A stretch of 64,000 nucleotides of DNA from Desulfovibrio cuneatus DSM 11391 (lineage in GTDB: Bacteria; Desulfobacterota; Desulfovibrionia; Desulfovibrionales; Desulfovibrionaceae). The stretch covers positions 1-64,000 of the forward strand of contig NZ_AUCY01000017.1 of assembly GCF_000430005.1 (NCBI RefSeq), written 5' to 3'. Positions 1 to 64,000 of the stretch are shown here, in pieces; position 1 is the stretch's first letter, and each line of letters opens with the position of its first letter. The notes under the pieces were generated by a model that saw nothing but the letters and a program-made list of their open reading frames with translations, searched no databases and was not told the origin of the DNA. The position numbers and the translations under genes were made by a program.

Positions 1-373
1 GAAGATGTTAACATAAGCCTCCATGGCAATACTCCCGACTCCATATTGGTCCCCTGTCTGCCAAACGCGGCCAGGGGGCTTTTTTATTGGCCATAAAGGA
101 AGGGAGTTGCCTTCACCCTAGGTTATTCATTACGTACGCTAGCATTAATTGCCAAGTTTATATACATTTCAGACAATAGTACTCCATAACCATTCACGTT
201 TTCACAATGTTGTCACCTTGCTTTATATCTATTTATTGAGTAAGTTACAGCCAAGAACAGCATTATTGTTTTTGTCTCAAGCTCTTCTATGTCAAATCCA
301 GTATTGCTTCTTTCTCGAGTGACTATTCCACTCAACTCCATGCGGTTTTTCTGCTTCACGGAGGAGCAACATT
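1..373. other. Intergenic region at the left edge
   Basis: No gene can be supported here. The first bases may hold the end of a gene that starts outside the window, followed by a terminator-like hairpin at 51-86. The rest is AT-rich and leads into the hybrid kinase; no convincing promoter pair was found. Confidence 0.5.
51..86 (+). terminator. Rho-independent terminator-like hairpin
   Basis: CCCCTG at 51-56 pairs with CAGGGG at 72-77, and GCC at 60-62 pairs with GGC at 69-71 across a small bulge. A run of six T follows. It would end a plus-strand transcript coming from outside the window. Confidence 0.6.
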
Positions 374-3292
374 ATGTATAGCTGGGCCCCACTTTTTCAG
401 GCATCCAATGCTCACTGCATCATGAACACTCTGGCAGGACTTTACTCACTGCACACAACAGAGGGTATTTTTCTTTCCTGTACAGAAGATATGGCAAGTC
501 TGTTCATGAAAAAACGAAGCAGTATCATTGGATCGAATTTATTTTCAGCATTGCCTTCAGCTATTGCCACAGAGTATAAAGCGGTATTTGCACAATGTAT
601 TGCCCAGAAACAGCCTATCTCGTTCAACAATCAAGCTGAATTTCCTGTAGGAGCGAGGCAGCTCACCCTAACAGCGCACCCATTACTGAATGAACAGCAA
701 GAAGTTACTGCGATTTTTCTCTCCCAAAGCACACAAGACTCTGCAAAACTTGTTGAAGATTTGGCCCGGCGCGATGTTCTGCTCCAAGTAACAAGCAAAG
801 CCGCACAGTTGCTTCTTTCTGAAGAAGATAATTTTGATGTAGTTATTAATCAGGTTTTGGGCTTGCTTGGCGAAGCAACCAACGTTGACAGAGTGTATAT
901 ATGGAGCATCCACCCCAGCCCAAACCCATCAGTGAACCCTGAACTGCACACCACGCAACTTTATGAGTGGTCCGTGGGCGCAGAACCACAACAAGACAGC
1001 GAAATTTGCACCAACAGGCCCGTTTCTGAAGCTATCCCCACATGGATTCCCACTTTTATTGCAGGACACTGTGTAAACAACCTGGTGCGAAACATGCCCT
1101 GGGAAGAACAGGAACAGCTTTCTCCACAGGGCATCATTTCCATTCTTACAGCACCCATTTTTTTTCATGGTGAACTGTGGGGATTTATTGGTTTTGACAA
1201 CTGCCATTCAGAACACATGTGGAGCGAACCTGAAGAAAGTATTTTGCGTGCAGCAGGTACCCTGGTGGGAACAGCCATTCACAAACGCCTTGTCAACCAG
1301 GCGCTTTTGCAATCACAACAGCGATTTTACAATGTTGCAGAAGCCACGGGCGAAGTTTTATGGACACTGGATAGCCAACATCGTATCGCCTACATTTCTG
1401 AAAGGGTTCAATCCGTTCTTGGTTATGCCCCTCAGGAACTGATTGGCAAAGACTGGCGTGTGCTTTTGGCCAATGCTTCCCAATATACTCATAATCCTTT
1501 CCTGCAAAACGCTTCTCCCGTGTTCAAGGAAATCAGCATCCAAATGCTGCACAAAAACGGTAGCCTGCGCTGGATGCGTACCTCAGCAAAGTCTGTATTT
1601 GATCTTGCCGGCAACATTATTGAAACCAATGGGACCAGCCTGGATATTACTGAAGTTCATGAAGCAAATGATCGTTTACGGCAAGCCAACGAAGCCCTTG
1701 AAGAAGCCAACACAAATTTTGCCATGGCAGCCTCCAAGGCCAGCACCCTTGCCCTGGAGGCACAGCAAGCGAACAAAGCAAAGGGCGACTTTATAGCCAA
1801 CATGAGCCATGAAATTAGAACACCCATGAATGCCATTATGGGTATTATGCACCTTGTGCTGCGTACCGAGCTTTCGGAAAAGCAACGCAACTATCTTGAT
1901 AAAATTGATTTTGCCTCCAAGGCCCTGCTCCACACCATCAACGATATTCTCGACTTTTCCAAGGTGGATTCCGGCAAGCTTGAAATGGAGCATATTCCCT
2001 TTAGCGTTGAAGACATTATGGTCCGAGCACACGACATGGTTCACGCCAGCGCCACAGAAAAGAACTTGCATCTGACCATGAACATTGCCACCCCCACAGG
2101 CATTTGCTATTTGGGCGACCCTTTGCGGCTTAACCAGGTGCTCACCAACCTACTGACCAACGCTATAAAATTTACGGACAAGGGCACCATAACCATGGAG
2201 GTGTCCATAAAAGAAGAGTGTAATGGTGAGAGAACCCTTCACTTTTCTGTACAAGATAGTGGAATTGGCATTTCCAAAGAACATATGGTGACACTCTTCG
2301 ACGCTTTCTACCAGGCAGACACAACTGCAACACGTCGCTACGGGGGTGCCGGGCTGGGCCTTACTCTTTGCAAAAATCTTGTCACCCTCATGGGGGGCGA
2401 TATTCGGTGTGAAAGTACCCTTGGGCAAGGTTCCACATTCCACTTTACAGCCCGTTTCCCCATAGTGGAAAATTCTTCCGGCACCACCATGGGGGGACTG
2501 GGAGAGCTCAAAATACTTATACTTAGCCCTGATGGAGCAGAAGGAGCGCTACTGCGTGAGCTGCTGCATTCATTTGGCTGCCAGCAGGTTGTGCTGGCGA
2601 CCAGCCTTGCCGTGGTGCAGTCGTTACCCATAAGCACCGGGGCTGGTGAGTTTTCCCTTATTTTCATCAGCGATAAATTGAAAGGCTCCCTGCATACTAT
2701 CGCAGAACAACTGGTAGCTGGCCAGCCACACGTTGTTCCCATCATCATGGCCCTGGCCAGGGAAGCAAACCCCCTGGAAGCAGAAGAACCCATTCATGCT
2801 GTGCTACACAACCCTCTTTCTCAGTCCTCCTTATATGAAAGTATAATTCGTGCTTTTGGCAACATGTTGCACAGGTCAGGCAGGCAAGAGGAAGACAACC
2901 GTATCCACCAACTCACCCAAGGGCTTTCAGGAAAACGTATCCTGCTGGCCGAGGACAATGACCTGAACCAAATGGTGGCAGAAGATTTGCTCACCCAGTA
3001 TGGCCTTGGTCTGCACATTGCCAATAATGGAGCCGAAGCCATTCGTGCCCTGGAACAACAACCGTTTGACCTGGTACTTATGGATATTCAGATGCCTGAA
3101 ATGGATGGCTTAACTGCCACCAAAAAGATTCGGGAGCAAATACGGTTTGCTTCGCTGCCAATTGTTGCCATGACAGCCCACGCCATGCAGGAAGACAAGC
3201 AAAAAAGCCTTCACGCTGGCATGAATGACCATATAACCAAGCCAATTAATGCACTTGAGCTCTTCACTTGCCTTGCCCGCTGGCTTAAATAA
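374..3292 (+). CDS. Hybrid sensor histidine kinase (PAS-GAF-PAS-HisKA-HATPase-REC)
   Basis: A soluble-looking hybrid two-component kinase of 972 residues with no clear membrane segment. In order there is a PAS-like N-terminus (about 1-125), a GAF-like domain (about 130-310), a PAS domain (about 315-430), a helical linker, HisKA with the phospho-accepting His479 in SHEIRTPMNAI, and HATPase_c with DSGIGIS and GGAGLGL boxes. A degenerate receiver (about 715-830) comes next, then an intact receiver with Asp904 in LVLMDIQMPEMDG and the Lys in HITKPI. The start is chosen for GGAGGAG eight bases upstream. No partner response regulator lies next to it, so the output probably goes through phosphorelay to an unlinked protein. 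The signal it senses cannot be told from the sequence. Confidence 0.9.
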   Translation: MYSWAPLFQASNAHCIMNTLAGLYSLHTTEGIFLSCTEDMASLFMKKRSSIIGSNLFSALPSAIATEYKAVFAQCIAQKQPISFNNQAEFPVGARQLTLTAHPLLNEQQEVTAIFLSQSTQDSAKLVEDLARRDVLLQVTSKAAQLLLSEEDNFDVVINQVLGLLGEATNVDRVYIWSIHPSPNPSVNPELHTTQLYEWSVGAEPQQDSEICTNRPVSEAIPTWIPTFIAGHCVNNLVRNMPWEEQEQLSPQGIISILTAPIFFHGELWGFIGFDNCHSEHMWSEPEESILRAAGTLVGTAIHKRLVNQALLQSQQRFYNVAEATGEVLWTLDSQHRIAYISERVQSVLGYAPQELIGKDWRVLLANASQYTHNPFLQNASPVFKEISIQMLHKNGSLRWMRTSAKSVFDLAGNIIETNGTSLDITEVHEANDRLRQANEALEEANTNFAMAASKASTLALEAQQANKAKGDFIANMSHEIRTPMNAIMGIMHLVLRTELSEKQRNYLDKIDFASKALLHTINDILDFSKVDSGKLEMEHIPFSVEDIMVRAHDMVHASATEKNLHLTMNIATPTGICYLGDPLRLNQVLTNLLTNAIKFTDKGTITMEVSIKEECNGERTLHFSVQDSGIGISKEHMVTLFDAFYQADTTATRRYGGAGLGLTLCKNLVTLMGGDIRCESTLGQGSTFHFTARFPIVENSSGTTMGGLGELKILILSPDGAEGALLRELLHSFGCQQVVLATSLAVVQSLPISTGAGEFSLIFISDKLKGSLHTIAEQLVAGQPHVVPIIMALAREANPLEAEEPIHAVLHNPLSQSSLYESIIRAFGNMLHRSGRQEEDNRIHQLTQGLSGKRILLAEDNDLNQMVAEDLLTQYGLGLHIANNGAEAIRALEQQPFDLVLMDIQMPEMDGLTATKKIREQIRFASLPIVAMTAHAMQEDKQKSLHAGMNDHITKPINALELFTCLARWLK

Positions 3293-3338
3293 GCACCCCG
3301 CGTAAGCGCAATCCCTCAATACTTATGCCCTTTACACC

Positions 3339-3378
3339 AATAAACCGCCACAAGGCCTTGTGCCTGTGGCGGTTTATT
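3339..3378. terminator. Bidirectional terminator hairpin
   Basis: A perfect 14-base inverted repeat, AATAAACCGCCACA against TGTGGCGGTTTATT, lies between two convergent genes. The A/T-rich ends of the stem make it usable from both strands, ending both the sensor kinase and the zinc transporter transcripts. Confidence 0.75.
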
Positions 3379-3434
3379 GTATTCACCGGTTACCCAAAAT
3401 TTACATTTTGTAAGGCAAGGGAAACAGCCCGCGC

Positions 3435-4268
3435 TTACTCCAACAAAAGAAGGGAAAACGCCATAACAGCCATGCCAGCAACCAGGCCATAGGTGCAAAG
3501 ATGATGTTCACCATATTCTTCTGCTGCGGGCAAAAGCTGGTCCAGGGAAATGAACACCATAATGCCTGCAACTGAAGCAAAAAGGACGCCAAACACTGCC
3601 GGAGAGAAAAACGGCATAAGGAGAAAATAGCCCACCATTGCCCCCACAGGTTCTGCCAAGCCAGAAAGCAATGAAAGGAAAAAAGCCTTTTTACGGCTTC
3701 CTGTGGCATAAAAAAGGGGCACTGAAACGGCTATGCCTTCTGGGATATTATGTATGGCCACGGCCACCGCAATGGCAAACCCAAGTTCCGGGTCTGTAAG
3801 CGCGGCAGTGAGTGTTGCCAGCCCTTCTGGAAAGTTGTGAATGGCAATGGCCAGGGCTGCCATCATGCCTGTTCGCTTCAATTTTGCAAAGTCATGCCCT
3901 TCATTTTTGGGCAACTGCTCTACCCCGGAATCCATTTCTTCCACGGAATGCAACATGTGCGGGTTTTCATACTCCGGCACGAATTTGTCTATGCCGGCAA
4001 TAAGAAGAAGACCACCAAAAAAACCCGCCACCGTATACCAGTAAGCAAGGTCTGGGCCAATTTCTGCCCCCAGTGCTGCCCGTGCCTTGGGGAATATTTC
4101 TACAAAAGAGACATACAACATGACCCCGGCTGAAAAACCCAGAGCGAGGGAAAGAAAGCGGGTGTTTGTTTGCCGGGTAAAAAAAGCAATGCCAGAGCCT
4201 ATTCCAGTGGAAAGCCCCGCGAGGAGCGTAAGCCCAAATGCATAAAGCACTGTATCAGTTTCAAACAT
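3435..4268 (-). CDS. zupT: ZIP-family zinc/divalent metal transporter, ZupT type
   Basis: An inner-membrane metal importer of 277 residues with about eight hydrophobic segments. The two metal-site motifs of the family are present: HNFPEG at residues 144-149 and HNIPEG at 173-178. A charged, His-containing loop at about 100-132 matches the variable cytoplasmic loop of ZIP proteins. A longer reading frame begins at 4400, but the start at 4268 is preferred because the family begins with its first membrane helix here and GGGGA lies just upstream. The upstream region carries a terminator-like repeat and two copies of a TTATCAA word that could be an operator. Confidence 0.85.
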   Translation of the reverse strand: MFETDTVLYAFGLTLLAGLSTGIGSGIAFFTRQTNTRFLSLALGFSAGVMLYVSFVEIFPKARAALGAEIGPDLAYWYTVAGFFGGLLLIAGIDKFVPEYENPHMLHSVEEMDSGVEQLPKNEGHDFAKLKRTGMMAALAIAIHNFPEGLATLTAALTDPELGFAIAVAVAIHNIPEGIAVSVPLFYATGSRKKAFFLSLLSGLAEPVGAMVGYFLLMPFFSPAVFGVLFASVAGIMVFISLDQLLPAAEEYGEHHLCTYGLVAGMAVMAFSLLLLE

Positions 4269-4312
4269 AGTCACATCCCCAGAGCATTGTAACTTTGAAA
4301 GTATACATTGAT

Positions 4313-4340
4313 TTATCAAGTAGCGCATTGGGTTATCAAA
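4313..4340 (-). promoter_or_regulatory. Candidate operator repeats upstream of zupT
   Basis: TTATCAAGTA (from 4313) and TTATCAAAGTA (from 4333) are direct repeats spaced 20 bases apart. The first overlaps the palindrome TTGATTTATCAA, and the second overlaps GTTATCAAAGTAAC, which has GTTA/TAAC arms. The position, 45-75 bases before the zupT start, suits a metal-responsive repressor such as a Fur or Zur family protein. This is inference only; the match to any known box is weak. Confidence 0.3.
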
Positions 4341-4360
4341 GTAACAATCTGGTATAATAA

Positions 4361-4401
4361 AAAAAACGGCACGCTTCGCGGGTGCCCGCGCAGCGTCCAC
4401 T
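4361..4401 (-). repeat. Dispersed hairpin repeat, family A, copy 1
   Basis: On the minus strand this reads as a GC-rich hairpin (ACGCT-g-CGCGGG, loop CA, CCCGCG-a-AGCGT) followed by GCCG and eight T. It resembles 55725-55766 in sequence, with paired changes in the stem. It has the form of a rho-independent terminator and lies in the zupT upstream region, so it could be an attenuator or simply end an upstream minus-strand transcript. Confidence 0.6.
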
Positions 4402-4426
4402 AGAAAGCGGCATGCCTCCCTGTTCT

Positions 4427-4459
4427 ATTATACTTTACACAGCCCATAGCCTTTGTCAA
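4427..4459 (-). promoter_or_regulatory. Possible promoter elements upstream of zupT
   Basis: On the minus strand TTGACA (4454-4459) and TATAAT (4427-4432) are both perfect sigma70 hexamers, but the spacer is 21 bases, well above the usual 17. Activity is therefore doubtful unless an activator helps or one hexamer is fortuitous. Confidence 0.3.
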
Positions 4460-4678
4460 TTTACGCCCTCCCCTTCCCCCTTGCAGTCAATGGCTGCACC
4501 TGCGTTCCTGCGGCATCATTTCTTCTAAAATTAGTAAAAGCCAGACGTACAAAAAAGCTTGCTGCAAACGGCCTGAATACTGTATCATAATCTCTACTTT
4601 CGCATAAACCCACACTCTAGCCCCCGGCGCAATTTTTTATTGCCTACAGGGGATCATTATAAACAGGGTTCCAATTTT

Positions 4679-6190
4679 ATGGTCATTCTTTCCGGTTTAG
4701 CCGCCTTGGGGGCAATTGCAGTTTGTGTTGCTTCAATCTTCAAGCGAGATACGCTTAAATCGCTCTACTTCAGCTTGCTGGCCCTGGCCGTGGTATTCTA
4801 CCTGCTGGGCAACTTTTTTGAAGTTGTCAGCACTACCTATGACGCCGCAAAAGTGGCTATGCGCATCACCTACCTTGGTGTTCCCTTCATCCCTACCATC
4901 TGGTTTTTTTCCGTTAGGGAATATTGCGGCAAGCCGTTAAAAAATAGTACCATGCTGGCCATGCTGGTAGTGCCCATTTTTTTCGCCTATCTTGCCTACA
5001 CCTGGGAAAGTAACAGCCTACTGTTCACCGGCATACAATTTTATGGCGAACCAGCCATTAGCCAGCTTGGCTTTATTCCCGGGCCACTTAACCCCTACCG
5101 CCTGTTCTATCAATTCGGCATAAACGTCGCTGGTATTCTTACCATTGTGCAGCAATACCGCCACGGAACTCCGCGTTTTCGCAAACAGGCATCCCTTTTT
5201 TTGGTTTCCGGCCTGATTCCCTTTTTCACCACAGGCACATTTTTACTGCTCATCGGTTCACGGGTGGTAGACATCACTCCCTTTGGGCTGGTCTTTACCC
5301 TGCTGTTGCTTTTTTTCACCATGCAGCGGTATGGCATGCAAAACTTTTCTTCCATCATTAAAGATAATGTGGTGGAAAATATGCTTGAAGGGGTACTGCT
5401 GTTTGACCAGGATGGCACCTATATGATGAGTAACAGAACCAGCAAGGTGCTGTTTCCCGAACTGGAAAAAACACCCATAGGCCAGCACCTGGACGCCATG
5501 GCCTTTTTGCCTTTTACTGCCAGCGCATTCAGTGCCAATGACGGTGTGCAACAAGAATTTACCCGCAGTTATGACGGCACATTGCGCACCTATAATGTTT
5601 CCATAAACCGCGTAAATGCCCGGGGCAAGCTGCTGGGCTACAGCATTACCATTTACAACATCACTTCTTTTAAAAACATTGTAAATGAACTGGAAGTACA
5701 GGCCAACCGTGACCCCCTTACAGGAGTCTACAACAGGCGCTTTTTCTTTCAGCGCGGGCAGCTTACCCTTGAACAGGCATGGCGCACAAGAGCCCCTTTA
5801 AGTGTCATCATGTTTGACCTGGACTTTTTCAAACGACTCAACGACAGCTATGGCCACCCCTATGGCGATTATGTATTGCGTACAACGGCTGCCTTATGTG
5901 TGCAAAACTTGCGGAAAACAGACTGGTTATGCCGCTATGGGGGAGAAGAATTTTGTATTTTACTGCCTGACACTCCTTTAAAGGGAGCCCAGGCAAAAGC
6001 AGAATTTATTCGTAATGTCATAAGCCAGCACCCCTTTGAAGAAGAAGGAATACGCAGCACCGTTACGGCCAGCTTTGGTGTTGCTGCCTTGCAGGAATCT
6101 GAAATTCCCGAAAGCCTGGAAGACCTGATTAAACGGGCAGATGCAAATTTATATAAGGCAAAAGAGCAGGGAAGAAACTGCGTTGTATAG
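4679..6190 (+). CDS. Membrane diguanylate cyclase (7TM-PAS-GGDEF)
   Basis: A membrane-bound enzyme that makes cyclic di-GMP from two GTP. The N-terminal 220 residues hold about seven hydrophobic helices like the 7TM module of sensor kinases. A PAS-like domain (about 225-330) and a GGDEF domain follow. The active-site motif is intact as GGEEF (residues 421-425), and RKTD five residues before it matches the RxxD inhibitory product-binding site. The frame also has an upstream TTG at 4640. The ATG at 4679 is preferred because the first helix begins at once and AGGG lies at a suitable distance, but this choice is uncertain. Single-gene unit with its own terminator. Confidence 0.9.
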   Translation: MVILSGLAALGAIAVCVASIFKRDTLKSLYFSLLALAVVFYLLGNFFEVVSTTYDAAKVAMRITYLGVPFIPTIWFFSVREYCGKPLKNSTMLAMLVVPIFFAYLAYTWESNSLLFTGIQFYGEPAISQLGFIPGPLNPYRLFYQFGINVAGILTIVQQYRHGTPRFRKQASLFLVSGLIPFFTTGTFLLLIGSRVVDITPFGLVFTLLLLFFTMQRYGMQNFSSIIKDNVVENMLEGVLLFDQDGTYMMSNRTSKVLFPELEKTPIGQHLDAMAFLPFTASAFSANDGVQQEFTRSYDGTLRTYNVSINRVNARGKLLGYSITIYNITSFKNIVNELEVQANRDPLTGVYNRRFFFQRGQLTLEQAWRTRAPLSVIMFDLDFFKRLNDSYGHPYGDYVLRTTAALCVQNLRKTDWLCRYGGEEFCILLPDTPLKGAQAKAEFIRNVISQHPFEEEGIRSTVTASFGVAALQESEIPESLEDLIKRADANLYKAKEQGRNCVV

Positions 6191-6218
6191 CAGGAAAACC
6201 GCTGAATAACAGTTCCCC

Positions 6219-6260
6219 AAAATGCCCTTCTCCTCGAAAAGCAGGAAGAAGGGCATTTTT
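6219..6260 (+). terminator. Terminator after the diguanylate cyclase
   Basis: AAAATGCCCTTCT pairs with AGAAGGGCATTTTT with a purine-rich loop and a T run, starting 28 bases after the stop codon. Confidence 0.8.
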
Positions 6261-6454
6261 CATTTAGAGAGCCAACTCTTTGTAAAAAGTCCCAAGCGGA
6301 TTATTGACAAAGACACGCTGCCCAAAGAGCTACGAGAGACCCAGCAGAAGCATACCTTGCCAGAGTGGTGCATTCACCGTGGGACGTGTATCACACAACC
6401 AGAACCTGCATGATGCATACCCAGCACTATCCAATTCCCCAAGGAGCTTCCCCC

Positions 6455-6700
6455 ATGGTACGAACCGTTGCCAAGCGTGCCCCCGCACAAAATAACTGCG
6501 CACAGTCCATTGAAGGTATCACTGTAGTGATGCAACCCACTCCCCTGCGTTCATTGGCAGAAATTCAGGCTGCATTTGGAGTGAGCCGTGAAAAAATTCG
6601 CCAGTGGCACGAATACGGGGCCCCCATCGTCATAAACGAAAAAGGAGGCTACTCTGCTGAATACATGACCCTACACCTGTGGCGATTGACGGGGCAATAG
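6455..6700 (+). CDS. Small HTH protein, phage packaging/small-terminase-like
   Basis: A protein of 81 residues. The segment around residues 33-55 (AEIQAAFGVSREKIRQWHEY) reads as a helix-turn-helix, followed by GAPIV, a pattern seen in short phage-derived DNA-binding proteins such as small terminase subunits. The start at 6455 is set by AAGGAG eight bases upstream; the open frame runs further up without a ribosome site. It precedes an endolysin and a holin, which supports a phage origin. A regulator of the lysis genes is an equally good reading. Confidence 0.55.
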   Translation: MVRTVAKRAPAQNNCAQSIEGITVVMQPTPLRSLAEIQAAFGVSREKIRQWHEYGAPIVINEKGGYSAEYMTLHLWRLTGQ

Positions 6701-6735
6701 CCACGCAGCCCCCAATCGTGCTTTCCCCTTGCTCC

Positions 6736-6758
6736 CCCCTGCCCAGCAGGGGTTTTTT
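6736..6758 (+). terminator. Terminator after the HTH gene
   Basis: CCCCTGC (6736-6742) pairs with GCAGGGG (6746-6752) around a CCA loop, followed by six T. It separates the HTH gene from the endolysin, so the two are probably not a simple co-transcribed pair. Confidence 0.8.
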
Positions 6759-6896
6759 ATTGCAATAACTAGGTCACGCTAATGGCCGTCAAGCGTTGCA
6801 AGGCCCCCTACATCACCCTCCTCTTCCTCCCAGCTTCCCTCCCCCCCCCGGCAAAAGCCCCCCTAGGCTGGCATCAAACACATAAGGAGAGTTTTG

Positions 6897-7493
6897 ATGC
6901 CAAACAGCCTTACCATGCCCCACATTCGAACTGCGGCAAAACAACTGCAATGCGATGCCCCTGCGGTGCAGGCCGTGCTGCGTGTGGAAAGTACAGGACG
7001 CGGTTTCTTACCAGATGACCGCCCTACCGTTCTTTTTGAAGGACACATTTTCTACCGTCAGCTCATCATGCGGGGAGAAAATGTAGCTAGCCTTTGCAAG
7101 GCCTACCCAAGCCTTGTGTTTCCTCACTGGACAAAAGCGCACTACAGCACCAGCACTGGGGAATGGGGTCGCCTTACCACAGCACGGAGCATTCATGAAG
7201 AAGCGGCTCTGTGTTCAGCCTCATGGGGGTTATTTCAAATTATGGGGCACAACCACAGGGCATGCGGTTTTGCCACGGTTGGTGCCTTTGTCACTGCCAT
7301 GCATAAAGGGGAAGAAGAGCACCTTGCCGCTTTTGTGCAATTTGTGAAAACACACGGCCTGGCTGGGCACCTTGCCTCACATAACTGGACAGCCTTTGCC
7401 CGCGCCTATAACGGCCCCGGTTATGCCCAGAATGCCTACCACCAACGCCTTGCACAAGCCTATGCCAGCTATAAGGACCAGAACACCCAATAG
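6897..7493 (+). CDS. N-acetylmuramidase-type endolysin (DUF3380 family)
   Basis: A peptidoglycan-degrading phage-type lysozyme of 198 residues. Family features include VESTGRGF with its conserved Glu, RPTVLFEGH, and ASWGLFQIMG, in which the Trp-Gly-x-x-Gln pattern is characteristic. There is no signal peptide, so release to the periplasm would need a holin; one is encoded 123 bases downstream. AAGGAG eight bases before the ATG at 6897 fixes the start. No phage structural genes lie near. It may be a domesticated lysis enzyme or a remnant of a decayed prophage. Confidence 0.85.
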   Translation: MPNSLTMPHIRTAAKQLQCDAPAVQAVLRVESTGRGFLPDDRPTVLFEGHIFYRQLIMRGENVASLCKAYPSLVFPHWTKAHYSTSTGEWGRLTTARSIHEEAALCSASWGLFQIMGHNHRACGFATVGAFVTAMHKGEEEHLAAFVQFVKTHGLAGHLASHNWTAFARAYNGPGYAQNAYHQRLAQAYASYKDQNTQ

Positions 7494-7616
7494 CCCCGCG
7501 GCTGATATTGCAGCCCTGTTGGAATGAATGACGACTATTGCACAACCGCGCCATGCCACGGCTTGGCATACAAACAGATTTCAAGCCAAAGCAGCACAAC
7601 CCTGAAGGAACTTCCC

Positions 7617-8120
7617 ATGATGCGTGATATCAACACCCTTATAGAAGCCATTGCCGCCCCTGCCATGCTTGCCATGCTGGGCGGGCTGGCACGAGCATGC
7701 CGTTTTGGCGCAACCTCCTGGAAGCAATTTTCCGGGGGCATTATCATTTCCGGCTTCACAGGGGTTGTGGTGCACCTGCTGTTGCAGGACATTGACCTAA
7801 GTCCCTCCATAAAGTCGGCTATTGTTGCCACGGCAGGCTATTCCGGCGGGGCCATTATGGATGCCCTGGTAGACAAAATACTTTCCGGGGTACGTAACCT
7901 GCCAGTGCCGGGGGCTGAAGTCCCCCTCCAGACAACGCAACAATCAATACACCAACAACCCCAGCAAACCGCACAGGAGTGCCCAGAAGCCGCGCACCAG
8001 CCTGGGGCCACTCCTACCCCCCAAGAGGCAGCAATGCCCTGGCAAGACTACCCTGTTCAACCTCTGGGCCAAACTCTGAACCAGCCAGTGGCCACCCCTT
8101 CCAGCATACAGCAGCAATAA
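7617..8120 (+). CDS. Phage holin-like protein with a Gln/Pro-rich tail
   Basis: 167 residues. Three hydrophobic segments lie at about residues 9-25, 40-60 and 68-88, in the pattern of three-helix phage holins of the LydA kind. A hydrophilic tail of about 70 residues rich in Gln, Pro and Ala follows, which is much longer than the short charged tail usual in holins. The start at 7617 follows AAGGAA by six bases; a second in-frame ATG comes next. It presumably forms the membrane lesion that releases the endolysin encoded just upstream. Confidence 0.7.
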   Translation: MMRDINTLIEAIAAPAMLAMLGGLARACRFGATSWKQFSGGIIISGFTGVVVHLLLQDIDLSPSIKSAIVATAGYSGGAIMDALVDKILSGVRNLPVPGAEVPLQTTQQSIHQQPQQTAQECPEAAHQPGATPTPQEAAMPWQDYPVQPLGQTLNQPVATPSSIQQQ

Positions 8121-8243
8121 ATTACCCCTGAGCCACCATTTCCTGCCAGTATCGCCACAAACCCACCCTTGCGCATTGCCAAAAGTTGCGTTCCCATTTA
8201 AGGGTACTCAACACGCTCACTCACTTTTCCCAAGGAACGTATT

Positions 8244-11048
8244 ATGTCTTTACGCAAACGGCTTGGCTTGGCAGGCGAACCACTCTACCTCATGGATGGC
8301 TCCGCTTTTGTATACCGGGGGTATTATGCTTTTCAGAACATGGCCCGGTCTGATGGCTTCCCCACCAACGCCCTGTACATAGTAACCCGTATTCTTCTTA
8401 AGATGCTGCGGGAAGAACGCCCCAAGCACTTTGCGTTTGTTCTGGACGGCAAAGGGCCTACTTTCCGTAAAGATCTTTTTGAAGCATACAAGGCCCACCG
8501 TTCAGCCACACCAGAACCGCTTGTGGCCCAAATAGAGCCCATCAAGGCACTTATGGAACTCTTGGGCGTGCCCTTGATTGTAGCCAACGGTTTTGAGGCG
8601 GATGACTACATCGCTTCCTTGGCCTGCCGCTTTCGTGAACAACAGCCTGTGGTTATTGTGGGGGCGGATAAAGACCTGAAGCAATGCCTGCACCAGCAGG
8701 TGGTAATGTGGGACCCGGCCAGTAAAGATGAACGCGTCACCACCCTGGCTTCGTTCATTGAAGAAACAGGCATGCAGCCAGATTCCTGGCCAGACTACCA
8801 GGCTATTATTGGCGATAGTAGCGACAATATTCCAGGGGTCCCGCAGGTTGGCCCCAAAACGGCCCAGGGCATTATTGATAAATTCCCCACGTTGGAAACA
8901 CTGTTTGCAGGGTTGGCTTCCTTGCCAGCCAAAGTGCAGGCTCGCTTTGCAGGCATGCACGACGTGTGCTTCATGTACCGAGAACTCACACGCCTGCGAA
9001 CGGATGTGTGTACAGAACCAACTCTGGAAGATTTGAGCGTTCGTCAACCAGACATGCACAAGCTGCTCGACTTTTTACAGGAATATGAGTTGCGCTCTCT
9101 CATGCGGGAAGTGGCTTCCATGGAACGCACTGGCCTTTTTGGGCCAGTAACCTCCCCTCTTGCGGAACAAGACCCCTTTGCCTCACAAGAAGAAACAAGA
9201 CAAAAACACAGCACCAAAAGCAAGGCAACTTCGCGCCGGGGAACCGCTGGCGGACAAGAACAGGGGCTACTGCTCTTAGCCGCTCCTGCTTCCCATGGGG
9301 CGCAGCCTTCCCCCGGCCACGCCCCGGCCCAGCAACCCATGGGCCAAGGTAGCCTGCTGGACATGGCTTCTGCACCTCCTGCGGCCCCTGTGGTACCTGT
9401 TACTGTTGCAATTGCCAGTACCACAGCTCAACTGCCACAAACAGGCAAGCGCATTGCCCTGTTGCCCCAGGGGGAGCATATGCTGGTGGCTTCCACAACA
9501 TGGCAGCGAATATATACCGGCCCTGCACACGACCTGGCCCAATGGCTGCACGAAAGCAGCGCACACGTTCTGGGGGCAGATACCAAAGCCCTGTGTACCA
9601 CATATTTTACCTTGAACGGCGTTGCCACGCTTCCATGGTTCGACCTTTCCCTGGCCGCATATTTGCTCAGCCCGGAAGAACGTACCTATGACTTTACCCA
9701 ACTTGTTCACCGCTATGCCGAGCAAAGCGCCAGCCTGCATACAGTGGAAGAAGCCCCTGGCTTGCTGGCCCTGGACCTGGCAGAATACCTGCAAGAACAA
9801 TTGCTGGCCCTGGACCTGATGCCTGTTTTTACTGGCTTGGAAATGCCCCTGGTGCCTGTTCTGGCCCGCATGGAAGAACGGGGCATTACCCTGGATACAA
9901 CTGCCTTCAGCGACTTTTTACAGGAAGTGCAGCAAAACCTAGAACAGCTTACCCTACGTATTTACCAACAGGCTGGATTCCCCTTTAATATTCGTTCCAG
10001 CCAACAACTGGCCGATGTGCTGTTTACCAGCCTGGCTCTGCCCAAGGCAGGCAAAACAAAGGGGGGGGCCATGTCCACCTCGCAGGAAGCACTGGAAAAA
10101 CTCCAGGGAAAGCACCCCATCATCAACTCGCTGCTGGAATACCGCAAGCTGGAAAAATTGCGGTCGACCTACCTTGAACCCCTGCCACGCCTGGCAGATG
10201 CCGCAGGCCGCATACACACCACATTTAACCAAACAGCCACGGCAACAGGCAGACTTTCTTCCAGCAACCCCAACATGCAGAATATTCCTGTGCGCGGCGC
10301 CTTTGGTAGCCGCATGCGGGCATGTTTTATTGCAGCTCCGGAAAAAGTGCTTGTGTGTGCTGATTATTCGCAAATTGAGCTGCGGGTACTTGCACACCTC
10401 TCCCAAGACGCGACCCTGCTTTCAGCCTTCAGAAACAATGAAGACATTCACACCCGCACTGCTGGCTTACTGTTTGACACCCCCTTGCAGGAAGTGACGC
10501 CAGACCAGCGGCGTAATGCCAAAACTATTAACTTTGGCCTTATTTATGGCATGGGGGCGCAAAAACTGGCGGCTGAATTGCAAATCCCCATGAAAGAAGC
10601 CAAAGAATTTATAGAGCGCTATTTTGCCAGATTCCAGCGCCTGAAAGAGTTTTATGACTCTATAGAAGAAGAAGCGCGGGAAAATGGGTTTGTAGCCACC
10701 ATGGCAGGGCGGCGCAGGCTTACCCCTGACCTGGTTTCAAGCAACAACCAGCTACGTTCTCAGGCCCGGCGCCAGGCCATTAACACCCGCATTCAGGGCA
10801 GCGCAGCAGACATTATTAAACTGGCCATGATTGCCGTGGAAAACGATGCCGCGCTTGCAGCACTGGAAGCACGCCTGCTCTTGCAAATACACGACGAATT
10901 GCTGCTGGAGGTTGCCCCGCACAACGCCGAACCCGCAGCAAAGCGCCTGGCAGAGCTAATGGAGGCTGTCACCCCAGGGAGCGAAACCCTTTCTGTGCCC
11001 CTGCTGGTTGAAGCTGGCATTGGCCACACCTGGGCCGATGCCCATTAA
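8244..11048 (+). CDS. polA: DNA polymerase I
   Basis: Gap-filling and Okazaki-fragment polymerase, 934 residues. The N-terminal 290 residues form the 5'-3' flap nuclease (LYLMDGSAFVYRGYYA, GFEADDYIA). A low-complexity linker (about 300-385) follows, then a divergent exonuclease-like domain. The polymerase domain has motif A with Asp707 in ADYSQIELR, motif B RRNAKTINFGLIYG and motif C HDE with Asp884. The acidic DxE pair of the proofreading site could not be found, so proofreading has probably been lost, as in Taq polymerase. AAGGAA lies before the ATG. Single gene, convergent with the next. Confidence 0.97.
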   Translation: MSLRKRLGLAGEPLYLMDGSAFVYRGYYAFQNMARSDGFPTNALYIVTRILLKMLREERPKHFAFVLDGKGPTFRKDLFEAYKAHRSATPEPLVAQIEPIKALMELLGVPLIVANGFEADDYIASLACRFREQQPVVIVGADKDLKQCLHQQVVMWDPASKDERVTTLASFIEETGMQPDSWPDYQAIIGDSSDNIPGVPQVGPKTAQGIIDKFPTLETLFAGLASLPAKVQARFAGMHDVCFMYRELTRLRTDVCTEPTLEDLSVRQPDMHKLLDFLQEYELRSLMREVASMERTGLFGPVTSPLAEQDPFASQEETRQKHSTKSKATSRRGTAGGQEQGLLLLAAPASHGAQPSPGHAPAQQPMGQGSLLDMASAPPAAPVVPVTVAIASTTAQLPQTGKRIALLPQGEHMLVASTTWQRIYTGPAHDLAQWLHESSAHVLGADTKALCTTYFTLNGVATLPWFDLSLAAYLLSPEERTYDFTQLVHRYAEQSASLHTVEEAPGLLALDLAEYLQEQLLALDLMPVFTGLEMPLVPVLARMEERGITLDTTAFSDFLQEVQQNLEQLTLRIYQQAGFPFNIRSSQQLADVLFTSLALPKAGKTKGGAMSTSQEALEKLQGKHPIINSLLEYRKLEKLRSTYLEPLPRLADAAGRIHTTFNQTATATGRLSSSNPNMQNIPVRGAFGSRMRACFIAAPEKVLVCADYSQIELRVLAHLSQDATLLSAFRNNEDIHTRTAGLLFDTPLQEVTPDQRRNAKTINFGLIYGMGAQKLAAELQIPMKEAKEFIERYFARFQRLKEFYDSIEEEARENGFVATMAGRRRLTPDLVSSNNQLRSQARRQAINTRIQGSAADIIKLAMIAVENDAALAALEARLLLQIHDELLLEVAPHNAEPAAKRLAELMEAVTPGSETLSVPLLVEAGIGHTWADAH

Positions 11049-11125
11049 GGAATGAGGAGAGAGCAATAGAAATAGAGGCCGCGCAAGCAACATGCGGCCG
11101 TACTCACCATACCTGCAATAACAGA

Positions 11126-11163
11126 AGCGCCGCAGATCTCTTTGAACGGGGAACTGCGGCGCT
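11126..11163. terminator. Hairpin between polA and a convergent gene
   Basis: AGCGCCGCAG pairs with CTGCGGCGCT around an 18-base loop, between two genes that face each other. No strong T run follows on either side, so its strength as a terminator is uncertain. Confidence 0.45.
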
Positions 11164-11189
11164 TGCTTATGGCAGAAAAGTGAGAAAAG

Positions 11190-12362
11190 CTACTGGCCTG
11201 GACGGAGCCTGCGTTTTTGCTCTTTACCAAAATACCAGTGATGGTAGCTGGCGCTGGGCATTGCCCCATCAGCCACGGCTTGCGCCACATCCGGGTTTGC
11301 CGCAAGGTACGCTTCTTCATCTATCAGGTATTGTCGTTCAAGATACTTGCTATAGGCTAGATAATGGGCATAGGGCGGGCGTTTAGTGACCCAGTTCCTA
11401 CCTCCATAAGCAGAGAACAAAGCCACATCCACCACGAAAAAACCTGCATCTTGGCAAACGCCAGCCACCTCAAGGCGATATTCTTCTGGAATATACTGTT
11501 CCAGCACAAAATCCTTTCCACCAGCCAATGAACAGCATAAGCGCACAAACTCTGGGAGCAGGCCACTTGCAGCAATGGCACGTGTAATTTGCGGGGGAAT
11601 CATGTGCCGGGTCCCTTCCACAAACACCATATGGGCTTTCAAGGCATCACTCGTGGCAACGCCGCCATCAGCTATCTTGTGGTACAGTGCCTCGCCGAAT
11701 ATTCGCGGGATTTCGGGGCGTAAGAGCGCGCTGGCAACACTGCTTTTACCCGAATAATGGGCGTCCATGAACAACACAGCCAGGGGCCGCTTGTGCTGCA
11801 CATGGAACACGTGGCGGCCTAATGGGTCACCTGCCTGCTGTACACTGGGCCCCATATATTTAAAGGCATAGGAAGCCAGCATGCTGGAAACTTTGGCAAA
11901 CGTAGGGAACAGGCGAATATCATATTCCCCTTGTCGCATGGCTCTTTTTACAGGAACAAAGGAGTCTTCCTCACTTTCAACCACCCCGATTTCCAAAACA
12001 AGTACACCGCTGGGGTCAAGCCGTTCCATTAGCCTGTGAATAAACGCTTCCTGGTCCGGCGCATAATGCAGGGCGGAAAGGCATAAAATAACGTCATACA
12101 TGCGGGAGCCAAGAGAATTCCAGTCTGAGCAGGAAAAGGAACACGAAGGGAACCATGCCTTGGCATTGGCAATAAATTGCGGGCTATAATCAATGCCGTG
12201 TACATAAGATGCCTTCTGGAATGCAGCCCAGCCGCAGAAATAGCCTTCATTACAGCCAACATCGAGCACCCGTTTGCCCTGTAATACAGGAAGGGAAAGG
12301 GAGAGAAGTTTATGAAAGCTGTTTGAAGAACCTTTTTGCCAGGGAAAATCATGATACGCCAT
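11190..12362 (-). CDS. Methyltransferase fused to a P-loop-like domain
   Basis: 390 residues with three recognisable parts. Residues 1-170 form a class I S-adenosylmethionine-dependent methyltransferase (VLDVGCNEGYF as motif I, with GIDYS as the acidic strand end). A middle part begins with a P-loop-like DAHYSGKSS, in which the first Gly of the Walker A motif is Asp. The C-terminus holds EEAYLAANPDVAQAV followed by HHWYFGKEQKRRL, a short motif found at the ends of bacterial glycosyltransferases and surface-glycan proteins. The start at 12362 is chosen for GAGGT upstream. A role in modifying a glycan or surface polymer is possible, but the substrate is unknown. Confidence 0.7.
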   Translation of the reverse strand: MAYHDFPWQKGSSNSFHKLLSLSLPVLQGKRVLDVGCNEGYFCGWAAFQKASYVHGIDYSPQFIANAKAWFPSCSFSCSDWNSLGSRMYDVILCLSALHYAPDQEAFIHRLMERLDPSGVLVLEIGVVESEEDSFVPVKRAMRQGEYDIRLFPTFAKVSSMLASYAFKYMGPSVQQAGDPLGRHVFHVQHKRPLAVLFMDAHYSGKSSVASALLRPEIPRIFGEALYHKIADGGVATSDALKAHMVFVEGTRHMIPPQITRAIAASGLLPEFVRLCCSLAGGKDFVLEQYIPEEYRLEVAGVCQDAGFFVVDVALFSAYGGRNWVTKRPPYAHYLAYSKYLERQYLIDEEAYLAANPDVAQAVADGAMPSASYHHWYFGKEQKRRLRPGQ

Positions 12363-12520
12363 TGTATACCTCAATGACAAAAAAAGATTGATGGTGAGTT
12401 CAATGCCTGGGCAATGGAACGGGGCACCAATAAGAGTCAACGGAATTCATGGGCAAGACTCTGCCTTGGTTCTTACCGAGGCAAAACTTGCCCTAAAACA
12501 TGCTATCCTCTTAGTAATAC

Positions 12521-12552
12521 AAAAAGCGCGCCACATTGCTGCGGCGCGCTTT
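12521..12552 (-). terminator. Terminator of the rpsL-rpsG-fusA operon
   Basis: On the minus strand AAAGCGCGCC pairs with GGCGCGCTTT around a ten-base loop and ends in five T. It starts 20 bases after the fusA stop. Confidence 0.85.
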
Positions 12553-12572
12553 ATTAGAAGAGAAAAAAAGGA

Positions 12573-14648
12573 TTAGTTTTTCTTCTTCACAACGTCTTCT
12601 GCAAGGTTTGCAGGCAAACGTTCGTAGTGATGGAACTGCATGGTAAAGTTAGCACGGCCTTGTGTTTTGGAACGAAGGTCCGTTGCATACCCGAACATTT
12701 CAGAAAGCGGCACCTGGGCGCGAACGCTTTGTGAACCGACGCGGGCTTCCATGCTTTGTACACGGCCCCGGCGGCTGTTCAAGTCGCCCATAACTTCGCC
12801 AACATAGTCGTCTGGGGTAACAACTTCCACATCCATGATGGGTTCAAGCAGCACAGGGCCGCTTTTTTGCATAGCTTCTTTAATAGCCATGGAACCAGCA
12901 ATGTAGAAGGCCTGTTCGGAGGAGTCTACCTCGTGGTAGGAACCGAATGTCAGGGTTACCTTCACGTCTACTACGGGGAAGCCAGCAACCACACCGCTCT
13001 TCAGGGCGTCTTGAATCCCTTTATCAATGGCAGGAATGTATTCCTTAGGAATAACACCACCACTGATGCTGTTCACAAACTCGTACCCTTTTTCAAAGTT
13101 CGGCTCGATTTCAATGACGCAATGGCCGTATTGACCGCGACCACCAGACTGCTTGGCATACTTCATGTCAGACTTGCCAGGCTTGGAAATGGTTTCGCGG
13201 TAGGCAACCTGTGGTTTCCCAACGTTGGCGTTCACGTTGAATTCGCGGGTAAGGCGGTCAACAATGATTTCAAGGTGCAATTCGCCCATACCAGCAATCA
13301 GAGTCTGGTTGGTTTCTTCGTCACCTTTTACGCGGAAGGAAGGATCTTCTTTGGCAAGCTTGTTGAGTGCAGCAGAAAGGGCATCACGGTCAGCTTTTGT
13401 TTTGGGCTCAATGGCCACTTCAATTACTGGCTCGGGAATATTGAGGGACTCAAGCTTCACAGGGCGATCAACGGAACAAATGGTATCGCCTGTGGAAACC
13501 TGCTTCAAACCAACAATAGCAACAATGTCGCCTGCGCCGGCCCATTTCACTTCTTCGCGCTTGTTGGCATGCATCTGCAGCAAACGACCAACACGGTCTT
13601 TTTTCCCGGTGGTTGTGTTCAGCACAGTTTGGCCAGACTCAAGCATCCCGGAATAGATACGGAAGAAGGAAAGGTGCCCGATGTAGGGGTCGGAAAACAG
13701 CTTGAACACAAGCCCTGCAAGGGGTTCATTGTCATCGCTGTGGCAAACAATTTCTTCTTCTTCCTTATCAGGGTTTATACCTACCATCTGCTCAATATCA
13801 AGCGGGGAAGGCAGGTAAGCTACCACAGCATCCAGCAAAGGCTGCACACCAAGGTTACGGAAGGCAGAACCGCAAAGAACAGGGACAATTTTCTGGCCAA
13901 TGGTTGCGCGACGAATGCAGGTTTGAATTTCTTCGACGGTAAGCTCTTCACCACCAAGATATTTTTCCAGCAAAACCTCATCTTCTTCAGCAACGGAGTC
14001 CAACAGCACAGCACGCATTTCAGCAACCTTTTCTTTCAGGTCGTCTGGTACTGCAGTTACCACAAGCTCTTTGCCTTTTGTGCTTTTATCAAACACAATG
14101 GCCTGCTCGGTAACCAAGTCCACAACACCTTCAAGAAGGTCTTCTGCGCCGATGGGAATTTGGAGCACAACCGGCTTTGCTTTCAGGCGGTCGCGAATCA
14201 TATCAACACAACGGAAGAAGTTCGCACCAACACGGTCCATCTTGTTTACAAAGCAAAGACGGGGAACACCGTAGTTGTTTGCCTGGCGCCAAACGGTTTC
14301 GCTCTGTGGCTCAACACCAGCCACAGCATCAAAAACAGCAATGGCACCATCAAGCACGCGCAGGGAACGTTCCACTTCCATTGTGAAGTCAACGTGCCCA
14401 GGGGTGTCAATGATATTCAGACGGTGATCTTTCCAAAAGCATGTTGTGGCAGCAGAGGTAATGGTAATACCGCGCTCCTGCTCCTGGGCCATCCAGTCCA
14501 TGGTGGCTGCACCATCGTGTGTTTCGCCAATTTTATGGGAAACACCGGTGTAATACAAAATCCGTTCAGTTGTAGTGGTCTTGCCAGCATCAATGTGAGC
14601 CATGATGCCGAAGTTACGCTGATTTTGAAGTGAGGTTTGTCTGGACAC
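12573..14648 (-). CDS. fusA: Translation elongation factor G
   Basis: The GTPase that drives ribosome translocation and, with RRF, recycling. 691 residues, normal for the family. The G motifs are intact: [14 protein letters not shown] (P-loop, residues 17-30), RGITI (switch I), DTPGHVDF (G3) and NKMD (G4). Domains II to V are present to the end, with MGELHLEI in domain III. It is the last gene of the str-type operon after rpsL and rpsG; no tuf gene follows, unlike in enteric bacteria. Confidence 0.98.
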
Positions 14649-14662
14649 TCTTCAACTCCCGG

Positions 14663-15133
14663 CTACCAACGGTAATGGGCGAAGGCTTTGTTTGCTTCGG
14701 CCATACGGTGGGTATCTTCACGTTTTTTCACTGCACCACCACGGCTGTTGTATGCATCAAGAAACTCAGCAGTGAGTTTGTTAACCATACCTTTCTCACC
14801 GCGTGCACGGGAGTAAGAAATAAGCCAGCGAAGTGCAAGGGAAATTTGGCGGTCAGGGCGCACATCCATAGGCACTTGGTACGTAGCACCGCCAACGCGG
14901 CGAGCTTTAACTTCAGACTGGGGCTTAACGTTTTCAACAACCTTTTCAAAAGCCTTCAAAGGCTCATCATTGGTTTTTTCGCCAAGCTGGGCAAGGGCAC
15001 CGTACAGAATTTTTTCTGCAACGCCTTTTTTGCCGTTATACATGAGACGGTTAATGAAACGAGCTACAAGACGGCTATTATAAATAGGATCAGGCAGCAC
15101 TTCTCTTCTTGGAACTGGACCTTTACGCGGCAT
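14663..15133 (-). CDS. rpsG: 30S ribosomal protein S7
   Basis: 156 residues, standard length. S7 begins assembly of the 30S head by binding the 3' major domain of 16S rRNA and lies at the mRNA exit channel. The basic start [16 protein letters not shown] and the internal [10 protein letters not shown] stretch are typical. It sits between rpsL and fusA with 14 bases to fusA and 11 to rpsL, so the three are one transcript. Confidence 0.98.
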
Positions 15134-15144
15134 GGAATAACTCC

Positions 15145-15516
15145 TTATTTAGGACGCTTGGCACCGTACTTGGAGCGGCTTTTACGACGATCCGCCACAC
15201 CGGCGGTATCAAGGGTGCCACGCACAATGTGGTAGCGGACACCAGGAAGGTCTTTTACCCGGCCACCGCGGATCATTACCACGGAGTGCTCTTGAAGGTT
15301 GTGACCTTCACCAGGAATGTAAGCTGTCACTTCAAGGCCGTTGGTCAAGCGAACGCGGGCAACTTTACGCAACGCAGAGTTTGGCTTCTTCGGCGTTGTT
15401 GTATACACGCGAGTGCACACGCCGCGCCGCTGCGGGCATTCTTGAAGAGCAGGAGTCTTCTTGCGCTTCAAAATTGCCTTGCGCTCTTTACGAATGAGCT
15501 GATTAATGGTGGGCAT
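15145..15516 (-). CDS. rpsL: 30S ribosomal protein S12
   Basis: 123 residues. S12 lies at the decoding centre and affects fidelity. The conserved [12 protein letters not shown] loop has the wild-type Lys at the classic streptomycin-resistance position, and [13 protein letters not shown], the second resistance region, is also unaltered, so nothing in S12 predicts streptomycin resistance. It is the first gene of the rpsL-rpsG-fusA unit, with GGAGGAG before its ATG and a strong promoter 46-74 bases upstream. Confidence 0.98.
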
Positions 15517-15561
15517 TATGCTCCTCCGGTATTATCATAGGTGTTCAAAACAAAGCAGGAC

Positions 15562-15590
15562 TATTTAAACCATATAATGGCTGCTGTCAA
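15562..15590 (-). promoter_or_regulatory. Sigma70-type promoter of rpsL-rpsG-fusA
   Basis: On the minus strand TTGACA (15585-15590) is followed after exactly 17 bases by TAAATA (15562-15567). It lies between the terminator of the alpha operon and the rpsL start, so this operon is transcribed on its own. Confidence 0.75.
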
Positions 15591-15640
15591 GCAAGCTCAC
15601 TGAGCCTGCCCTTTTTCACCCTGCCCTGTTCAGGGAGTGT

Positions 15641-15675
15641 AAAATGAAAGAGCCCCGCAGGGCCCTTTCATTTTT
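15641..15675 (-). terminator. Terminator of the S10-spc-alpha gene run
   Basis: On the minus strand AAAATGAAAGGGCCC pairs with GGGGCTCTTTCATTTT, a long stem ending in a T run, 16 bases after the rplQ stop. It closes the 14-kb ribosomal protein cluster. Confidence 0.85.
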
Positions 15676-15690
15676 GAAAAGCGCTTAAGA

Positions 15691-16092
15691 CTAAGCCTCT
15701 TCTTTCGCCTCTGCCCCTGCTTCACTTTTGGCGGCAGGCTGCTTTACAAACTCAATAATGGCTAGAGGGGCAGCATCGCCCTTGCGTGGCTGAGCAAGCT
15801 TAACTACACGGGTGTAACCACCTGTGGAGGTAAACAGCGGACCAATCTCGTCAAAAAGACGGGCAACAAGGGTTCTGTCACCAAGAGTTGCATAGGCTTG
15901 GCGTCTTGCGTGAACGTCGTTGCGAAGCGCAAGGGTAATAAGGGGTTCAACAACGCCGCGAAGGGTTTTAGCCTTGGCAAGGGTAGTTGTAATACGCCCA
16001 TTTTTTACCAGTGCGATAGCAAGGTTTTTTAACAGTGCCTTTCTATGGGAGGGCGTTCTGTTGAACTTCCGGCCTGCTTTCTTATGTCTCAT
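15691..16092 (-). CDS. rplQ: 50S ribosomal protein L17
   Basis: 133 residues. The first 115 follow the family ([20 protein letters not shown] start); the last 15 are an acidic Ala/Glu/Lys tail (AGAEAKEEA), a common lineage-specific ending. L17 lies near the peptide exit tunnel of the large subunit. The start overlaps the end of rpoA by 11 bases, suggesting translational coupling. It is the last gene before the terminator. Confidence 0.97.
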
Positions 16093-17125
16093 TTTGCTGC
16101 TTCCTCTTCCATTCCTGATATTTCTTTTCGAAGTTATCCAACTTCATGCCGAAATCAAGGCTCATTTCATCCAGCACACGGCGGATTTCATCCAAAGACT
16201 TCTTGCCAAAGTTCTTCGTCTTCAGCATGTCAGCCTCGTGGCGCTGTACAATTTCGCCTACCAGCGTAATGTTGGCGCTTTTCAGGCAATTGGTAGCGCG
16301 AACAGAAAGCTCAAGCTCGTCAATGGACTTGAACAGGTTTTCGTTCAGTTCGCTCACGCCGCTGCTGCTTCCTTCCGCAGCGGCAGAAATGCCCTCATCA
16401 AAGTTAATGAACACAGTAAGCTGGTCTTTCAGTATCTTAGCACTATAAGACAAAGCGTCTTCAGGGCTAACAGACCCATCGGTCCAAACTTCAAGAAGGA
16501 GCTTGTCGTAGTTGGTCATTTGCCCAACACGAGCCTGCTCAACTGTGTATGCCACTTTCCGTACAGGAGCAAAGCTGGCGTCAAGGGCAATCAGCCCAAT
16601 GTCCTCGCCGAGCCCTTCATGCATATCAGCAGGCACATAGCCTTTCCCCATACGTACTTCTAATTCAATTTCAAGCTCAAGGGGCGAAGTTACTGTGAAC
16701 AGGTGCAGTTCCGGGTTCAGCACTTCTACATGCTGTGTGCATTTAATGCCAGCAGCAGTCACAGTGCCTGTTCCGGAAACGGAAAGGGTCAGACGCTGCG
16801 GTTCCTCCGTATCCATGGCAAAGCGTATTTGTTTCACGTTCAGTATAATATCTGTAACGTCTTCAAGTACGCCTTCTATGGTGGTGAACTCGTGCTGCAC
16901 ACCGGAAAACTTGACGGAAACACACGCTGCGCCCTGCAAAGAAGAAAGAAGTACACGGCGCATCGCGTTGCCCATGGTCGTACCATAGCCCCGCTCAAGC
17001 GGTTCGCAGACAAACTTGCCGTACAGACGGTCTTCTGCACCGGAAGCACGTATAACGTGCTCCGGCTTTACCAGTTCCGACCAGTTCCGTGCGTTGATGA
17101 GCCTGTCACCATGTTTAAAGATCAT
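16082..17125 (-). CDS. rpoA: RNA polymerase alpha subunit
   Basis: 347 residues. The N-terminal domain for dimerisation and beta/beta' assembly ([17 protein letters not shown] at residues 49-65) is joined by an acidic, Ser-rich linker (about 240-260) to the C-terminal domain that binds UP elements and activators ([27 protein letters not shown]). It sits in the conserved rpsD-rpoA-rplQ order, with 10 bases to rpsD. Confidence 0.98.
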
Positions 17126-17135
17126 GATTCACCCG

Positions 17136-17762
17136 TTATTTGGAGTAGTATTCGACGATCAGATCCTCGTTGATGGGGCTCTGAATGTCCTCACGTTGCG
17201 GCATCGCTTTCACAACACCGCGGAAAGCCGAGGCGTCAGCTTCAAGCCATGCAGGGCAACCGCGACGGGCAATAGCACCCTGAGCGTCTGCAATGACAGC
17301 AATTTTACGCTTCTTCTCAGGCACTTCAACGATGTCACCAACGTTAACAAGCTGGGAAGGAATGTTGGCCTTGTGGCCATTCAGCGTAAAGATACCGTGG
17401 CGAACAAGCTGGCGTGCCTGCTGGCGGGAATGGGCAAAACCCAAGCGGTATACTACGCTGTCCAAGCGGCGTTCAAGGCTTATAAGCAGGTTTGCACCTG
17501 TAACGCCTTTTGCCATGTCAGCTTTAGTGAAGTAGTTAAGAAACTGCGTTTCAAGAACGCCGTACATGCGGCGCACTTTTTGCTTTTCACGCAGTTGGGT
17601 TGCGTAGTCTGTTGCCTTTTTACGGGTACGACCATGCTGCCCAGGTGCATAAGGGCGACGATCAAAGGCGCATTTATCCGTAAAGCAACGGTCGCCTTTA
17701 AGCATTAACTTGCTACCTTCACGACGGCAAAGGCGGCATTTGGATTCATTATACTTGGCCAA
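17136..17762 (-). CDS. rpsD: 30S ribosomal protein S4 (zinc-type)
   Basis: 208 residues. S4 starts 30S body assembly and in many bacteria represses its own operon. The N-terminus keeps a four-Cys zinc knuckle (CRLCRREG and CFTDKC), and the C-terminal S4 RNA-binding domain is present ([20 protein letters not shown]). The zinc-containing form fits the other zinc-type ribosomal proteins in this cluster. Confidence 0.98.
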
Positions 17763-17779
17763 GGGTCTTCCTCCTTAGC

Positions 17780-18169
17780 TTAAACGCGACGCCGCTTTGG
17801 AGGGCGGCAACCGTTGTGAGGAATGGGAGTAATATCACGGATAAAAGCCACTTTAAAACCAGCGTTGTTAATTGCACGCATGGCAGATTCCCGGCCAGAG
17901 CCAGGGCCAAGTACATAAACGCCTACGGTACGCATGCCGTTTTCCTGTGCTTTACGTGCAGCTTGTTCGGCAGCAACTTGCGCAGCAAAAGGAGTGGACT
18001 TACGGGAGCCCTTGAAACCGGCTTGGCCGCAGCTCGCCCAGCTAATGGCATTGCCGCGCGTATCGGTAAATGTAATTATGGTATTGTTAAACGTTGCCTG
18101 AATATGGGCAAGCCCCACAGGCACGTTTTTCTTTTCCTTCTTTTTCACAGAACGTTTGGCTTTTGCCAT
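17780..18169 (-). CDS. rpsK: 30S ribosomal protein S11
   Basis: 129 residues, standard. S11 lies on the 30S platform near the Shine-Dalgarno helix. The Lys-rich start and the [19 protein letters not shown] and [13 protein letters not shown] stretches are diagnostic. The gap to rpsM upstream is 72 bases, larger than elsewhere in the cluster, and holds a hairpin. Confidence 0.98.
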
Positions 18170-18205
18170 GTCACACTCTCGATGGATTGCGATTAAATAA
18201 CGGTT

Positions 18206-18234
18206 CCCCTAGCTGTGCATGGAAGCACAGGGGG
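18206..18234 (-). promoter_or_regulatory. Hairpin in the rpsM-rpsK gap
   Basis: CTGTGC (18213-18218) pairs with GCACAG (18225-18230), extended by CCCC/GGGG across a three-base bulge. It lies between rpsM and rpsK, where the reading is otherwise tightly packed. There is no T run, so it is not a plain terminator. It may be an RNA-processing site or a binding site for a ribosomal protein such as S4; this is inference. Confidence 0.4.
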
Positions 18235-18241
18235 TGCGCCC

Positions 18242-18610
18242 CTATTTTTTCTTGTTTGCTACAGCGCGGCGCGGCCCTTTACGGGTGCGTGCGTTAGTTT
18301 TTGTACGCTGCCCGCGCAGGGGCAAACCCTTGCGGTGGCGCAGGCCACGGTAGCAACCTACGTCCATCAAACGCTTGATGTTGGCTGCAACCTCACGACG
18401 AAGGTCACCTTCGACCTTGTAGTTTTGTTCAATTTCTTTACGAAGTTCATTGACTTCATCAGAGGAGAGGTCATCAATACCTCGCGCCCAGTCAATTCCT
18501 TTCGCGTCAAGAATACGCAAAGCTGTGGCTCTGCCAATTCCAAAAATATAGGTAAGAGCGATATCGGCACGCTTGCCGCGTGGCAAATCTACACCTGCGA
18601 GTCTGGCCAC
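18242..18610 (-). CDS. rpsM: 30S ribosomal protein S13
   Basis: 122 residues. S13 bridges the 30S head to the 50S subunit and touches the P-site tRNA. The helix-two-turn-helix start ([20 protein letters not shown]) and the basic C-terminal tail ([20 protein letters not shown]) are typical. It follows rpmJ by 17 bases. Confidence 0.98.
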
Positions 18611-18627
18611 TGGAAACTCCTCGTTGC

Positions 18628-18741
18628 CTAGCCCTGGCGCTGCTTGTGCCGGGGGTTATCGCAAATTACACGCAAAATGCCATGGCGACGAATTACTTTG
18701 CACTTAGCGCAAATCTTTTTCACCGAAGGCCGTACTTTCAT
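18628..18741 (-). CDS. rpmJ: 50S ribosomal protein L36 (zinc-type)
   Basis: A 37-residue protein too short for ordinary ORF cut-offs. It begins [16 protein letters not shown] and ends NPRHKQRQG. The zinc ligands Cys11, Cys14, Cys27 and His32 are all present, so it is the zinc-binding form. Position between map and rpsM is the conserved one. It is probably the first gene of a promoter-proximal sub-operon (see the promoter at 18804-18832). Confidence 0.97.
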
Positions 18742-18803
18742 GACATACTCCACAAACTGTTTATTCATTCTGTCAAGGGGGGGGATTCACGTTAGAACGG
18801 AAA

Positions 18804-18832
18804 TTACTAGCACCGCTCAAAAAGCGAGTCAA
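18804..18832 (-). promoter_or_regulatory. Internal promoter before rpmJ (alpha operon)
   Basis: On the minus strand TTGACT (18827-18832) and TAGTAA (18804-18809) are separated by 17 bases. It lies in the 121-base gap between map and rpmJ, one of the longest gaps of the cluster, and would drive rpmJ-rpsM-rpsK-rpsD-rpoA-rplQ apart from the S10/spc genes. The spacer contains a short palindrome, CGCTTTTTGAGCG. Confidence 0.5.
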
Positions 18833-18862
18833 CCAAAAAATCCCAAACAGAACGAGGCATGA

Positions 18863-19627
18863 TTAAGCCAGGCTTAATATTTCCGGGCCTTTTGCCGTAA
18901 TGGCCACACTGTGTTCAAAATGGGCAGAAATTTTTCTATCCCTGGTCACAGCAGTCCAGTTATCCGCAAGAATGTCCACTTCGTGGGTTCCCAAGGCTAA
19001 CATGGGCTCAAGGGCCAGCACCATGCCCACTTTTAACGGCAATGAAGCCCCAAAAGCGGGAACAAAATTGGGCACTTCTGGCTTTTCGTGCAGGCTACGG
19101 CCAATGCCGTGCCCAACAAAACGCCGGATTATTGCCAAATTATGCTTTTCAGCATGTGTCTGAATGGCTGCTGAAATATCGCGCAGGTTGCCACCAGGTT
19201 TGGCTGCATCAACGCCAGCCATCAGGCATTCCTTTGTAACACGCATCAGCCTTTCAGCCTCGGCGCTTACCGCCCCCACTGCAACAGTGCGGGCGGAATC
19301 GCCGATAAAACCTTGGTACTCAACACCCATATCAAAGCTAACAATGTCTCCCTCTTTCAGGAGCCGCTGGGATGGGAAGCCGTGTACCACTTCTTCATTC
19401 ACCGAACAACAAAGGGCAAAAGGAAAACCTTGATACCCCATAAATGCTGGGCGAACATTATACGTTCTGCAAAGGTCCTGGGCTATTTCTTCAAAGCGCA
19501 TGGTGGGCACGCCTGGGGCAGCTTCCTTGCTCATTGCTTCAAGAATTTGAGCAACAAACCGGTTGGCCTCACGCATTACACCAATTTCATTCTCGTTTTT
19601 AAGAAAAACGCCGCGGAAAACCTTCAC
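18863..19627 (-). CDS. map: Methionine aminopeptidase, type I
   Basis: Removes the initiator Met from new proteins. 254 residues. The five metal ligands can be placed: two Asp in FDMGVEYQGFIGDSA, His in VGHGIGRSLHEKP, and Glu in LALEPM and HFEHSVAI. The start is GTG at 19627 and overlaps the secY stop by one base (TAGTG), which points to coupled translation. The gene is placed inside the ribosomal cluster as in many bacteria, here without adk or infA. Confidence 0.96.
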   Translation of the reverse strand: MKVFRGVFLKNENEIGVMREANRFVAQILEAMSKEAAPGVPTMRFEEIAQDLCRTYNVRPAFMGYQGFPFALCCSVNEEVVHGFPSQRLLKEGDIVSFDMGVEYQGFIGDSARTVAVGAVSAEAERLMRVTKECLMAGVDAAKPGGNLRDISAAIQTHAEKHNLAIIRRFVGHGIGRSLHEKPEVPNFVPAFGASLPLKVGMVLALEPMLALGTHEVDILADNWTAVTRDRKISAHFEHSVAITAKGPEILSLA

Positions 19628-20946
19628 TATTGATACCGTCCCTTTATCTTTGTCTTGCCAAGAATGCCTTCATACTGCCGGGAAATAAGGTAAGAATTTA
19701 CCTGACTCATGAAGTCCATGGCTACCCCAACCACAATCAGTACACTGGTTCCTCCGAAAAGGAACGGAATGCCGAATTGTGTTTGCAGAATAACCGGCAA
19801 GATGCAGACAGCAGTAATATACATGGCACCCCAAAGGGTAATGCGGGTAAGCACTGCGTCAATATATTCTTGTGTTTTATCACCAGGACGGATGCCTGGT
19901 ACAAAGCCACCCTGCTTTTTCAGATTCTCAGCAATATCTTTGGGATCAAAAATGATAGCTGTGTAGAAATAGCAGAAGAATATAATGAGAGCCACGTAAA
20001 GGAGGTTATACACAAGGCTTGTATGCCGGAACATCTGGGCGATGTTCTGCAACCATGGGGCAGAGGCAAACTCGGCCAGGGTTGCAGGAAACATAAGCAA
20101 GCTACCTGCAAAGATGGGAGGAATAACACCCGCAGTGTTCAACCGCAAGGGTAAGTGCGTGGTTTGGCCACCAAATACCTTGCGCCCCTGTTGCCGCTTG
20201 GCATAATGCACGGGAATGCGCCGTTGGGCACGTTCCACAAAAATAATCCCAAGCATAACCACAGGAATAAGCACTACAAGAGCAATTCCAACTAGGGGTG
20301 AAATTGTTGCCCCGATTTGTGAAACAGTATTGATCACAGCCCTGGGAATGGAGGCGACGATACCTGAAAAAATAATCAAGGATACGCCGTTCCCAATGCC
20401 CTTGGTCGTAATCTGTTCCCCAAGCCACATAAGCAACATGGTACCTGTTGTCATGGTGAGTACGGTAATGAATTGGAACATAAGCCCCGCTTCAAGTACA
20501 ACACTCATTCCAGTAACAGGACTTTTCTGCCCCTGAATAAGATTGGCAAGACCAAATGCTTGCACAGCGGAAATAAGCACAGCAAGGTATCTGGTGTACT
20601 GGGTGACCTTCTTCTTCCCGGCCCCCCCTTCCTCACGCGCCATGCGCTTGAGGTCGGGGTTAAGCACCTGCATCAATTGCATGATGATGGAAGCCGAGAT
20701 GTAAGGCATTACCCCCAGCGCAAAGATAGAAAACTGGCTAAGCCCACCGCCGGAAAACATATCGAGCATGCCGATAAGGTTATTGGAGGCAAATTTCTTG
20801 AAGAACTCTGCCATTGCTACCGGGTCAATACCGGGCAGAGGTACGTGAATACCCACCCGGTATGCGAGCAGCAGCATAAACGTCCAGCCAAGCTTTTTCC
20901 AAAGCTCAGGCATGTGCGCCAAGCTTTTCGCCCCTTGCGCAGACAC
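19627..20946 (-). CDS. secY: Protein translocase subunit SecY
   Basis: The main channel of the Sec translocon, 439 residues with about ten membrane helices. The start PELWKKLGWTFMLLLAYRVG, the plug-region MLDMFSGGGLSQFSIFALG and the cytoplasmic ARRIPVHYAKR-type loop (AQRRIPVHYAKRQQGRK) are typical. It lies between rplO and map with three bases to rplO. Confidence 0.98.
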   Translation of the reverse strand: MSAQGAKSLAHMPELWKKLGWTFMLLLAYRVGIHVPLPGIDPVAMAEFFKKFASNNLIGMLDMFSGGGLSQFSIFALGVMPYISASIIMQLMQVLNPDLKRMAREEGGAGKKKVTQYTRYLAVLISAVQAFGLANLIQGQKSPVTGMSVVLEAGLMFQFITVLTMTTGTMLLMWLGEQITTKGIGNGVSLIIFSGIVASIPRAVINTVSQIGATISPLVGIALVVLIPVVMLGIIFVERAQRRIPVHYAKRQQGRKVFGGQTTHLPLRLNTAGVIPPIFAGSLLMFPATLAEFASAPWLQNIAQMFRHTSLVYNLLYVALIIFFCYFYTAIIFDPKDIAENLKKQGGFVPGIRPGDKTQEYIDAVLTRITLWGAMYITAVCILPVILQTQFGIPFLFGGTSVLIVVGVAMDFMSQVNSYLISRQYEGILGKTKIKGRYQ

Positions 20947-20949
20947 GGC

Positions 20950-21399
20950 TTAGCCTTCCAATGCGCTGGCTGCGCCGCCTGCTTTTTCAAGCTTTTCACG
21001 TGCCTGGGCGCTGAACTTGTGAGCTTCCACCTTCAGGGCGCGGGTTACTTCCCCATCGCCAAGAATTTTTACGGGGGAACCGTTCACAGCAAGGCCGCGG
21101 CCATAAATGGCTTCAAGGGAGATTTCAGTTTCGCCTTCAAAAGCTTCCAACAAGCGGGAAAGGTTCACCACATTGTAGGTTGTTTTAAAGGGGTAGTTTT
21201 TAAAGCCGCGTTTAGGAAGACGGCGCTGAAGGGGCATTTGGCCGCCTTCAAAGCCTGCTGGCACACCGCCGCCGGAGCGAGCGTTTTGCCCTTTGTTCCC
21301 TTTACCCGCTGTACAACCAAGACCGGAGCCAGAGCCACGGCCAACGCGTTTACGAGTTTTACGCTGCTCTGGGAAGGGGAATAAGTTATGCAGTAACAT
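20950..21399 (-). CDS. rplO: 50S ribosomal protein L15
   Basis: 149 residues. The Gly-rich N-terminal extension that reaches into 23S rRNA (RKRVGRGSGSGLGCTAGKG) is intact, followed by the globular part. L15 takes part in late 50S assembly. The start overlaps the rpmD stop by one base (TAATG). Confidence 0.98.
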   Translation of the reverse strand: MLLHNLFPFPEQRKTRKRVGRGSGSGLGCTAGKGNKGQNARSGGGVPAGFEGGQMPLQRRLPKRGFKNYPFKTTYNVVNLSRLLEAFEGETEISLEAIYGRGLAVNGSPVKILGDGEVTRALKVEAHKFSAQAREKLEKAGGAASALEG

Positions 21400-21569
21400 T
21401 ATTGTACCACCTCCACCATGTGCTTTACTTTTTCAATCGCACCACGAAGGGCGGGACCATCTTGGAATTCTCTCACCGCATTGATCTTTCTCAGCCCAAG
21501 CCCATCCAGCACAGCGCGCTGTTTGGGTTTGGAGCCAATACGGCTACGGATCAGTTTTATTTTAATCAT
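21399..21569 (-). CDS. rpmD: 50S ribosomal protein L30
   Basis: A 56-residue protein when read from the ATG at 21569 (MIKIKLIRSRIGSKPKQR), which has AAGGTG seven bases upstream and matches the usual length. The open frame extends ten codons further, but that start has no ribosome site. The GLGLRKINA stretch is diagnostic. Confidence 0.96.
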   Translation of the reverse strand: MIKIKLIRSRIGSKPKQRAVLDGLGLRKINAVREFQDGPALRGAIEKVKHMVEVVQ

Positions 21570-21614
21570 CTGAATGCACCTTTGGTTGACCGGAGCCAAG
21601 CAATAACCGCTGGC

Positions 21615-22106
21615 TTACTTCCGGGGGGTGGTAAGCTTTTTGCCGCGCACTTCGCTTACGGATTCTGCACTGCGAAGAGAGGCCAGGCCTTCTACAGCAG
21701 CGCGGAGAACGTTGTGCGGGTTGTTGGTGCCAATAGCTTTTGCAAGCACGTCTGAAACACCAACTGCTTCCATAACGGCGCGCACAGGACCGCCAGCGAT
21801 GATACCAGTACCACGGGAGGCGGGCTTTAACAGCACGCGCCCGGCACCGAAGCGCCCCAGCACTTCATAAGGCAGGGTGCCTTCCACAAGGGGAATTTGC
21901 ACCATGGACTTGCGGGCGCGCTCTGTGGCTTTACGGAGTGCTTCGGGCACTTCCTGGGCTTTGCCAAGGCCGAACCCAACAGCACCCTTACCGTCGCCAA
22001 CAACTACAAGAGCTGAAAAGCTGAAACGACGGCCGCCTTTTACCACTTTTGCCACACGATTGAGGGAAACTATTTTCTCAATCAAGCCAGATTCGTTAAG
22101 TTCCAT
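21615..22106 (-). CDS. rpsE: 30S ribosomal protein S5
   Basis: 163 residues. S5 affects decoding accuracy and mRNA unwinding. The double-stranded RNA-binding-like N-terminal domain ([18 protein letters not shown]) carries the spectinomycin-loop region unaltered, and the C-terminal domain has [18 protein letters not shown]. The 45-base gap from rpmD fits the S5-L30-L15 order. Confidence 0.98.
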
Positions 22107-22123
22107 GAAACTACCTGCTGCCG

Positions 22124-22486
22124 TTAAAATTCAAGGCCGGACTCACGAGCGCCGTCGGCCACTGCCTTGACACGCCCATGGTAGATGTAGCCGTTACGGT
22201 CAAATACAACGCTGGAGATGTTCTTTTCTTTCGCCAAACGTGCAATTTCCTGGCCCACCAGGGCAGCACCAGTTTTGTTGCAACGGGCTGTCTGGCCATT
22301 TTTTACCAGACTGAGAGTGGAAGTAGCTACCAGCGTAGCGCCTTGTGCGTCGTCTACTATGGCGGCGTACAGGTGCATGTTGGAACGATACACTACCAGT
22401 CGGGGGCGCACAGCGCTGCCCGTGATCTTTTTGCGAATGCGAACCTTACGGCGCTTTCTAGCTTCTTCTTTGGTAAACGTTGCCAT
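22124..22486 (-). CDS. rplR: 50S ribosomal protein L18
   Basis: 120 residues. L18 with L5 and L25 carries 5S rRNA into the 50S subunit. The basic start [11 protein letters not shown] and the core [20 protein letters not shown] are typical. It lies between rplF and rpsE with short gaps. Confidence 0.97.
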
Positions 22487-22497
22487 ATGCTTCCTGC

Positions 22498-23037
22498 CTA
22501 CTTCTTACCGCCAGATTTGCCGACCTTGCGGCGAACCTGCTCGTTTTCATAACGAATACCCTTGCCTTTGTAGGGCTCGGGCTTCCGCAAGCGACGGATC
22601 CGGGCAGCGATTTCGCCGACCAGTTCTTTATCAACACCGCTCAGGGTCAACTTTGTGCCTTCTGCCTTGGCTTCGATGCCTTGGGGCAGCTCCATCAATA
22701 CTGGGTGGGAAAAACCCAGGGCCATTTCAAGGGTGTTCCCTTTCACAGCCACTTTGTAACCCACACCGATAACATCCAGGGTTTTTTTGAACCCTTCCGT
22801 TACGCCAAGCACGCAGTTGGCAAGCAGGGTGCGGCGCAAGCCGTGCTGTGCGCGTGTTTCCTGCTCGTCATTCTTGCGGGTAATGGTTATTTCTGCTGTT
22901 TCAAAAGCGTACTCAAGGCATGAAGCTGCGGGTGTGCCGATGCTTCCCTTGGGGCCTTTGACATTGATCATGCCATCAACAACGTTAACTTCTACACCTT
23001 TCGGTACAGAGATCGGTTTTTTGCCAATACGGGACAT
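22498..23037 (-). CDS. rplF: 50S ribosomal protein L6
   Basis: 179 residues, two similar alpha/beta domains. L6 sits near the factor-binding site and the base of the L7/L12 stalk. MSRIGKKPISVPKGVEV at the start and the C-terminal RKPEPYKGKGIRY signature are present. Confidence 0.98.
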   Translation of the reverse strand: MSRIGKKPISVPKGVEVNVVDGMINVKGPKGSIGTPAASCLEYAFETAEITITRKNDEQETRAQHGLRRTLLANCVLGVTEGFKKTLDVIGVGYKVAVKGNTLEMALGFSHPVLMELPQGIEAKAEGTKLTLSGVDKELVGEIAARIRRLRKPEPYKGKGIRYENEQVRRKVGKSGGKK

Positions 23038-23046
23038 AGTACCACC

Positions 23047-23427
23047 CTACCAGATCGTGCAAAGAAGTTCGCCGCCCACCTTGCGCTCTGCTGCGGAATT
23101 CCCGTCGAGCAGGCCGCTGGAGGTGGAGAGGATGCAAATGCCGAGGCCGTTCTGCACTTTAGGAATATGAGCAGACCCAACGTATACACGTCTTCCGGGC
23201 TTGCTTACCTTCTTGAGGCCCGCAATTGCGGGTGTCCCTTTGAAGTATTTCAGTGCCAGGGTGATGGCCCGCTCGTCAACGCGGACATCATCAATATAGC
23301 CTTCCTGCTTCAAAATGCTGGCGATTGCCTCTTTCATTTTGGAGCGCGGCACACTTACTTCCTTGTGCAGGGCCATGTGTGCGTTGCGGATACGCGTGAG
23401 CATATCTGCAATGGGATCGGTTACCAT
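23047..23427 (-). CDS. rpsH: 30S ribosomal protein S8
   Basis: 126 residues. S8 binds the central domain of 16S rRNA and in E. coli is the repressor of the spc operon. DPIADMLTRIRNAHMA at the start and the C-terminal STSSGLLDGNSA, where the Ser-Thr-Ser turn contacts rRNA, are typical. Confidence 0.98.
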   Translation of the reverse strand: MVTDPIADMLTRIRNAHMALHKEVSVPRSKMKEAIASILKQEGYIDDVRVDERAITLALKYFKGTPAIAGLKKVSKPGRRVYVGSAHIPKVQNGLGICILSTSSGLLDGNSAAERKVGGELLCTIW

Positions 23428-23448
23428 ACGGTTTCTCCTTCGAAATGA

Positions 23449-23634
23449 TTACCAGCTAGATTTGCGTACGCCCGGAAGTTCACCGCGCAGGCTCATATTC
23501 CGGAAGCAAATACGGCAAAGTCCAAATTTACGCAGAAAAGCGCGGGGCCGACCGCAAATGGGGCAACGGTTGTAGCCCTGGGTGCTAAACTTCGGCTTAC
23601 GCTGAGCTTTAACTTTAAGTGATGTGCGTGCCAA
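23449..23634 (-). CDS. rpsN: 30S ribosomal protein S14, zinc-type (short form)
   Basis: 61 residues, the short form with four zinc-binding Cys in [10 protein letters not shown] and CRICFRNM. The long zinc-free form would be about 100 residues. S14 lies in the 30S head. It follows rplE by 12 bases. Together with zinc-type S4 and L36, it shows that this ribosome depends on zinc. Confidence 0.97.
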
Positions 23635-23646
23635 GGCGGTTTCTCC

Positions 23647-24186
23647 TTACTTTCTAAAAGGCATGCCCAGGTGTTCCAGGAGCAATTTGCCTTCTTTGTC
23701 GGTGGCCGCAGTGGTAACAATAGTAATGTTCAGCCCTTTGGGGTTGTCCATTCTGTCAGCTTCCACGTCCGGGAAAATGGTGTGTTCTTTAATGCCAAGC
23801 GTAAAGTTACCACGACCATCAAACCCACGGTCAGAAATACCGCGGAAGTCGCGCACTCGAGGCAGGGCAAAGTTCACCAGCTTGTCCAGGAAGTCCCACA
23901 TTCTTACGCCACGTAGTGTAACGCGGCAACCAATGGGCATACCTTCACGCAATTTGAAGGCAGCAATGGACTTCTTCGCGCGAGTGACAACAGCTTTCTG
24001 GCCTGCAATGGCGGTTAATTCCGCCACTGCTTCTTCCATCAGCTTGTTGTTCTGGGCTGCCTGGCCAAGACCAATATTCAGCGAAATTTTTTCTAGCCCC
24101 GGTATTTGCATGGAGGATTTGTAACCAAACTCCGCCTGCAATGCAGATGCTACTTTTTCGCGATAGTGCTTTTCAAGGCGTGTCAT
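23647..24186 (-). CDS. rplE: 50S ribosomal protein L5
   Basis: 179 residues. L5 binds 5S rRNA and touches the P-site tRNA in the central protuberance. [33 protein letters not shown] and [12 protein letters not shown] are family stretches. The ATG overlaps the rplX stop by four bases (ATGA). Confidence 0.98.
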
Positions 24187-24548
24187 TTCTTCTTACCACC
24201 CTGCCCGATGATTTCATTGCACTTTTTGCAAAAACGTGCCTTAACCACTTTCGTGTTGCCGTCTTTGCCTTTTTCTTCAACATAGCGGTAACCCACACGC
24301 ACTGTTTTCAGGCAGTGGGGGCAACACAGGCCTACGTTGGAAATGTCAAGAGGCATTTCTTTTTCAATTCTGCCGCCGGGTTGCTGCAGGTGGGGGTTCG
24401 GCTTAGTATGGCGAATAACCATATTGACACCTTCCACCAGCACTCGGTCGTTTTTGCGCAGAATTTTTTTAACGGTGCCTTTCTTGCCTTTATCTTTGCC
24501 GGCAAGCACCTCAACCAAATCATTTGTATGGATACGGAATTGTTTCAT
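24183..24548 (-). CDS. rplX: 50S ribosomal protein L24
   Basis: 121 residues when read from the ATG at 24548, which has AGGAG upstream; ten codons of open frame before it have no ribosome site. L24 starts 50S assembly. The KOW motif ([17 protein letters not shown]) is at the front. The C-terminal half has CPHC and CKKC pairs about 35 residues apart, a zinc-ribbon-like addition present in some bacterial L24 proteins. Confidence 0.96.
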
Positions 24549-24558
24549 ATCGGGGCTC

Positions 24559-24927
24559 CTACAATACCTCAGGGGCAAGGGAGACGATTTTCATAAAGTT
24601 CTTGGCGCGCAGTTCACGGGCCACAGGCCCGAAAATACGTGTGCCCACCGGTTCGCCTTGCTTGCTCAAAAGCACAGCGGCGTTGGTGTCGAACTTTATG
24701 TAGGAACCGTCGGGGCGGCGCAGTTCTTTCACCGTACGTACGATGACTGCGCTCATAACGTCGCCCTTTTTCACTTTGCTGTGGGGCATGGCGTCTTTCA
24801 CGGAAACGATTATGACATCGCCAACAGAGGCATAACGACGCTTGGAGCCGCCAAGCACCTTGATGCAGGCAACAGTTTTGGCCCCAGAGTTATCAGCCAC
24901 TTCCAAATGTGATTCTACCTGTATCAT
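24559..24927 (-). CDS. rplN: 50S ribosomal protein L14
   Basis: 122 residues, standard. L14 forms an intersubunit bridge with h14 of 16S rRNA and is the docking site of the silencing factor Rsf[18 protein letters not shown] at the start and the [11 protein letters not shown] stretch are diagnostic. Confidence 0.98.
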
Positions 24928-24936
24928 GGCTGCTCC

Positions 24937-25203
24937 TTAGACGGCTTTTTCCACAATGGAAACGAGGTGCCAGCGCTTGTGGCGGCTGAGTGGGCGCGAT
25001 TCGATGATTTTCACCTTATCGCCAATATTGCACTCGTTTGCAGGGTCGTGGGCCATAAACTTTTTATGGCGACGAATGAACTTTTTCAAAAGGGGGTGTT
25101 GCACAAGTGTTTCAACACGCACCACAATTGTCTTATCTGTTTTATTGCTTACAACCGTGCCAGTAAGGGTACGGCCAGCTCTTTTGGTAGCATCTGCAGT
25201 CAT
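24937..25203 (-). CDS. rpsQ: 30S ribosomal protein S17
   Basis: 88 residues with the OB-fold pattern [18 protein letters not shown] and the [21 protein letters not shown] signature split over the C-terminal half. S17 helps organise the 5' domain of 16S rRNA. Only two bases separate it from rpmC. Confidence 0.97.
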
Positions 25204-25205
25204 GT

Positions 25206-25553
25206 CTAGGCTCCCAGGTCTTTCTGCCCAATCAGGGTGAGAATGCGGGCAATCTGGCGCTTGGTGGCGGGAATAGCCGCAACATTTTGCAGTTGCCCTG
25301 TGGCATGCTTGAAGCGCAGGTCGAAAAGTTCCTTGCGCATTTCGGCAAGTTTCCCTTTCAGTGCTGCTACATCAAGACCAGCCAGTTCCGTAACGGCTTT
25401 GCCGGATACTTTTTGCTTTTGCAGTTCAGCCTTAATATTAAGAGCTTTTGCTTCGCGGGCAAGTTTTTTTCCGCAGCCCTGCTTTTCAGTCACTTTCAGC
25501 ACGTTCTTTGAAGAGCGAAAACGCTCCAGGCGGCGAGAGGCACACTTTTTCAT
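25206..25553 (-). CDS. rpmC: 50S ribosomal protein L29 with an N-terminal extension
   Basis: The last 60 or so residues are ordinary L29 ([20 protein letters not shown], then RQIARILTL). Before them are about 50 extra basic residues beginning [15 protein letters not shown]. The start at 25553 is well supported: GGGAGG lies at a normal distance inside the end of rplP, only one base separates the rplP stop from this ATG, and there is no in-frame ATG or GTG with a ribosome site nearer the L29 core. L29 lies at the tunnel exit and helps bind trigger factor and SRP, so an extension there could contact a partner. Full-length L29 is usually 60-70 residues. Confidence 0.9.
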
Positions 25554-25554
25554 G

Positions 25555-25968
25555 TTAGAGACCCTCCCGAACCACGATATGCGTCTTAATGGGGAGTTTA
25601 TGGGAAGCTCGTACCAGTGCTTCTTTAGCCAGTTCCAGGGAAACCCCTTTTACTTCATAAAGAATGCGACCAGGCTTTACAGGAGCGTACCAGCCAGCAG
25701 GGGAACCTTTACCGGAACCCATCCGCACTTCAAGGGGCTTTGAGGTGAATGGATGGTCGGGGAATATCCGAATCCACACTTTCCCACCGCGCTTGATGTG
25801 GCGCATCATAGCGATACGCGCAGCTTCAATTTGCTGGTTAGTAAGTTTGCCATGTTCCATTGCTTTCAAACCGATATCGCCGAAAGCAATTTGTGCACCG
25901 CGCAGGGCGGGGCCTTTAAGGCGACCCTTCTGCCATTTGCGGAATTTTATTTTTTTAGGAGAAAGCAT
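25555..25968 (-). CDS. rplP: 50S ribosomal protein L16
   Basis: 137 residues. L16 helps shape the A-site and peptidyl transferase region. [19 protein letters not shown] and the [18 protein letters not shown] stretch, including the Arg that is hydroxylated in some bacteria, are present. The start overlaps the rpsC stop by one base. Confidence 0.98.
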
Positions 25969-26609
25969 TACTGATTCACCTCATTGTCAAGGATTTCACC
26001 CTTGAAAATCCACACCTTGACACCGATAATGCCATAGGTGGTCTTTGCCTCTGCATAGCCGTAGTCAATGTCGGCACGCAAGGTTTGCAGGGGCACTCGA
26101 CCGTCGCGGTACCATTCGGTACGGGCAATTTCAGCACCAGCAAGGCGACCAGAACAGGTAATTTTAATACCTTCAGCACCGAACTTGCGGGCCATGGAAA
26201 CGGTACGCTTCATTGCGCGGCGGAAAGCCACGCGCCGTTCAAGCTGCTGGGCAATGTTTTCTGCCACAAGCTGAGATTCCGTTTCCGGGCGACGGATTTC
26301 GTTTACTTCAATGGCAAATTCACGACCATACTTCTTGCGCAGATCGCCGCGAAGTTTTTCAATTTCCACACCTTTGCGCCCAATAACAATACCGGGGCGA
26401 GCAGTGGAAAGGATAAGCCGCACTTTACCGCCAGCCCGTTCAATTTCGATGCGGGCAAGGCCAGATGCAAACAGCAGCTTTTTTACATATTTACGGATGT
26501 TGTGGTCTTCAAACACAAAGGCCGGGTATTCTTTTTTACTAAACCAACGGGACTGCCAGTTTTTATTGTACCCGAGCCTGAAGCCGTAGGGATGAACTTT
26601 CTGACCCAT
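25968..26609 (-). CDS. rpsC: 30S ribosomal protein S3
   Basis: 213 residues. S3 forms part of the mRNA entry tunnel and its helicase. The KH domain ([17 protein letters not shown], with the GxxG loop) and C-terminal [20 protein letters not shown] are intact. [13 protein letters not shown] marks the start. Confidence 0.98.
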
Positions 26610-26617
26610 GAGTTTTC

Positions 26618-27025
26618 CTACCCCTCAGCGAGGATAACGGTTATATGGCTGGTGCGCTTGATAATCTGCGTTGCGCGGCCTTGGGCACGAGGCATAAACC
26701 GCTTCCAGCTCGGACCTTCAGAAACAATGACTTGTTTTACAACAAGCCCGTCCACATCAATACCCGCCTTTTGGTGGGGGTCGTTATTGCTCGCATTGGA
26801 AAGTGCGGAATACATCACTTGACGGATGAGACCAGCAGCTTTCTGCGGAGTAAACTGCAAAATATTAAGAGCGTCACCCACTCGCTTGCCCACCACGTTA
26901 CGAGCCACCAAAGAGGCTTTACGGGGGGAAACACGAACTGCTTTCAGGCTAGCTCTTGGCATCAGCGCAGCCTGGGCTGCTTTAGCCTGGCTTTGCTCTT
27001 CACGTTTTCTGGCATTTTTACCCAT
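26618..27025 (-). CDS. rplV: 50S ribosomal protein L22
   Basis: 135 residues, about 20 longer than usual because of a basic, Gln/Ala-rich lead ([20 protein letters not shown]) before the normal core. AGGG lies at the right distance before the ATG at 27025, but an internal start at the Met before [15 protein letters not shown] cannot be excluded. The beta-hairpin loop that lines the exit tunnel ([15 protein letters not shown]) is typical. Confidence 0.95.
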
Positions 27026-27036
27026 AACGTTACCCT

Positions 27037-27318
27037 TTACTTCTTGGCTTTCGTCTTTTTATCGCCAGCATGGCCGAAAAAGACGCGGGTAAAGGAAAAT
27101 TCACCAAGCTTGTGTCCTACCATATTTTCGGTAACAAACACAGGGATGAATTTTTTCCCGTTGTGCACTGCGAAAGTAAGACCGACCATTTCCGGCACGA
27201 TAGTGGACCGACGAGACCATGTTTTGATTACACGGCGGTCGTTGCTTTCAACGGCGGTTCCCACTTTCTTCATCAAGTGGTCATCTACAAAAGGACCTTT
27301 TTTCAGCGATCTTGGCAT
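27037..27318 (-). CDS. rpsS: 30S ribosomal protein S19
   Basis: 93 residues. S19 with S13 forms the top of the 30S head. [18 protein letters not shown] at the start and [20 protein letters not shown] in the core are diagnostic. Confidence 0.98.
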
Positions 27319-27332
27319 TGGTCAACTCCTAC

Positions 27333-28157
27333 CTACTTCCGCCGGTTCACAATAAGCTTGGAAGAAGCTTTTTTCCGGTCACGAGTCTTATACCCCTTAG
27401 TGGGCACACCCCAAGGTGTAACAGGGTGGCGACCACCGGAACTACGACCTTCACCACCACCAAGTGGGTGGTCGACCGGGTTCATGGCAACACCACGAAC
27501 TTTCGGACGACGGCCAAGCCAACGGTTACGCCCTGCTTTACCCAGGGAAATATTTTCATGCTGCACGTTACCAACCTGGCCAACAGAGGCCATGCCCGCA
27601 GCAAGCACTTTACGCACTTCGCCAGAAGGCAGACGAAGAAGAACGTATTTGCCTTCTTTTGCAGCTACCTGGGCGTAAGTACCAGCAGAGCGGCAGAACT
27701 GGCCACCGCGACCGGGGTACAGTTCAATGTTATGCACCAGTGTACCCACAGGAATGCGGCTAAGGGGCAGCGAGTTGCCGGGTTTAATGTCGGCACCTTC
27801 GCCACTCAGCAGCACGTCGCCCACATTAATGCCCACAGGAGCAATGATGTAGCGCTTTTCGCCATCTGCATAACGCAGAAGAGCAATGCGGGAAGTACGG
27901 TTAGGGTCGTATTCAATGGTGGCTACTGTGGCAGCCATGTTCATTTTATCACGCTTGAAGTCGATAATACGATACAAGCGTTTGCAACCACCGCCACGAC
28001 GACGGCTGGTAATACGCCCGTTGTTATTGCGGCCACCCGTTTTGTGCAGCGCTTCAGTAAGGGAGCGCTCGGGCTTATTCGCAGTAATTTCCTCGAAGGA
28101 CGATACCGACTGGAAGCGGGTACCGGAGGAGGTGGGGTTCAGCTTACGAATGCTCAT
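27333..28157 (-). CDS. rplB: 50S ribosomal protein L2
   Basis: 274 residues. L2 is needed for subunit association and peptidyl transfer. The C-terminal [20 protein letters not shown], with the conserved His of the L2 tail, is present, as is [19 protein letters not shown] near the N-terminus. Confidence 0.98.
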
Positions 28158-28160
28158 TGC

Positions 28161-28460
28161 TTACACTCCCTCGATAAAGTCGAGCTTGCTGCCGGGGGCC
28201 AGCGTGACGTAGGCTTTTTTGTAGCCGGAAACAGAGCCAAAAAGGCGCTTGCGTCCACGGCTGAAGATTTTCTTCAGCGGCTTTTTAACCACTACGTTCA
28301 CAGCGCGAACCTGCACTCCGAATGCTTCTTCCACGGCGGATTTAATCTGTACCTTGTTGGCATCCTTATGGACATAGAACGCCACCTGATTTTGTCCTTC
28401 TTTAAGGAAGGAGCCCTTTTCGGTGATAAGGGGCTTGATCAATATTTGTGTGTAGTCCAT
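28161..28460 (-). CDS. rplW: 50S ribosomal protein L23
   Basis: 99 residues. L23 lies at the exit tunnel and is the main docking site of trigger factor and SRP. The start MDYTQILIKPLITEKG and VNVVVKKPLKKIFSRGRKR are typical. It has three bases to rplB and 11 to rplD. Confidence 0.98.
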   Translation of the reverse strand: MDYTQILIKPLITEKGSFLKEGQNQVAFYVHKDANKVQIKSAVEEAFGVQVRAVNVVVKKPLKKIFSRGRKRLFGSVSGYKKAYVTLAPGSKLDFIEGV

Positions 28461-28471
28461 GACAAGACCTC

Positions 28472-29095
28472 TTATGCCGTAAGCCGAGCTGTTACTTGCT
28501 CGACTACGCTTTCCACCAGAACCAGGTGGTTGTGGTTCAGAATGTCGTACACATTGAGCTGCTCAGGGGTGATTATAGTCACGCCGGGGACGTTACGTGC
28601 GGCGAGCATCACCTCGATCATCTCTTCAGGGGCAACCACCAGGGCTTTCTTCAGGCCAAGGGCTTCCTTAACCTTCACAAAATGCTTGGTTTTTGCTTCG
28701 GGCAGCGTAATGGTGTTCACCACAATCAGCTGCTCGCCAGCCAGGCGGGCGGAAAGGGCCATTTTAAGGGCCAAGCGCCAAACCTTTTTGTTAACCTTGA
28801 AATCATATGTACGGGGTTGGGGGCCAAATATAACGGCACCACCACGCCACAAAGGAGAATTATTGGAACCAGCGCGAGCGCGACCAGTGCCTTTTTGTCT
28901 CCAGGGCTTTGCACCGCCCCCTTTCATAAGGGTACGGGTAAGGGTAGCGTGTGTACCACTGCGCCAGGAAGCGCGTTGGGCACGTACCACAAAGTGAAGG
29001 ATTTCAGGGCGTACCGGAACTTCAAATACTTCCGGATCAAGGGAAAGAGTTCCCGCCGCCGTTTTATTCTGATCGAAAATTGTTACCTCAGCCAT
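28472..29095 (-). CDS. rplD: 50S ribosomal protein L4
   Basis: 207 residues. L4 has a globular domain and a long loop that lines the exit tunnel, seen as GGGAKPWRQKGTGRARAGS. In E. coli L4 also represses the S10 operon by attenuation. That is relevant here because the S10 leader holds a terminator-like hairpin, although a link to L4 is not shown by the sequence. Confidence 0.98.
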   Translation of the reverse strand: MAEVTIFDQNKTAAGTLSLDPEVFEVPVRPEILHFVVRAQRASWRSGTHATLTRTLMKGGGAKPWRQKGTGRARAGSNNSPLWRGGAVIFGPQPRTYDFKVNKKVWRLALKMALSARLAGEQLIVVNTITLPEAKTKHFVKVKEALGLKKALVVAPEEMIEVMLAARNVPGVTIITPEQLNVYDILNHNHLVLVESVVEQVTARLTA

Positions 29096-29110
29096 GAGCT
29101 TCTCACCTCG

Positions 29111-29740
29111 CTACTGCTTACGCACCATGACAAGGCCATTCTTAGGGCCAGGAACGGCACCTTTGACCAAGATCACGTTATCTTCCGGACGAATGGCGAC
29201 GACTTCAAGGTTCAGAACAGTAACCTGACGAGCCCCCATGTGACCTGCCATTTTCTTGTTCTTCCAGACTTTGCCAGGTTCGGTGTTGTTACCGATAGAA
29301 CCACCACTACGGTGCACTTTTTCAGCCCCGTGGGAGGAACAAGCTCCGCTGAAATTCCAACGCTTCATAACGCCCGCAGTACCCTTACCGATGCTTTGTC
29401 CGGTAATACGCACGTGGTCGCCAGCAGCGAAAAGAGTGGCGTTCAGCTCATCACCCACATTGCAGGAAGCTGGCCCTTCAAGGCGCACTTCCTGGAGGTT
29501 GCGGTAAAGTCCCTTGCCTGCTTTGGCAAAATGCCCAACTAGCGGCTTGGTAATGTGCTTTTCTTTGGCTTCATCCAACGCAATTTGTACTGCGTTGTAG
29601 CCGTCCGTTTCTTCTGTTTTAATTTGAATAACAGGGCACGGACCAGCTTTGATAACGGTTACGGCTATTGCGGAACCGTCGCTGCCAAAAATGCGAGTCA
29701 TGCCGACTTTGCGACCCAAAATTCCCATTTGTTCAGCCAT
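29111..29740 (-). CDS. rplC: 50S ribosomal protein L3
   Basis: 209 residues. L3 starts 50S assembly and reaches towards the peptidyl transferase centre. [14 protein letters not shown] at the start and [19 protein letters not shown] in the C-terminal half are diagnostic. The Gln in MGARQ is the position methylated by PrmB in other bacteria. Confidence 0.98.
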
Positions 29741-29750
29741 GACTTCCTCT

Positions 29751-30068
29751 CTACAGCTTGATTTCTACGTCAACGCCGGCAGGCAGGGAAAGCTTGCCAA
29801 GGGCATCTACGGTTTGCTGCGTTGGCTCAAGAATGTCCATGAGCCGCTTGTGCACACGCACCTCGAACTGTTCGCGAGATTTTTTGTCCACGTGCACGCT
29901 GCGCTGCACAGTGTACTTGTGTACATTGGTTGGCAGCGGAATGGGACCAGCCACGCCTGCACCTGTGTTACGAGCCGTATCAACGATTTCCGAAACGGCT
30001 TTATCCAGAATACGGTAATCGTAGGCTTTGAGTTTGATTCTTATACGATCACTACCGACTGTCGTCAT
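29751..30068 (-). CDS. rpsJ: 30S ribosomal protein S10
   Basis: 105 residues, first gene of the S10-spc-alpha run. S10 sits in the 30S head and, as NusE, also joins NusB in transcription antitermination. [18 protein letters not shown] and [14 protein letters not shown] are typical. ACGGAG lies eight bases before the ATG. A terminator-like hairpin ends only 25 bases upstream of the start, leaving no room for a promoter between the two. Confidence 0.98.
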
Positions 30069-30092
30069 CGCTCAGTACTCCGTAAGAATAAT

Positions 30093-30143
30093 AAAAAAAG
30101 GCCGGCTCCTTGCGACCAGATTGATGTCGCCTGCTTACCGGCC
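30093..30143 (-). promoter_or_regulatory. Attenuator-like hairpin in the rpsJ leader
   Basis: On the minus strand GGCCGG and CCGGCC form an outer stem, GCGAC and GTCGC an inner stem, and seven T follow. This is a complete rho-independent terminator shape. It ends 25 bases before the rpsJ ATG, and the ribosome site lies in that gap, so any transcript of rpsJ must pass through it. It is best explained as a transcription attenuator of the ribosomal operon. Confidence 0.65.
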
Positions 30144-30273
30144 AAGACCACTTCCTTGCGGAATGGATAACTTTGCAGGTAAAGCAAGAATTTCTTGCCA
30201 TTGATCTGACACAGCCCTGGAGCATAGGCTGTGTACTGTGTGAGACATTGATTGGGTATCTACTACCTGCAAA

Positions 30274-30279
30274 TGTCAA
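30274..30279 (-). promoter_or_regulatory. Possible -35 element of the S10 promoter
   Basis: A consensus TTGACA on the minus strand about 210 bases before rpsJ, in the right direction. The -10 at standard spacing is poor, so this is only a candidate. Confidence 0.25.
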
Positions 30280-30626
30280 ACCTAATTGGCTTGTGTACAA
30301 CTAGGCGCAAGAAAGCGGGCTCAACCCGCCTTTGAAAAACACCCCGAAAGGCGCAAACCTCTTGGGAAACGAATAGATACACCCATCGCATAGGGTCGTC
30401 AAGGCTTTTTTCGATTTTTAAGTAATCTTTTACTAATTTTCCAAAACATTGCCATTGGGGCTGCCCCACTCGCTCACATAGACTGCGCAACATGGCGTAA
30501 AGGCCGTGCCAGCTCCCCCTCACTATTTTTTGGCTCTTATATAATGATACCCTCTCAACTTCACATTGACACACCCTACATGACTTACACATGGCCAGCC
30601 GTTCAGCCACCCCCAGCAGGGGCATG

Positions 30627-30656
30627 AAAAAGGGGTACCCACTGGGCACCCCTTTC
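30627..30656 (-). terminator. Terminator of sat
   Basis: On the minus strand GAAAGGGGTGCCC pairs with GGGTACCCCTTTTT around an AGT loop, ending in five T, about 20 bases after the sat stop. Confidence 0.85.
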
Positions 30657-30677
30657 AATCATACTATTTTAAACGAA

Positions 30678-31955
30678 TTACATTTTAGCGCCGGAAGCGG
30701 CACCCTGCATTTTCACTTCAACCTTTTCAGTCAGGCTGGCATAGTAAGCACGCAGAATCACGAGAACTTCCTCGCGGCCAAAGTGGTCCGGAATTTCGCT
30801 GCCATCAGAAAGCATTTTGCGCAGCTTGGTGCCGGAAAGAATGACGCGGTCTTCTTTTTCGTGCGGGCAGGTACGAAGAGAAGCCATGCCGTCACACTTT
30901 TTGCAGTAGAATGTCCAGTCAATCTTCAAAGGCTGGCACAGCAGGTCTTTTGCCTTATCGCCTGTTACAGGGATGCGGTCAAAAATATCCTGTGCTTCAA
31001 ACATACCATAGAAGTCGCCAACGCCTGCGTGGTCACGACCAACAATAAGGCGGTTCATGCCGTAGTTTTGGCGGAACAAGGCGTGCAGCAAGGCTTCACG
31101 TGGGCCAGCATAGCGCATATCAAGCGGGTAGCCTGCCTGAATTACGTTTTGCTTAACAAAGTATTTTTCCACCAGGGTGTCAATAGCCTTTACGCGCACT
31201 TCTGCAGGAATGTCACCCGGCTTCAGGTTGCCGATAAGGGAGTGGATAACAACGCCATCGCATACTTCAACGGCAATTTTTGCCAAATATTCATGGGAGC
31301 GGTGCATGGGGTTACGCAGTTGCAGTGCAGCAACAGTGGCCCAGCCGCGCTTATCCAGCTCGGCACGCAGCTCAGCAGGACGCTTGTACACATCCTTATA
31401 TTTTTGGGGGTAATCGCCTTCAGAAAGGACCTTTACAGGGCCGGCAAGGCACACTTCTTTTTGTTCCATAACCATTTTCACGCCTGGGTGGTCGGCTTCT
31501 GCAATGGTCCAGAACTTGGCGTCGCCAGAATCTTCCCCGGCGCCCTTATAAATCTTTTCGCATTCCCACTTCTTTTCAGCAGCTGTCAGCGAAAATTTTT
31601 CTGTCACCTTCATGGTGGCATATACTTCGCCTTTGCGCATCAAAGCAACTTCATCGCCCACTTTTACTGCGTCGGTTTCTGCCTTGCTCGCATCAAGCAC
31701 AACAGGCACAGGCCAGAAGGTGCCGTCTGCAAGGGTAAATTTGTCGCATACGCTCTTCCAGTCAGCCTTGGTCATGAACCCGTTCAGCGGAGAAAAACCA
31801 CCGATACCCATCATGATGAGGTCACCCTTTACACGGGCGCTAATTTCCACTTTAGGCAGGCCTGCGGCTTTCTTCAATTCGTCAGCGCGAGCCGAACCTT
31901 CAAGCAGACTGCAAACCAGACCTTTGCCACCATGCGGGGGAACAAGTTTGGACAT
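30678..31955 (-). CDS. sat: Sulfate adenylyltransferase (ATP sulfurylase)
   Basis: Activates sulfate with ATP to adenosine phosphosulfate and pyrophosphate, the first step of dissimilatory sulfate reduction in the cytoplasm. 425 residues, the length of the homo-oligomeric Sat of sulfate reducers. The active-site motifs [12 protein letters not shown] and [12 protein letters not shown] are intact. A CKKC...TCPHE group late in the protein is the zinc site found in this subfamily. It stands alone on a single transcript with its own terminator. The ribosome site GAGGAG is preceded by a small hairpin (CTCAA/TTGAG) that overlaps it in part. Confidence 0.97.
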
Positions 31956-32576
31956 AACGACTCCTCAAGATTTTTTGAGTGACTAAGTGTGCAATAAAAC
32001 AACAAATATTAATTGCGCTGTTCACGCAGAGTGCACCATGCACAACTCCACTTTGTGAAAAAATATACAAAAAGTCAAGCCCTCAAGTAACTTTTCATAG
32101 GAAAAGACAATAAATATTTTGTAAACATACACTATGTATTTAATATACCTATGAAAACAATTCACAAACACATTCATTCAAAACAATCCGACAAGAGCAA
32201 GCATACAACATAATTATTTCCAGGCGTTGCGTTTCAGGCGTACAGTGTAGTTTTCCAAAGAGCATCCCCCACAGCCCGCAACTTCTTCCCTTATACCAAC
32301 TCCGAATATATACATTCATTACTCTACTCCCGAGCCATTGTGCGTTATTTACTTCTGGATTGTAAGCACCCAGTAAGCAATAATGTGCAATGCTTCCCAG
32401 CCTTTTCCGTTTCTGTTGCAGGCTAAAATAATTCCAATCACTATAAATAAAAGCACTGCACAAAAAGGTAAAGACTGAAAACCATTGGGAATTGCCAAGT
32501 TTAGTGGTATGCTCTATGCAAATGAGACTAAAATGACCAAAGTATCTGTTTTCGTTACTGAGTAAAAGGAATAGGC
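31956..32576. other. AT-rich region between divergent sat and marR
   Basis: 621 bases, clearly richer in A+T than the rest of the window, holding no supported gene. It must carry the control regions of both sat (minus) and the MarR gene (plus). Several near-consensus hexamers exist, but none has clear spacing. The length is unusual for this compact stretch. Confidence 0.5.
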
Positions 32577-33053
32577 ATGCAAAAAACCACCCTAGATATT
32601 ATTTATACCATAGAAAAAATTACTAACTACCAGTGGCTTTACAACCTGAGCAAACGCCAATACAACACAGAAGAACGATATTACGAAAGTGAATTGCACG
32701 TTCTTTCTCATATTGTGCGGGACAATACCATTACGCTGAAAGACACTGCTTCCCTTCTCTACAAAACAAAAAGCTACATCTCACAAATTGTCAGCGCCCT
32801 GGAAACTAAAGAACTGATTGTTAAAAGTCGTTCCGCCACTGATGCCCGCAAAAGCATTTATCGGATTACAGACAAAGGCAGAGCCGTGTACCAGGCCCAT
32901 ATTGATTACGATTCCCGCCAGTCTGAACAGCTTGCTCAAGCCATGCGTGAATTCAGCCCGGAAGAACAAGTTCTCTTCCTACGCCTGTTGCAATGTTACC
33001 ACGACTTCCAGCTAATCGATTCCAGCACCAATAATAAGGCAAACAGTCGGTAG
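32577..33053 (+). CDS. MarR-family transcriptional regulator
   Basis: 158 residues with a winged helix-turn-helix: LKDTASLLYKTKSYISQIVS is the recognition region, and ATDARKSIYRITDKGR is the wing that marks the MarR family. Long helices at both ends would form the dimer. AAAGGAA lies before the ATG at 32577. It is read away from sat across a long AT-rich region. MarR proteins often control a divergent neighbour, so control of sat or of itself is possible, but no palindromic operator stands out. The ligand is unknown. Confidence 0.85.
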   Translation: MQKTTLDIIYTIEKITNYQWLYNLSKRQYNTEERYYESELHVLSHIVRDNTITLKDTASLLYKTKSYISQIVSALETKELIVKSRSATDARKSIYRITDKGRAVYQAHIDYDSRQSEQLAQAMREFSPEEQVLFLRLLQCYHDFQLIDSSTNNKANSR

Positions 33054-33209
33054 GTGCCTCCTGCAACACGCGCCACATGAACTCGCCGCATCACGGTGAG
33101 CAACGCGAGTTTACACAGTTTCCCTGCCTCTATTCAGCGACCACCTTCAGTCGCCTCTTCTTCCATTCGTCTACCCTGTGCCATTGCTCTGCTGCGCCCT
33201 GCCTTCTCC

Positions 33210-33415
33210 TTCTCTTTTTTTGAAAGCCTCATCACACCCTTTGATTGCTCCACGTACCGAACGGCGATAAAATGGTCACCCGGCGGGCTTTGCTGCGCCT
33301 GCACATTAGCCTTGAAGATGTGGAAGACCTGAGAATAGACTTGAATGACGGCTTTGCCCAACTCCGGGCCACACGGTGGCCTATTACAGTAAACACAAAA
33401 AAAACCGACTGGTGA
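33210..33415 (+). pseudogene. C-terminal remnant of a Cys/Met-metabolism PLP enzyme
   Basis: A 47-codon frame (33272-33415) contains LLRLHISLEDVEDLRIDLN, a close likeness of the C-terminal end of cystathionine gamma-synthase/lyase or O-acetylhomoserine sulfhydrylase (typically LxRLSVGLEDxEDLIxDL). The preceding part (about 33210-33260, reading FFESLI) is in another frame, and the rest of the enzyme, including the PLP lysine, is absent. So this looks like a decayed gene. A terminator (33397-33435) overlaps its end. Confidence 0.5.
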
Positions 33416-33435
33416 GGCAACCAGCCGGTTTTTTT
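33397..33435. terminator. Terminator of ftsZ (bidirectional)
   Basis: AAAAAAAACCGACTGGT pairs with ACCAGCCGGTTTTTTT around a short loop, with A and T runs on both sides. It lies 41 bases after the ftsZ stop and ends the dcw cluster transcript on the minus strand; it can also end the plus-strand transcript. Confidence 0.85.
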
Positions 33436-33475
33436 GAAAGCATGCAGTGGCACGCCTTCACGAAAAAAACAATAC

Positions 33476-34744
33476 CTAATTGGCTTGCTTACGAATGAAT
33501 GAAGGTGTTTCGAAGTCGTCTTCACCAAAGACAAAATCATCTTCACCCGGAGCATAACTGGAGCCGCGCACAGGGGCAGGCGCTTGTGAGCTATTTTTAC
33601 GAATGTACGCAGGCACGTTAAGATTCCCCCCAATGGGTGCACCAAGGGGTGCTTGCGGGGCAGTGGCTTTTTCAAGCCCCCCCAAAGAGCTCACTGTAGC
33701 AGCGGCAGGAGCCGGGGCAGCCCCTGGCTTGCGCAGCGGGGCAACACTTGCGGCTTTACTCCCTTCCGTGGCAGTAACAAAATTACTTTCAATGCCCGTA
33801 GCCACAACAGTAATGCGCATTTCATCGCCAGCGCTTTCGTCAGTAACAGTACCGAAGAACACATGCACGTCATCGTGAGCAGCTTCCTGCACAATGCTGG
33901 CGGCTTCACTTACTTCATCAATGGTCAAATCCGGTCCACAAGTTACGTTCATCAATACGTGGCGGGCACCGTCAATGGAAACACCTTCCAGCAGTGGGCT
34001 GGTAATGGCCTTCATGGCGGCTTCGCGGGCGCGGGATTCGCCAGAAGCAATACCGGTCCCCATCATGGCCAGGCCAGATTCGCTCATAACAGCGCGCACG
34101 TCTGCAAAGTCCAGGTTAATCAGGCCAGGAATCATGATCAGGTCGGAAATACCTTTCACGGCGTAATAAAGCACTTCATCGGCTTTCTTCAGCATTTCAA
34201 TGAAAGTGGCTTTTTTGGGGGCCAGTTGCAGTAGGCGGTCATTGGGAATGGTAATGAGGCTGTCTACATGCTGGCGAAATTCGTTAATGCCAGCTTCGGC
34301 TGCTTCCAGGCGTTTTTTGCCTTCAAAAAAGAATGGCTTGGTCACAACGCCAACAGTTAATGCACCCATTTCTTTAGCAATTTGAGCAATTACCGGGGCT
34401 GCCCCTGTGCCTGTGCCGCCGCCCATGCCTGCGGTAACAAACACCATATCCGCCTCCCCAAGGGAACTGCGAATTTGCTCAATGCTTTCATGGGCCGCTT
34501 CACAGCCCATGCGTGGGTTGGCACCAGCACCAAGCCCTTTGGTAAGCTTTGCGCCCATCTGAATTTTATATTCAGCTTGGGAACGGCCAAGCGCCTGCAC
34601 GTCTGTGTTGGCAGAAATAAACGTGACGCCTTTAAGACCAGCGGTTATCATGTTGTCTACAGCGTTGCCACCGCCGCCACCAACACCCACCACTTTAATC
34701 TTAGCGTTAATTTCTTGGTTGAACTCAAAATATTCCAAAGACAT
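33476..34744 (-). CDS. ftsZ: Cell division protein FtsZ
   Basis: The tubulin-like GTPase that forms the division ring. 422 residues. GGGTGTG at residues 108-114 is the tubulin signature, preceded by [16 protein letters not shown] disordered Ala/Pro-rich linker (about 320-400) leads to the C-terminal peptide [10 protein letters not shown], which binds FtsA and other partners. It is the last gene of the dcw cluster, 124 bases after ftsA. Confidence 0.98.
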
Positions 34745-34868
34745 GGTGCCTCTCTCCTTGTCGTTACCACTGTGGTACTGTACCTTACTTGCGCGCTATT
34801 GCCAATGGCAATTTTTCTTAATATCGCAGTTTTTTAACTGGAGCAATTTCTTTTAGTTAAGACCTGCT

Positions 34869-36095
34869 CTAGGCTATGTCTGCAAACCACTTCTTCATAC
34901 TTGAAAGAACACGGTCAAACATATTTGTATCCCGAATACGGAACTTGCGGTCACGCCCTTCTTTTTCTGCGCCGTAACACAAAAGCCCCACAGCGGTGGC
35001 ATATTTAGGGCTATTCACCACGTCGCGCAGGCCACCCACGTTACGGGGGTAGCCAATGCGGGTAGGCAAGTTAAAAATTTGCTCCCCAAGTTCCTGGCAG
35101 CCATCAATGAGGGATGTCCCCCCAGTTAACACTACCCCTGCTCCAATCTGGTTCTTGCAGCCAGAACGCACCAGTTCCTGGTCCACCAGGGCAAGAATTT
35201 CTTCCATGCGCGGCTGGCAAATTTCAGCCAGCAACTGGCGGGAAAGGCGGCGCGGGGGCCTGTCGCCTACACTGGGAACTTCAAAAATTTCATCATTCTG
35301 CACAAGGTCCATCATGGCGCAGCCGTATTTAACCTTAATGCGCTCAGCAGAGGCCATGGGGGTGCGTAAGCCAAAGGCAATGTCGTTGGTCAGGTTTTGC
35401 CCACCAAGGGCGAGCACCCCGGTGTGACGAATGGAGTCGTTGGAAAAAATAGCAATGTCGGTGGTACCGCCGCCAAGGTCAACAATGGCAACACCCAGTT
35501 CACGCTCTTCTTCTGTGAGCACGGCCTTGGCAGAAGCAAGCGCTTCCAGCACAATGTCTGCCACATCAAGGCCACTTTTGTGGCATGAGCGCACAATGTT
35601 CTGGGCGCTGGAAACAGCCCCGGTAACAATATGCACTTTCACTTCCAGGCGTACACCGGCCATTCCATAGGGGTGCACAATACCGCGCTGGTCATCCACA
35701 ATATATTCTTGCGGTATGGTGTGAATGACTTCACGGTCAAGGGGAATGGCAACGGCGCTTGCCGCTTCCAGTGCGCGTTCCACATCTTTCTGGGTAACTT
35801 CCCCACCCTTGATGGCAATAACCCCGTCGCTGTTAAAGCCCTTAATGTGGCTGCCAGCAATGCCTGCATACACGGAACGGATTTCACACCCGGCCATAAG
35901 CTCAGCTTCTTCCAATGCCCGCTGCATAGACTTGACGGTTTCTTCAATGTTCACCACCACGCCTTTACGCAGCCCATTGGAAGGGCTGTTGCCAATGCCT
36001 ACAATGTCCACTCCGTCTTCGGTCGCTTCCCCAACAACGGCACAAATTTTGGTAGTGCCAATGTCCAGACCAATAATCAGTTCCGACTTTGCCAT
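34869..36095 (-). CDS. ftsA: Cell division protein FtsA
   Basis: Actin-like protein that ties FtsZ to the membrane. 408 residues. The ATPase-type phosphate loops are GLDIGTTKICAVVGE near the start and VDLGGGTTDIAIF in the middle. The C-terminal end MFDRVLSSMKKWFADIA is the amphipathic membrane-anchoring helix. It lies between ftsQ and ftsZ. Confidence 0.97.
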   Translation of the reverse strand: MAKSELIIGLDIGTTKICAVVGEATEDGVDIVGIGNSPSNGLRKGVVVNIEETVKSMQRALEEAELMAGCEIRSVYAGIAGSHIKGFNSDGVIAIKGGEVTQKDVERALEAASAVAIPLDREVIHTIPQEYIVDDQRGIVHPYGMAGVRLEVKVHIVTGAVSSAQNIVRSCHKSGLDVADIVLEALASAKAVLTEEERELGVAIVDLGGGTTDIAIFSNDSIRHTGVLALGGQNLTNDIAFGLRTPMASAERIKVKYGCAMMDLVQNDEIFEVPSVGDRPPRRLSRQLLAEICQPRMEEILALVDQELVRSGCKNQIGAGVVLTGGTSLIDGCQELGEQIFNLPTRIGYPRNVGGLRDVVNSPKYATAVGLLCYGAEKEGRDRKFRIRDTNMFDRVLSSMKKWFADIA

Positions 36096-36146
36096 ATATT
36101 TCTCCTTAACCAGCCAACCAGCCAGTTATACCGCATTGCGGAAAGC

Positions 36147-37031
36147 CTACACACCCGAAGGTTTGGATTTTTCTACCCACACATTGCTGCCGTAGGCCTT
36201 AATTTCACGTACTGCCTGAATTTCCTTGCGGCGGTTCAGGTCTTCCAACGTCAGGCTTAACCTGTTCAGGTTGTCCAACCATTCTTCCAGCCCGACACTT
36301 AATTTCAGGCGGCTGTCATCTATATAAAGTTCTACCCCCCGTGAAGCGGAAAGGCGGACAAACGTAATGTTTTTTCCACCAAGGGGCAAGCCCGTTTCAC
36401 GTATGTGCCGAATAAGTTCCGGTAAATAAGCGGTAGAAGTTTCCGCTCCTTTTTCCACCTCAAGCGTAGGAAGAGGGGTAAACTGATTTGGAGTAACCGG
36501 GGCAATAATGCTTCCCTGTTCATCAGCATAATACATGCCGTTTTGCAGCAGAACAAGAAAAGCAGGTTCGCGTTCGCTAATGCCAATAACCAGGCGGTCT
36601 GGCAAAATACGCTTAATCGATACTTCTTTTACCCAGGGGTCGCGGGCAAGGTGCTGCTCCACATCCGCTATGGAAAGCGCCAATGTGTTGGCCCCTTCAC
36701 TTAAGGATGAATTATCTAGAATTTCTCTAGAACTCAATCTGGAATTACCCTGAATCTCCACATACTTCAAGGTAAAATATGGACTTGTCGTTAAAAAACG
36801 GTAGCCATAGAGCAGGCCAAGGCTTAATGCAACTACACAAGAAATGGAAAAAATAGTTACTGCGGCAACGGGGAAATAGCGTGAAACCCCTGGCAACCAG
36901 CGCTTTTTTTTCCTTGCAGGTTTTATTTCGCGCCGGGTATTTTTTTGTGCTTTTGCCCCTTCAGCGCCCTTGCGGAGTAGTGAAACTCCCCTTTCAGGAC
37001 GCACAGGTGCTCGCCTGCGTTTTATCGCCAT
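36147..37031 (-). CDS. ftsQ: Cell division protein FtsQ
   Basis: 294 residues. A basic cytoplasmic start is followed by one membrane helix (about residues 55-78), a POTRA domain beginning YFTLKYVEIQGNSRLSSREI, and the beta domain. FtsQ joins FtsL and FtsB in the divisome complex that activates septal synthesis. The start overlaps the end of murB by 10 bases. Sequence similarity in this family is weak, but the position and domain layout leave little doubt. Confidence 0.93.
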   Translation of the reverse strand: MAIKRRRAPVRPERGVSLLRKGAEGAKAQKNTRREIKPARKKKRWLPGVSRYFPVAAVTIFSISCVVALSLGLLYGYRFLTTSPYFTLKYVEIQGNSRLSSREILDNSSLSEGANTLALSIADVEQHLARDPWVKEVSIKRILPDRLVIGISEREPAFLVLLQNGMYYADEQGSIIAPVTPNQFTPLPTLEVEKGAETSTAYLPELIRHIRETGLPLGGKNITFVRLSASRGVELYIDDSRLKLSVGLEEWLDNLNRLSLTLEDLNRRKEIQAVREIKAYGSNVWVEKSKPSGV

Positions 37032-37918
37032 ATTTTCACTTCCGGCTCCAGAATTACACCAAACCGCTTGAAAACACGTGCTTTGCCTTCATCCATAAGC
37101 CACATGGCATCTGCAAACGTGCCCCCGCCGCTATTCACCAGAAAGTTGGCATGCTTTTGAGAAAATTCCATGCCCCCTCGCTTAAGGCCCTTGCACCCGG
37201 CAGCGTCCAGCAATTGCCCGGCAGAACGGTTGTTGCCAGGGTTTTTGAACACACAGCCTGCACTTTTTGCCGTGACTGGCTGGGACGTTTTTTTCAGAAT
37301 AACCACGTCGCGCATACGGTGGGAAATGTGCTGCCTAGCTGCACGCTCTAGCGCAAACACAGCCCCCAGCACCATAAACCAACCGTCATGATCGCGCAAT
37401 GTGCAGGAACGGTAGGCAAAAGTAAACCGCATTGCAGGCAGGGAAACAACCCCCAAGGAAGGAGAAAAAATACGAATGGAGTGGACAATATCTGCCACAT
37501 TCACTCCATAAGAGCCTGCGTTCATGGCAACGGCCCCACCCACACTGCCAGGAATGCCACACATGCCCTCAAGGCCTGTAAGCCCATGCGAACAGGCAAA
37601 GCGCAAAAGCCCAGGCAAACGGGTGGAAGCATGGCACTGCACCAGCACCTTGCCCTGCTCCTCCCCCACCACTTCCGGCTTGCCCATGGGGCGCTGGCGC
37701 ACTACAACAAGAGAAGGAAGAGATTCTGCTGCAATAATATTGGTGCCTTCGCCCAAAAAAGCCACAGTGCCTTCCAGCCCGGACAAAATTTCAGGCAGTG
37801 CCGCGCATGCTTCGGGGGAATACACGTCCACCAGGGCACGGGCCATGCCCCCAACCCCCATGCTGGTATAGCATGAAAGTAGTGGGCGCTCCACAATGGT
37901 CACATCGTCAAAGCGCAC
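37022..37918 (-). CDS. murB: UDP-N-acetylenolpyruvoylglucosamine reductase
   Basis: FAD enzyme that reduces the enolpyruvyl ether to give UDP-MurNAc with NADPH. 298 residues, type II length. FLGEGTNIIA and GIPGSVGGAVAMNAGSYG bind FAD, and GCVFKNP holds the catalytic region. It follows murC with two bases between, in the usual murC-murB-ftsQ order. No ddl gene follows, unlike in E. coli. Confidence 0.97.
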   Translation of the reverse strand: MRFDDVTIVERPLLSCYTSMGVGGMARALVDVYSPEACAALPEILSGLEGTVAFLGEGTNIIAAESLPSLVVVRQRPMGKPEVVGEEQGKVLVQCHASTRLPGLLRFACSHGLTGLEGMCGIPGSVGGAVAMNAGSYGVNVADIVHSIRIFSPSLGVVSLPAMRFTFAYRSCTLRDHDGWFMVLGAVFALERAARQHISHRMRDVVILKKTSQPVTAKSAGCVFKNPGNNRSAGQLLDAAGCKGLKRGGMEFSQKHANFLVNSGGGTFADAMWLMDEGKARVFKRFGVILEPEVKIWR

Positions 37919-37920
37919 GG

Positions 37921-39282
37921 CTAGGCCTCCAGCCAGCGTTGGCCCACAGTGTAAATGGGGCCAGCACCCATGGTAACAAGCACGTCACCTGGACGTAATT
38001 CTTCCTGAAGGCTTTCAAAAAGACCCTCAAAGTCACCCACATAGTGCACTTTTGTTTTGCTTACCTGCCGTATGCCCTGGGCCAAACTTTCACCGCTCAC
38101 TCCGGGCAACGGCGCTTCAGAAGCGGCGTAAATATCGGTTACCAGCAATTTATCGGCATTTTCAAACGAAGTGCAAAAATCCCCAAACAAAGCCTGAGTA
38201 CGGGAAAAACGATGGGGCTGAAAGGCCACCACAAGCCGCCTGCCAGGAAAACACTGCCGGGCAGTGGCAAGGGTTGCCTTAATTTCCGTGGGGTGGTGCC
38301 CATAGTCATCAATTACCGTTACGCCCCCGCGCTCTCCTTTCAGTTCAAAGCGCCTGCCCACCCCGGTGAACGATTCCAACCCGGCGATGCAAGCTTCCAT
38401 GGGCACGTCGGCATGCAGGGCAAGGCCAATGGCCCCCAGGGCGTTCAAAATATTATGCCTGCCGGGCTGTACCAGGCGCACTTCCCCCAGGCGGCAGCCT
38501 TTCAGGCGCACCACAAAGCGGCTGTGGTCAGAACATTCCAGCACTTCGGCGGTAAGGTCGTTGTGGGTTCCAAATCCATAGGTCAGCACAGGGCGGTTAA
38601 TGTGGGGCAGCACGCGCCGCACGCCCACATCGTCACCGCACACCACGTTAATACCGTAAAACGGCACACTGTTCATAAAGCGCACGAAGGCTTCATCAAT
38701 GGCAGCAAGGGTGTCGTAATGGTCTACGTGGTCCAGGTCTATGTTGGTGACTACGTTCATGATAGAGCGCAAACACAAAAAAGACCCGTCTGATTCGTCG
38801 GCTTCTGCTACCAAAAACTCGCCGCTGCCAAGGTGCGCATTAGCGCCATAGGCATTGAGCCGCCCCCCGATAATAACCGTGGGGTCCAGCCCGGCGGCAT
38901 GAAAAATTGAAGCCGTAAGGGACGTGGTGGTTGTTTTACCATGAGTGCCGGCAATAGCAAGCCCCGTGCGCAGGCGCATAAGTTCTGCCAGCATTTCCGC
39001 ACGGGGAATAACGGGAATACCCAGTTCACGGGCTGCCGCCACTTCCGGGTTTTCATTGCCCACAGCAGTGGATTTCACAAGCACATGGGGGGTTCCCAGG
39101 TTTTCCCGGTTGTGTCCGATGCAAATATTGGCACCCAATTCACGCAGCCGTGCCACCACCGGGCCTTCCTGCAGGTCTGAACCCTGCACCTTGTACCCAA
39201 GGTTCAAAAGCACTTCCGCAATGCCGCTCATGCCTGAGCCGCCAATGCCTACCATGTGAATTGTTTGTATTTTACTGTGCAT
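37921..39282 (-). CDS. murC: UDP-N-acetylmuramate-L-alanine ligase
   Basis: Adds L-Ala to UDP-MurNAc with ATP in the cytoplasm. 453 residues read from the ATG at 39282 ([18 protein letters not shown]); an earlier in-frame start 28 codons up lacks family support. The Rossmann start [17 protein letters not shown] and the ATP loop [11 protein letters not shown] are intact. A gap of 421 bases separates it from murG upstream. Confidence 0.97.
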
Positions 39283-39703
39283 GCATATCAATTCTTTCCG
39301 GTTACCTTTTTGTTCTTTGGCAGGATTGCCCCCAAAAAAGACAAAAAGAGGTGATTGTAAAGGCAAACAACACGCAATGCGCGCAATTTTACTCGTAAAG
39401 TCGTCTCAATGCTCACCGGCTTCTTGCCGTGCAGCATTGCATGCATATTTAGAAAAACACTGCGGTGCAACACGTTTATTACTGTCATTCTCACTGCGTG
39501 CCACTTGCCATGGCACGCCAGAACATTCGTGCGGGGGAAAACACAATATGCGTAAATAATAGCACCGTGCGTTGATGAAAACAGCCTAACATAAAAGGGG
39601 CATGCCTGCATCAATTTTGTAGCCCATTCGCAGCAGGAGGCAAAAAATATATTTTGCCGCCAAACGCTGCCCCCCCTTGCCCCACAGAGTACAGAGCCTC
39701 TCT
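39283..39703. other. Gap between murG and murC
   Basis: 421 bases without a supported gene inside an otherwise tight cluster. It holds two short hairpins (CGTGCCA/TGGCACG near 39497 and GGCAAAA/TTTTGCC near 39641). No promoter with standard spacing was found. The small open frames in it have no ribosome sites and no recognisable motifs. Confidence 0.5.
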
Positions 39704-40837
39704 CTAGGCAAATTGGTTTGCAATAGCCTCCGCAAGTGTTTCTGCAGCTTCTGGTTTTGCAGCTGCACGGCTTGCATTCGCCATGCGCGTACACACGCCT
39801 GGGGCATTCAAAATTTCAGTTATGGCGGCAAGCACCAGGGCGTTGCCATCCGGCCCGGCTGTTATGCGGTTTTGTTCTAATAACACCGCGCCACCTGCGT
39901 CTACCAACGCTTTGGCATTAAACCACTGGTGGTTATGCGTGGCAAAAGGAAACGGCACAAGAATGGCAGGCACGCCAGCGGCTGTGAGCTCGGCCAGGGA
40001 AGACCCCCCCGCCCGGCAAAAAGCAAGGCTGGCCCAGGCATATGCTTCGGCCATGTTGTCCACAAAGGCATCCACCCGCGCATTGATTACTCCGGCCATG
40101 GCATAAGCCGCCCGTACACGGGCCACATCTACCGGCCCGGTTTGGTGCCACAGGTGCACGCCAAACTGAACCAACTGGGGCAATAAGGCAATAACAGCAT
40201 CATTAATAGCTTTGGCCCCCTGGCTGCCCCCCATAACAAGCAGGTGCCGCCTGGGGTTGGCATCTTCCTGGACAACCGCATCACCTTGCGGAGCAGCTTC
40301 CGCCCTGGCATAGGTTTGGGCAGCAATGCCCTGCCGAATGGCAAGGCGCACCGGGTTGCCCACAAGCCTTGTTTTTTCAGGGGAAAAGCCCTCTGCCACA
40401 GGCAGAGAAAGGTAAATACGGCGCACCAGCCGCCCCAACACACGGTTGCTTTTTCCCGGCAAGGCATTTTGTTCATGAATGGCCGCAGGCACGCCCAAAA
40501 GCACAGCCCCCAGTACCCCGGCAAAGGCGGCGTAGCCACCAAAACCCAACACACATGTGGGCTGAAAGCGGCGCAAAAAGCCCATGGCCTTGGCCAGCCC
40601 GCGCACCATGGCAAACCCTGCCCCCACGCCGCGCAAGCCACGGCCAATAACCCCGCGCACAGGCAGACCTACAAATTCAAGCCCAGCCTTGGCTGCCAGT
40701 TCTTTTTCCGGGCCATACAGCCCGCCAAGCAGTACCACCCGGACATCCGGATGGCTGGCCCGCAACGCTTCCGCCACGGCCAGGGCTGGAAAGATGTGCC
40801 CCCCGGTGCCGCCAGTGGCCAGAACAACGCGCAACAT
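39704..40837 (-). CDS. murG: Lipid II synthase (GlcNAc transferase) MurG
   Basis: Transfers GlcNAc from UDP-GlcNAc to lipid I on the inner face of the membrane. 377 residues, GT-B fold. The N-terminal ATGGTGGHIFPALAVAEAL and the sugar-nucleotide site FCRAGGSSLAEL are intact. An insertion rich in Ala and Gln (about 185-200) lies between the two lobes. It follows ftsW with two bases. Confidence 0.97.
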   Translation of the reverse strand: MLRVVLATGGTGGHIFPALAVAEALRASHPDVRVVLLGGLYGPEKELAAKAGLEFVGLPVRGVIGRGLRGVGAGFAMVRGLAKAMGFLRRFQPTCVLGFGGYAAFAGVLGAVLLGVPAAIHEQNALPGKSNRVLGRLVRRIYLSLPVAEGFSPEKTRLVGNPVRLAIRQGIAAQTYARAEAAPQGDAVVQEDANPRRHLLVMGGSQGAKAINDAVIALLPQLVQFGVHLWHQTGPVDVARVRAAYAMAGVINARVDAFVDNMAEAYAWASLAFCRAGGSSLAELTAAGVPAILVPFPFATHNHQWFNAKALVDAGGAVLLEQNRITAGPDGNALVLAAITEILNAPGVCTRMANASRAAAKPEAAETLAEAIANQFA

Positions 40838-40839
40838 AA

Positions 40840-41955
40840 TCAGGCCTTACCTGTGCGGGAAAGATTCAACAGCAGGCCAACGCAAATCATGGAAGTGAGC
40901 AGACTACTGCCGCCATAGCTTAAAAAAGGCATGGGAACACCCTTTGGCGGGGCCCAGCTCATAACCACGGCAAAATTCAGCAACATGGAAAGGGCCACCA
41001 CAAGCAAAATGCCAAATGCAGTAAACCTGTCTTGCAGTCGTTCCTGGCGAATGGCAATAAGCAAGCCGCGCCAGAAGAAAAACAAAATACCCGCAAACAG
41101 CAGGGAAAGGCCTATAAATCCGGTCTCTTCCCCAAGTACCGCCACAATAAAGTCTGTGTGGGCTTCCGGCAGGTAAAACAGCTTTTGCTTGCTGGCCCCG
41201 AGGCCCACACCACTTATGCCGCCAGAGCCAAGGGCATACAGCCCTTGCACCAACTGGTAGCCTGCGTCATCGGCCACGGCAAAGGGGTCACGAAAAGCCA
41301 GCAACCGCCGTGAACGGTAAGCAGCCTTGGTAATGAGCAAATACCCGGCACCACCTGCAAGCAGCGCAGAAATAAACAGGTAGATAAGACGGGTGCCCCC
41401 CACAAGGCACATGAAAAAAAGCAGCAGGGAAAGAATAACAGCGCCGCCAAAGTCAGGCTGTAACAGCAGTAAAAAGCACATCATGGCAGTCATGAGGAAA
41501 GGGGGAATAACGCCTTTGTCAAAGGTTTTAACCACTTCCTGCTTGGTGCCCATAAAATAGGCCAAGTATAACACCAGGGAAATTTTAGCAAATTCCATGG
41601 CCTGCAAGCGAAAAGCCCCTACCCCCAACCAGCGCTTTGCACCGTTCACAGAAATGCCCAGGGGCGAAATGGTAATAATAAGCAGGCAAAATACAATAAT
41701 CAGGGCCGGGTACAACATTTTATAAATAACGGCCCGCGGGGTGTACAACACCACCGCAAGGGCAATGCCCCCCACACAGGCAAACAGCACCTGCCGCTTG
41801 AAATAATAATAGGCGTCTGCCTGGCTTCTATCTGCCACAATACCACTTGCGGAAAACACCATGAGTAGCCCGGTGGCCACAAGTAAAAGCGTAATGGCAA
41901 GCAGCCACCAGTCTGGCTGCCCAAGGCGCTGGTTTCCTGTAGGTGATTCAGCCAT
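40840..41955 (-). CDS. ftsW: Septal peptidoglycan polymerase FtsW (SEDS)
   Basis: 371 residues with about ten membrane helices. SEDS-family glycosyltransferase that polymerises lipid II at the septum together with FtsI. KRWLGVGAFRLQAMEFAK and the conserved GISGVGLGASKQKLFYLPEAHTDF region, with the catalytic Asp, support activity (quoted in parts: LPEAHTDF, GLGASKQK). The start overlaps the murD stop by one base. Confidence 0.96.
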   Translation of the reverse strand: MAESPTGNQRLGQPDWWLLAITLLLVATGLLMVFSASGIVADRSQADAYYYFKRQVLFACVGGIALAVVLYTPRAVIYKMLYPALIIVFCLLIITISPLGISVNGAKRWLGVGAFRLQAMEFAKISLVLYLAYFMGTKQEVVKTFDKGVIPPFLMTAMMCFLLLLQPDFGGAVILSLLLFFMCLVGGTRLIYLFISALLAGGAGYLLITKAAYRSRRLLAFRDPFAVADDAGYQLVQGLYALGSGGISGVGLGASKQKLFYLPEAHTDFIVAVLGEETGFIGLSLLFAGILFFFWRGLLIAIRQERLQDRFTAFGILLVVALSMLLNFAVVMSWAPPKGVPMPFLSYGGSSLLTSMICVGLLLNLSRTGKA

Positions 41956-43247
41956 TATTCCCCCCTGGCAAGGCTACGGAATGCCGCACCCCGTGCCATG
42001 TAGTGCACATATTGATCGTAACTTGCCGTTGCCGGGGAAAGCAGCACAACGTCACCTTGCACGGCAAGGCCACGCGCTGTTGCCATGGCTTCGGCCATGG
42101 TTTCCTGCCAGGAAACTGGCGCGGCACCGGTAAAAGCCTGTTCAAAGGCTTCTCGGCAGCCGCCATACAGGCACACATGCTTCACCCGCTGTTGCAGCAA
42201 GGGGCGCAGGCTGGCAAGGTCGCCCCCCTTGAACTTGCCCCCGGCAAGCAAAATTATGGGCCGCTCCACACTTTGCAACGCAACGCGCAAAGCGTCTACA
42301 GTAGTGCTTTTGGAGTCGTTCACATACAGCACGCCGCCCTGTTCACACACAATTTCCAGGCGGTGTTCCAGTGGGGCAAAAGCACTTGCTGCTGCCACGG
42401 CCTGGGCCTGCGTAACCCCAAAAGGCCTGCACGCCAAGGAAGCGGCAGCAGCATTTTTGCGGTTATGTTCCCCCAAAAGTTGCATATGCCCAAACGCTTC
42501 CCCAGCATCAATCAGCGCAACCTGCGCCTTGTAGCCCCGCTTGCGCCATTCTGGTTCCAGTTCAGGGTCCAGCACAGCATAATCCGCCCCGGTTTGCGGG
42601 CTGAACATGCCAAACTTGGCGTCTTCATATTCTGCCATGCTGGCGTGGTAGTCCAGGTGGTTTGGCGCAAGGTTAAGCAGTACCGCCACATGGGGGTGAA
42701 AATTGGGGGCCCCTTGCAACTGAAAGCTGCTCACTTCCAGCACAAGCACGTCTGCCCCGCCCCCGGCCAGCACATATTCTGATAGCGGGGTGCCAATGTT
42801 GCCCCCCAAAAATACTTTTTTTCCTGCGCTTTCAAGCATGGCAGCGGCAAGGCTGGCAGTGGTTGTTTTCCCGCTGGTGCCCGTTATGGCAAGAATGGGA
42901 GCATCCACAAAGGGCAAAGCCAGGGCCAGTTCTCCCTCGCATGGCACCCCCGCCTGCGCGGCATGGGGGGCAACATCGGCAAGGCGCACCCCAGGGCTGA
43001 CCACCGCAACGCAGGCCCCGGCAAACTGGGCAGCACTATGGGGGCCATACACCGCTTCCAGCTTCCCCGCAGCTTTCAAGGGGAGAAGGTCTTCTGGCAA
43101 GGGGGTTTCTTTCTGGTCTATCACCCGCACCCGCAGCCCCATGGCAGCAAGCAGACGCGCCGCCGCACGGCCTGATGACCCAAGCCCCACCACAACCGCC
43201 AGGCTGCCCACGGGGAAACGCCCCTGTAATGTTGTTTTCTGGCTCAT
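41955..43247 (-). CDS. murD: UDP-MurNAc-L-Ala-D-Glu ligase
   Basis: Adds D-Glu to UDP-MurNAc-L-Ala. 430 residues. N-terminal Rossmann fold (VVVGLGSSGRAAARLL), ATP loop GTSGKTTTASLAAAML and the C-terminal VNDSKSTTVDALRVAL are all present. It lies between mraY and ftsW. Confidence 0.97.
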   Translation of the reverse strand: MSQKTTLQGRFPVGSLAVVVGLGSSGRAAARLLAAMGLRVRVIDQKETPLPEDLLPLKAAGKLEAVYGPHSAAQFAGACVAVVSPGVRLADVAPHAAQAGVPCEGELALALPFVDAPILAITGTSGKTTTASLAAAMLESAGKKVFLGGNIGTPLSEYVLAGGGADVLVLEVSSFQLQGAPNFHPHVAVLLNLAPNHLDYHASMAEYEDAKFGMFSPQTGADYAVLDPELEPEWRKRGYKAQVALIDAGEAFGHMQLLGEHNRKNAAAASLACRPFGVTQAQAVAAASAFAPLEHRLEIVCEQGGVLYVNDSKSTTVDALRVALQSVERPIILLAGGKFKGGDLASLRPLLQQRVKHVCLYGGCREAFEQAFTGAAPVSWQETMAEAMATARGLAVQGDVVLLSPATASYDQYVHYMARGAAFRSLARGE

Positions 43248-43272
43248 ACTATGCCCTGCCCTTATTGCCGCG

Positions 43273-44349
43273 CTAACGCAATTTCAAAACGGAGAGTGCT
43301 GCCAGCCCCAACAGGGCAGACATTATCCAGAACCGGATAATAATTTTTGATTCCGGGGTGCCTTGCAGTTCAAAATGGTGATGCAACGGTGCCATGCGAA
43401 AAATGCGCTTGCCACCGGAAAATTTGAAGTAACCCACTTGCAGCACAACGGAAAGAGTTTCCACCACAAACAGGCCGCCCACCACCAGCAACATCAGCTC
43501 CTGCTTGCACAGCACTGAAAGAAAACCCAGCACGCCCCCAAGGGGCAAGGACCCTACATCGCCCATAAACAGCTGGGCCGGGTAAGCGTTATACCATAAA
43601 AACCCAAGGCTTGCCCCCACCAATGCCCCGCAAAATACGGTAACTTCCCCCACCCCTGGCACATGGGCCACTTGCAGGTAGGCTGCCATGTTCACGTTGC
43701 CAGCCACATAAACGAAAATACCAAAACACAACCCGGCCACAATCATGGGGCCAATGGCTAGGCCATCCAACCCATCGGTAAGGTTTACACCGTTGGAAGT
43801 ACCAATCATGACAAACAGGGCAAAGGGGATATAAAACCAGCCAAGGTCCGGGGTAAAATTCTTGAAAAACGGTACTACCAGCTTTGTGGAATACACGGGC
43901 ATGGCAAACAGAATGCCCATGGCTATACTGGCCACCACCACCTGCCCCAAAAATTTGGATCGTGCGGAAAGCCCTTTATTGTTCTTACGGCGAATTTTTG
44001 TAAAATCGTCCAAAAAACCCACCACAGCAAACCCGGCAAACACCATCATGGTAAGCCATATATACGGGTTTGCCAGATCGGCCCACAGCAACACGCTGAC
44101 CATAAGGGAAAAGGCAATAAGCAAGCCGCCCATGGTGGGGGTGCCTGCCTTTTCCAGGTGAATCTTTACATCATCCTGAATGTATTGACCAAACTTGATG
44201 CGCTTCAACATCTGTATAAAATACGGCCCCACTAATATAGAAATAATGAGTGCCGTTAACAAGGCCCACACAGAGCGAAACGTAATGTAACGGAACACGT
44301 TAAAGAACGATATATCCGCGCTGAGGGGGTAAAGCAGGTGATACAGCAT
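43273..44349 (-). CDS. mraY: Phospho-MurNAc-pentapeptide transferase
   Basis: Moves the phospho-MurNAc-pentapeptide to undecaprenyl phosphate to form lipid I. 358 residues with about ten membrane helices. The start of the active site ([12 protein letters not shown]), the Asp-rich [42 protein letters not shown] and the LHHHFE loop are intact. A gap of 233 bases separates it from murF upstream. Confidence 0.98.
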
Positions 44350-44582
44350 AGAAGCCTCATGTTCCTTTAGTCAGACGCCACTTTTGGGCAATTTTACGTA
44401 CACAGGCTGCGGACCCGCCACGTGCTGTTACGGATATGTGAACTCCCCACTGAGTGGGGCGGCGCTTGGTGTAGCACAAACGCCATGCAAAGCAAGAGGT
44501 TGCCAATGATTTTTTTGAGGTGGTGACATGAGAAAGGGACCACTGGAATGCCACCAAGCTTGTAACAACGCGGGGCGTTACC

Positions 44583-46067
44583 CTATGCTCCAAACTGGTT
44601 GGTAAAGACCTCCACCAATCGTTCTAGCCTGTTCATGCGCGAGCCTTTGAACAAAAACACGCCATGCTTCAACTCCAGTTCTTCCAGCAAGCCAAAAAAA
44701 TCCTGCCCGCCCAAAACCGGATAAAAATGTCCATGGAAGTCGCCCTGCTTCAAACCTGCCCGCACATTTTCCCCGTAACCACCCTTCCAGAACACCAGGC
44801 AGGCACCGCTGGCAGCAATGGCTTTTCCCAGCGCTTCATGGGCAGAAGGAGCAACACTGCCTAGCTCACCCATTTCCCCCAGCACCAAAACCAGCGGCAC
44901 CGCGGCATTTTTTGCCATGAGCGTTGCCGCTTCAATCATACGGCTCATGGAAAGAGGGTTGGCGTTGTAGCTGTCGTCTACCAGGGTAAAAGGACCAACC
45001 TGACGCTTGGTAAAGCGCTGTTCCGGCAACGTGGCCTGGGAAAGCCCTTTCACAATGGCTTCTGGTTGCAAACCAAGCAATGTTGCCACTGCAAAAATGG
45101 CCGCAACATTTTCCGCCCCATAAGGCCCCATAAAGGGAGCAGCTACAGCCACTCTTTTGCCATCAACCTGTAAAGCATACTGCCCTGGCTGTTCCGGTAC
45201 AAACCGGGCACAATAGGCAGCCTTGCCTGCCGTACCGGAAAAGGCCTGGGCAACAATACTTTTAGATTGAAGAAATCCTTCCATGGCACTCACTTCGGCC
45301 ACCAAATCCGGGTAGTCCGCATTGTACAAAACAGTGCCGCCTTTTTCCACATACCGGAACAGACGTGATTTGTAGTGGGCTACCCCTTTATCGCCAAGGC
45401 CCTCAGTATGTCCGGCTCCCACGTTAAGCACCAGGGCAATGTCTGGTTCCAGCAATTGTCCAAGTTCGTCCATATCATGCGGCTGGCTGATGCCCACTTC
45501 CATAACCCAAAAGGTAGCCTCTGCTGAAGCATTCAGCATGGAAAGGGGCAACCCGATGCCATTATTGAAATTTTTACGGTTACATGACGTTTGGGCATGG
45601 CTTGCCAGCACTTGCACCAGCACATCTTTAACGGATGTTTTCCCTGCTGTACCGGTAATACCCACCACCTTGGCCAGGCTGGTTTCCCTATGGCTTTTAG
45701 CAAGGCGCTGCAAGGCAACGGTTACATTGGGCACCACCAGCACCGGGGGCATACCGTGTTCCACATTCCCCAATGCATCAACAAAGGGGTTGTGTTCCGC
45801 AACAATGGCCAGGGCACCATTTTTTGCTGCGTCCCTGGCAAAATCGTGGCCGTCTACCCGTTCCCCGCGAAAGCAAAAAAACAGGCACCCAGGAGTGACT
45901 TCCCGGCTGTCTATGGCTGCCCCTGTGGGGCATACATGGTGCAAGGCTTCAGGCAACAGGCCAGATTCCGCCAAGGCCTCACAGGCAGCTCCCCCCCAGG
46001 CGTCAGCATTTTCAAGAACAGTGCCACAACCAAGGGCAAATGCAATTTCAAGCAGGGTCAGCCTCAT
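44583..46067 (-). CDS. murF: UDP-MurNAc-tripeptide-D-Ala-D-Ala ligase
   Basis: Adds D-Ala-D-Ala to the tripeptide to complete the cytoplasmic precursor. 494 residues. The ATP loop is GTAGKTSVKDVLVQVL and the later VDDSYNANPLSM is the family signature. The start overlaps the murE stop by four bases, so the pair is coupled. D-Ala-D-Ala must come from a ddl gene elsewhere. Confidence 0.97.
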   Translation of the reverse strand: MRLTLLEIAFALGCGTVLENADAWGGAACEALAESGLLPEALHHVCPTGAAIDSREVTPGCLFFCFRGERVDGHDFARDAAKNGALAIVAEHNPFVDALGNVEHGMPPVLVVPNVTVALQRLAKSHRETSLAKVVGITGTAGKTSVKDVLVQVLASHAQTSCNRKNFNNGIGLPLSMLNASAEATFWVMEVGISQPHDMDELGQLLEPDIALVLNVGAGHTEGLGDKGVAHYKSRLFRYVEKGGTVLYNADYPDLVAEVSAMEGFLQSKSIVAQAFSGTAGKAAYCARFVPEQPGQYALQVDGKRVAVAAPFMGPYGAENVAAIFAVATLLGLQPEAIVKGLSQATLPEQRFTKRQVGPFTLVDDSYNANPLSMSRMIEAATLMAKNAAVPLVLVLGEMGELGSVAPSAHEALGKAIAASGACLVFWKGGYGENVRAGLKQGDFHGHFYPVLGGQDFFGLLEELELKHGVFLFKGSRMNRLERLVEVFTNQFGA

Positions 46068-47584
46068 GCCAAAAGCTCCCGAAGAATGGTTACGTCACAA
46101 AACGGGTGCTTCTCATGGCCAATAATTTGGTATGTTTCATGCCCCTTGCCCGCCACAAGCAAGGCGTCGCCAGGGCGCGCCATGGCCACTGCCAGGGCAA
46201 GGGCCTTACGCCTGTCTGGTTCCTGCACCACTTCTACAATGCTGCCCACCCCTGTCAGCCCTGGCAGCACCGCTGCCATAATGGCTTCCGGGTTTTCCTT
46301 GCGGGGGTTATCAGATGTCAGTACGGCAATGTCGCTGAATGCAGCCACGGCCTTGCCCATAAGCGGACGCTTGGTAGCATCCCGATTGCCACCGCAGCCA
46401 AATACCGTAATAATTCGGTGAAAACCCACTTCCCGCAGGGTGGAAAGCACATTGATCAGCGCATCAGGGGTGTGGGCGTAGTCCACAAAGGCGCTAATTC
46501 CCTGGGCGCTAGGCACCCGTTGCAGCCGCCCCGGCACACCGGGAAAATGGGAAAGGGTCTGAAACAGTGCCGCATCAAAGCCAAGACCAAGCAAAACTGC
46601 CTGGGCGGCTAGCAGGTTGGAAGCATTAAACGCCCCCACCAACGGTGAATGAATTTCCCAGCGCTGGCTGCCAAACTGCATACCAAGACGCAGGCCAGAA
46701 GGATTGTGTTCCAGCACAGTGCCGTGCAGGGTGCGCTCGGCCTGTTCCCCAACAGGGTGGGTTAAACCAAAGCCAATGGCCGTGGGTACTTCCCGGAATA
46801 ACCGCAAGCCGTGGGCGTCATCTATATTGCAGGCCAGGGTTTTGCCTGCCAGGGGAGTGCCGCCAGCTTCCGGGGTGTGGAACAGCCGGGCCTTGGCGGC
46901 AAAGTAATGTTCCATGTCCGGGTGGTAGTCCAGGTGGTCTTGCGTAAGGTTGGTAAACAGCCCCGCAGAAAAATCAATGCCCGCCACCCTGCTTTGGTCC
47001 AGCGCGTGGGAGGAAACCTCCATCACCGCATATTCCACGCCACTTGCCCCCATGCGGGCAAGCAGTGAATGCAGGGCCAAGCACCCAGGAGTGGTAAGGG
47101 GGGCTTCCTCATAATGTCCTGGCCAGCGGTAGGCCACGGTGCCCAGCACCCCGGCAGATTTTCCCGCCTGGGTTAGCAGATATTCCAGCAGGTAACTGAC
47201 GGTAGTTTTACCATTGGTGCCCGTAATGCCAATAACTTTAGGCAAACCGTTATGCTTGGGAAACCCCAGGCGGGCCATTTGCCCAAGGGCTTCGCGCACG
47301 TTATCCACCGGCAGTACCTGGCAAGCAGGAAACGCCTCCAGCGCAGCACGCAGCAACGGGGCAACGGCCACACGGCACACCACGGCCACGGCCCCGGCTT
47401 GGGCTGCCTGCACAGCATACCCTTCTCCCCCGCTCAACCCTTCGGGCAACGTGGTGCCATTAGGCTGGGGGGCTGGCAGGGCTACAAACACGGTATCAGG
47501 CCCGGCAAAGCGCGAACTGTCTGTTACAGTCAATTCCCCTTGGGCAAGGCGCTGACAAAGTTGTTGCATTTCCTGGTTTGTCAT
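46064..47584 (-). CDS. murE: UDP-MurNAc-L-Ala-D-Glu meso-diaminopimelate ligase
   Basis: 506 residues read from the ATG at 47584, which overlaps the ftsI stop as ATGA. The ATP loop is GTNGKTTVSYLLEYLL. TSDNPRKENP contains the DNPR motif that marks use of meso-diaminopimelate rather than lysine, so the wall is of the usual Gram-negative A1gamma type. A longer frame from 47635 would lie inside ftsI and has no support. Confidence 0.97.
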   Translation of the reverse strand: MTNQEMQQLCQRLAQGELTVTDSSRFAGPDTVFVALPAPQPNGTTLPEGLSGGEGYAVQAAQAGAVAVVCRVAVAPLLRAALEAFPACQVLPVDNVREALGQMARLGFPKHNGLPKVIGITGTNGKTTVSYLLEYLLTQAGKSAGVLGTVAYRWPGHYEEAPLTTPGCLALHSLLARMGASGVEYAVMEVSSHALDQSRVAGIDFSAGLFTNLTQDHLDYHPDMEHYFAAKARLFHTPEAGGTPLAGKTLACNIDDAHGLRLFREVPTAIGFGLTHPVGEQAERTLHGTVLEHNPSGLRLGMQFGSQRWEIHSPLVGAFNASNLLAAQAVLLGLGFDAALFQTLSHFPGVPGRLQRVPSAQGISAFVDYAHTPDALINVLSTLREVGFHRIITVFGCGGNRDATKRPLMGKAVAAFSDIAVLTSDNPRKENPEAIMAAVLPGLTGVGSIVEVVQEPDRRKALALAVAMARPGDALLVAGKGHETYQIIGHEKHPFCDVTILRELLA

Positions 47585-49785
47585 ATGGAAGTATCCTCCA
47601 ACCACAGCACACAGCCCTGCTTGTTTTCCGGCCACGGTGAACCGGGGGTAGGCGTTTGACGCACCACAAACCCGCCCTTTCCTTGAAATTCCGGCACAAC
47701 CCCCTGGGCGGAAAACACTTCCGCCGCTTTGCTCACCCCAAGGCCAATGACGTCTGGCACCGTGGCTGAGGGTTTGGAAGAAACAACACGGCGCATTACC
47801 CGGCGCTGGGGCTTTTGCTCCACTGAAACAGGACCAGCAGCAGTTTGCAAATCGGTTTCAGCCTGGGCTGTGGCATTTTCAGCACCAGGTGTTTTGGCTG
47901 CCTCGTTCTTGCCAAAGGCTTTTTTGCGGCGTTGTTGTTCCTTTTCTGCCACGGCTTTTACCAGCGGGTCGTCAGAATCTGGCAGCAACCCATGGTAGGC
48001 CATGGTGCGCAGGGCCACATCGCGGAACACAGGGGCGGCAATAATACCACCGTACTGGTTCTTGGTGGGTTCATCCATAAGCACACACACAAGGTAGCGG
48101 GGCTGGTTAATGGGCAACATGCCCACAAAAGAACCTACGCGGCCAGAACCGTATTTGCCGGAACGGTCTGCCTTTTGCGCTGTGCCTGTTTTCCCCCCCA
48201 CAATGATGCCGGGAATACGCGCAGCCTTGCCTGTGCCCCCTTCTTCTTCCACCACCTCACGCAGCATGGCGCGCACCTGACGCATGGTTTCCGGTGAAAA
48301 AATGCGCTCTGCATCTTTTCCTTTCTCTGCCACGGGCTTACCATCAGTAGAACCATCTTCCTGGTTTTGGGAAGCGGGATCATTGATAACAAGACGCAAT
48401 TTTTTGTCCACACCATCGTTGGCAAGGTACAGGTAAGCCTGGGCCATTTGGGCAAGCGTAGCGGAAAAGCTTTGGCCGAAAGAGGCTGTGGCGGTATCAA
48501 TTTCATGCCATTTGCTGGCCGGGCGCAAAATACCACGCGACTGCCCGGCAAGGGGCAAATCAGTAACCTGACCAAAACCAAGGCGACGCAGGTAATTATA
48601 ATACCGCTCCGCCCCAAGTTTGAAACCGATTTTAGCCACCCCAATGTTGCTGGAAACGTGCAAAATTTTGCTCACCAGCAGTGCGCCGTAGGAGTGCGTG
48701 TCATGAATAGTGTAGCTGCCAAACTTCCATTTACCGTTTTCACAGAAAATTTCCGTTGTGGGGGTGACCACCTTTTCTTCAAGAGCAGAAGCAATAAGGA
48801 ATGATTTGATGGTGGAACCTTGTTCCAGGGCATCGGTAGCCAGACGGTTTTTACGCACGGCTTCGGTAAAATCCCCTGGCTTGTTGGGGTCGAAAAACGG
48901 GTACTGCGCCCAGGCCAGAATATCCCCTGTGGGCACGTCCACCACAAGGCAGCCGCCCCATTTGGCACCGTACTTTTCCACCCCTTCGGCCAGGGCTTCT
49001 TCTGCAATGAATTGTACCTGGGAATCAATGGTCAGGCGGATGTCGTCACCGCGCAGGTCACTGATATCACCCCCGGTGCTGCCAAGCCGCCGCCCCACAG
49101 CGTCGCGCTGAATAATCTGGCGAATGCGCGAGGCGCTTAAGGTTTCTTCCAGGGCTTTTTCCAACCCTTCAATGCCCTTATCGTCCACGTTCACAAACCC
49201 AAGCAATTGCCCTGCCAGGGTTTTGTAGGGGTAAATACGCTCAAACTCCGGGGAAAGGCCAATGCCTGGCAAGGAAGCTTCCTTCACCTGCTTTGCCACG
49301 GTGTCATTCACTTTCCGCACAATCCACACGAAGCGCTTGCGCGGGTCCAGCAACTTTTCTACCCGGCCAGGTTCCACTTCAAGTATTTTTGAAAGTACCG
49401 CTACGGTGGTGGCCTTGTCTTGCACCAGTTGGGGGTTTGCCCAAATGGAAGAACTGTCCACACTGCGGGCAAGGTAGTTACCATTTCTATCGAGAATGCT
49501 CCCGCGCACTCCCACCAGGGTTTCCTTGGCGGTGTGCTGGCGGGTTGCCTTGGCTGCTAGGTCTTCCCCCATAATCACTTGCAATTCAAAGGCTCTGTAC
49601 CACAACGCAACAAACAATATGCTAAATAAAATACCAACAAGCCAAAGCCGCCGCACGCTGCTTTCTACAGGTGCTCTGGGGGCTTCAGCCTTTGTTCTGT
49701 TTGCTGTTTGGGCACGGGAGGGGCGTTTTGCCTCTCGGGAGGGACGTTTCGTCTCTCGGGGGGGGCGTCGCTTCAAAAAAACCAT
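47581..49785 (-). CDS. ftsI: Septal transpeptidase FtsI (PBP3) with a PASTA domain
   Basis: Class B penicillin-binding protein that cross-links septal peptidoglycan. 734 residues. A basic cytoplasmic start, one membrane helix (about 48-66), the dimerisation domain and the transpeptidase domain with the active Ser in GSTIKSF (SxxK), SSN in HVSSNIG and KTG in GGKTGTAQ. The last 65 residues form a PASTA domain (TVPDVIGLGVSKAAEVF). A charged, Ala-rich linker (about 590-660) joins them. A PASTA tail is unlike E. coli FtsI but is seen in related deltaproteobacterial lineages. Confidence 0.97.
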   Translation of the reverse strand: MVFLKRRPPRETKRPSREAKRPSRAQTANRTKAEAPRAPVESSVRRLWLVGILFSILFVALWYRAFELQVIMGEDLAAKATRQHTAKETLVGVRGSILDRNGNYLARSVDSSSIWANPQLVQDKATTVAVLSKILEVEPGRVEKLLDPRKRFVWIVRKVNDTVAKQVKEASLPGIGLSPEFERIYPYKTLAGQLLGFVNVDDKGIEGLEKALEETLSASRIRQIIQRDAVGRRLGSTGGDISDLRGDDIRLTIDSQVQFIAEEALAEGVEKYGAKWGGCLVVDVPTGDILAWAQYPFFDPNKPGDFTEAVRKNRLATDALEQGSTIKSFLIASALEEKVVTPTTEIFCENGKWKFGSYTIHDTHSYGALLVSKILHVSSNIGVAKIGFKLGAERYYNYLRRLGFGQVTDLPLAGQSRGILRPASKWHEIDTATASFGQSFSATLAQMAQAYLYLANDGVDKKLRLVINDPASQNQEDGSTDGKPVAEKGKDAERIFSPETMRQVRAMLREVVEEEGGTGKAARIPGIIVGGKTGTAQKADRSGKYGSGRVGSFVGMLPINQPRYLVCVLMDEPTKNQYGGIIAAPVFRDVALRTMAYHGLLPDSDDPLVKAVAEKEQQRRKKAFGKNEAAKTPGAENATAQAETDLQTAAGPVSVEQKPQRRVMRRVVSSKPSATVPDVIGLGVSKAAEVFSAQGVVPEFQGKGGFVVRQTPTPGSPWPENKQGCVLWLEDTSI

Positions 49786-49791
49786 TGGTAT

Positions 49792-50139
49792 TTACTTTCC
49801 TTGCAAGGATGTTTTGTTTGCAGCAGGGGAAGGGTCCATGCGCCGAATTTGCCCTGGTTTGGCAATTTGCAGCCCCATGGTTGCCGCCCTGTTACCCAGT
49901 TGCTGGGGGGAAAGCAGGTGGTCTCGCTCCACCAGCAATTTGCTTTGCAATTCCCAACGGGCGTCTACTTCATTTTGCAACGTCTGTACGCTGTACGCCA
50001 GTTTTGTACGCTCAATGTTCAACCATACCAAAAAAAGAGCCAGGGCAAGAAAAAACAACACAGCAAGCACCAGGGGTAAAATGCCCCTGTGGTCAGCCCC
50101 TGTGGCCTCGGCTTCTGGCTGCAACTGCTTAAGGGCCAT
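49792..50139 (-). CDS. ftsL: Cell division protein FtsL
   Basis: 115 residues read from the ATG at 50139, right after the rsmH stop. One membrane helix (about 20-42) is followed by a coiled-coil-like periplasmic part (YSVQTLQNEVDARWELQSKL) and the short APQQLGxRAATMGL-type end (SPQQLGNRAATMGLQIAKPG). FtsL bridges FtsQ/FtsB to the FtsW-FtsI synthase. The size, fold and place between rsmH and ftsI identify it; sequence conservation in this family is low. Confidence 0.88.
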   Translation of the reverse strand: MALKQLQPEAEATGADHRGILPLVLAVLFFLALALFLVWLNIERTKLAYSVQTLQNEVDARWELQSKLLVERDHLLSPQQLGNRAATMGLQIAKPGQIRRMDPSPAANKTSLQGK

Positions 50140-50140
50140 A

Positions 50141-51184
50141 CTACACCCGTTCCGCCACACGTAACTTAGCTGAAGAAGCGCGTGGGTTTGCCGCAGCTTC
50201 CGCCGGTGCGGCGCACACAGGCTTGCGGGTAAGCACCTGTAAGGTGGGCACCTTGCTGCACGCACACACCGGAATGTGCGGTGGGCATACGCAGGCTATT
50301 GCTTCATCACGGTAAAAATGCTTTACGATGCGGTCTTCAAGGGAGTGGAAGGTAATAACAGCCACCCGCCCCCCTGGGCGCAAACGCGGCACAATGCCAT
50401 GCAAAAATCGCTCAAGTTCGCCCAATTCGTCATTTACCACCATGCGCAAGGCCTGAAAGGTGCGCGTTGCGGGGTGGTTGCGGGCCTTGGCACGCCACTT
50501 TGCCGGGTAAGCTTGTTCCACCACACGGGCAAGGTGGGCTGTTGTTTCAATGGGGCCTATGCTGCGGGCATCATCAATGGCCCGTGCAATTTTCCCTGCC
50601 ATGGGCTCTTCCCCATATTCCGCAATAACCTGGGCAAGGCGGGCCACCGGGGCCTTGTTCACAAAAACGGCAGCATTTTGCCCAGCGCCCGTGTCCATGC
50701 GCATATCCAGGGGGCCATCATGCACAAAGCTGAACCCACGCTCTGCCGTGTCAATTTGCAGGGAAGAAACACCAATATCCACCAGAGCAAAGTCCACCAA
50801 GTCCCACCCGACTTCGTCCAGGGCTTCTTCCACCTGAGAAAAACAGCGGTGCATGGTGCGCACTTGCCCTGCGTATGCGGAAAGACGCTGCGCCGCTAAA
50901 GAAATAGCTTGTGTATCCCTATCCAGAGCCAACAAGGAAGCGTCGGTAAAGCCCTGGGCCGTGGCCCGCCCCAGCAAGCCGGAAGAATGCCCCCCCAGCC
51001 CCAGGGTGCCGTCCACAATGCGCAAGCCTGCGCGCAAAGGCAAAAAGGAAAGTACTTCTTCATACAGCACGGGAATGTGCGCAGAACCTTGAAACAGCTC
51101 CACTGCCACCGGGGTAGTTACCGAAGTGGCTGGCGTGGCGGCTGTTTCAGCCGTGCGTGAAGAGGGAGTGCGTTTTTTGCCCAT
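50141..51184 (-). CDS. rsmH: 16S rRNA m4C1402 methyltransferase
   Basis: Methylates N4 of C1402 in the ribosomal P site. 347 residues. The S-adenosylmethionine site IVDGTLGLGGHSSGLL and the HPATRTFQALRMVVNDELGE signature (in part) are intact. The N-terminal 25 residues (SSRTAETAATPATSV) are a low-complexity addition. It follows mraZ by two bases in the classic mraZ-rsmH-ftsL order. Confidence 0.97.
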   Translation of the reverse strand: MGKKRTPSSRTAETAATPATSVTTPVAVELFQGSAHIPVLYEEVLSFLPLRAGLRIVDGTLGLGGHSSGLLGRATAQGFTDASLLALDRDTQAISLAAQRLSAYAGQVRTMHRCFSQVEEALDEVGWDLVDFALVDIGVSSLQIDTAERGFSFVHDGPLDMRMDTGAGQNAAVFVNKAPVARLAQVIAEYGEEPMAGKIARAIDDARSIGPIETTAHLARVVEQAYPAKWRAKARNHPATRTFQALRMVVNDELGELERFLHGIVPRLRPGGRVAVITFHSLEDRIVKHFYRDEAIACVCPPHIPVCACSKVPTLQVLTRKPVCAAPAEAAANPRASSAKLRVAERV

Positions 51185-51186
51185 TT

Positions 51187-51636
51187 TTAGAATCCAAAAT
51201 CGATACCAGAAGCAGCTATCTGCCCGGCAACGTCGTCAAAACTTTGTTGTAAAACTGGTGCCAGGCGTTCTGGTGCCCAAACCTCAAAACGAGGCCCCTG
51301 GCCCATAAGCACCACTTCCTTGCCAATGCCTGCATACTGCATATGTTCTCTGGAAAGGCGTATGCGGCCTTGCGGGTCCAGTTCCATTTCTTCCGCCCCG
51401 CCAAGCACCAGCCGGCGAAAATCGCGTACGCTACGGGCCGGGTTGGCAATGCGGTTTATCTTCTGCTCAAATTCTTCCCACGCAGGAAACGGAAACCCCA
51501 CCACGCAGTCATCATAAGTGGTAAGCACCACTCGCCCCTCCGGGCTATGGGCTGCCACCGCACTGCGAAAGTCCGGTGTAAGCATAAGCCTGCCTTTGGG
51601 GTCTAACTGACGAAGTGAACGGCCTCTGAAATACAT
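51187..51636 (-). CDS. mraZ: Transcriptional regulator MraZ
   Basis: 149 residues with two AbrB-like swapped-hairpin halves, seen as [17 protein letters not shown] and [15 protein letters not shown]. In E. coli and Mycoplasma MraZ binds direct repeats upstream of its own gene and controls the dcw cluster; the repeats are seen here at 51712-51736. First gene of the cluster. Confidence 0.96.
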
Positions 51637-51711
51637 GCCTTGTCCTGCTCGTGTGGGAGTTGGTGTGGAAGATTCAGGGTAGGTAACAAGAAGGCGAACA
51701 GGCCTTCACTT

Positions 51712-51736
51712 ACCACTCTTTACCACTTTTCCCCAC
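51712..51736 (-). promoter_or_regulatory. MraZ operator boxes
   Basis: Read on the minus strand, GTGGG (51732-51736), GTGGT (51722-51726) and GTGGT (51712-51716) are spaced exactly ten bases apart, about 75-100 bases before the mraZ start. This is the pattern known for MraZ, which binds GTGGG/T repeats as an oligomer. A possible fourth, weaker box lies at 51742-51746. Confidence 0.85.
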
Positions 51737-52117
51737 TTATTCCCCCATTCTTGCTTCCATGTCAAGTAATTTCACCTGAAATTGGGGTGCTGCTTCCCCC
51801 TGCAAACACACACTGCCAATGATTTCACAGGGCAGCATAATAAGTGGCACTCCCTGCTATAACATGCTGTGCCCAAGGGCACTGGATGGCAAAAGCAACG
51901 GGCAGCCACGCGCATCATTACTATAGGTTAGGAAAGAACACGAAAGCCCTAGGCCGGAAGTCTGCTATGCCTTGTTCCTCCAAAACTCGGCTGATGTATG
52001 CCACAAGTACTCCCTGTGAATTCATCATCCTTTCAGACCAATCCAAAACTGCGTTTGCGAACTACGTTCATTACAGGAAGCCGCCCAAGGCTATTTTGCA
52101 ATAGCTGTTATTTAGTA

Positions 52118-52146
52118 TTGATTAAAACCCCTAATCACCGTAGTAT
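52118..52146 (+). promoter_or_regulatory. Sigma70-type promoter of the rnf operon
   Basis: TTGATT (52118-52123) is followed after exactly 17 bases by TAGTAT (52141-52146). The leader to the cytochrome start would be about 165 bases. Confidence 0.6.
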
Positions 52147-52318
52147 ACACCAGCAACTAGGGATATGCATTGCCACTTCCCGCCCCGGGCGGGCATACCC
52201 CTGCCTGTGCCATGGTGCCCTCTATGTGCGCCTGCACGTTCACTTTTATTTCCCTGGCTCTCCTTGTTTTTTTCCTGAAACGTGCAAGCCTGCTCTTGGT
52301 ATTGCTGAAGGAGGCGTT

Positions 52319-52879
52319 TTGAAAAAGCAGTCAAAACAAATGGCTATTCTGGGTTTGGCGCTGGTTGCAGTGGCGCTGGTTGCCTATGCCCTGCCAACCC
52401 CCACCCCCGCGCTGCCGCACCGCATTTTGCTGCCCAACAGTGGCGGCTTTGTTGTGTTTACCCATGCTGCCCATACCAAATATGAGGCAAGCACATGCGC
52501 CACCTGCCACCACGACCTCAATATTCCTGAGCGGGAACTGAGCGACGCACAAAAGCAAGACCCCTCCAAGGTTTTTGCCTGTGCAGACTGCCACGGCGCA
52601 GCCGAAAACCCGACCTTTAAAGAAAGCCACAAGCAACGCTTTGCCAACAAAAATGACGGCGGCGCCACATGCGTGGCCTGCCACCACACGGAAAGCCTGC
52701 CCACAAGCGACGCTACCCTTTCCCCCCAGGCTGTGGCCAAGTTGGAATTTAGCGGCTGCAAGGAATGCCACGCCGAAATGCCAGGCCGCATGGATGCCTT
52801 CCACGCAAGTTGCGCTGGTTGCCATGAAAAAGTGAAAAAAGGGCCGCCCAGCAAAGCCTGCCAACAGTGCCACATGTAG
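52319..52879 (+). CDS. Hexaheme c-type cytochrome of the Rnf operon
   Basis: 186 residues. A signal-anchor-like N-terminus (hydrophobic about residues 9-25) is followed by six CxxCH heme sites: CATCH, CADCH, CVACH, CKECH, CAGCH and CQQCH, with extra His residues such as FTHAAH for bis-His ligation as in class III cytochromes c. The start is TTG at 52319: AAGGAGG lies four bases before it, while the first in-frame ATG (52340) is too far from any ribosome site. It is the first gene of rnf, so it is the likely periplasmic electron partner of the Rnf complex. Confidence 0.9.
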   Translation: MKKQSKQMAILGLALVAVALVAYALPTPTPALPHRILLPNSGGFVVFTHAAHTKYEASTCATCHHDLNIPERELSDAQKQDPSKVFACADCHGAAENPTFKESHKQRFANKNDGGATCVACHHTESLPTSDATLSPQAVAKLEFSGCKECHAEMPGRMDAFHASCAGCHEKVKKGPPSKACQQCHM

Positions 52880-52891
52880 GGGGAAAGCACC

Positions 52892-54055
52892 ATGAAGTTA
52901 CCGTTTATTCTTACTGTACCAGACAAACGCCCCCTGGAAGAACTGCACGGCATTACCACCCTGCTTGTTCCCCTGCGCGGGCATACCCCAGCCCCTGGCA
53001 TTAAAAAACGTGTGGCCGTTGCAGCCAACACACTGCTTGCTGTGCACCCTGATATGTCCCTGGGTGAAATACACGCCCCCTGCCATGGGGTAATAAAAGA
53101 TATTACAACCCGGCATATAGAAATTACCTGCTCCGAAACACCACCGGAAGGGAGTCAGCCAGTGGCCCCCGTTGACCTTTCCGGGTTGGACGAACAAGCC
53201 CTGTGCAGCGCCTTAAAAGAGCTTGGGGTTTCCGTGCGGCCCTTTACCCGACCCTGCAAAACCTTTGTTATTAACGGGCTGAACCCGGAACCGGGCATGG
53301 TGTACGCAGAAGAAGTTTTAAGCAGCCACAAGGAAATTCTGGAAGCAGCACTTGCCCTGGTCAAACGCCTTTCCCCCGCCACCGAATATGTGCTGGCCCT
53401 GCCTGCGGGCAGCCACAGCAGCCTGGATGGCGTCCGCAACCACTTTGTGAAGCCGGAATACCCCATCAGCCTGGCCCGCCCCCTTATTAAAAGCCTCACA
53501 GGCAAGGAGAGCAGCGCAGACATAACCATGGTGCGCCTGCACGACCTGTTTGGCCTGGGCCTTGTTGCCAGCTCCGGGTTGCCGCGCACCCGCACGGTTC
53601 TTTCCGTGCAAGGCCGCAACTTTCTGGTGCCTGTGGGCACCCCTGTGCAAACACTGCTGGACGCTGCCCTGGTAAGCGTAAAGCCCGGCGACACGGTGGT
53701 ACTTGGCGGGGCCATGCGCGGGCAAGCGCTTTCTGTTCTGCGCCGCGGTATTGATAAAGACAGCGAAGCGTTGCTGCACATACCCGCCAAAAGCAAACCC
53801 CCGCTGGAAGATAACCCCTGCATTAACTGCGGTGCGTGCATTTATGCCTGCCCCATGCGCCTGCGCCCCAACATGCTTAGCCGTTATGCGGAATTTGAAC
53901 AGTATGAAGGGTGCACCAAGGAATACCTGAACCGCTGTATTGAATGCGGGTTGTGCGGCTATGTATGCCCTGCCTGCCGCCCTATGCAGCAGTACTTCCG
54001 CAACGCCAAAAAGGCCCTGGGAATTGAAACGCTCCAGCGCAGGTTGCCGCTGTAG
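52892..54055 (+). CDS. rnfC: Rnf complex subunit RnfC, lacking the NADH/flavin loop
   Basis: 387 residues. N-terminal sandwich domain (EIHAPCHGVIKDI), a central SLBB-like part and two [4Fe-4S] motifs, CINCGACIYACP at about 309-320 and CIECGLCGYVCP at about 350-361. Usual RnfC proteins have a glycine-rich GLGGAGFPT loop and an NGAECEP turn that hold flavin and NADH. Here the first is missing as a short deletion (GVSVRPFTRPCKTFVINGL) and the second reads NGLNPEPG. So it probably keeps its place as a peripheral Fe-S subunit but does not bind NADH. Confidence 0.92.
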   Translation: MKLPFILTVPDKRPLEELHGITTLLVPLRGHTPAPGIKKRVAVAANTLLAVHPDMSLGEIHAPCHGVIKDITTRHIEITCSETPPEGSQPVAPVDLSGLDEQALCSALKELGVSVRPFTRPCKTFVINGLNPEPGMVYAEEVLSSHKEILEAALALVKRLSPATEYVLALPAGSHSSLDGVRNHFVKPEYPISLARPLIKSLTGKESSADITMVRLHDLFGLGLVASSGLPRTRTVLSVQGRNFLVPVGTPVQTLLDAALVSVKPGDTVVLGGAMRGQALSVLRRGIDKDSEALLHIPAKSKPPLEDNPCINCGACIYACPMRLRPNMLSRYAEFEQYEGCTKEYLNRCIECGLCGYVCPACRPMQQYFRNAKKALGIETLQRRLPL

Positions 54056-54163
54056 CCACTGCCTTACAGTAACAGCGCACCTAGCGGCAACAGACGCACA
54101 ACGTAACATGCTCTGGTTTGATACCACCGCCGCATGCACGACTACGGGAAGGAGAACAGGATA

Positions 54164-55129
54164 ATGCCTCAAACAGACATCACCTCCCTCAAACCGCTTT
54201 TTGTGGTAGAAACACCACCATACATACATAATGGCGTCACCATTCATGGTATGATGCGCGACACCTTGCTGGCCCTGGCACCAGCCATGATTCTGGCCCT
54301 TATGGCCCACGGGGTTGCGGCATTTCGGGTAATGGCCCTGGCTGCCGGGGTAAGCGTGCTGGTAGAAGCCATGTGCGTACGCATTGCTGGGCAGAAATTG
54401 CGCATTGAAGACGGCACAGCCCTTATTTCCGGCCTGCTACTGGCCTTTATGTTACCAGTCCAGGCCCCCTGGTGGCTGGTTACTGTGGGCGCTGCGCTTT
54501 CCATGATTTTGGGCAAACATGTGTTTGGGGGCCTTGGGGCAAACCCGTTGTGCACCCCCCTGGTGGGCTGGGCCTGCCTCAGCATTTCCTGGCCCAAGTA
54601 CATGAACCCAAGCGCCATGGTGCTGAATACCGACTTCCTCGACCCCCTGCTACGCCTGAAATTTTTTGGCACCCAAAGCATTTCCCCGGAAACATACAAA
54701 GCTCTGCTTATGGGTGAACAGCTTGGCGGCCTTGGCAGCGTCTATATTGGTGCCCTGCTGCTTGGGGGTATTTTTCTGGTGGCCCGCAGGGCCGTGCGCT
54801 GGGAAATTCCGGTAGCCTACCTGCTTACCGTGTATGCCCTTGGCTTTTTACTGTGGCACATTGACCCTGCCCGCTACATTGCGCCAGAGCTGTACCTGCT
54901 TACCGGCAGCACTGTATTTGCCGCTTTCTTTCTGGCAACCGACCACCCCTCCTCCCCATTTTCCATATGGGGCATTGCCCTGTTTGGTGTTTTGGCAGGG
55001 GCCATGACAGTGCTTATTCGGGCCTATGGCACACACCTTGATGGTGCCCCCTTCGCCATTTTGCTGGCCAACCTGTTTACCCCGTTGCTGGACATGATTC
55101 GCCCTGTTCCCTGGGGCGGGAGGAAGTAG
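54164..55129 (+). CDS. rnfD: Rnf complex membrane subunit RnfD
   Basis: 321 residues with about nine to ten hydrophobic helices. The start at 54164 follows AAGGAG. Family features include LRIEDGTALISGLLLAFMLP, GGLGANPLCTPLVGWA and FFLATDHPSSP. In most RnfD proteins an SGAT/TSAT-type motif carries a covalently bound FMN on Thr after the conserved NP helix; here that region reads MNPSAMVLNTDFLDPLL and I find no such motif. RnfD forms part of the ion-translocating membrane core with A, E and G. Confidence 0.93.
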   Translation: MPQTDITSLKPLFVVETPPYIHNGVTIHGMMRDTLLALAPAMILALMAHGVAAFRVMALAAGVSVLVEAMCVRIAGQKLRIEDGTALISGLLLAFMLPVQAPWWLVTVGAALSMILGKHVFGGLGANPLCTPLVGWACLSISWPKYMNPSAMVLNTDFLDPLLRLKFFGTQSISPETYKALLMGEQLGGLGSVYIGALLLGGIFLVARRAVRWEIPVAYLLTVYALGFLLWHIDPARYIAPELYLLTGSTVFAAFFLATDHPSSPFSIWGIALFGVLAGAMTVLIRAYGTHLDGAPFAILLANLFTPLLDMIRPVPWGGRK

Positions 55130-55130
55130 C

Positions 55131-55703
55131 ATGCGTGAAATAGCAAGCATGATAGTGGTGCTTTCTGTTATTTGCGGCATTTCCGGGTTTGCTCTTTCCT
55201 ACTTGAAGCAAACCACACAGCCCATTATTGAAAGCCAGGTGCTGAGATATGTCCAGGGGCCAACCATACGCAATGTGTTCCCCGCTGCCACCAACAACCC
55301 CATTGAAGAACGCAAGGAAGTGGCCCTCAGCACTGGCCTTACCACCGTGTTTCCCTTTCGGGTAGAAGGTAAACTGGTGGGGGTTGCCCTGGAAACACAG
55401 GGCAAGGGCTATGGCGGCAACATTGGCGTTATGGTGGGTTTTGATGTGCAGCGCGATGTGTTGCTTGGTATTGGCATTACCCAAATGAAGGAAACCCCCG
55501 GCCTGGGCACCAACGTGGCCCAACCTAGGTTTACCGGGCAATTCCCCGGCAAAGGGTTGGAAATAGCGTTAAAGTCTGCCGGTGGCACCATCGACGCTGT
55601 TTCTGGCGCAACCATTTCTTCCACGGGCACGGTGCTGGCTGTGCAACAGGCCGCAACGCTGTATAAAGAGCTGAAACCGCAAATCAGCCAGCTTTGGCCT
55701 TAG
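55131..55703 (+). CDS. rnfG: Rnf complex subunit RnfG (covalent FMN)
   Basis: 190 residues: one N-terminal membrane helix and a periplasmic FMN-binding domain. DAVSGATISSTG contains the Thr to which ApbE attaches FMN, so this subunit is set up for electron transfer on the outer side. GGAGGAAG at the end of rnfD gives its ribosome site, one base separates the two genes. It is the most likely direct partner of the hexaheme cytochrome. Confidence 0.95.
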   Translation: MREIASMIVVLSVICGISGFALSYLKQTTQPIIESQVLRYVQGPTIRNVFPAATNNPIEERKEVALSTGLTTVFPFRVEGKLVGVALETQGKGYGGNIGVMVGFDVQRDVLLGIGITQMKETPGLGTNVAQPRFTGQFPGKGLEIALKSAGGTIDAVSGATISSTGTVLAVQQAATLYKELKPQISQLWP

Positions 55704-55724
55704 GGCATTGCAACGTTAAAATGC

Positions 55725-55766
55725 TCAGTGTACGCGTAGCGAACACTCGCCAAGCGTGCCGTTTTA
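55725..55766 (+). repeat. Dispersed hairpin repeat, family A, copy 2
   Basis: A hairpin (ACGC...GCGA, loop ACAC, TCGC...GCGT) followed by GCCG and TTTTATTTT, between rnfG and rnfE. It resembles the minus strand of 4361-4401, sharing AGTG, ACGC and AAGCGTGCCGTTTT, with paired changes in the stem. It looks like a terminator inside the operon and may lower expression of rnfE and later genes. Confidence 0.6.
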
Positions 55767-55860
55767 TTTTGCTACCTCACTGAATTCTGCGAGAAATTCA
55801 ATCATCTTGTGAAGAGATGCATGGATATTTTCAAAGCCAAAATGCTCTCGGGAGGCAATT

Positions 55861-56532
55861 ATGGCATCTATGTGGCAAGAATTCTCCAAAGGGCTATGGA
55901 AGGAAATTCCTCCCTTCCGGGTTGTACTTGGGCTGTGCCCCACCCTGGCGGTCACCAAGTCGGCGGAAAACGGGTTGGGCATGGGCGTTGCCGTTATCTT
56001 TGTGCTCGTTCTTTCCAACGTGCTCATTTCCGCCGTGCGCGGCATTATTCCCAAAAAAGTGCGCATTGTGTGTTTTATTGCCATTTCAGCCACCCTGGTG
56101 GTGGCGGTGGAACTGCTTATGCAAGCCTTCACCTACCCGCTTTACCAGCAGCTTGGCATTTTCGTGCCGCTCATTGTGGTAAACTGCATTATTCTTGGCA
56201 GGGCAGAAGCATTTGCTGCCAAAAACCCGGTGCACTTGGCCCTGGCTGACGGCCTGGGCATGGGCATGGGCTTTACCATAGCCCTTACCCTTATTGGTTC
56301 CATCCGCGAATTGCTGGGCACAGGGGGCATTTTTGGGCACAATGTCATGTGGAACGGGTTTGAGCCCTTTGGCATAATGGTGGAAGCACCGGGGGCATTC
56401 CTGGCACTTGGCACTGTAGTAGCCCTGATGAACTTTTACACAGCCTGGGCTGCACGCAGGGCCGGGCTTGAAGTACCTGAAAATGCTTCGTGCCAGGGTG
56501 GGTGTTCTGGTTGTGCCACAGGCCAACGCTAA
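55861..56532 (+). CDS. rnfE: Rnf complex membrane subunit RnfE
   Basis: 223 residues with about six membrane helices. GLCPTLAVTKSAENGLGMG and VVNCIILGRAEAFA are family signatures; the Cys of VNCIILG is one of the ligands of the [2Fe-2S] cluster shared with RnfA in the middle of the membrane. The C-terminus ends in a Cys-rich stretch (ASCQGGCSGCATGQR) that is unusual. GGGAGG precedes the ATG. It is separated from rnfG by a 157-base gap with repeat family A. Confidence 0.95.
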   Translation: MASMWQEFSKGLWKEIPPFRVVLGLCPTLAVTKSAENGLGMGVAVIFVLVLSNVLISAVRGIIPKKVRIVCFIAISATLVVAVELLMQAFTYPLYQQLGIFVPLIVVNCIILGRAEAFAAKNPVHLALADGLGMGMGFTIALTLIGSIRELLGTGGIFGHNVMWNGFEPFGIMVEAPGAFLALGTVVALMNFYTAWAARRAGLEVPENASCQGGCSGCATGQR

Positions 56533-56553
56533 GCAAACGCTGATTTAGCGGAA
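56533..56553. repeat. Short remnant of palindrome family B
   Basis: GCAAACGCTGATTTAGCGG begins at the base after the rnfE stop codon. AAACGCTGATTT matches the left end of the element at 61204-61331, which also begins right after a stop codon. Only the left end is present. Confidence 0.4.
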
Positions 56554-56566
56554 TAAGGAGTACCCC

Positions 56567-57139
56567 ATGGACTATTTCTTAATGTTCATTAGCGCAGTGT
56601 TTGTAAACAACATTGTGTTGGCGCAATTTCTTGGGCAATGCCCTTACCTTGGTTGTTCCAAGGAAAAAGGCGTTTCCATTGGCATGGGCATGGCCGTTAT
56701 GTTCGTAGCTGTTATGGCCACTGCCGTTACCTGGCTTGTGCAAAAATATGTGCTGGACCCATTTGCCCTTGGCTACCTGCAAACCATAGTTTTTATTCTT
56801 ATTATTGCAGGGCTTGTGCAGTTTGTGGAAATGTTTCTCAAAAAAATAATGCCCCCGCTGTACAAGTCGCTGGGTATTTACCTGCCCCTTATTACCACCA
56901 ACTGTTGCGTGCTCGGCCTTGCCATTTTGGTGCAGCGCGACGCCATGGATTTCAGCACCTCTGTGCTCTACACCCTGTTTGCGACCCTGGGTTTTATGCT
57001 GGCCCTTATTCTTATGGCTGGCATACGGGAACGATTTGCCCTGTGCCGTGTACCACGCGCCTTGCAGGGAACCCCCCTGGGGCTGATTATGGCAGGGCTT
57101 ATGTCTTTGTGTTTCATGGCCTTTAAGGGAATGATTTAG
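56567..57139 (+). CDS. rnfA: Rnf complex membrane subunit RnfA
   Basis: 190 residues with about six membrane helices in the opposite topology to RnfE. VNNIVLAQFLGQCPYLGCS and TNCCVLGLAIL are family signatures, and the Cys of TNCCVLG together with that of RnfE hold the intramembrane [2Fe-2S] cluster. AAGGAG lies before the ATG. The stop codon abuts palindrome family B. Confidence 0.96.
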   Translation: MDYFLMFISAVFVNNIVLAQFLGQCPYLGCSKEKGVSIGMGMAVMFVAVMATAVTWLVQKYVLDPFALGYLQTIVFILIIAGLVQFVEMFLKKIMPPLYKSLGIYLPLITTNCCVLGLAILVQRDAMDFSTSVLYTLFATLGFMLALILMAGIRERFALCRVPRALQGTPLGLIMAGLMSLCFMAFKGMI

Positions 57140-57295
57140 GGAAACGCTGAGGTATTCCGATTGGCGGCGTTACTGGCTTTTTTTTGAAACAGTCGAGGAC
57201 AGAAGAGTTGACTCGGCCCGTCCTGGGCCTCAGCCTTCAGCTCCTGCTCCAAAAAAAAGCTCGTGCCCTGCCAAACCAAATACCTGAGCGTTGCC
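57139..57295. repeat. Long imperfect palindrome, family B, copy 1
   Basis: 157 bases starting at the rnfA stop. The left arm (GGAAACGCTGAGGTATTCCG, then TTGGC and GGCTTTTTTTTGA) is matched by the reverse of the right arm (AACGCTCAGGTATT, TTTGGCAGGG, GAGCTTTTTTTT). The core between the arms differs from copy 2. It lies in the rnfA-rnfB gap and could fold into one very long hairpin. Confidence 0.75.
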
Positions 57296-57427
57296 AACAA
57301 GCCATATAATTAGGACTATAGTAACAGTTACGAGCTGCAACGCACTGATAATGTTCTCACGCAGCACGGGCATGGCCCACCACTGTAGCACCACACCACG
57401 TACGAAGCTTTTTACAAAGGAAACAGC

Positions 57428-58390
57428 ATGGTTCTTACATCCGTACTGACCCTTGCCGGCATTGGCTTAATCCTTGCTCTTATCCTTGTTGCCGCCTCCC
57501 TGGCCTTTCGGGTGGAAGAAGACCCCAGAGTGGAAGCAGTGCTGGAGGCTTTGCCCGGCGCCAACTGCGGCGGGTGTGGCTATGCCGGGTGTGAAGCCTA
57601 TGCCCAGGCAGTGCTTGCCTCACCAGATGTACCCGCCAACCTGTGTACGGTGGGGGGGAACGATACTGCCACCAAGGTCGGGGAAATTTCCGGCAAAACA
57701 GTAACTGCCACTGAACCCATGATTTGCTTTCGTCGTTGCAGCCGCCATGAAGGGCAGGTGGAACACCGCTACCACTACGTTGGGGTAAACACCTGTTCTG
57801 CTGCGGCCCAGCTTGAAGGCGGGCCCTACATGTGCAGTTGGAGCTGCCTTGGCTATGGCGACTGCATGCGGGCCTGCCCCTTTGATGCCATGGTGGTGCG
57901 CGACGACCTTATTGAGGTAATTACCTCCCGCTGTGTAGCTTGCGGTTGCTGCATTAGTGCCTGCCCACGCGGCATATTGCAAATAATTCCCCAGCGGGCA
58001 AGGGTTATGTGTTTTTGCGCCACCAAAGAAAAAATGAAAAACGTGGCCGATGTGTGCTCCGTTGGCTGTATAAACTGCTTGCAGTGCGTAAAGGCATGCC
58101 CTGCCCAAGCTATCAGCTATACCAACTTCCGCATTGAAATTAACCACAATGCCTGCCTTGCCTATGGCGACAAATGTGGCGAAGCCTGCGTGGCTAGCTG
58201 TAGCCGCAAAATTCTGCGCAACATGCGTGTGCATGGGCCTGCTGGCCTTATATGCACAGATGAAGCTGCCTCTCCCCAGGAATTAGGGCAAGAACAAAAA
58301 GACGATGACGCGACACAAGAGGGAACGGATGCAAAGGCAAGCCCACTGGCCGCACAAGAAACAGCCCCACAAGGTCAACCCAAAGAGTAA
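57428..58390 (+). CDS. rnfB: Rnf complex ferredoxin subunit RnfB
   Basis: 320 residues, the Cys-rich long form. A membrane anchor (about 5-25) is followed by a [4Fe-4S] domain with Cys47, 50, 55 and 73 (GANCGGCGYAGCEAYAQ), then ferredoxin-type clusters (CLGYGDCMRACP, CVACGCCISACP, CINCLQCVKACP) and further Cys at the C-terminus. RnfB takes electrons from reduced ferredoxin on the cytoplasmic side. A Gln/Asp-rich tail ends it. AAGGAA precedes the ATG; a 288-base gap with repeat family B separates it from rnfA. Confidence 0.96.
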   Translation: MVLTSVLTLAGIGLILALILVAASLAFRVEEDPRVEAVLEALPGANCGGCGYAGCEAYAQAVLASPDVPANLCTVGGNDTATKVGEISGKTVTATEPMICFRRCSRHEGQVEHRYHYVGVNTCSAAAQLEGGPYMCSWSCLGYGDCMRACPFDAMVVRDDLIEVITSRCVACGCCISACPRGILQIIPQRARVMCFCATKEKMKNVADVCSVGCINCLQCVKACPAQAISYTNFRIEINHNACLAYGDKCGEACVASCSRKILRNMRVHGPAGLICTDEAASPQELGQEQKDDDATQEGTDAKASPLAAQETAPQGQPKE

Positions 58391-58413
58391 CTCCCGCAAC
58401 AGAAGGAGAAGCT

Positions 58414-59460
58414 ATGCTCTACCGTACCATAAATAGAAGAGCCTTTCTGCGCGGGGCAAGTGTTGCCGGGGTAGCTGTGCTTGCCGGGCAACTGGTGCCG
58501 GCCCCCCTGGCCCACGCAGCCAACGCCCTGCTCGGCAATACCACCCCCGCCATTACCCAGGAAACGTACCTGCTTATGGGCACCATGGTTACCCTTACGG
58601 CCCATGCCCCCCAACAAGAACTGGTGCTTGCCGCCTTTGCCGCAGCACAGCAGGAAATGGTTCGCCTTATTGATGTGTATAGCAGGCACACTAGCAGTTC
58701 TGCCCTTGGCACCCTGAACAGCCAGGGCAGCCTGAAAGACGCCCCCCCGGAGCTTGCCAGCCTGCTGCACCGGGCCATGGGCCTTGCCAAAATCACAGAA
58801 GGCCTGTTTAACCCTGCGGTGCAACCCCTGGTCGATTTGTTTGGGCGCAGCAGTACAGCAGCTCTCAAAGCCAGAATAAACACCCATGAACTGCACGAAG
58901 CCATGGCCCTGGCAGACCCTGCCGCTATTGCCCTGCAAGGCAAAAGCATTCGCCTGACCAGGGGGGGCATGGGCCTTACCTTAGATGGCATTGCCAAAGG
59001 TACCATTGCCGACGCAGCCAGCGCCGTGCTGCTTGCCCATGGCATAGGCAACTTTATGGTCAATGCTGGGGGCGACATTCGCGTGCAGGGCAATTCCCCC
59101 AAAGGAACGCCGTGGGTTATTGGCATTGAAAACCCCGCCCACAAAGGCTACCCGGCGGAAGCTGTGGCCCTTGCCACGGGTGCCATTGCCACCTCCGGCG
59201 GGTATGAAAATCGCTTTGACGCCATGGGTTCCACCCACCACCTGGTAAACCCCCTTACCGGGCAAAGCCCGCGCCTTGCCGGGGTTACGGTGGTGGCCCC
59301 CACTACGGAATTAGCCGACGCCCTGGCCACCGCGTTCTGCCTAATGCCCCCCACCCAAAGCATTGCCTTGTGCGCCGCCAGCCCTGGTATAGAGTGCCTG
59401 CTGTATGGCGAAAATGGAGAGCGCAGCACCAGCCAGGGGTGGCATTCGCAACTGGTATAA
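58414..59460 (+). CDS. apbE: FMN transferase ApbE (flavin donor for RnfG)
   Basis: 348 residues. Attaches FMN from FAD to Thr of target proteins in the periplasm. A twin-arginine-like signal (NRRAFLRGASVAGVAVLAG) starts it, followed by TYLLMGTMVTLT, LDGIAKGTIAD, VNAGGDIRVQG and TSGGYENRF of the family, and HHLVNPLTGQSP near the end. Its place at the end of the rnf operon and the SGAT motif in RnfG show the target. It has its own terminator. Confidence 0.93.
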   Translation: MLYRTINRRAFLRGASVAGVAVLAGQLVPAPLAHAANALLGNTTPAITQETYLLMGTMVTLTAHAPQQELVLAAFAAAQQEMVRLIDVYSRHTSSSALGTLNSQGSLKDAPPELASLLHRAMGLAKITEGLFNPAVQPLVDLFGRSSTAALKARINTHELHEAMALADPAAIALQGKSIRLTRGGMGLTLDGIAKGTIADAASAVLLAHGIGNFMVNAGGDIRVQGNSPKGTPWVIGIENPAHKGYPAEAVALATGAIATSGGYENRFDAMGSTHHLVNPLTGQSPRLAGVTVVAPTTELADALATAFCLMPPTQSIALCAASPGIECLLYGENGERSTSQGWHSQLV

Positions 59461-59790
59461 CCCGCACGTTCTTGCACACAAAGCCCACCTATGGCACAGC
59501 AGTTTTCTTTGGAAAGCTGCTGTGCTTTTTTGAAAAAGAAAAGCCAATTTCGGTTCTGTCCCTCACAAACGTATTCATTGTAACGGATGAAATGCTTTCA
59601 TCCATACAGCAGATACGCAAAATGTTCTTTGCCAAATAGGTGCCAATCAGGGTAATCTCCCCCACGGGAAGCCCCCAAATACAAGGAACTTGGCTTGCCT
59701 GGGCATGCCCGGCACATACAAACAAAGCCGCCCCATTCCTCTGATACGACAAATTTCCCCAGACCCTTGCCCAACGCTAAGGAGAATACT
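59461..59790. other. Gap between apbE and asnS
   Basis: 330 bases holding the apbE terminator at 59494-59531. The rest contains no gene that can be supported and no clear promoter for asnS; the AAGGAG before asnS is at 59779-59784. Confidence 0.6.
59494..59531 (+). terminator. Terminator of the rnf-apbE operon
   Basis: GCACAGCAG (59494-59502) pairs perfectly with CTGCTGTGC (59517-59525) and is followed by six T, 34 bases after the apbE stop. Confidence 0.9.
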
Positions 59791-61203
59791 ATGAACAGCC
59801 CGTTTACTAACCGTATCCCTGTATGCCAGGCCCTTGCGGCACAAGGCCCCATGGATACCATTCATATTTGCGGCTGGGTGCGTACCCGGCGCGACTCCAA
59901 AGGCTTTTCCTTTCTGGAAATAAACGACGGTTCTTGCCTTGCCAATATTCAGGCCATTGTAGATGAAGGCACCCCTGCCTACGCCAACATTGAAAAAGCC
60001 ACCACCGGCGCTTCCGTATCCATTCACGGCAGCCTTACCGCCTCTCCCGGCAAGGGGCAAAAGTGGGAAGTGCGCGCCGCAGAAATGAGCGTGCTGGGTG
60101 AAGCAGACGCCGAAACGTTCCCTTTGCAGAAAAAGCGCCATTCCGACGAATTTTTGCGCACTATTGCCCACCTGCGCCCGCGTACCAACAAGTACGGTGC
60201 CCTGTTCCGCATTCGGTCTGAAGCCGCCTTTGCCGTACATGAATACTTCCGGGAGAACGGTTTTTTTGGTGTACACAGCCCCATTCTTACGGGGTCAGAC
60301 TGTGAAGGCGCAGGGGAAATGTTCCGCGTAACCACCCTGAACCAGGATGGCACCAGCAAAGAAGGGCACAAGTCCAGCCCGCAAGAACTGTTCCAGCACG
60401 ACTTTTTCGGCAAGGAATGTAACCTGACGGTTTCCGGCCAGCTTGAAGCAGAAAACCTGGCTCTGGGCCTTGGCAAGGTCTATACGTTTGGCCCCACCTT
60501 CCGGGCAGAAAACTCCAATACCCCGCGCCACGCTGCGGAATTTTGGATGATTGAGCCAGAAATGGCCTTTGCCACCCTGGAAGACAACATGCAACTTGCA
60601 GAAGGCCTGACCCGCTCCGTGGTCAAGCGGGTGCTGGAACGCTGCGCCCCGGACATTGACCTGTTCAACAAGTTTGTAGACACAGACCTGGAAAAACGCC
60701 TCACCACCCTGGTAAACGAACCCTTTGCCCGGGTGAGCTACACGGAAGCGGTGAAAATTCTGCAACAATGCGGCAAAACTTTTGAGTTCCCTGTTTCCTT
60801 TGGTACAGACCTGCAAACGGAGCATGAGCGCTTTCTGGCAGAAGAACATTTTGCCAAGCCCGTGATTGTATACGACTACCCCAAAACCATTAAGGCCTTT
60901 TACATGCGCTTGAACGACGACAACACCACCGTGGCCGCTATGGACGTGTTAGTGCCGCGCATTGGCGAACTCATTGGTGGTAGCCAGCGTGAAGACAGGC
61001 TGGACGTGCTGGAAGCGCGCATCCGGGAACTGGGCCAAGACCCTGCCCACTACTGGTGGTACATGGATTTACGCCGCTTTGGCAGCGTGCCCCATGCCGG
61101 GTTTGGCATGGGCTTTGAGCGCCTGCTTATGATGCTCACCGGGGTGACCAACATCCGCGACGTTATTCCATTTCCACGTACCCCCGGCAACCTGGAGTTT
61201 TAA
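59791..61203 (+). CDS. asnS: Asparaginyl-tRNA synthetase
   Basis: Charges tRNA-Asn with asparagine. 470 residues, class IIb. The start at 59791 has AAGGAG upstream; the open frame begins earlier without support. An OB-fold anticodon-binding domain ([19 protein letters not shown]) is followed by class II motifs; [20 protein letters not shown] and [10 protein letters not shown] at the end are those of AsnRS rather than AspRS. Presence of AsnRS suggests that Asn-tRNA can be made directly. Confidence 0.97.
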
Positions 61204-61331
61204 GGAAACGCTGATTTTTTCCGTTTGGCTACGTTGCTAGCTTTTTTTGAGGCGGGGCAGGACCAAAGAGTCCAGCACCCGCCTCAAAAAAAAACATCGC
61301 GCCTTGCCAAACGAAAAAACTGAGCGTTTCC
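61204..61331. repeat. Long imperfect palindrome, family B, copy 2
   Basis: 128 bases starting at the base after the asnS stop. The left arm GGAAACGCTGATTTTTTCCG is matched by the reverse of CGAAAAAACTGAGCGTTTCC at the right end. The inner arms (TTTTTTTGAGGCGGG and CCCGCCTCAAAAAAA) pair too, and GGAC/GTCC closes the loop. So nearly the whole element can fold into one hairpin. It shares arm sequence with 57139-57295 but not the core. Confidence 0.8.
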
Positions 61332-61479
61332 TCTCTCCGCTTGAATAGCGTAACATGGCGGTTTTAGCGAAGACTCACAGCATGAAATGGTTTGTCCGCT
61401 GGCAGGTAATGGCAATATCTGTTCATTGCCCTGCCTTACCCCAAACATAAAGAATCTCTCAAATAACTACGGAGCTACC

Positions 61480-62886
61480 ATGGCAGACCACGAAATAACA
61501 GCCAAAAACTGCTGGGAAGTATACAGTTCAGAAAAAGAACGCAAAGCCATAAACACCCTGGCCCAGCACTACATTGAATTTTTAAGCACCTGCAAAACAG
61601 AACGCGAAACCATCCAGTACGCCATGGGCCGCCTTGCCAAAGCAGGCTTTACCGAAGGTCTGGGCAGCAACACCGCAGGCTTCAGCCTGCACGGGAAAAC
61701 CCTGCTGGCAGTGCGCCGGGGCAAGCGCCCCCTGGCAGAAGGCATTCGCCTGCTCTGCGCCCATGCCGACTCCCCTCGCCTGGACTTAAAGCAACGCCCC
61801 TTGCAAGAGCAGTGCAACATTGGTCAGGCCAAAACCCACTACTACGGCGGCATCCGCAAATACCAGTGGCTTGCTCGCCCCTTGGCCCTGCACGGGGTGG
61901 TAGTGCTGGAAAACGGCACCACTATTCCTGTGGTGCTGGGGGAAGCCCCCACCGACCCTGTATTCACCATTGCCGACCTCTTGCCCCACTTGGCCAAAAG
62001 CCAGGCAGACCAGCCCATTAGTAAGGTGTTTGAAGGCGAGCGCCTGAACATTGTGCTGGGGCATGAACCCTTACCGACCAAAGACCAAAAGACCAAGGGC
62101 GGCAAGGAAGGCAAGGACGAAAAAACCAAAGACCCTGTGAAGGCACACCTGTTGCACCTGCTGCACCAGCGCTATGGCATTGTGGAAGAAGATTTATATT
62201 CCGCTGAACTACAAGCCGTGCCCGCTGGCCCGGCCCGCAATGTTGGGCTGGATTCTGCCCTGGTAGGTGGCTACGGGCAAGACGACCGGGTGTGCGTGTT
62301 CGCCACGCTAGAAGCCTTCCTGGAGCAGAAAGAAACCCCGGAATACACCCAGTGTGTTATGTATTGGGATAAAGAGGAAATCGGCTCAGAAGGCTCCACC
62401 GGAGCGAAGTCCCGCTTTTTTGAATACTGCATGGCAGACCTGCTTGCCGCCTGGGAACCTGCAACCCCGTTTTCCCGTATGATGATGGCAACCCGCGCCA
62501 TTTCTGCCGACGTACACCCCGCAGTAGACCCGGACTGGCAAGAGCTGCATGAAAAAATGAATGCCGCCTTTATTGGGCAAGGCCCCTGCTTTTGCAAGTT
62601 CACAGGACACCGGGGCAAGTATGAAGCCAACGACGCCCACCCGGAATACGTGGCCTGGCTGCGGAACATGCTTAATAAAAAGAGTATCCCATGGCAAATG
62701 GCAGAGCTTGGCAAGGTGGACGGCGGCGGCGGTGGCACGGTAGCCATGTACCTTGCCGCCTATGGTATGCATATTATTGATTGCGGCCCGCCCATTCTTT
62801 CCATGCATAGCCCGTTTGAGCTTGCCAGCAAGGCGGATATTTACGCCACCACACTGGCTTTTAAAGCTTTTTTAGAAGCGGAATAA
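61480..62886 (+). CDS. M18-family aminopeptidase
   Basis: 468 residues. Cobalt/zinc aminopeptidase of the M18 family, of the kind often named aminopeptidase 1. Metal-site stretches are LLCAHADSPRLDLK (His and Asp), YWDKEEIGSEGSTGA (Glu pair) and HSPFELASKADIY (His), with LDSALVGGYGQDDRVC between. A Lys-rich low-complexity loop (about residues 206-227) is inserted. GGAG lies before the ATG at 61480; the frame is open for 31 codons before that. Cytoplasmic; probably in peptide turnover. Confidence 0.9.
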   Translation: MADHEITAKNCWEVYSSEKERKAINTLAQHYIEFLSTCKTERETIQYAMGRLAKAGFTEGLGSNTAGFSLHGKTLLAVRRGKRPLAEGIRLLCAHADSPRLDLKQRPLQEQCNIGQAKTHYYGGIRKYQWLARPLALHGVVVLENGTTIPVVLGEAPTDPVFTIADLLPHLAKSQADQPISKVFEGERLNIVLGHEPLPTKDQKTKGGKEGKDEKTKDPVKAHLLHLLHQRYGIVEEDLYSAELQAVPAGPARNVGLDSALVGGYGQDDRVCVFATLEAFLEQKETPEYTQCVMYWDKEEIGSEGSTGAKSRFFEYCMADLLAAWEPATPFSRMMMATRAISADVHPAVDPDWQELHEKMNAAFIGQGPCFCKFTGHRGKYEANDAHPEYVAWLRNMLNKKSIPWQMAELGKVDGGGGGTVAMYLAAYGMHIIDCGPPILSMHSPFELASKADIYATTLAFKAFLEAE

Positions 62887-63262
62887 CGATCACTGCCCGT
62901 TGGTCTTTCTCTGCATGACGTAGAAGCAGAAGATTGTGCAACACACCGCCCAATCTTCTGCTTTTACATTGCAAAAAAATCTTTCCCCCTCGCCCCGGCA
63001 TCCAACATGTGGGGGCTTTTTCTTTTGGGAGGGGAATTGTCTGCGGTTTGGATTCTTGCGGCGCAAGCTCCACACAACCTCCCGCAGCATGAGCTCCCCA
63101 AAATGGGCCCCCACCACCCCGCCGTAATACCTCTTGTAAAGCAATTTCATTGGGTGTAATTTACCCACACCCAACGCCCTACGCCCCCCCGTTTTCCGCC
63201 AAAGGTCTTGGGCACAAACCGGTTTTGACAAGTTTTCCAGCAACATTACCAAGGTACCCAAA
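62887..63262. other. Gap between the M18 peptidase and the glycosyltransferase
   Basis: 376 bases with the peptidase terminator at 62925-62965. No other gene or clear promoter is seen. Confidence 0.6.
62925..62965 (+). terminator. Terminator of the M18 aminopeptidase gene
   Basis: AGCAGAAGATTG (62925-62936) pairs perfectly with CAATCTTCTGCT (62951-62962), followed by T, 39 bases after the stop. Confidence 0.85.
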
Positions 63263-64000
63263 ATGTTACGTTGCTCCTCGTCTCCTCACACGGCCTTGCC
63301 TGTAAAAGAGACCCGCTCCCACCACCCCGTTCTTTCCATTGTCAGCCCCATTCATTGCGAGGAACTTGGGCTGGGGGCTTTTTTAGATAAAATCCAAGAA
63401 GTGCTGATAACCATTGGCCTGAGCTACGAAATAGTCCTTGTGGACGATGGCTCCACAGACAACTCCTGGCTGCGCATGCAGGAAGAATTCCACAGCCGTC
63501 CCTTTTTGCGCTGCCTGCGCCTTTCACGCAACTTTGGCAAAGAAGCCGCCATGGCTGCGGGCCTTAACGCCGCCAACGGTCAGGCCATTATTACCCTGGA
63601 TAGTGACCTGCAACACCCGCCAGAATGTATTGTAGAAATGGTGCGCCTGTGGCAACAGGGCGACGCAGACGTGGTGGAAGCGCAAAAGTCTGTGCGCCAG
63701 AAAGAATCGTTCTTTTCCCGCCTGTTTGCCCAAAGCTTTTATTCGGTTTTTGCTCTGGTTACCCCGTTCAACTTAAAAAATGCCAGCGATTTCAAACTGA
63801 TGGACCGCAAGGCCCTTAATGCCTGGAAGCAACTTTCTGAGCGCCGGGTGTTTTTTCGAGGCATGAGTACCTGGCTGGGGTTCCGCCAAAAAATTGTGTA
63901 TTTTGAGCCGCATGAACGGCACAGCGGCACTACTCAATGGTCGTTTCTCGCTAAGCTCATGCTTGCCCTGGATTCATTGAGCGCCTATACTACCCGCCTC
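63263..64000 (+). CDS. Family 2 glycosyltransferase, cut by the window edge
   Basis: 246 codons are visible and the frame is open to the window end. The GT2 features are SIVSPIHCEE at the start of the fold, YEIVLVDDGSTDNSW, RNFGKEAAMAAGL and TLDSDLQHPPE with the metal-binding DSD. This pattern matches the dolichyl/polyprenyl-phosphate sugar transferase branch (as in GtrB, ArnC or DPM1), whose members carry C-terminal membrane helices; none would yet be in view. The ATG at 63263 has AAGG upstream. The sugar and acceptor cannot be told. Confidence 0.85.
   Translation, partial: MLRCSSSPHTALPVKETRSHHPVLSIVSPIHCEELGLGAFLDKIQEVLITIGLSYEIVLVDDGSTDNSWLRMQEEFHSRPFLRCLRLSRNFGKEAAMAAGLNAANGQAIITLDSDLQHPPECIVEMVRLWQQGDADVVEAQKSVRQKESFFSRLFAQSFYSVFALVTPFNLKNASDFKLMDRKALNAWKQLSERRVFFRGMSTWLGFRQKIVYFEPHERHSGTTQWSFLAKLMLALDSLSAYTTRL

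Follow-up and report, generated by a model that had tools for sequence, protein, structure and literature searches.

An rnf operon of Desulfovibrio cuneatus with a hexaheme cytochrome gene, without recognisable NAD-side flavin sites in RnfC and RnfD, and with a probable periplasmic electron exit

In the Rnf complex of A. woodii, electrons follow a U-shaped path from ferredoxin through RnfB, the [2Fe-2S] centre of RnfA/E and the FMN of RnfG in the periplasm to the FMN and riboflavin of RnfD, and from there through the clusters and FMN of RnfC to NAD; the ion-translocating role is attributed to RnfA/E, and NAD is reduced with reduced ferredoxin at 7.1 U/mg (PMC11889175). In Desulfovibrio, the operon dhcA-rnfCDGEAB-apbE (DVU2791-2798; Dde_0580-0587) begins with a cytochrome gene (published order, PMC4841214), and both the presence of a cytochrome gene beside rnf and the idea of a link to the cytochrome c pool are known (PMC4841214, PMC4287179, PMC10920352, PMC11434368). 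Ferredoxin:cytochrome c3 activity has already been named as a possibility (PMC10920352; for D. gigas, PMC4287179), and models of Desulfovibrio energy metabolism treat Rnf as a ferredoxin:NADH oxidoreductase (PMC4215793). An attempt at ferredoxin:NAD-driven ion transport in D. alaskensis vesicles was "unsuccessful" (PMC4841214), and in the same species strong phenotypes were found in rnf mutants and none in mutants of the first gene of the operon, the decaheme cytochrome gene dhcA (PMC4215793, PMC4841214). The Rnf of Methanosarcina acetivorans is cytochrome-linked and does not reduce NAD(P), and RnfG has been proposed as its exit (PMC4023990).

The window analysed here, a stretch of 64,000 nucleotides from D. 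cuneatus DSM 11391, contains an rnf operon with the gene order of these Desulfovibrio operons. A six-heme cytochrome c gene is followed by rnfC, rnfD, rnfG, rnfE, rnfA, rnfB and apbE, all on the plus strand, and all six subunits of the complex (RnfABCDGE) are encoded within this single operon. As the earlier note on this DNA had stated, the first gene (52319..52879) encodes a hexaheme cytochrome, a class III-type protein of 186 amino acids with six CXXCH motifs, whereas D. alaskensis DhcA has ten hemes. The gene starts with TTG, is preceded by an AAGGAGG ribosome site (52308-52314), and encodes an N-terminal hydrophobic segment, from which a periplasmic or membrane-anchored product is predicted; on a longer open reading frame of the same gene (51998-52879), Pfam Cytochrom_CIII scored 38 bits, above its cut-off. 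In the named relatives closest to the window (L032-L034), the corresponding cytochrome has ten hemes and 282-311 amino acids, so hemes seem to have been lost from the window protein. The only match to a Rex operator upstream of the cytochrome gene had three mismatches and overlapped the start codon, and it was not used as evidence. Further class III cytochromes are encoded elsewhere in the genome. Among the sampled members of genus g1 (G019, G056, G078, G095, G107, G119, G131 and G141), a full-length match to the window RnfC was found only in the window genome, which makes the distribution of the operon in the genus patchy.

The second gene, rnfC (52892..54055), encodes a protein of 387 amino acids in which four segments of the FMN/NADH site are changed together. 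An alignment with RsxC of E. coli K-12 and a pair of canonical RnfC sequences shows a gap in the window protein over the 13 columns at GLGGAGFPTGVKL; GVS runs directly into VRPFTRPC, and GVSVRPF (residues 112-118, 53225..53245) stands at the place of the canonical GLGGAGFPTxxKL. NGLNPEPG (residues 128-135, 53273..53296) replaces NGAECEPY, with N128, N131, P132, P134 and G135 invariant in a 12-sequence family alignment. Two further segments (residues 190-220, 53459..53551) read YPISLARPLI where the canonical protein has YPQGAEKQLI, and RLHDLF where it has QNVGT, which changes YPQGxE to YPISLA and NVxT to RLHDL. Each of the solved RnfC proteins, from A. woodii, C. tetanomorphum and A. vinelandii, contains the loop, with NGAECEP, NAAECEP or NGSECEP as the second motif. 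The PF01512 domain was not recognised in the window RnfC (13.6 bits, cut-off 31.2; canonical RnfC 182 and E. coli RsxC 164), and its TIGR01945 score of 133.3 bits was below the cut-off of 245.95, compared with 504 and 572.5 for canonical RnfC (L067 and L097) and 596.8 for the E. coli protein. Both [4Fe-4S] motifs of the ferredoxin domain are present, with eight cysteines at C310-C320 and C349-C359 (53819..53968).

The open reading frame is intact and the RnfC fold is preserved in the structure prediction (AlphaFold mean pLDDT 96; the best PDB matches are RnfC chains, with a TM-score of 0.82, followed by NqrA), so the RnfC site is lost on a retained scaffold and the gene is not damaged. A degraded gene or a sequencing artefact was rejected for these reasons and because the change is conserved in relatives. 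The alignment and the structure prediction thus bear out what the earlier note had said of this gene, namely that GLGGAGFPT is absent, that NGAECEP reads NGLNPEPG, that both Fe-S motifs are intact and that rnfC is not degraded. RnfC of D. vulgaris (DVU_2792) has a mass of 43.5 kDa, compared with 47 kDa for C. tetanomorphum RnfC. A published primer sequence for D. alaskensis rnfC had no match in any of 288 genomes of the family.

RnfD, on the same return arm, has also lost flavin ligands. In an alignment of the window protein (54134..55129) with A. woodii RnfD, whose residue numbering and flavin roles are taken from PMC11889175, T156, A155 and N123 correspond to D, L and C: D170 (nt 54641) occupies the position of the covalent-FMN threonine T156 and C140 (nt 54551) that of the riboflavin ligand N123, while D249 is kept as D270. 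The outward arm is retained. RnfG (55131..55703) scores 268.7 bits against NF045876 RnfG_DVU2794 (cut-off 205) and has the covalent-FMN motif (S/TGAT) intact as SGAT, with T161 at nt 55611. The four cysteines that ligate the membrane [2Fe-2S] centre are present in RnfE (55861..56532; C26 and C109) and RnfA (56567..57139; C25 and C113). RnfB (57428..58390) is a polyferredoxin of 320 amino acids without a fused flavoprotein domain, and apbE (rnfF; 58414..59460; Pfam ApbE 213 bits) encodes the FMN transferase expected to flavinylate RnfG.

Compared with the canonical ferredoxin:NAD complexes of A. woodii, C. tetanomorphum, A. vinelandii and E. coli (Rsx), the window Rnf therefore shares the six subunits, RnfB, the RnfA/E cysteines, the RnfG flavin site and the fold and Fe-S clusters of RnfC, but it lacks the RnfC FMN/NADH motifs (GLGGAGFPT, NGAECEP, YPQGxE and NVxT) and the covalent-FMN threonine of RnfD, and it has a cytochrome gene in addition. 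As judged from these sequences, the absence of a recognisable FMN/NADH site from the window Rnf is supported. In this respect the window RnfC resembles NqrA of Na+-NQR, an RnfC homologue that likewise has no FMN/NADH site and is retained as a structural part. Na+-NQR differs in that NqrA lacks the Fe-S cysteines too, NqrB keeps its flavins and binds quinone, and input is through NqrF, whereas the window has an RnfC with eight cysteines and has RnfB. Loss of the RnfD flavinylation site has been reported, and one-way electron flow to the outside proposed, for two-subunit Nqr/Rnf-like complexes (PMC10979944, PMC8238504), which differ from the window Rnf in that they consist only of RnfD-like and RnfG-like subunits, take electrons from NAD(P)H and lack the ion-pumping RnfA/E.

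The earlier note had also likened the locus to the Rnf of Methanosarcina with its MmcA cytochrome. The likeness would hold for function, in that the M. acetivorans complex is cytochrome-linked without NAD(P) reduction (PMC4023990), and a multiheme cytochrome c gene is in the operon in both. It does not extend to membership: the window subunits are far below all six NCBIfam rnf*_Methano cut-offs (RnfC 67 of 650, RnfD 164 of 400, RnfG 76 of 230, RnfE 216 of 350, RnfA 192 of 300 and RnfB 224 of 445 bits), and the M. acetivorans operon, unlike that of the window, encodes an extra membrane protein, MA0665. Because the M. acetivorans genome encodes a protein above the PF01512 cut-off, a measure of domain presence only, its RnfC may not share the same flavin-site loss. 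The published motif of Methanosarcina RnfD is SGTF (PMC4023990).

To place the operon among its relatives, 99 complete rnf operons, that of the window included, were collected from Desulfovibrionaceae and further families in the phylum, tabulated and divided into 67 non-canonical operons (66 relatives and the window), 30 canonical operons and 2 of a flavodoxin type. The RnfC loop was missing in 67/99 operons, including every cytochrome-linked Desulfovibrionaceae operon fetched. None of these 67 had the covalent-FMN motif of RnfD (TATPL, scored as TATP); one had a threonine at that column, but in a different context. All 30 canonical operons encode an RnfC with the loop, NGAECE, YPxGxE and N(V/I/A)xT, and TATP was present in each of the 28 canonical RnfD proteins that could be scored. 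With the two flavodoxin-type operons set aside, GGxFP and NGAECE in RnfC and TATP in RnfD were thus jointly kept in 28/28 scorable canonical operons and jointly lost in 67/67 loop-less ones. Other features were retained in the non-canonical class. The RnfG threonine was present in 65/67 operons and the RnfA/E cysteines in 65/65, and all eight RnfC cysteines were found in 67/67 (as in 30/30 canonical operons). In RnfD of the same class, Asp249 or Glu was present in 65/67 and Asn123 in 24/67, so riboflavin may still be bound by RnfD in many of these operons; the riboflavin Asn was gone in the other 43/67. We found no report of a double flavin-site loss in RnfC and RnfD of the Desulfovibrio-type group in the literature searched, and priority is not certain.

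The two classes also differed in their neighbours. A multiheme cytochrome gene, counted as one with three or more heme motifs, was in or adjoining 60/67 non-canonical operons versus 1/30 canonical operons, the single canonical case being outside the operon (Fisher p = 5e-17, with kinship ignored). The seven non-canonical operons without such a gene nearby were L077, L080, L084, L087, L091, L109 and L113. One operon of each type was present in four genomes (G028, G185, G305 and G412). The earlier note had regarded the missing RnfC motif as a local deletion. This was not upheld: every cytochrome-linked relative in the family shares the loop loss, which led us to reject a lineage-specific deletion, and the loss is wider, extending to YPQGxE, NVxT and the RnfD threonine.

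In a tree built on RnfD, RnfG, RnfE and RnfA after masking of the flavin columns, the non-canonical class formed one side of a fully supported branch, apart from one long row (L089). This locus was inside the canonical clade in the full tree and joined the non-canonical class when sampling was thinned, so a convergent second origin within the canonical clade was unsupported once sampling was thinned. Because the class forms one side of a single branch, the association between the cytochrome gene and the flavin-site loss is essentially one evolutionary event that has been kept since, or two if L089 is separate. At matched RnfA/E divergence, identity in the NuoF-like domain of RnfC was 23-35% within the non-canonical class versus 56-60% within the canonical class; in the Fe-S domain it was 38-51% versus 45-50%, and RnfG identity was about equal in both classes. 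These values point to relaxed selection on the flavin/NADH domain of RnfC and not on its Fe-S domain.

The same data bear on whether the complex is still a ferredoxin:NAD oxidoreductase, with FMN and NADH bound in a remodelled site on the conserved NGLNPEPG turn. That turn is strongly conserved, and we take it to resemble the EPG of NuoF; the RnfC fold is retained as well. Although ferredoxin:NADH activity is assumed for D. alaskensis in the literature (PMC4215793), we consider a remodelled NAD site very unlikely, as the glycine-rich loop, YPQGxE and NVxT are all gone, constraint is lost across the NuoF-like domain, the RnfD threonine is gone too and the published D. alaskensis vesicle assay failed (PMC4841214).

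An NAD role might alternatively be covered if the genome encoded another Rnf, of the canonical type. This was rejected: a single RnfD/NqrB match and no canonical RnfC were found in the window genome, and its only other RnfC_N/PF01512 match, which is also the only PF01512 protein found there, is a PduS-like protein. This RnfC paralogue (G000:C34; L001 370-2272) has GAGGAGLP and NGASCEP intact and is followed by a microcompartment shell protein gene.

Since the outward arm has all its parts and both subunits of the return arm, RnfD and RnfC, lack flavin sites, the simplest working complex would end at RnfG. With the NAD-side flavin sites gone in two subunits and a multiheme cytochrome gene adjoining, Rnf electrons probably go to the periplasm in D. 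cuneatus and in a large group of relatives. We infer that the cofactors are absent where their motifs are, and also infer the exit at RnfG, the cytochrome acceptor and the direction of flow. The reading that we prefer, and judge reasonably likely, is an ion-pumping Rnf with its NAD-side half dismantled, from which electrons leave at RnfG to periplasmic c-type cytochromes. Ferredoxin electrons would enter at RnfB, pass to the [2Fe-2S] centre of RnfA/E as the next, ion-coupled step, and then arrive at the covalent FMN of RnfG, which faces the periplasm; from there they would be transferred to the hexaheme cytochrome encoded in the operon, to the pool of soluble cytochrome c3, or to both, and the return via RnfD and RnfC to NAD would not be taken. 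If this is true, RnfC and RnfD are unable to reach NAD, which would simply explain the failure of the D. alaskensis ferredoxin:NAD vesicle experiment.

Driven by an ion-motive force, electrons could also take this route in the opposite direction, yielding reduced ferredoxin. A cytochrome-linked Rnf that works mainly in reverse, with electrons from periplasmic hydrogen or formate passing through cytochrome c3 to RnfG and being lifted to ferredoxin by the ion-motive force, would have the same anatomy, and rnf is needed for growth of D. alaskensis on hydrogen and formate (PMC4841214, PMC4215793). The lower proton-motive force of a D. alaskensis rnfA mutant on lactate nevertheless fits the forward direction (PMC4841214), and we give the reverse mode the least credence of all the readings considered.

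The change of partner from NAD to a cytochrome that the earlier note proposed is favoured by the missing FMN/NADH site, the lost RnfD site and the distribution of cytochrome genes (60/67 versus 1/30), but the operon's own cytochrome as the acceptor is at odds with the lack of phenotype in dhcA mutants (PMC4215793, PMC4841214). Since dhcA is dispensable where rnf is essential in D. alaskensis, a different periplasmic cytochrome may serve, and RnfG may transfer electrons directly to other cytochromes. Other observations also count against an exit at RnfG to cytochromes: no multiheme cytochrome gene is nearby in 7/67 non-canonical operons, the association of such a gene with the class is essentially one event, riboflavin may still be bound by RnfD in many operons, and none of the eight RnfC cysteines varies, for which a dead return arm gives no reason. 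The retained RnfC clusters suggest a structural job or another cytoplasmic partner.

Such a partner could be flavodoxin, a second ferredoxin or a flavoprotein docking on RnfC, reached by a return through RnfD (with riboflavin only) and the RnfC Fe-S clusters, with the cytochrome as an optional side exit. The invariant cysteines and conserved Fe-S domain of RnfC, the Asp249/Glu retained in RnfD and the dispensable dhcA of D. alaskensis are in keeping with this arrangement, as are the proposal that an RnfG-type flavin reaches the RnfD flavin without covalent FMN in Nqr/Rnf-like complexes (PMC10979944) and the combination of a loop-less RnfC with a flavodoxin gene in a third Rnf class of the phylum. 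However, the covalent-FMN site of RnfD is gone in 67/67 operons and the riboflavin Asn in 43/67, the flavodoxin class retains both RnfD sites, and a gene for a cytoplasmic carrier is absent from the window operon. A non-NAD cytoplasmic partner is thus unlikely, if still worth considering, and we retain the exit at RnfG as the preferred reading.

Several related variants were observed in the phylum. The third class (L131, L132, L151 and L152) has the order rnfG-E-A-B-flavodoxin-rnfC-rnfD, a loop-less RnfC, an RnfD with its flavin threonine kept and no cytochrome, which suggests a ferredoxin:flavodoxin Rnf. In family f82 (L078, L083, L094, L095 and L096), a short loop-less RnfC-like gene (358-391 amino acids) adjoins an RnfB-like gene and RnfD was not detected in the stretch; this is apparently an RnfB/RnfC pair without the membrane core. 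Several Desulfovibrionaceae have a pair of cytochrome-linked rnf operons, in which the cytochrome has five hemes in one operon and ten in the other (L050/L051, L052/L053, L048/L049, L054/L055, L059/L060 and L068/L069).

RnfB itself is about 700 amino acids long in 35/61 non-canonical operons (L048-L055, L057, L059, L060, L063-L066, L068, L069, L071-L076, L082, L084, L085, L087, L090, L092, L093, L099, L113, L127, L133 and L134) and in 0/30 canonical ones, and the three long proteins that were scanned consist of RnfB fused to a Fer4_20 and Pyr_redox_2 (NfnB/GltD-like) module. For Desulfovibrionaceae, this feature has been taken as loss of rnfB (PMC11434368); the supposed loss looks like a fusion. 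The length and the fused module would be compatible with a pyridine-nucleotide link shifted to the input, where NAD(P)H and ferredoxin would both enter at RnfB and electrons exit to the cytochrome, or the reverse. The window RnfB, however, has 320 amino acids and no such module, and a separate subunit is absent from the window operon, so an input-side link would be limited to relatives unless a separate subunit provides it. For the window we hold it to be highly improbable, a little more so than a remodelled NAD site.

Taken together, the sequence evidence on the Desulfovibrio-type Rnf favours ferredoxin:cytochrome c3 over ferredoxin:NAD. There is about an even chance, in our estimation, that an Rnf branch found across the phylum, to which most if not all Desulfovibrio Rnf would belong, is a "half-U" ferredoxin:cytochrome c ion pump that ends at RnfG, with roughly half of its members carrying an NAD(P)H flavoprotein module fused to RnfB and the pyridine-nucleotide contact thereby moved from the exit to the entrance. 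If so, the return arm of Rnf would be separable from its ion-pumping core, and the name-based annotation of Rnf as ferredoxin:NAD would be wrong for the whole clade. In Desulfovibrio energy models, NADH made by Rnf feeds a proposed Hdr-Flox cycle, and these energy schemes would need to be redrawn if RnfC and RnfD are unable to pass electrons to NAD.
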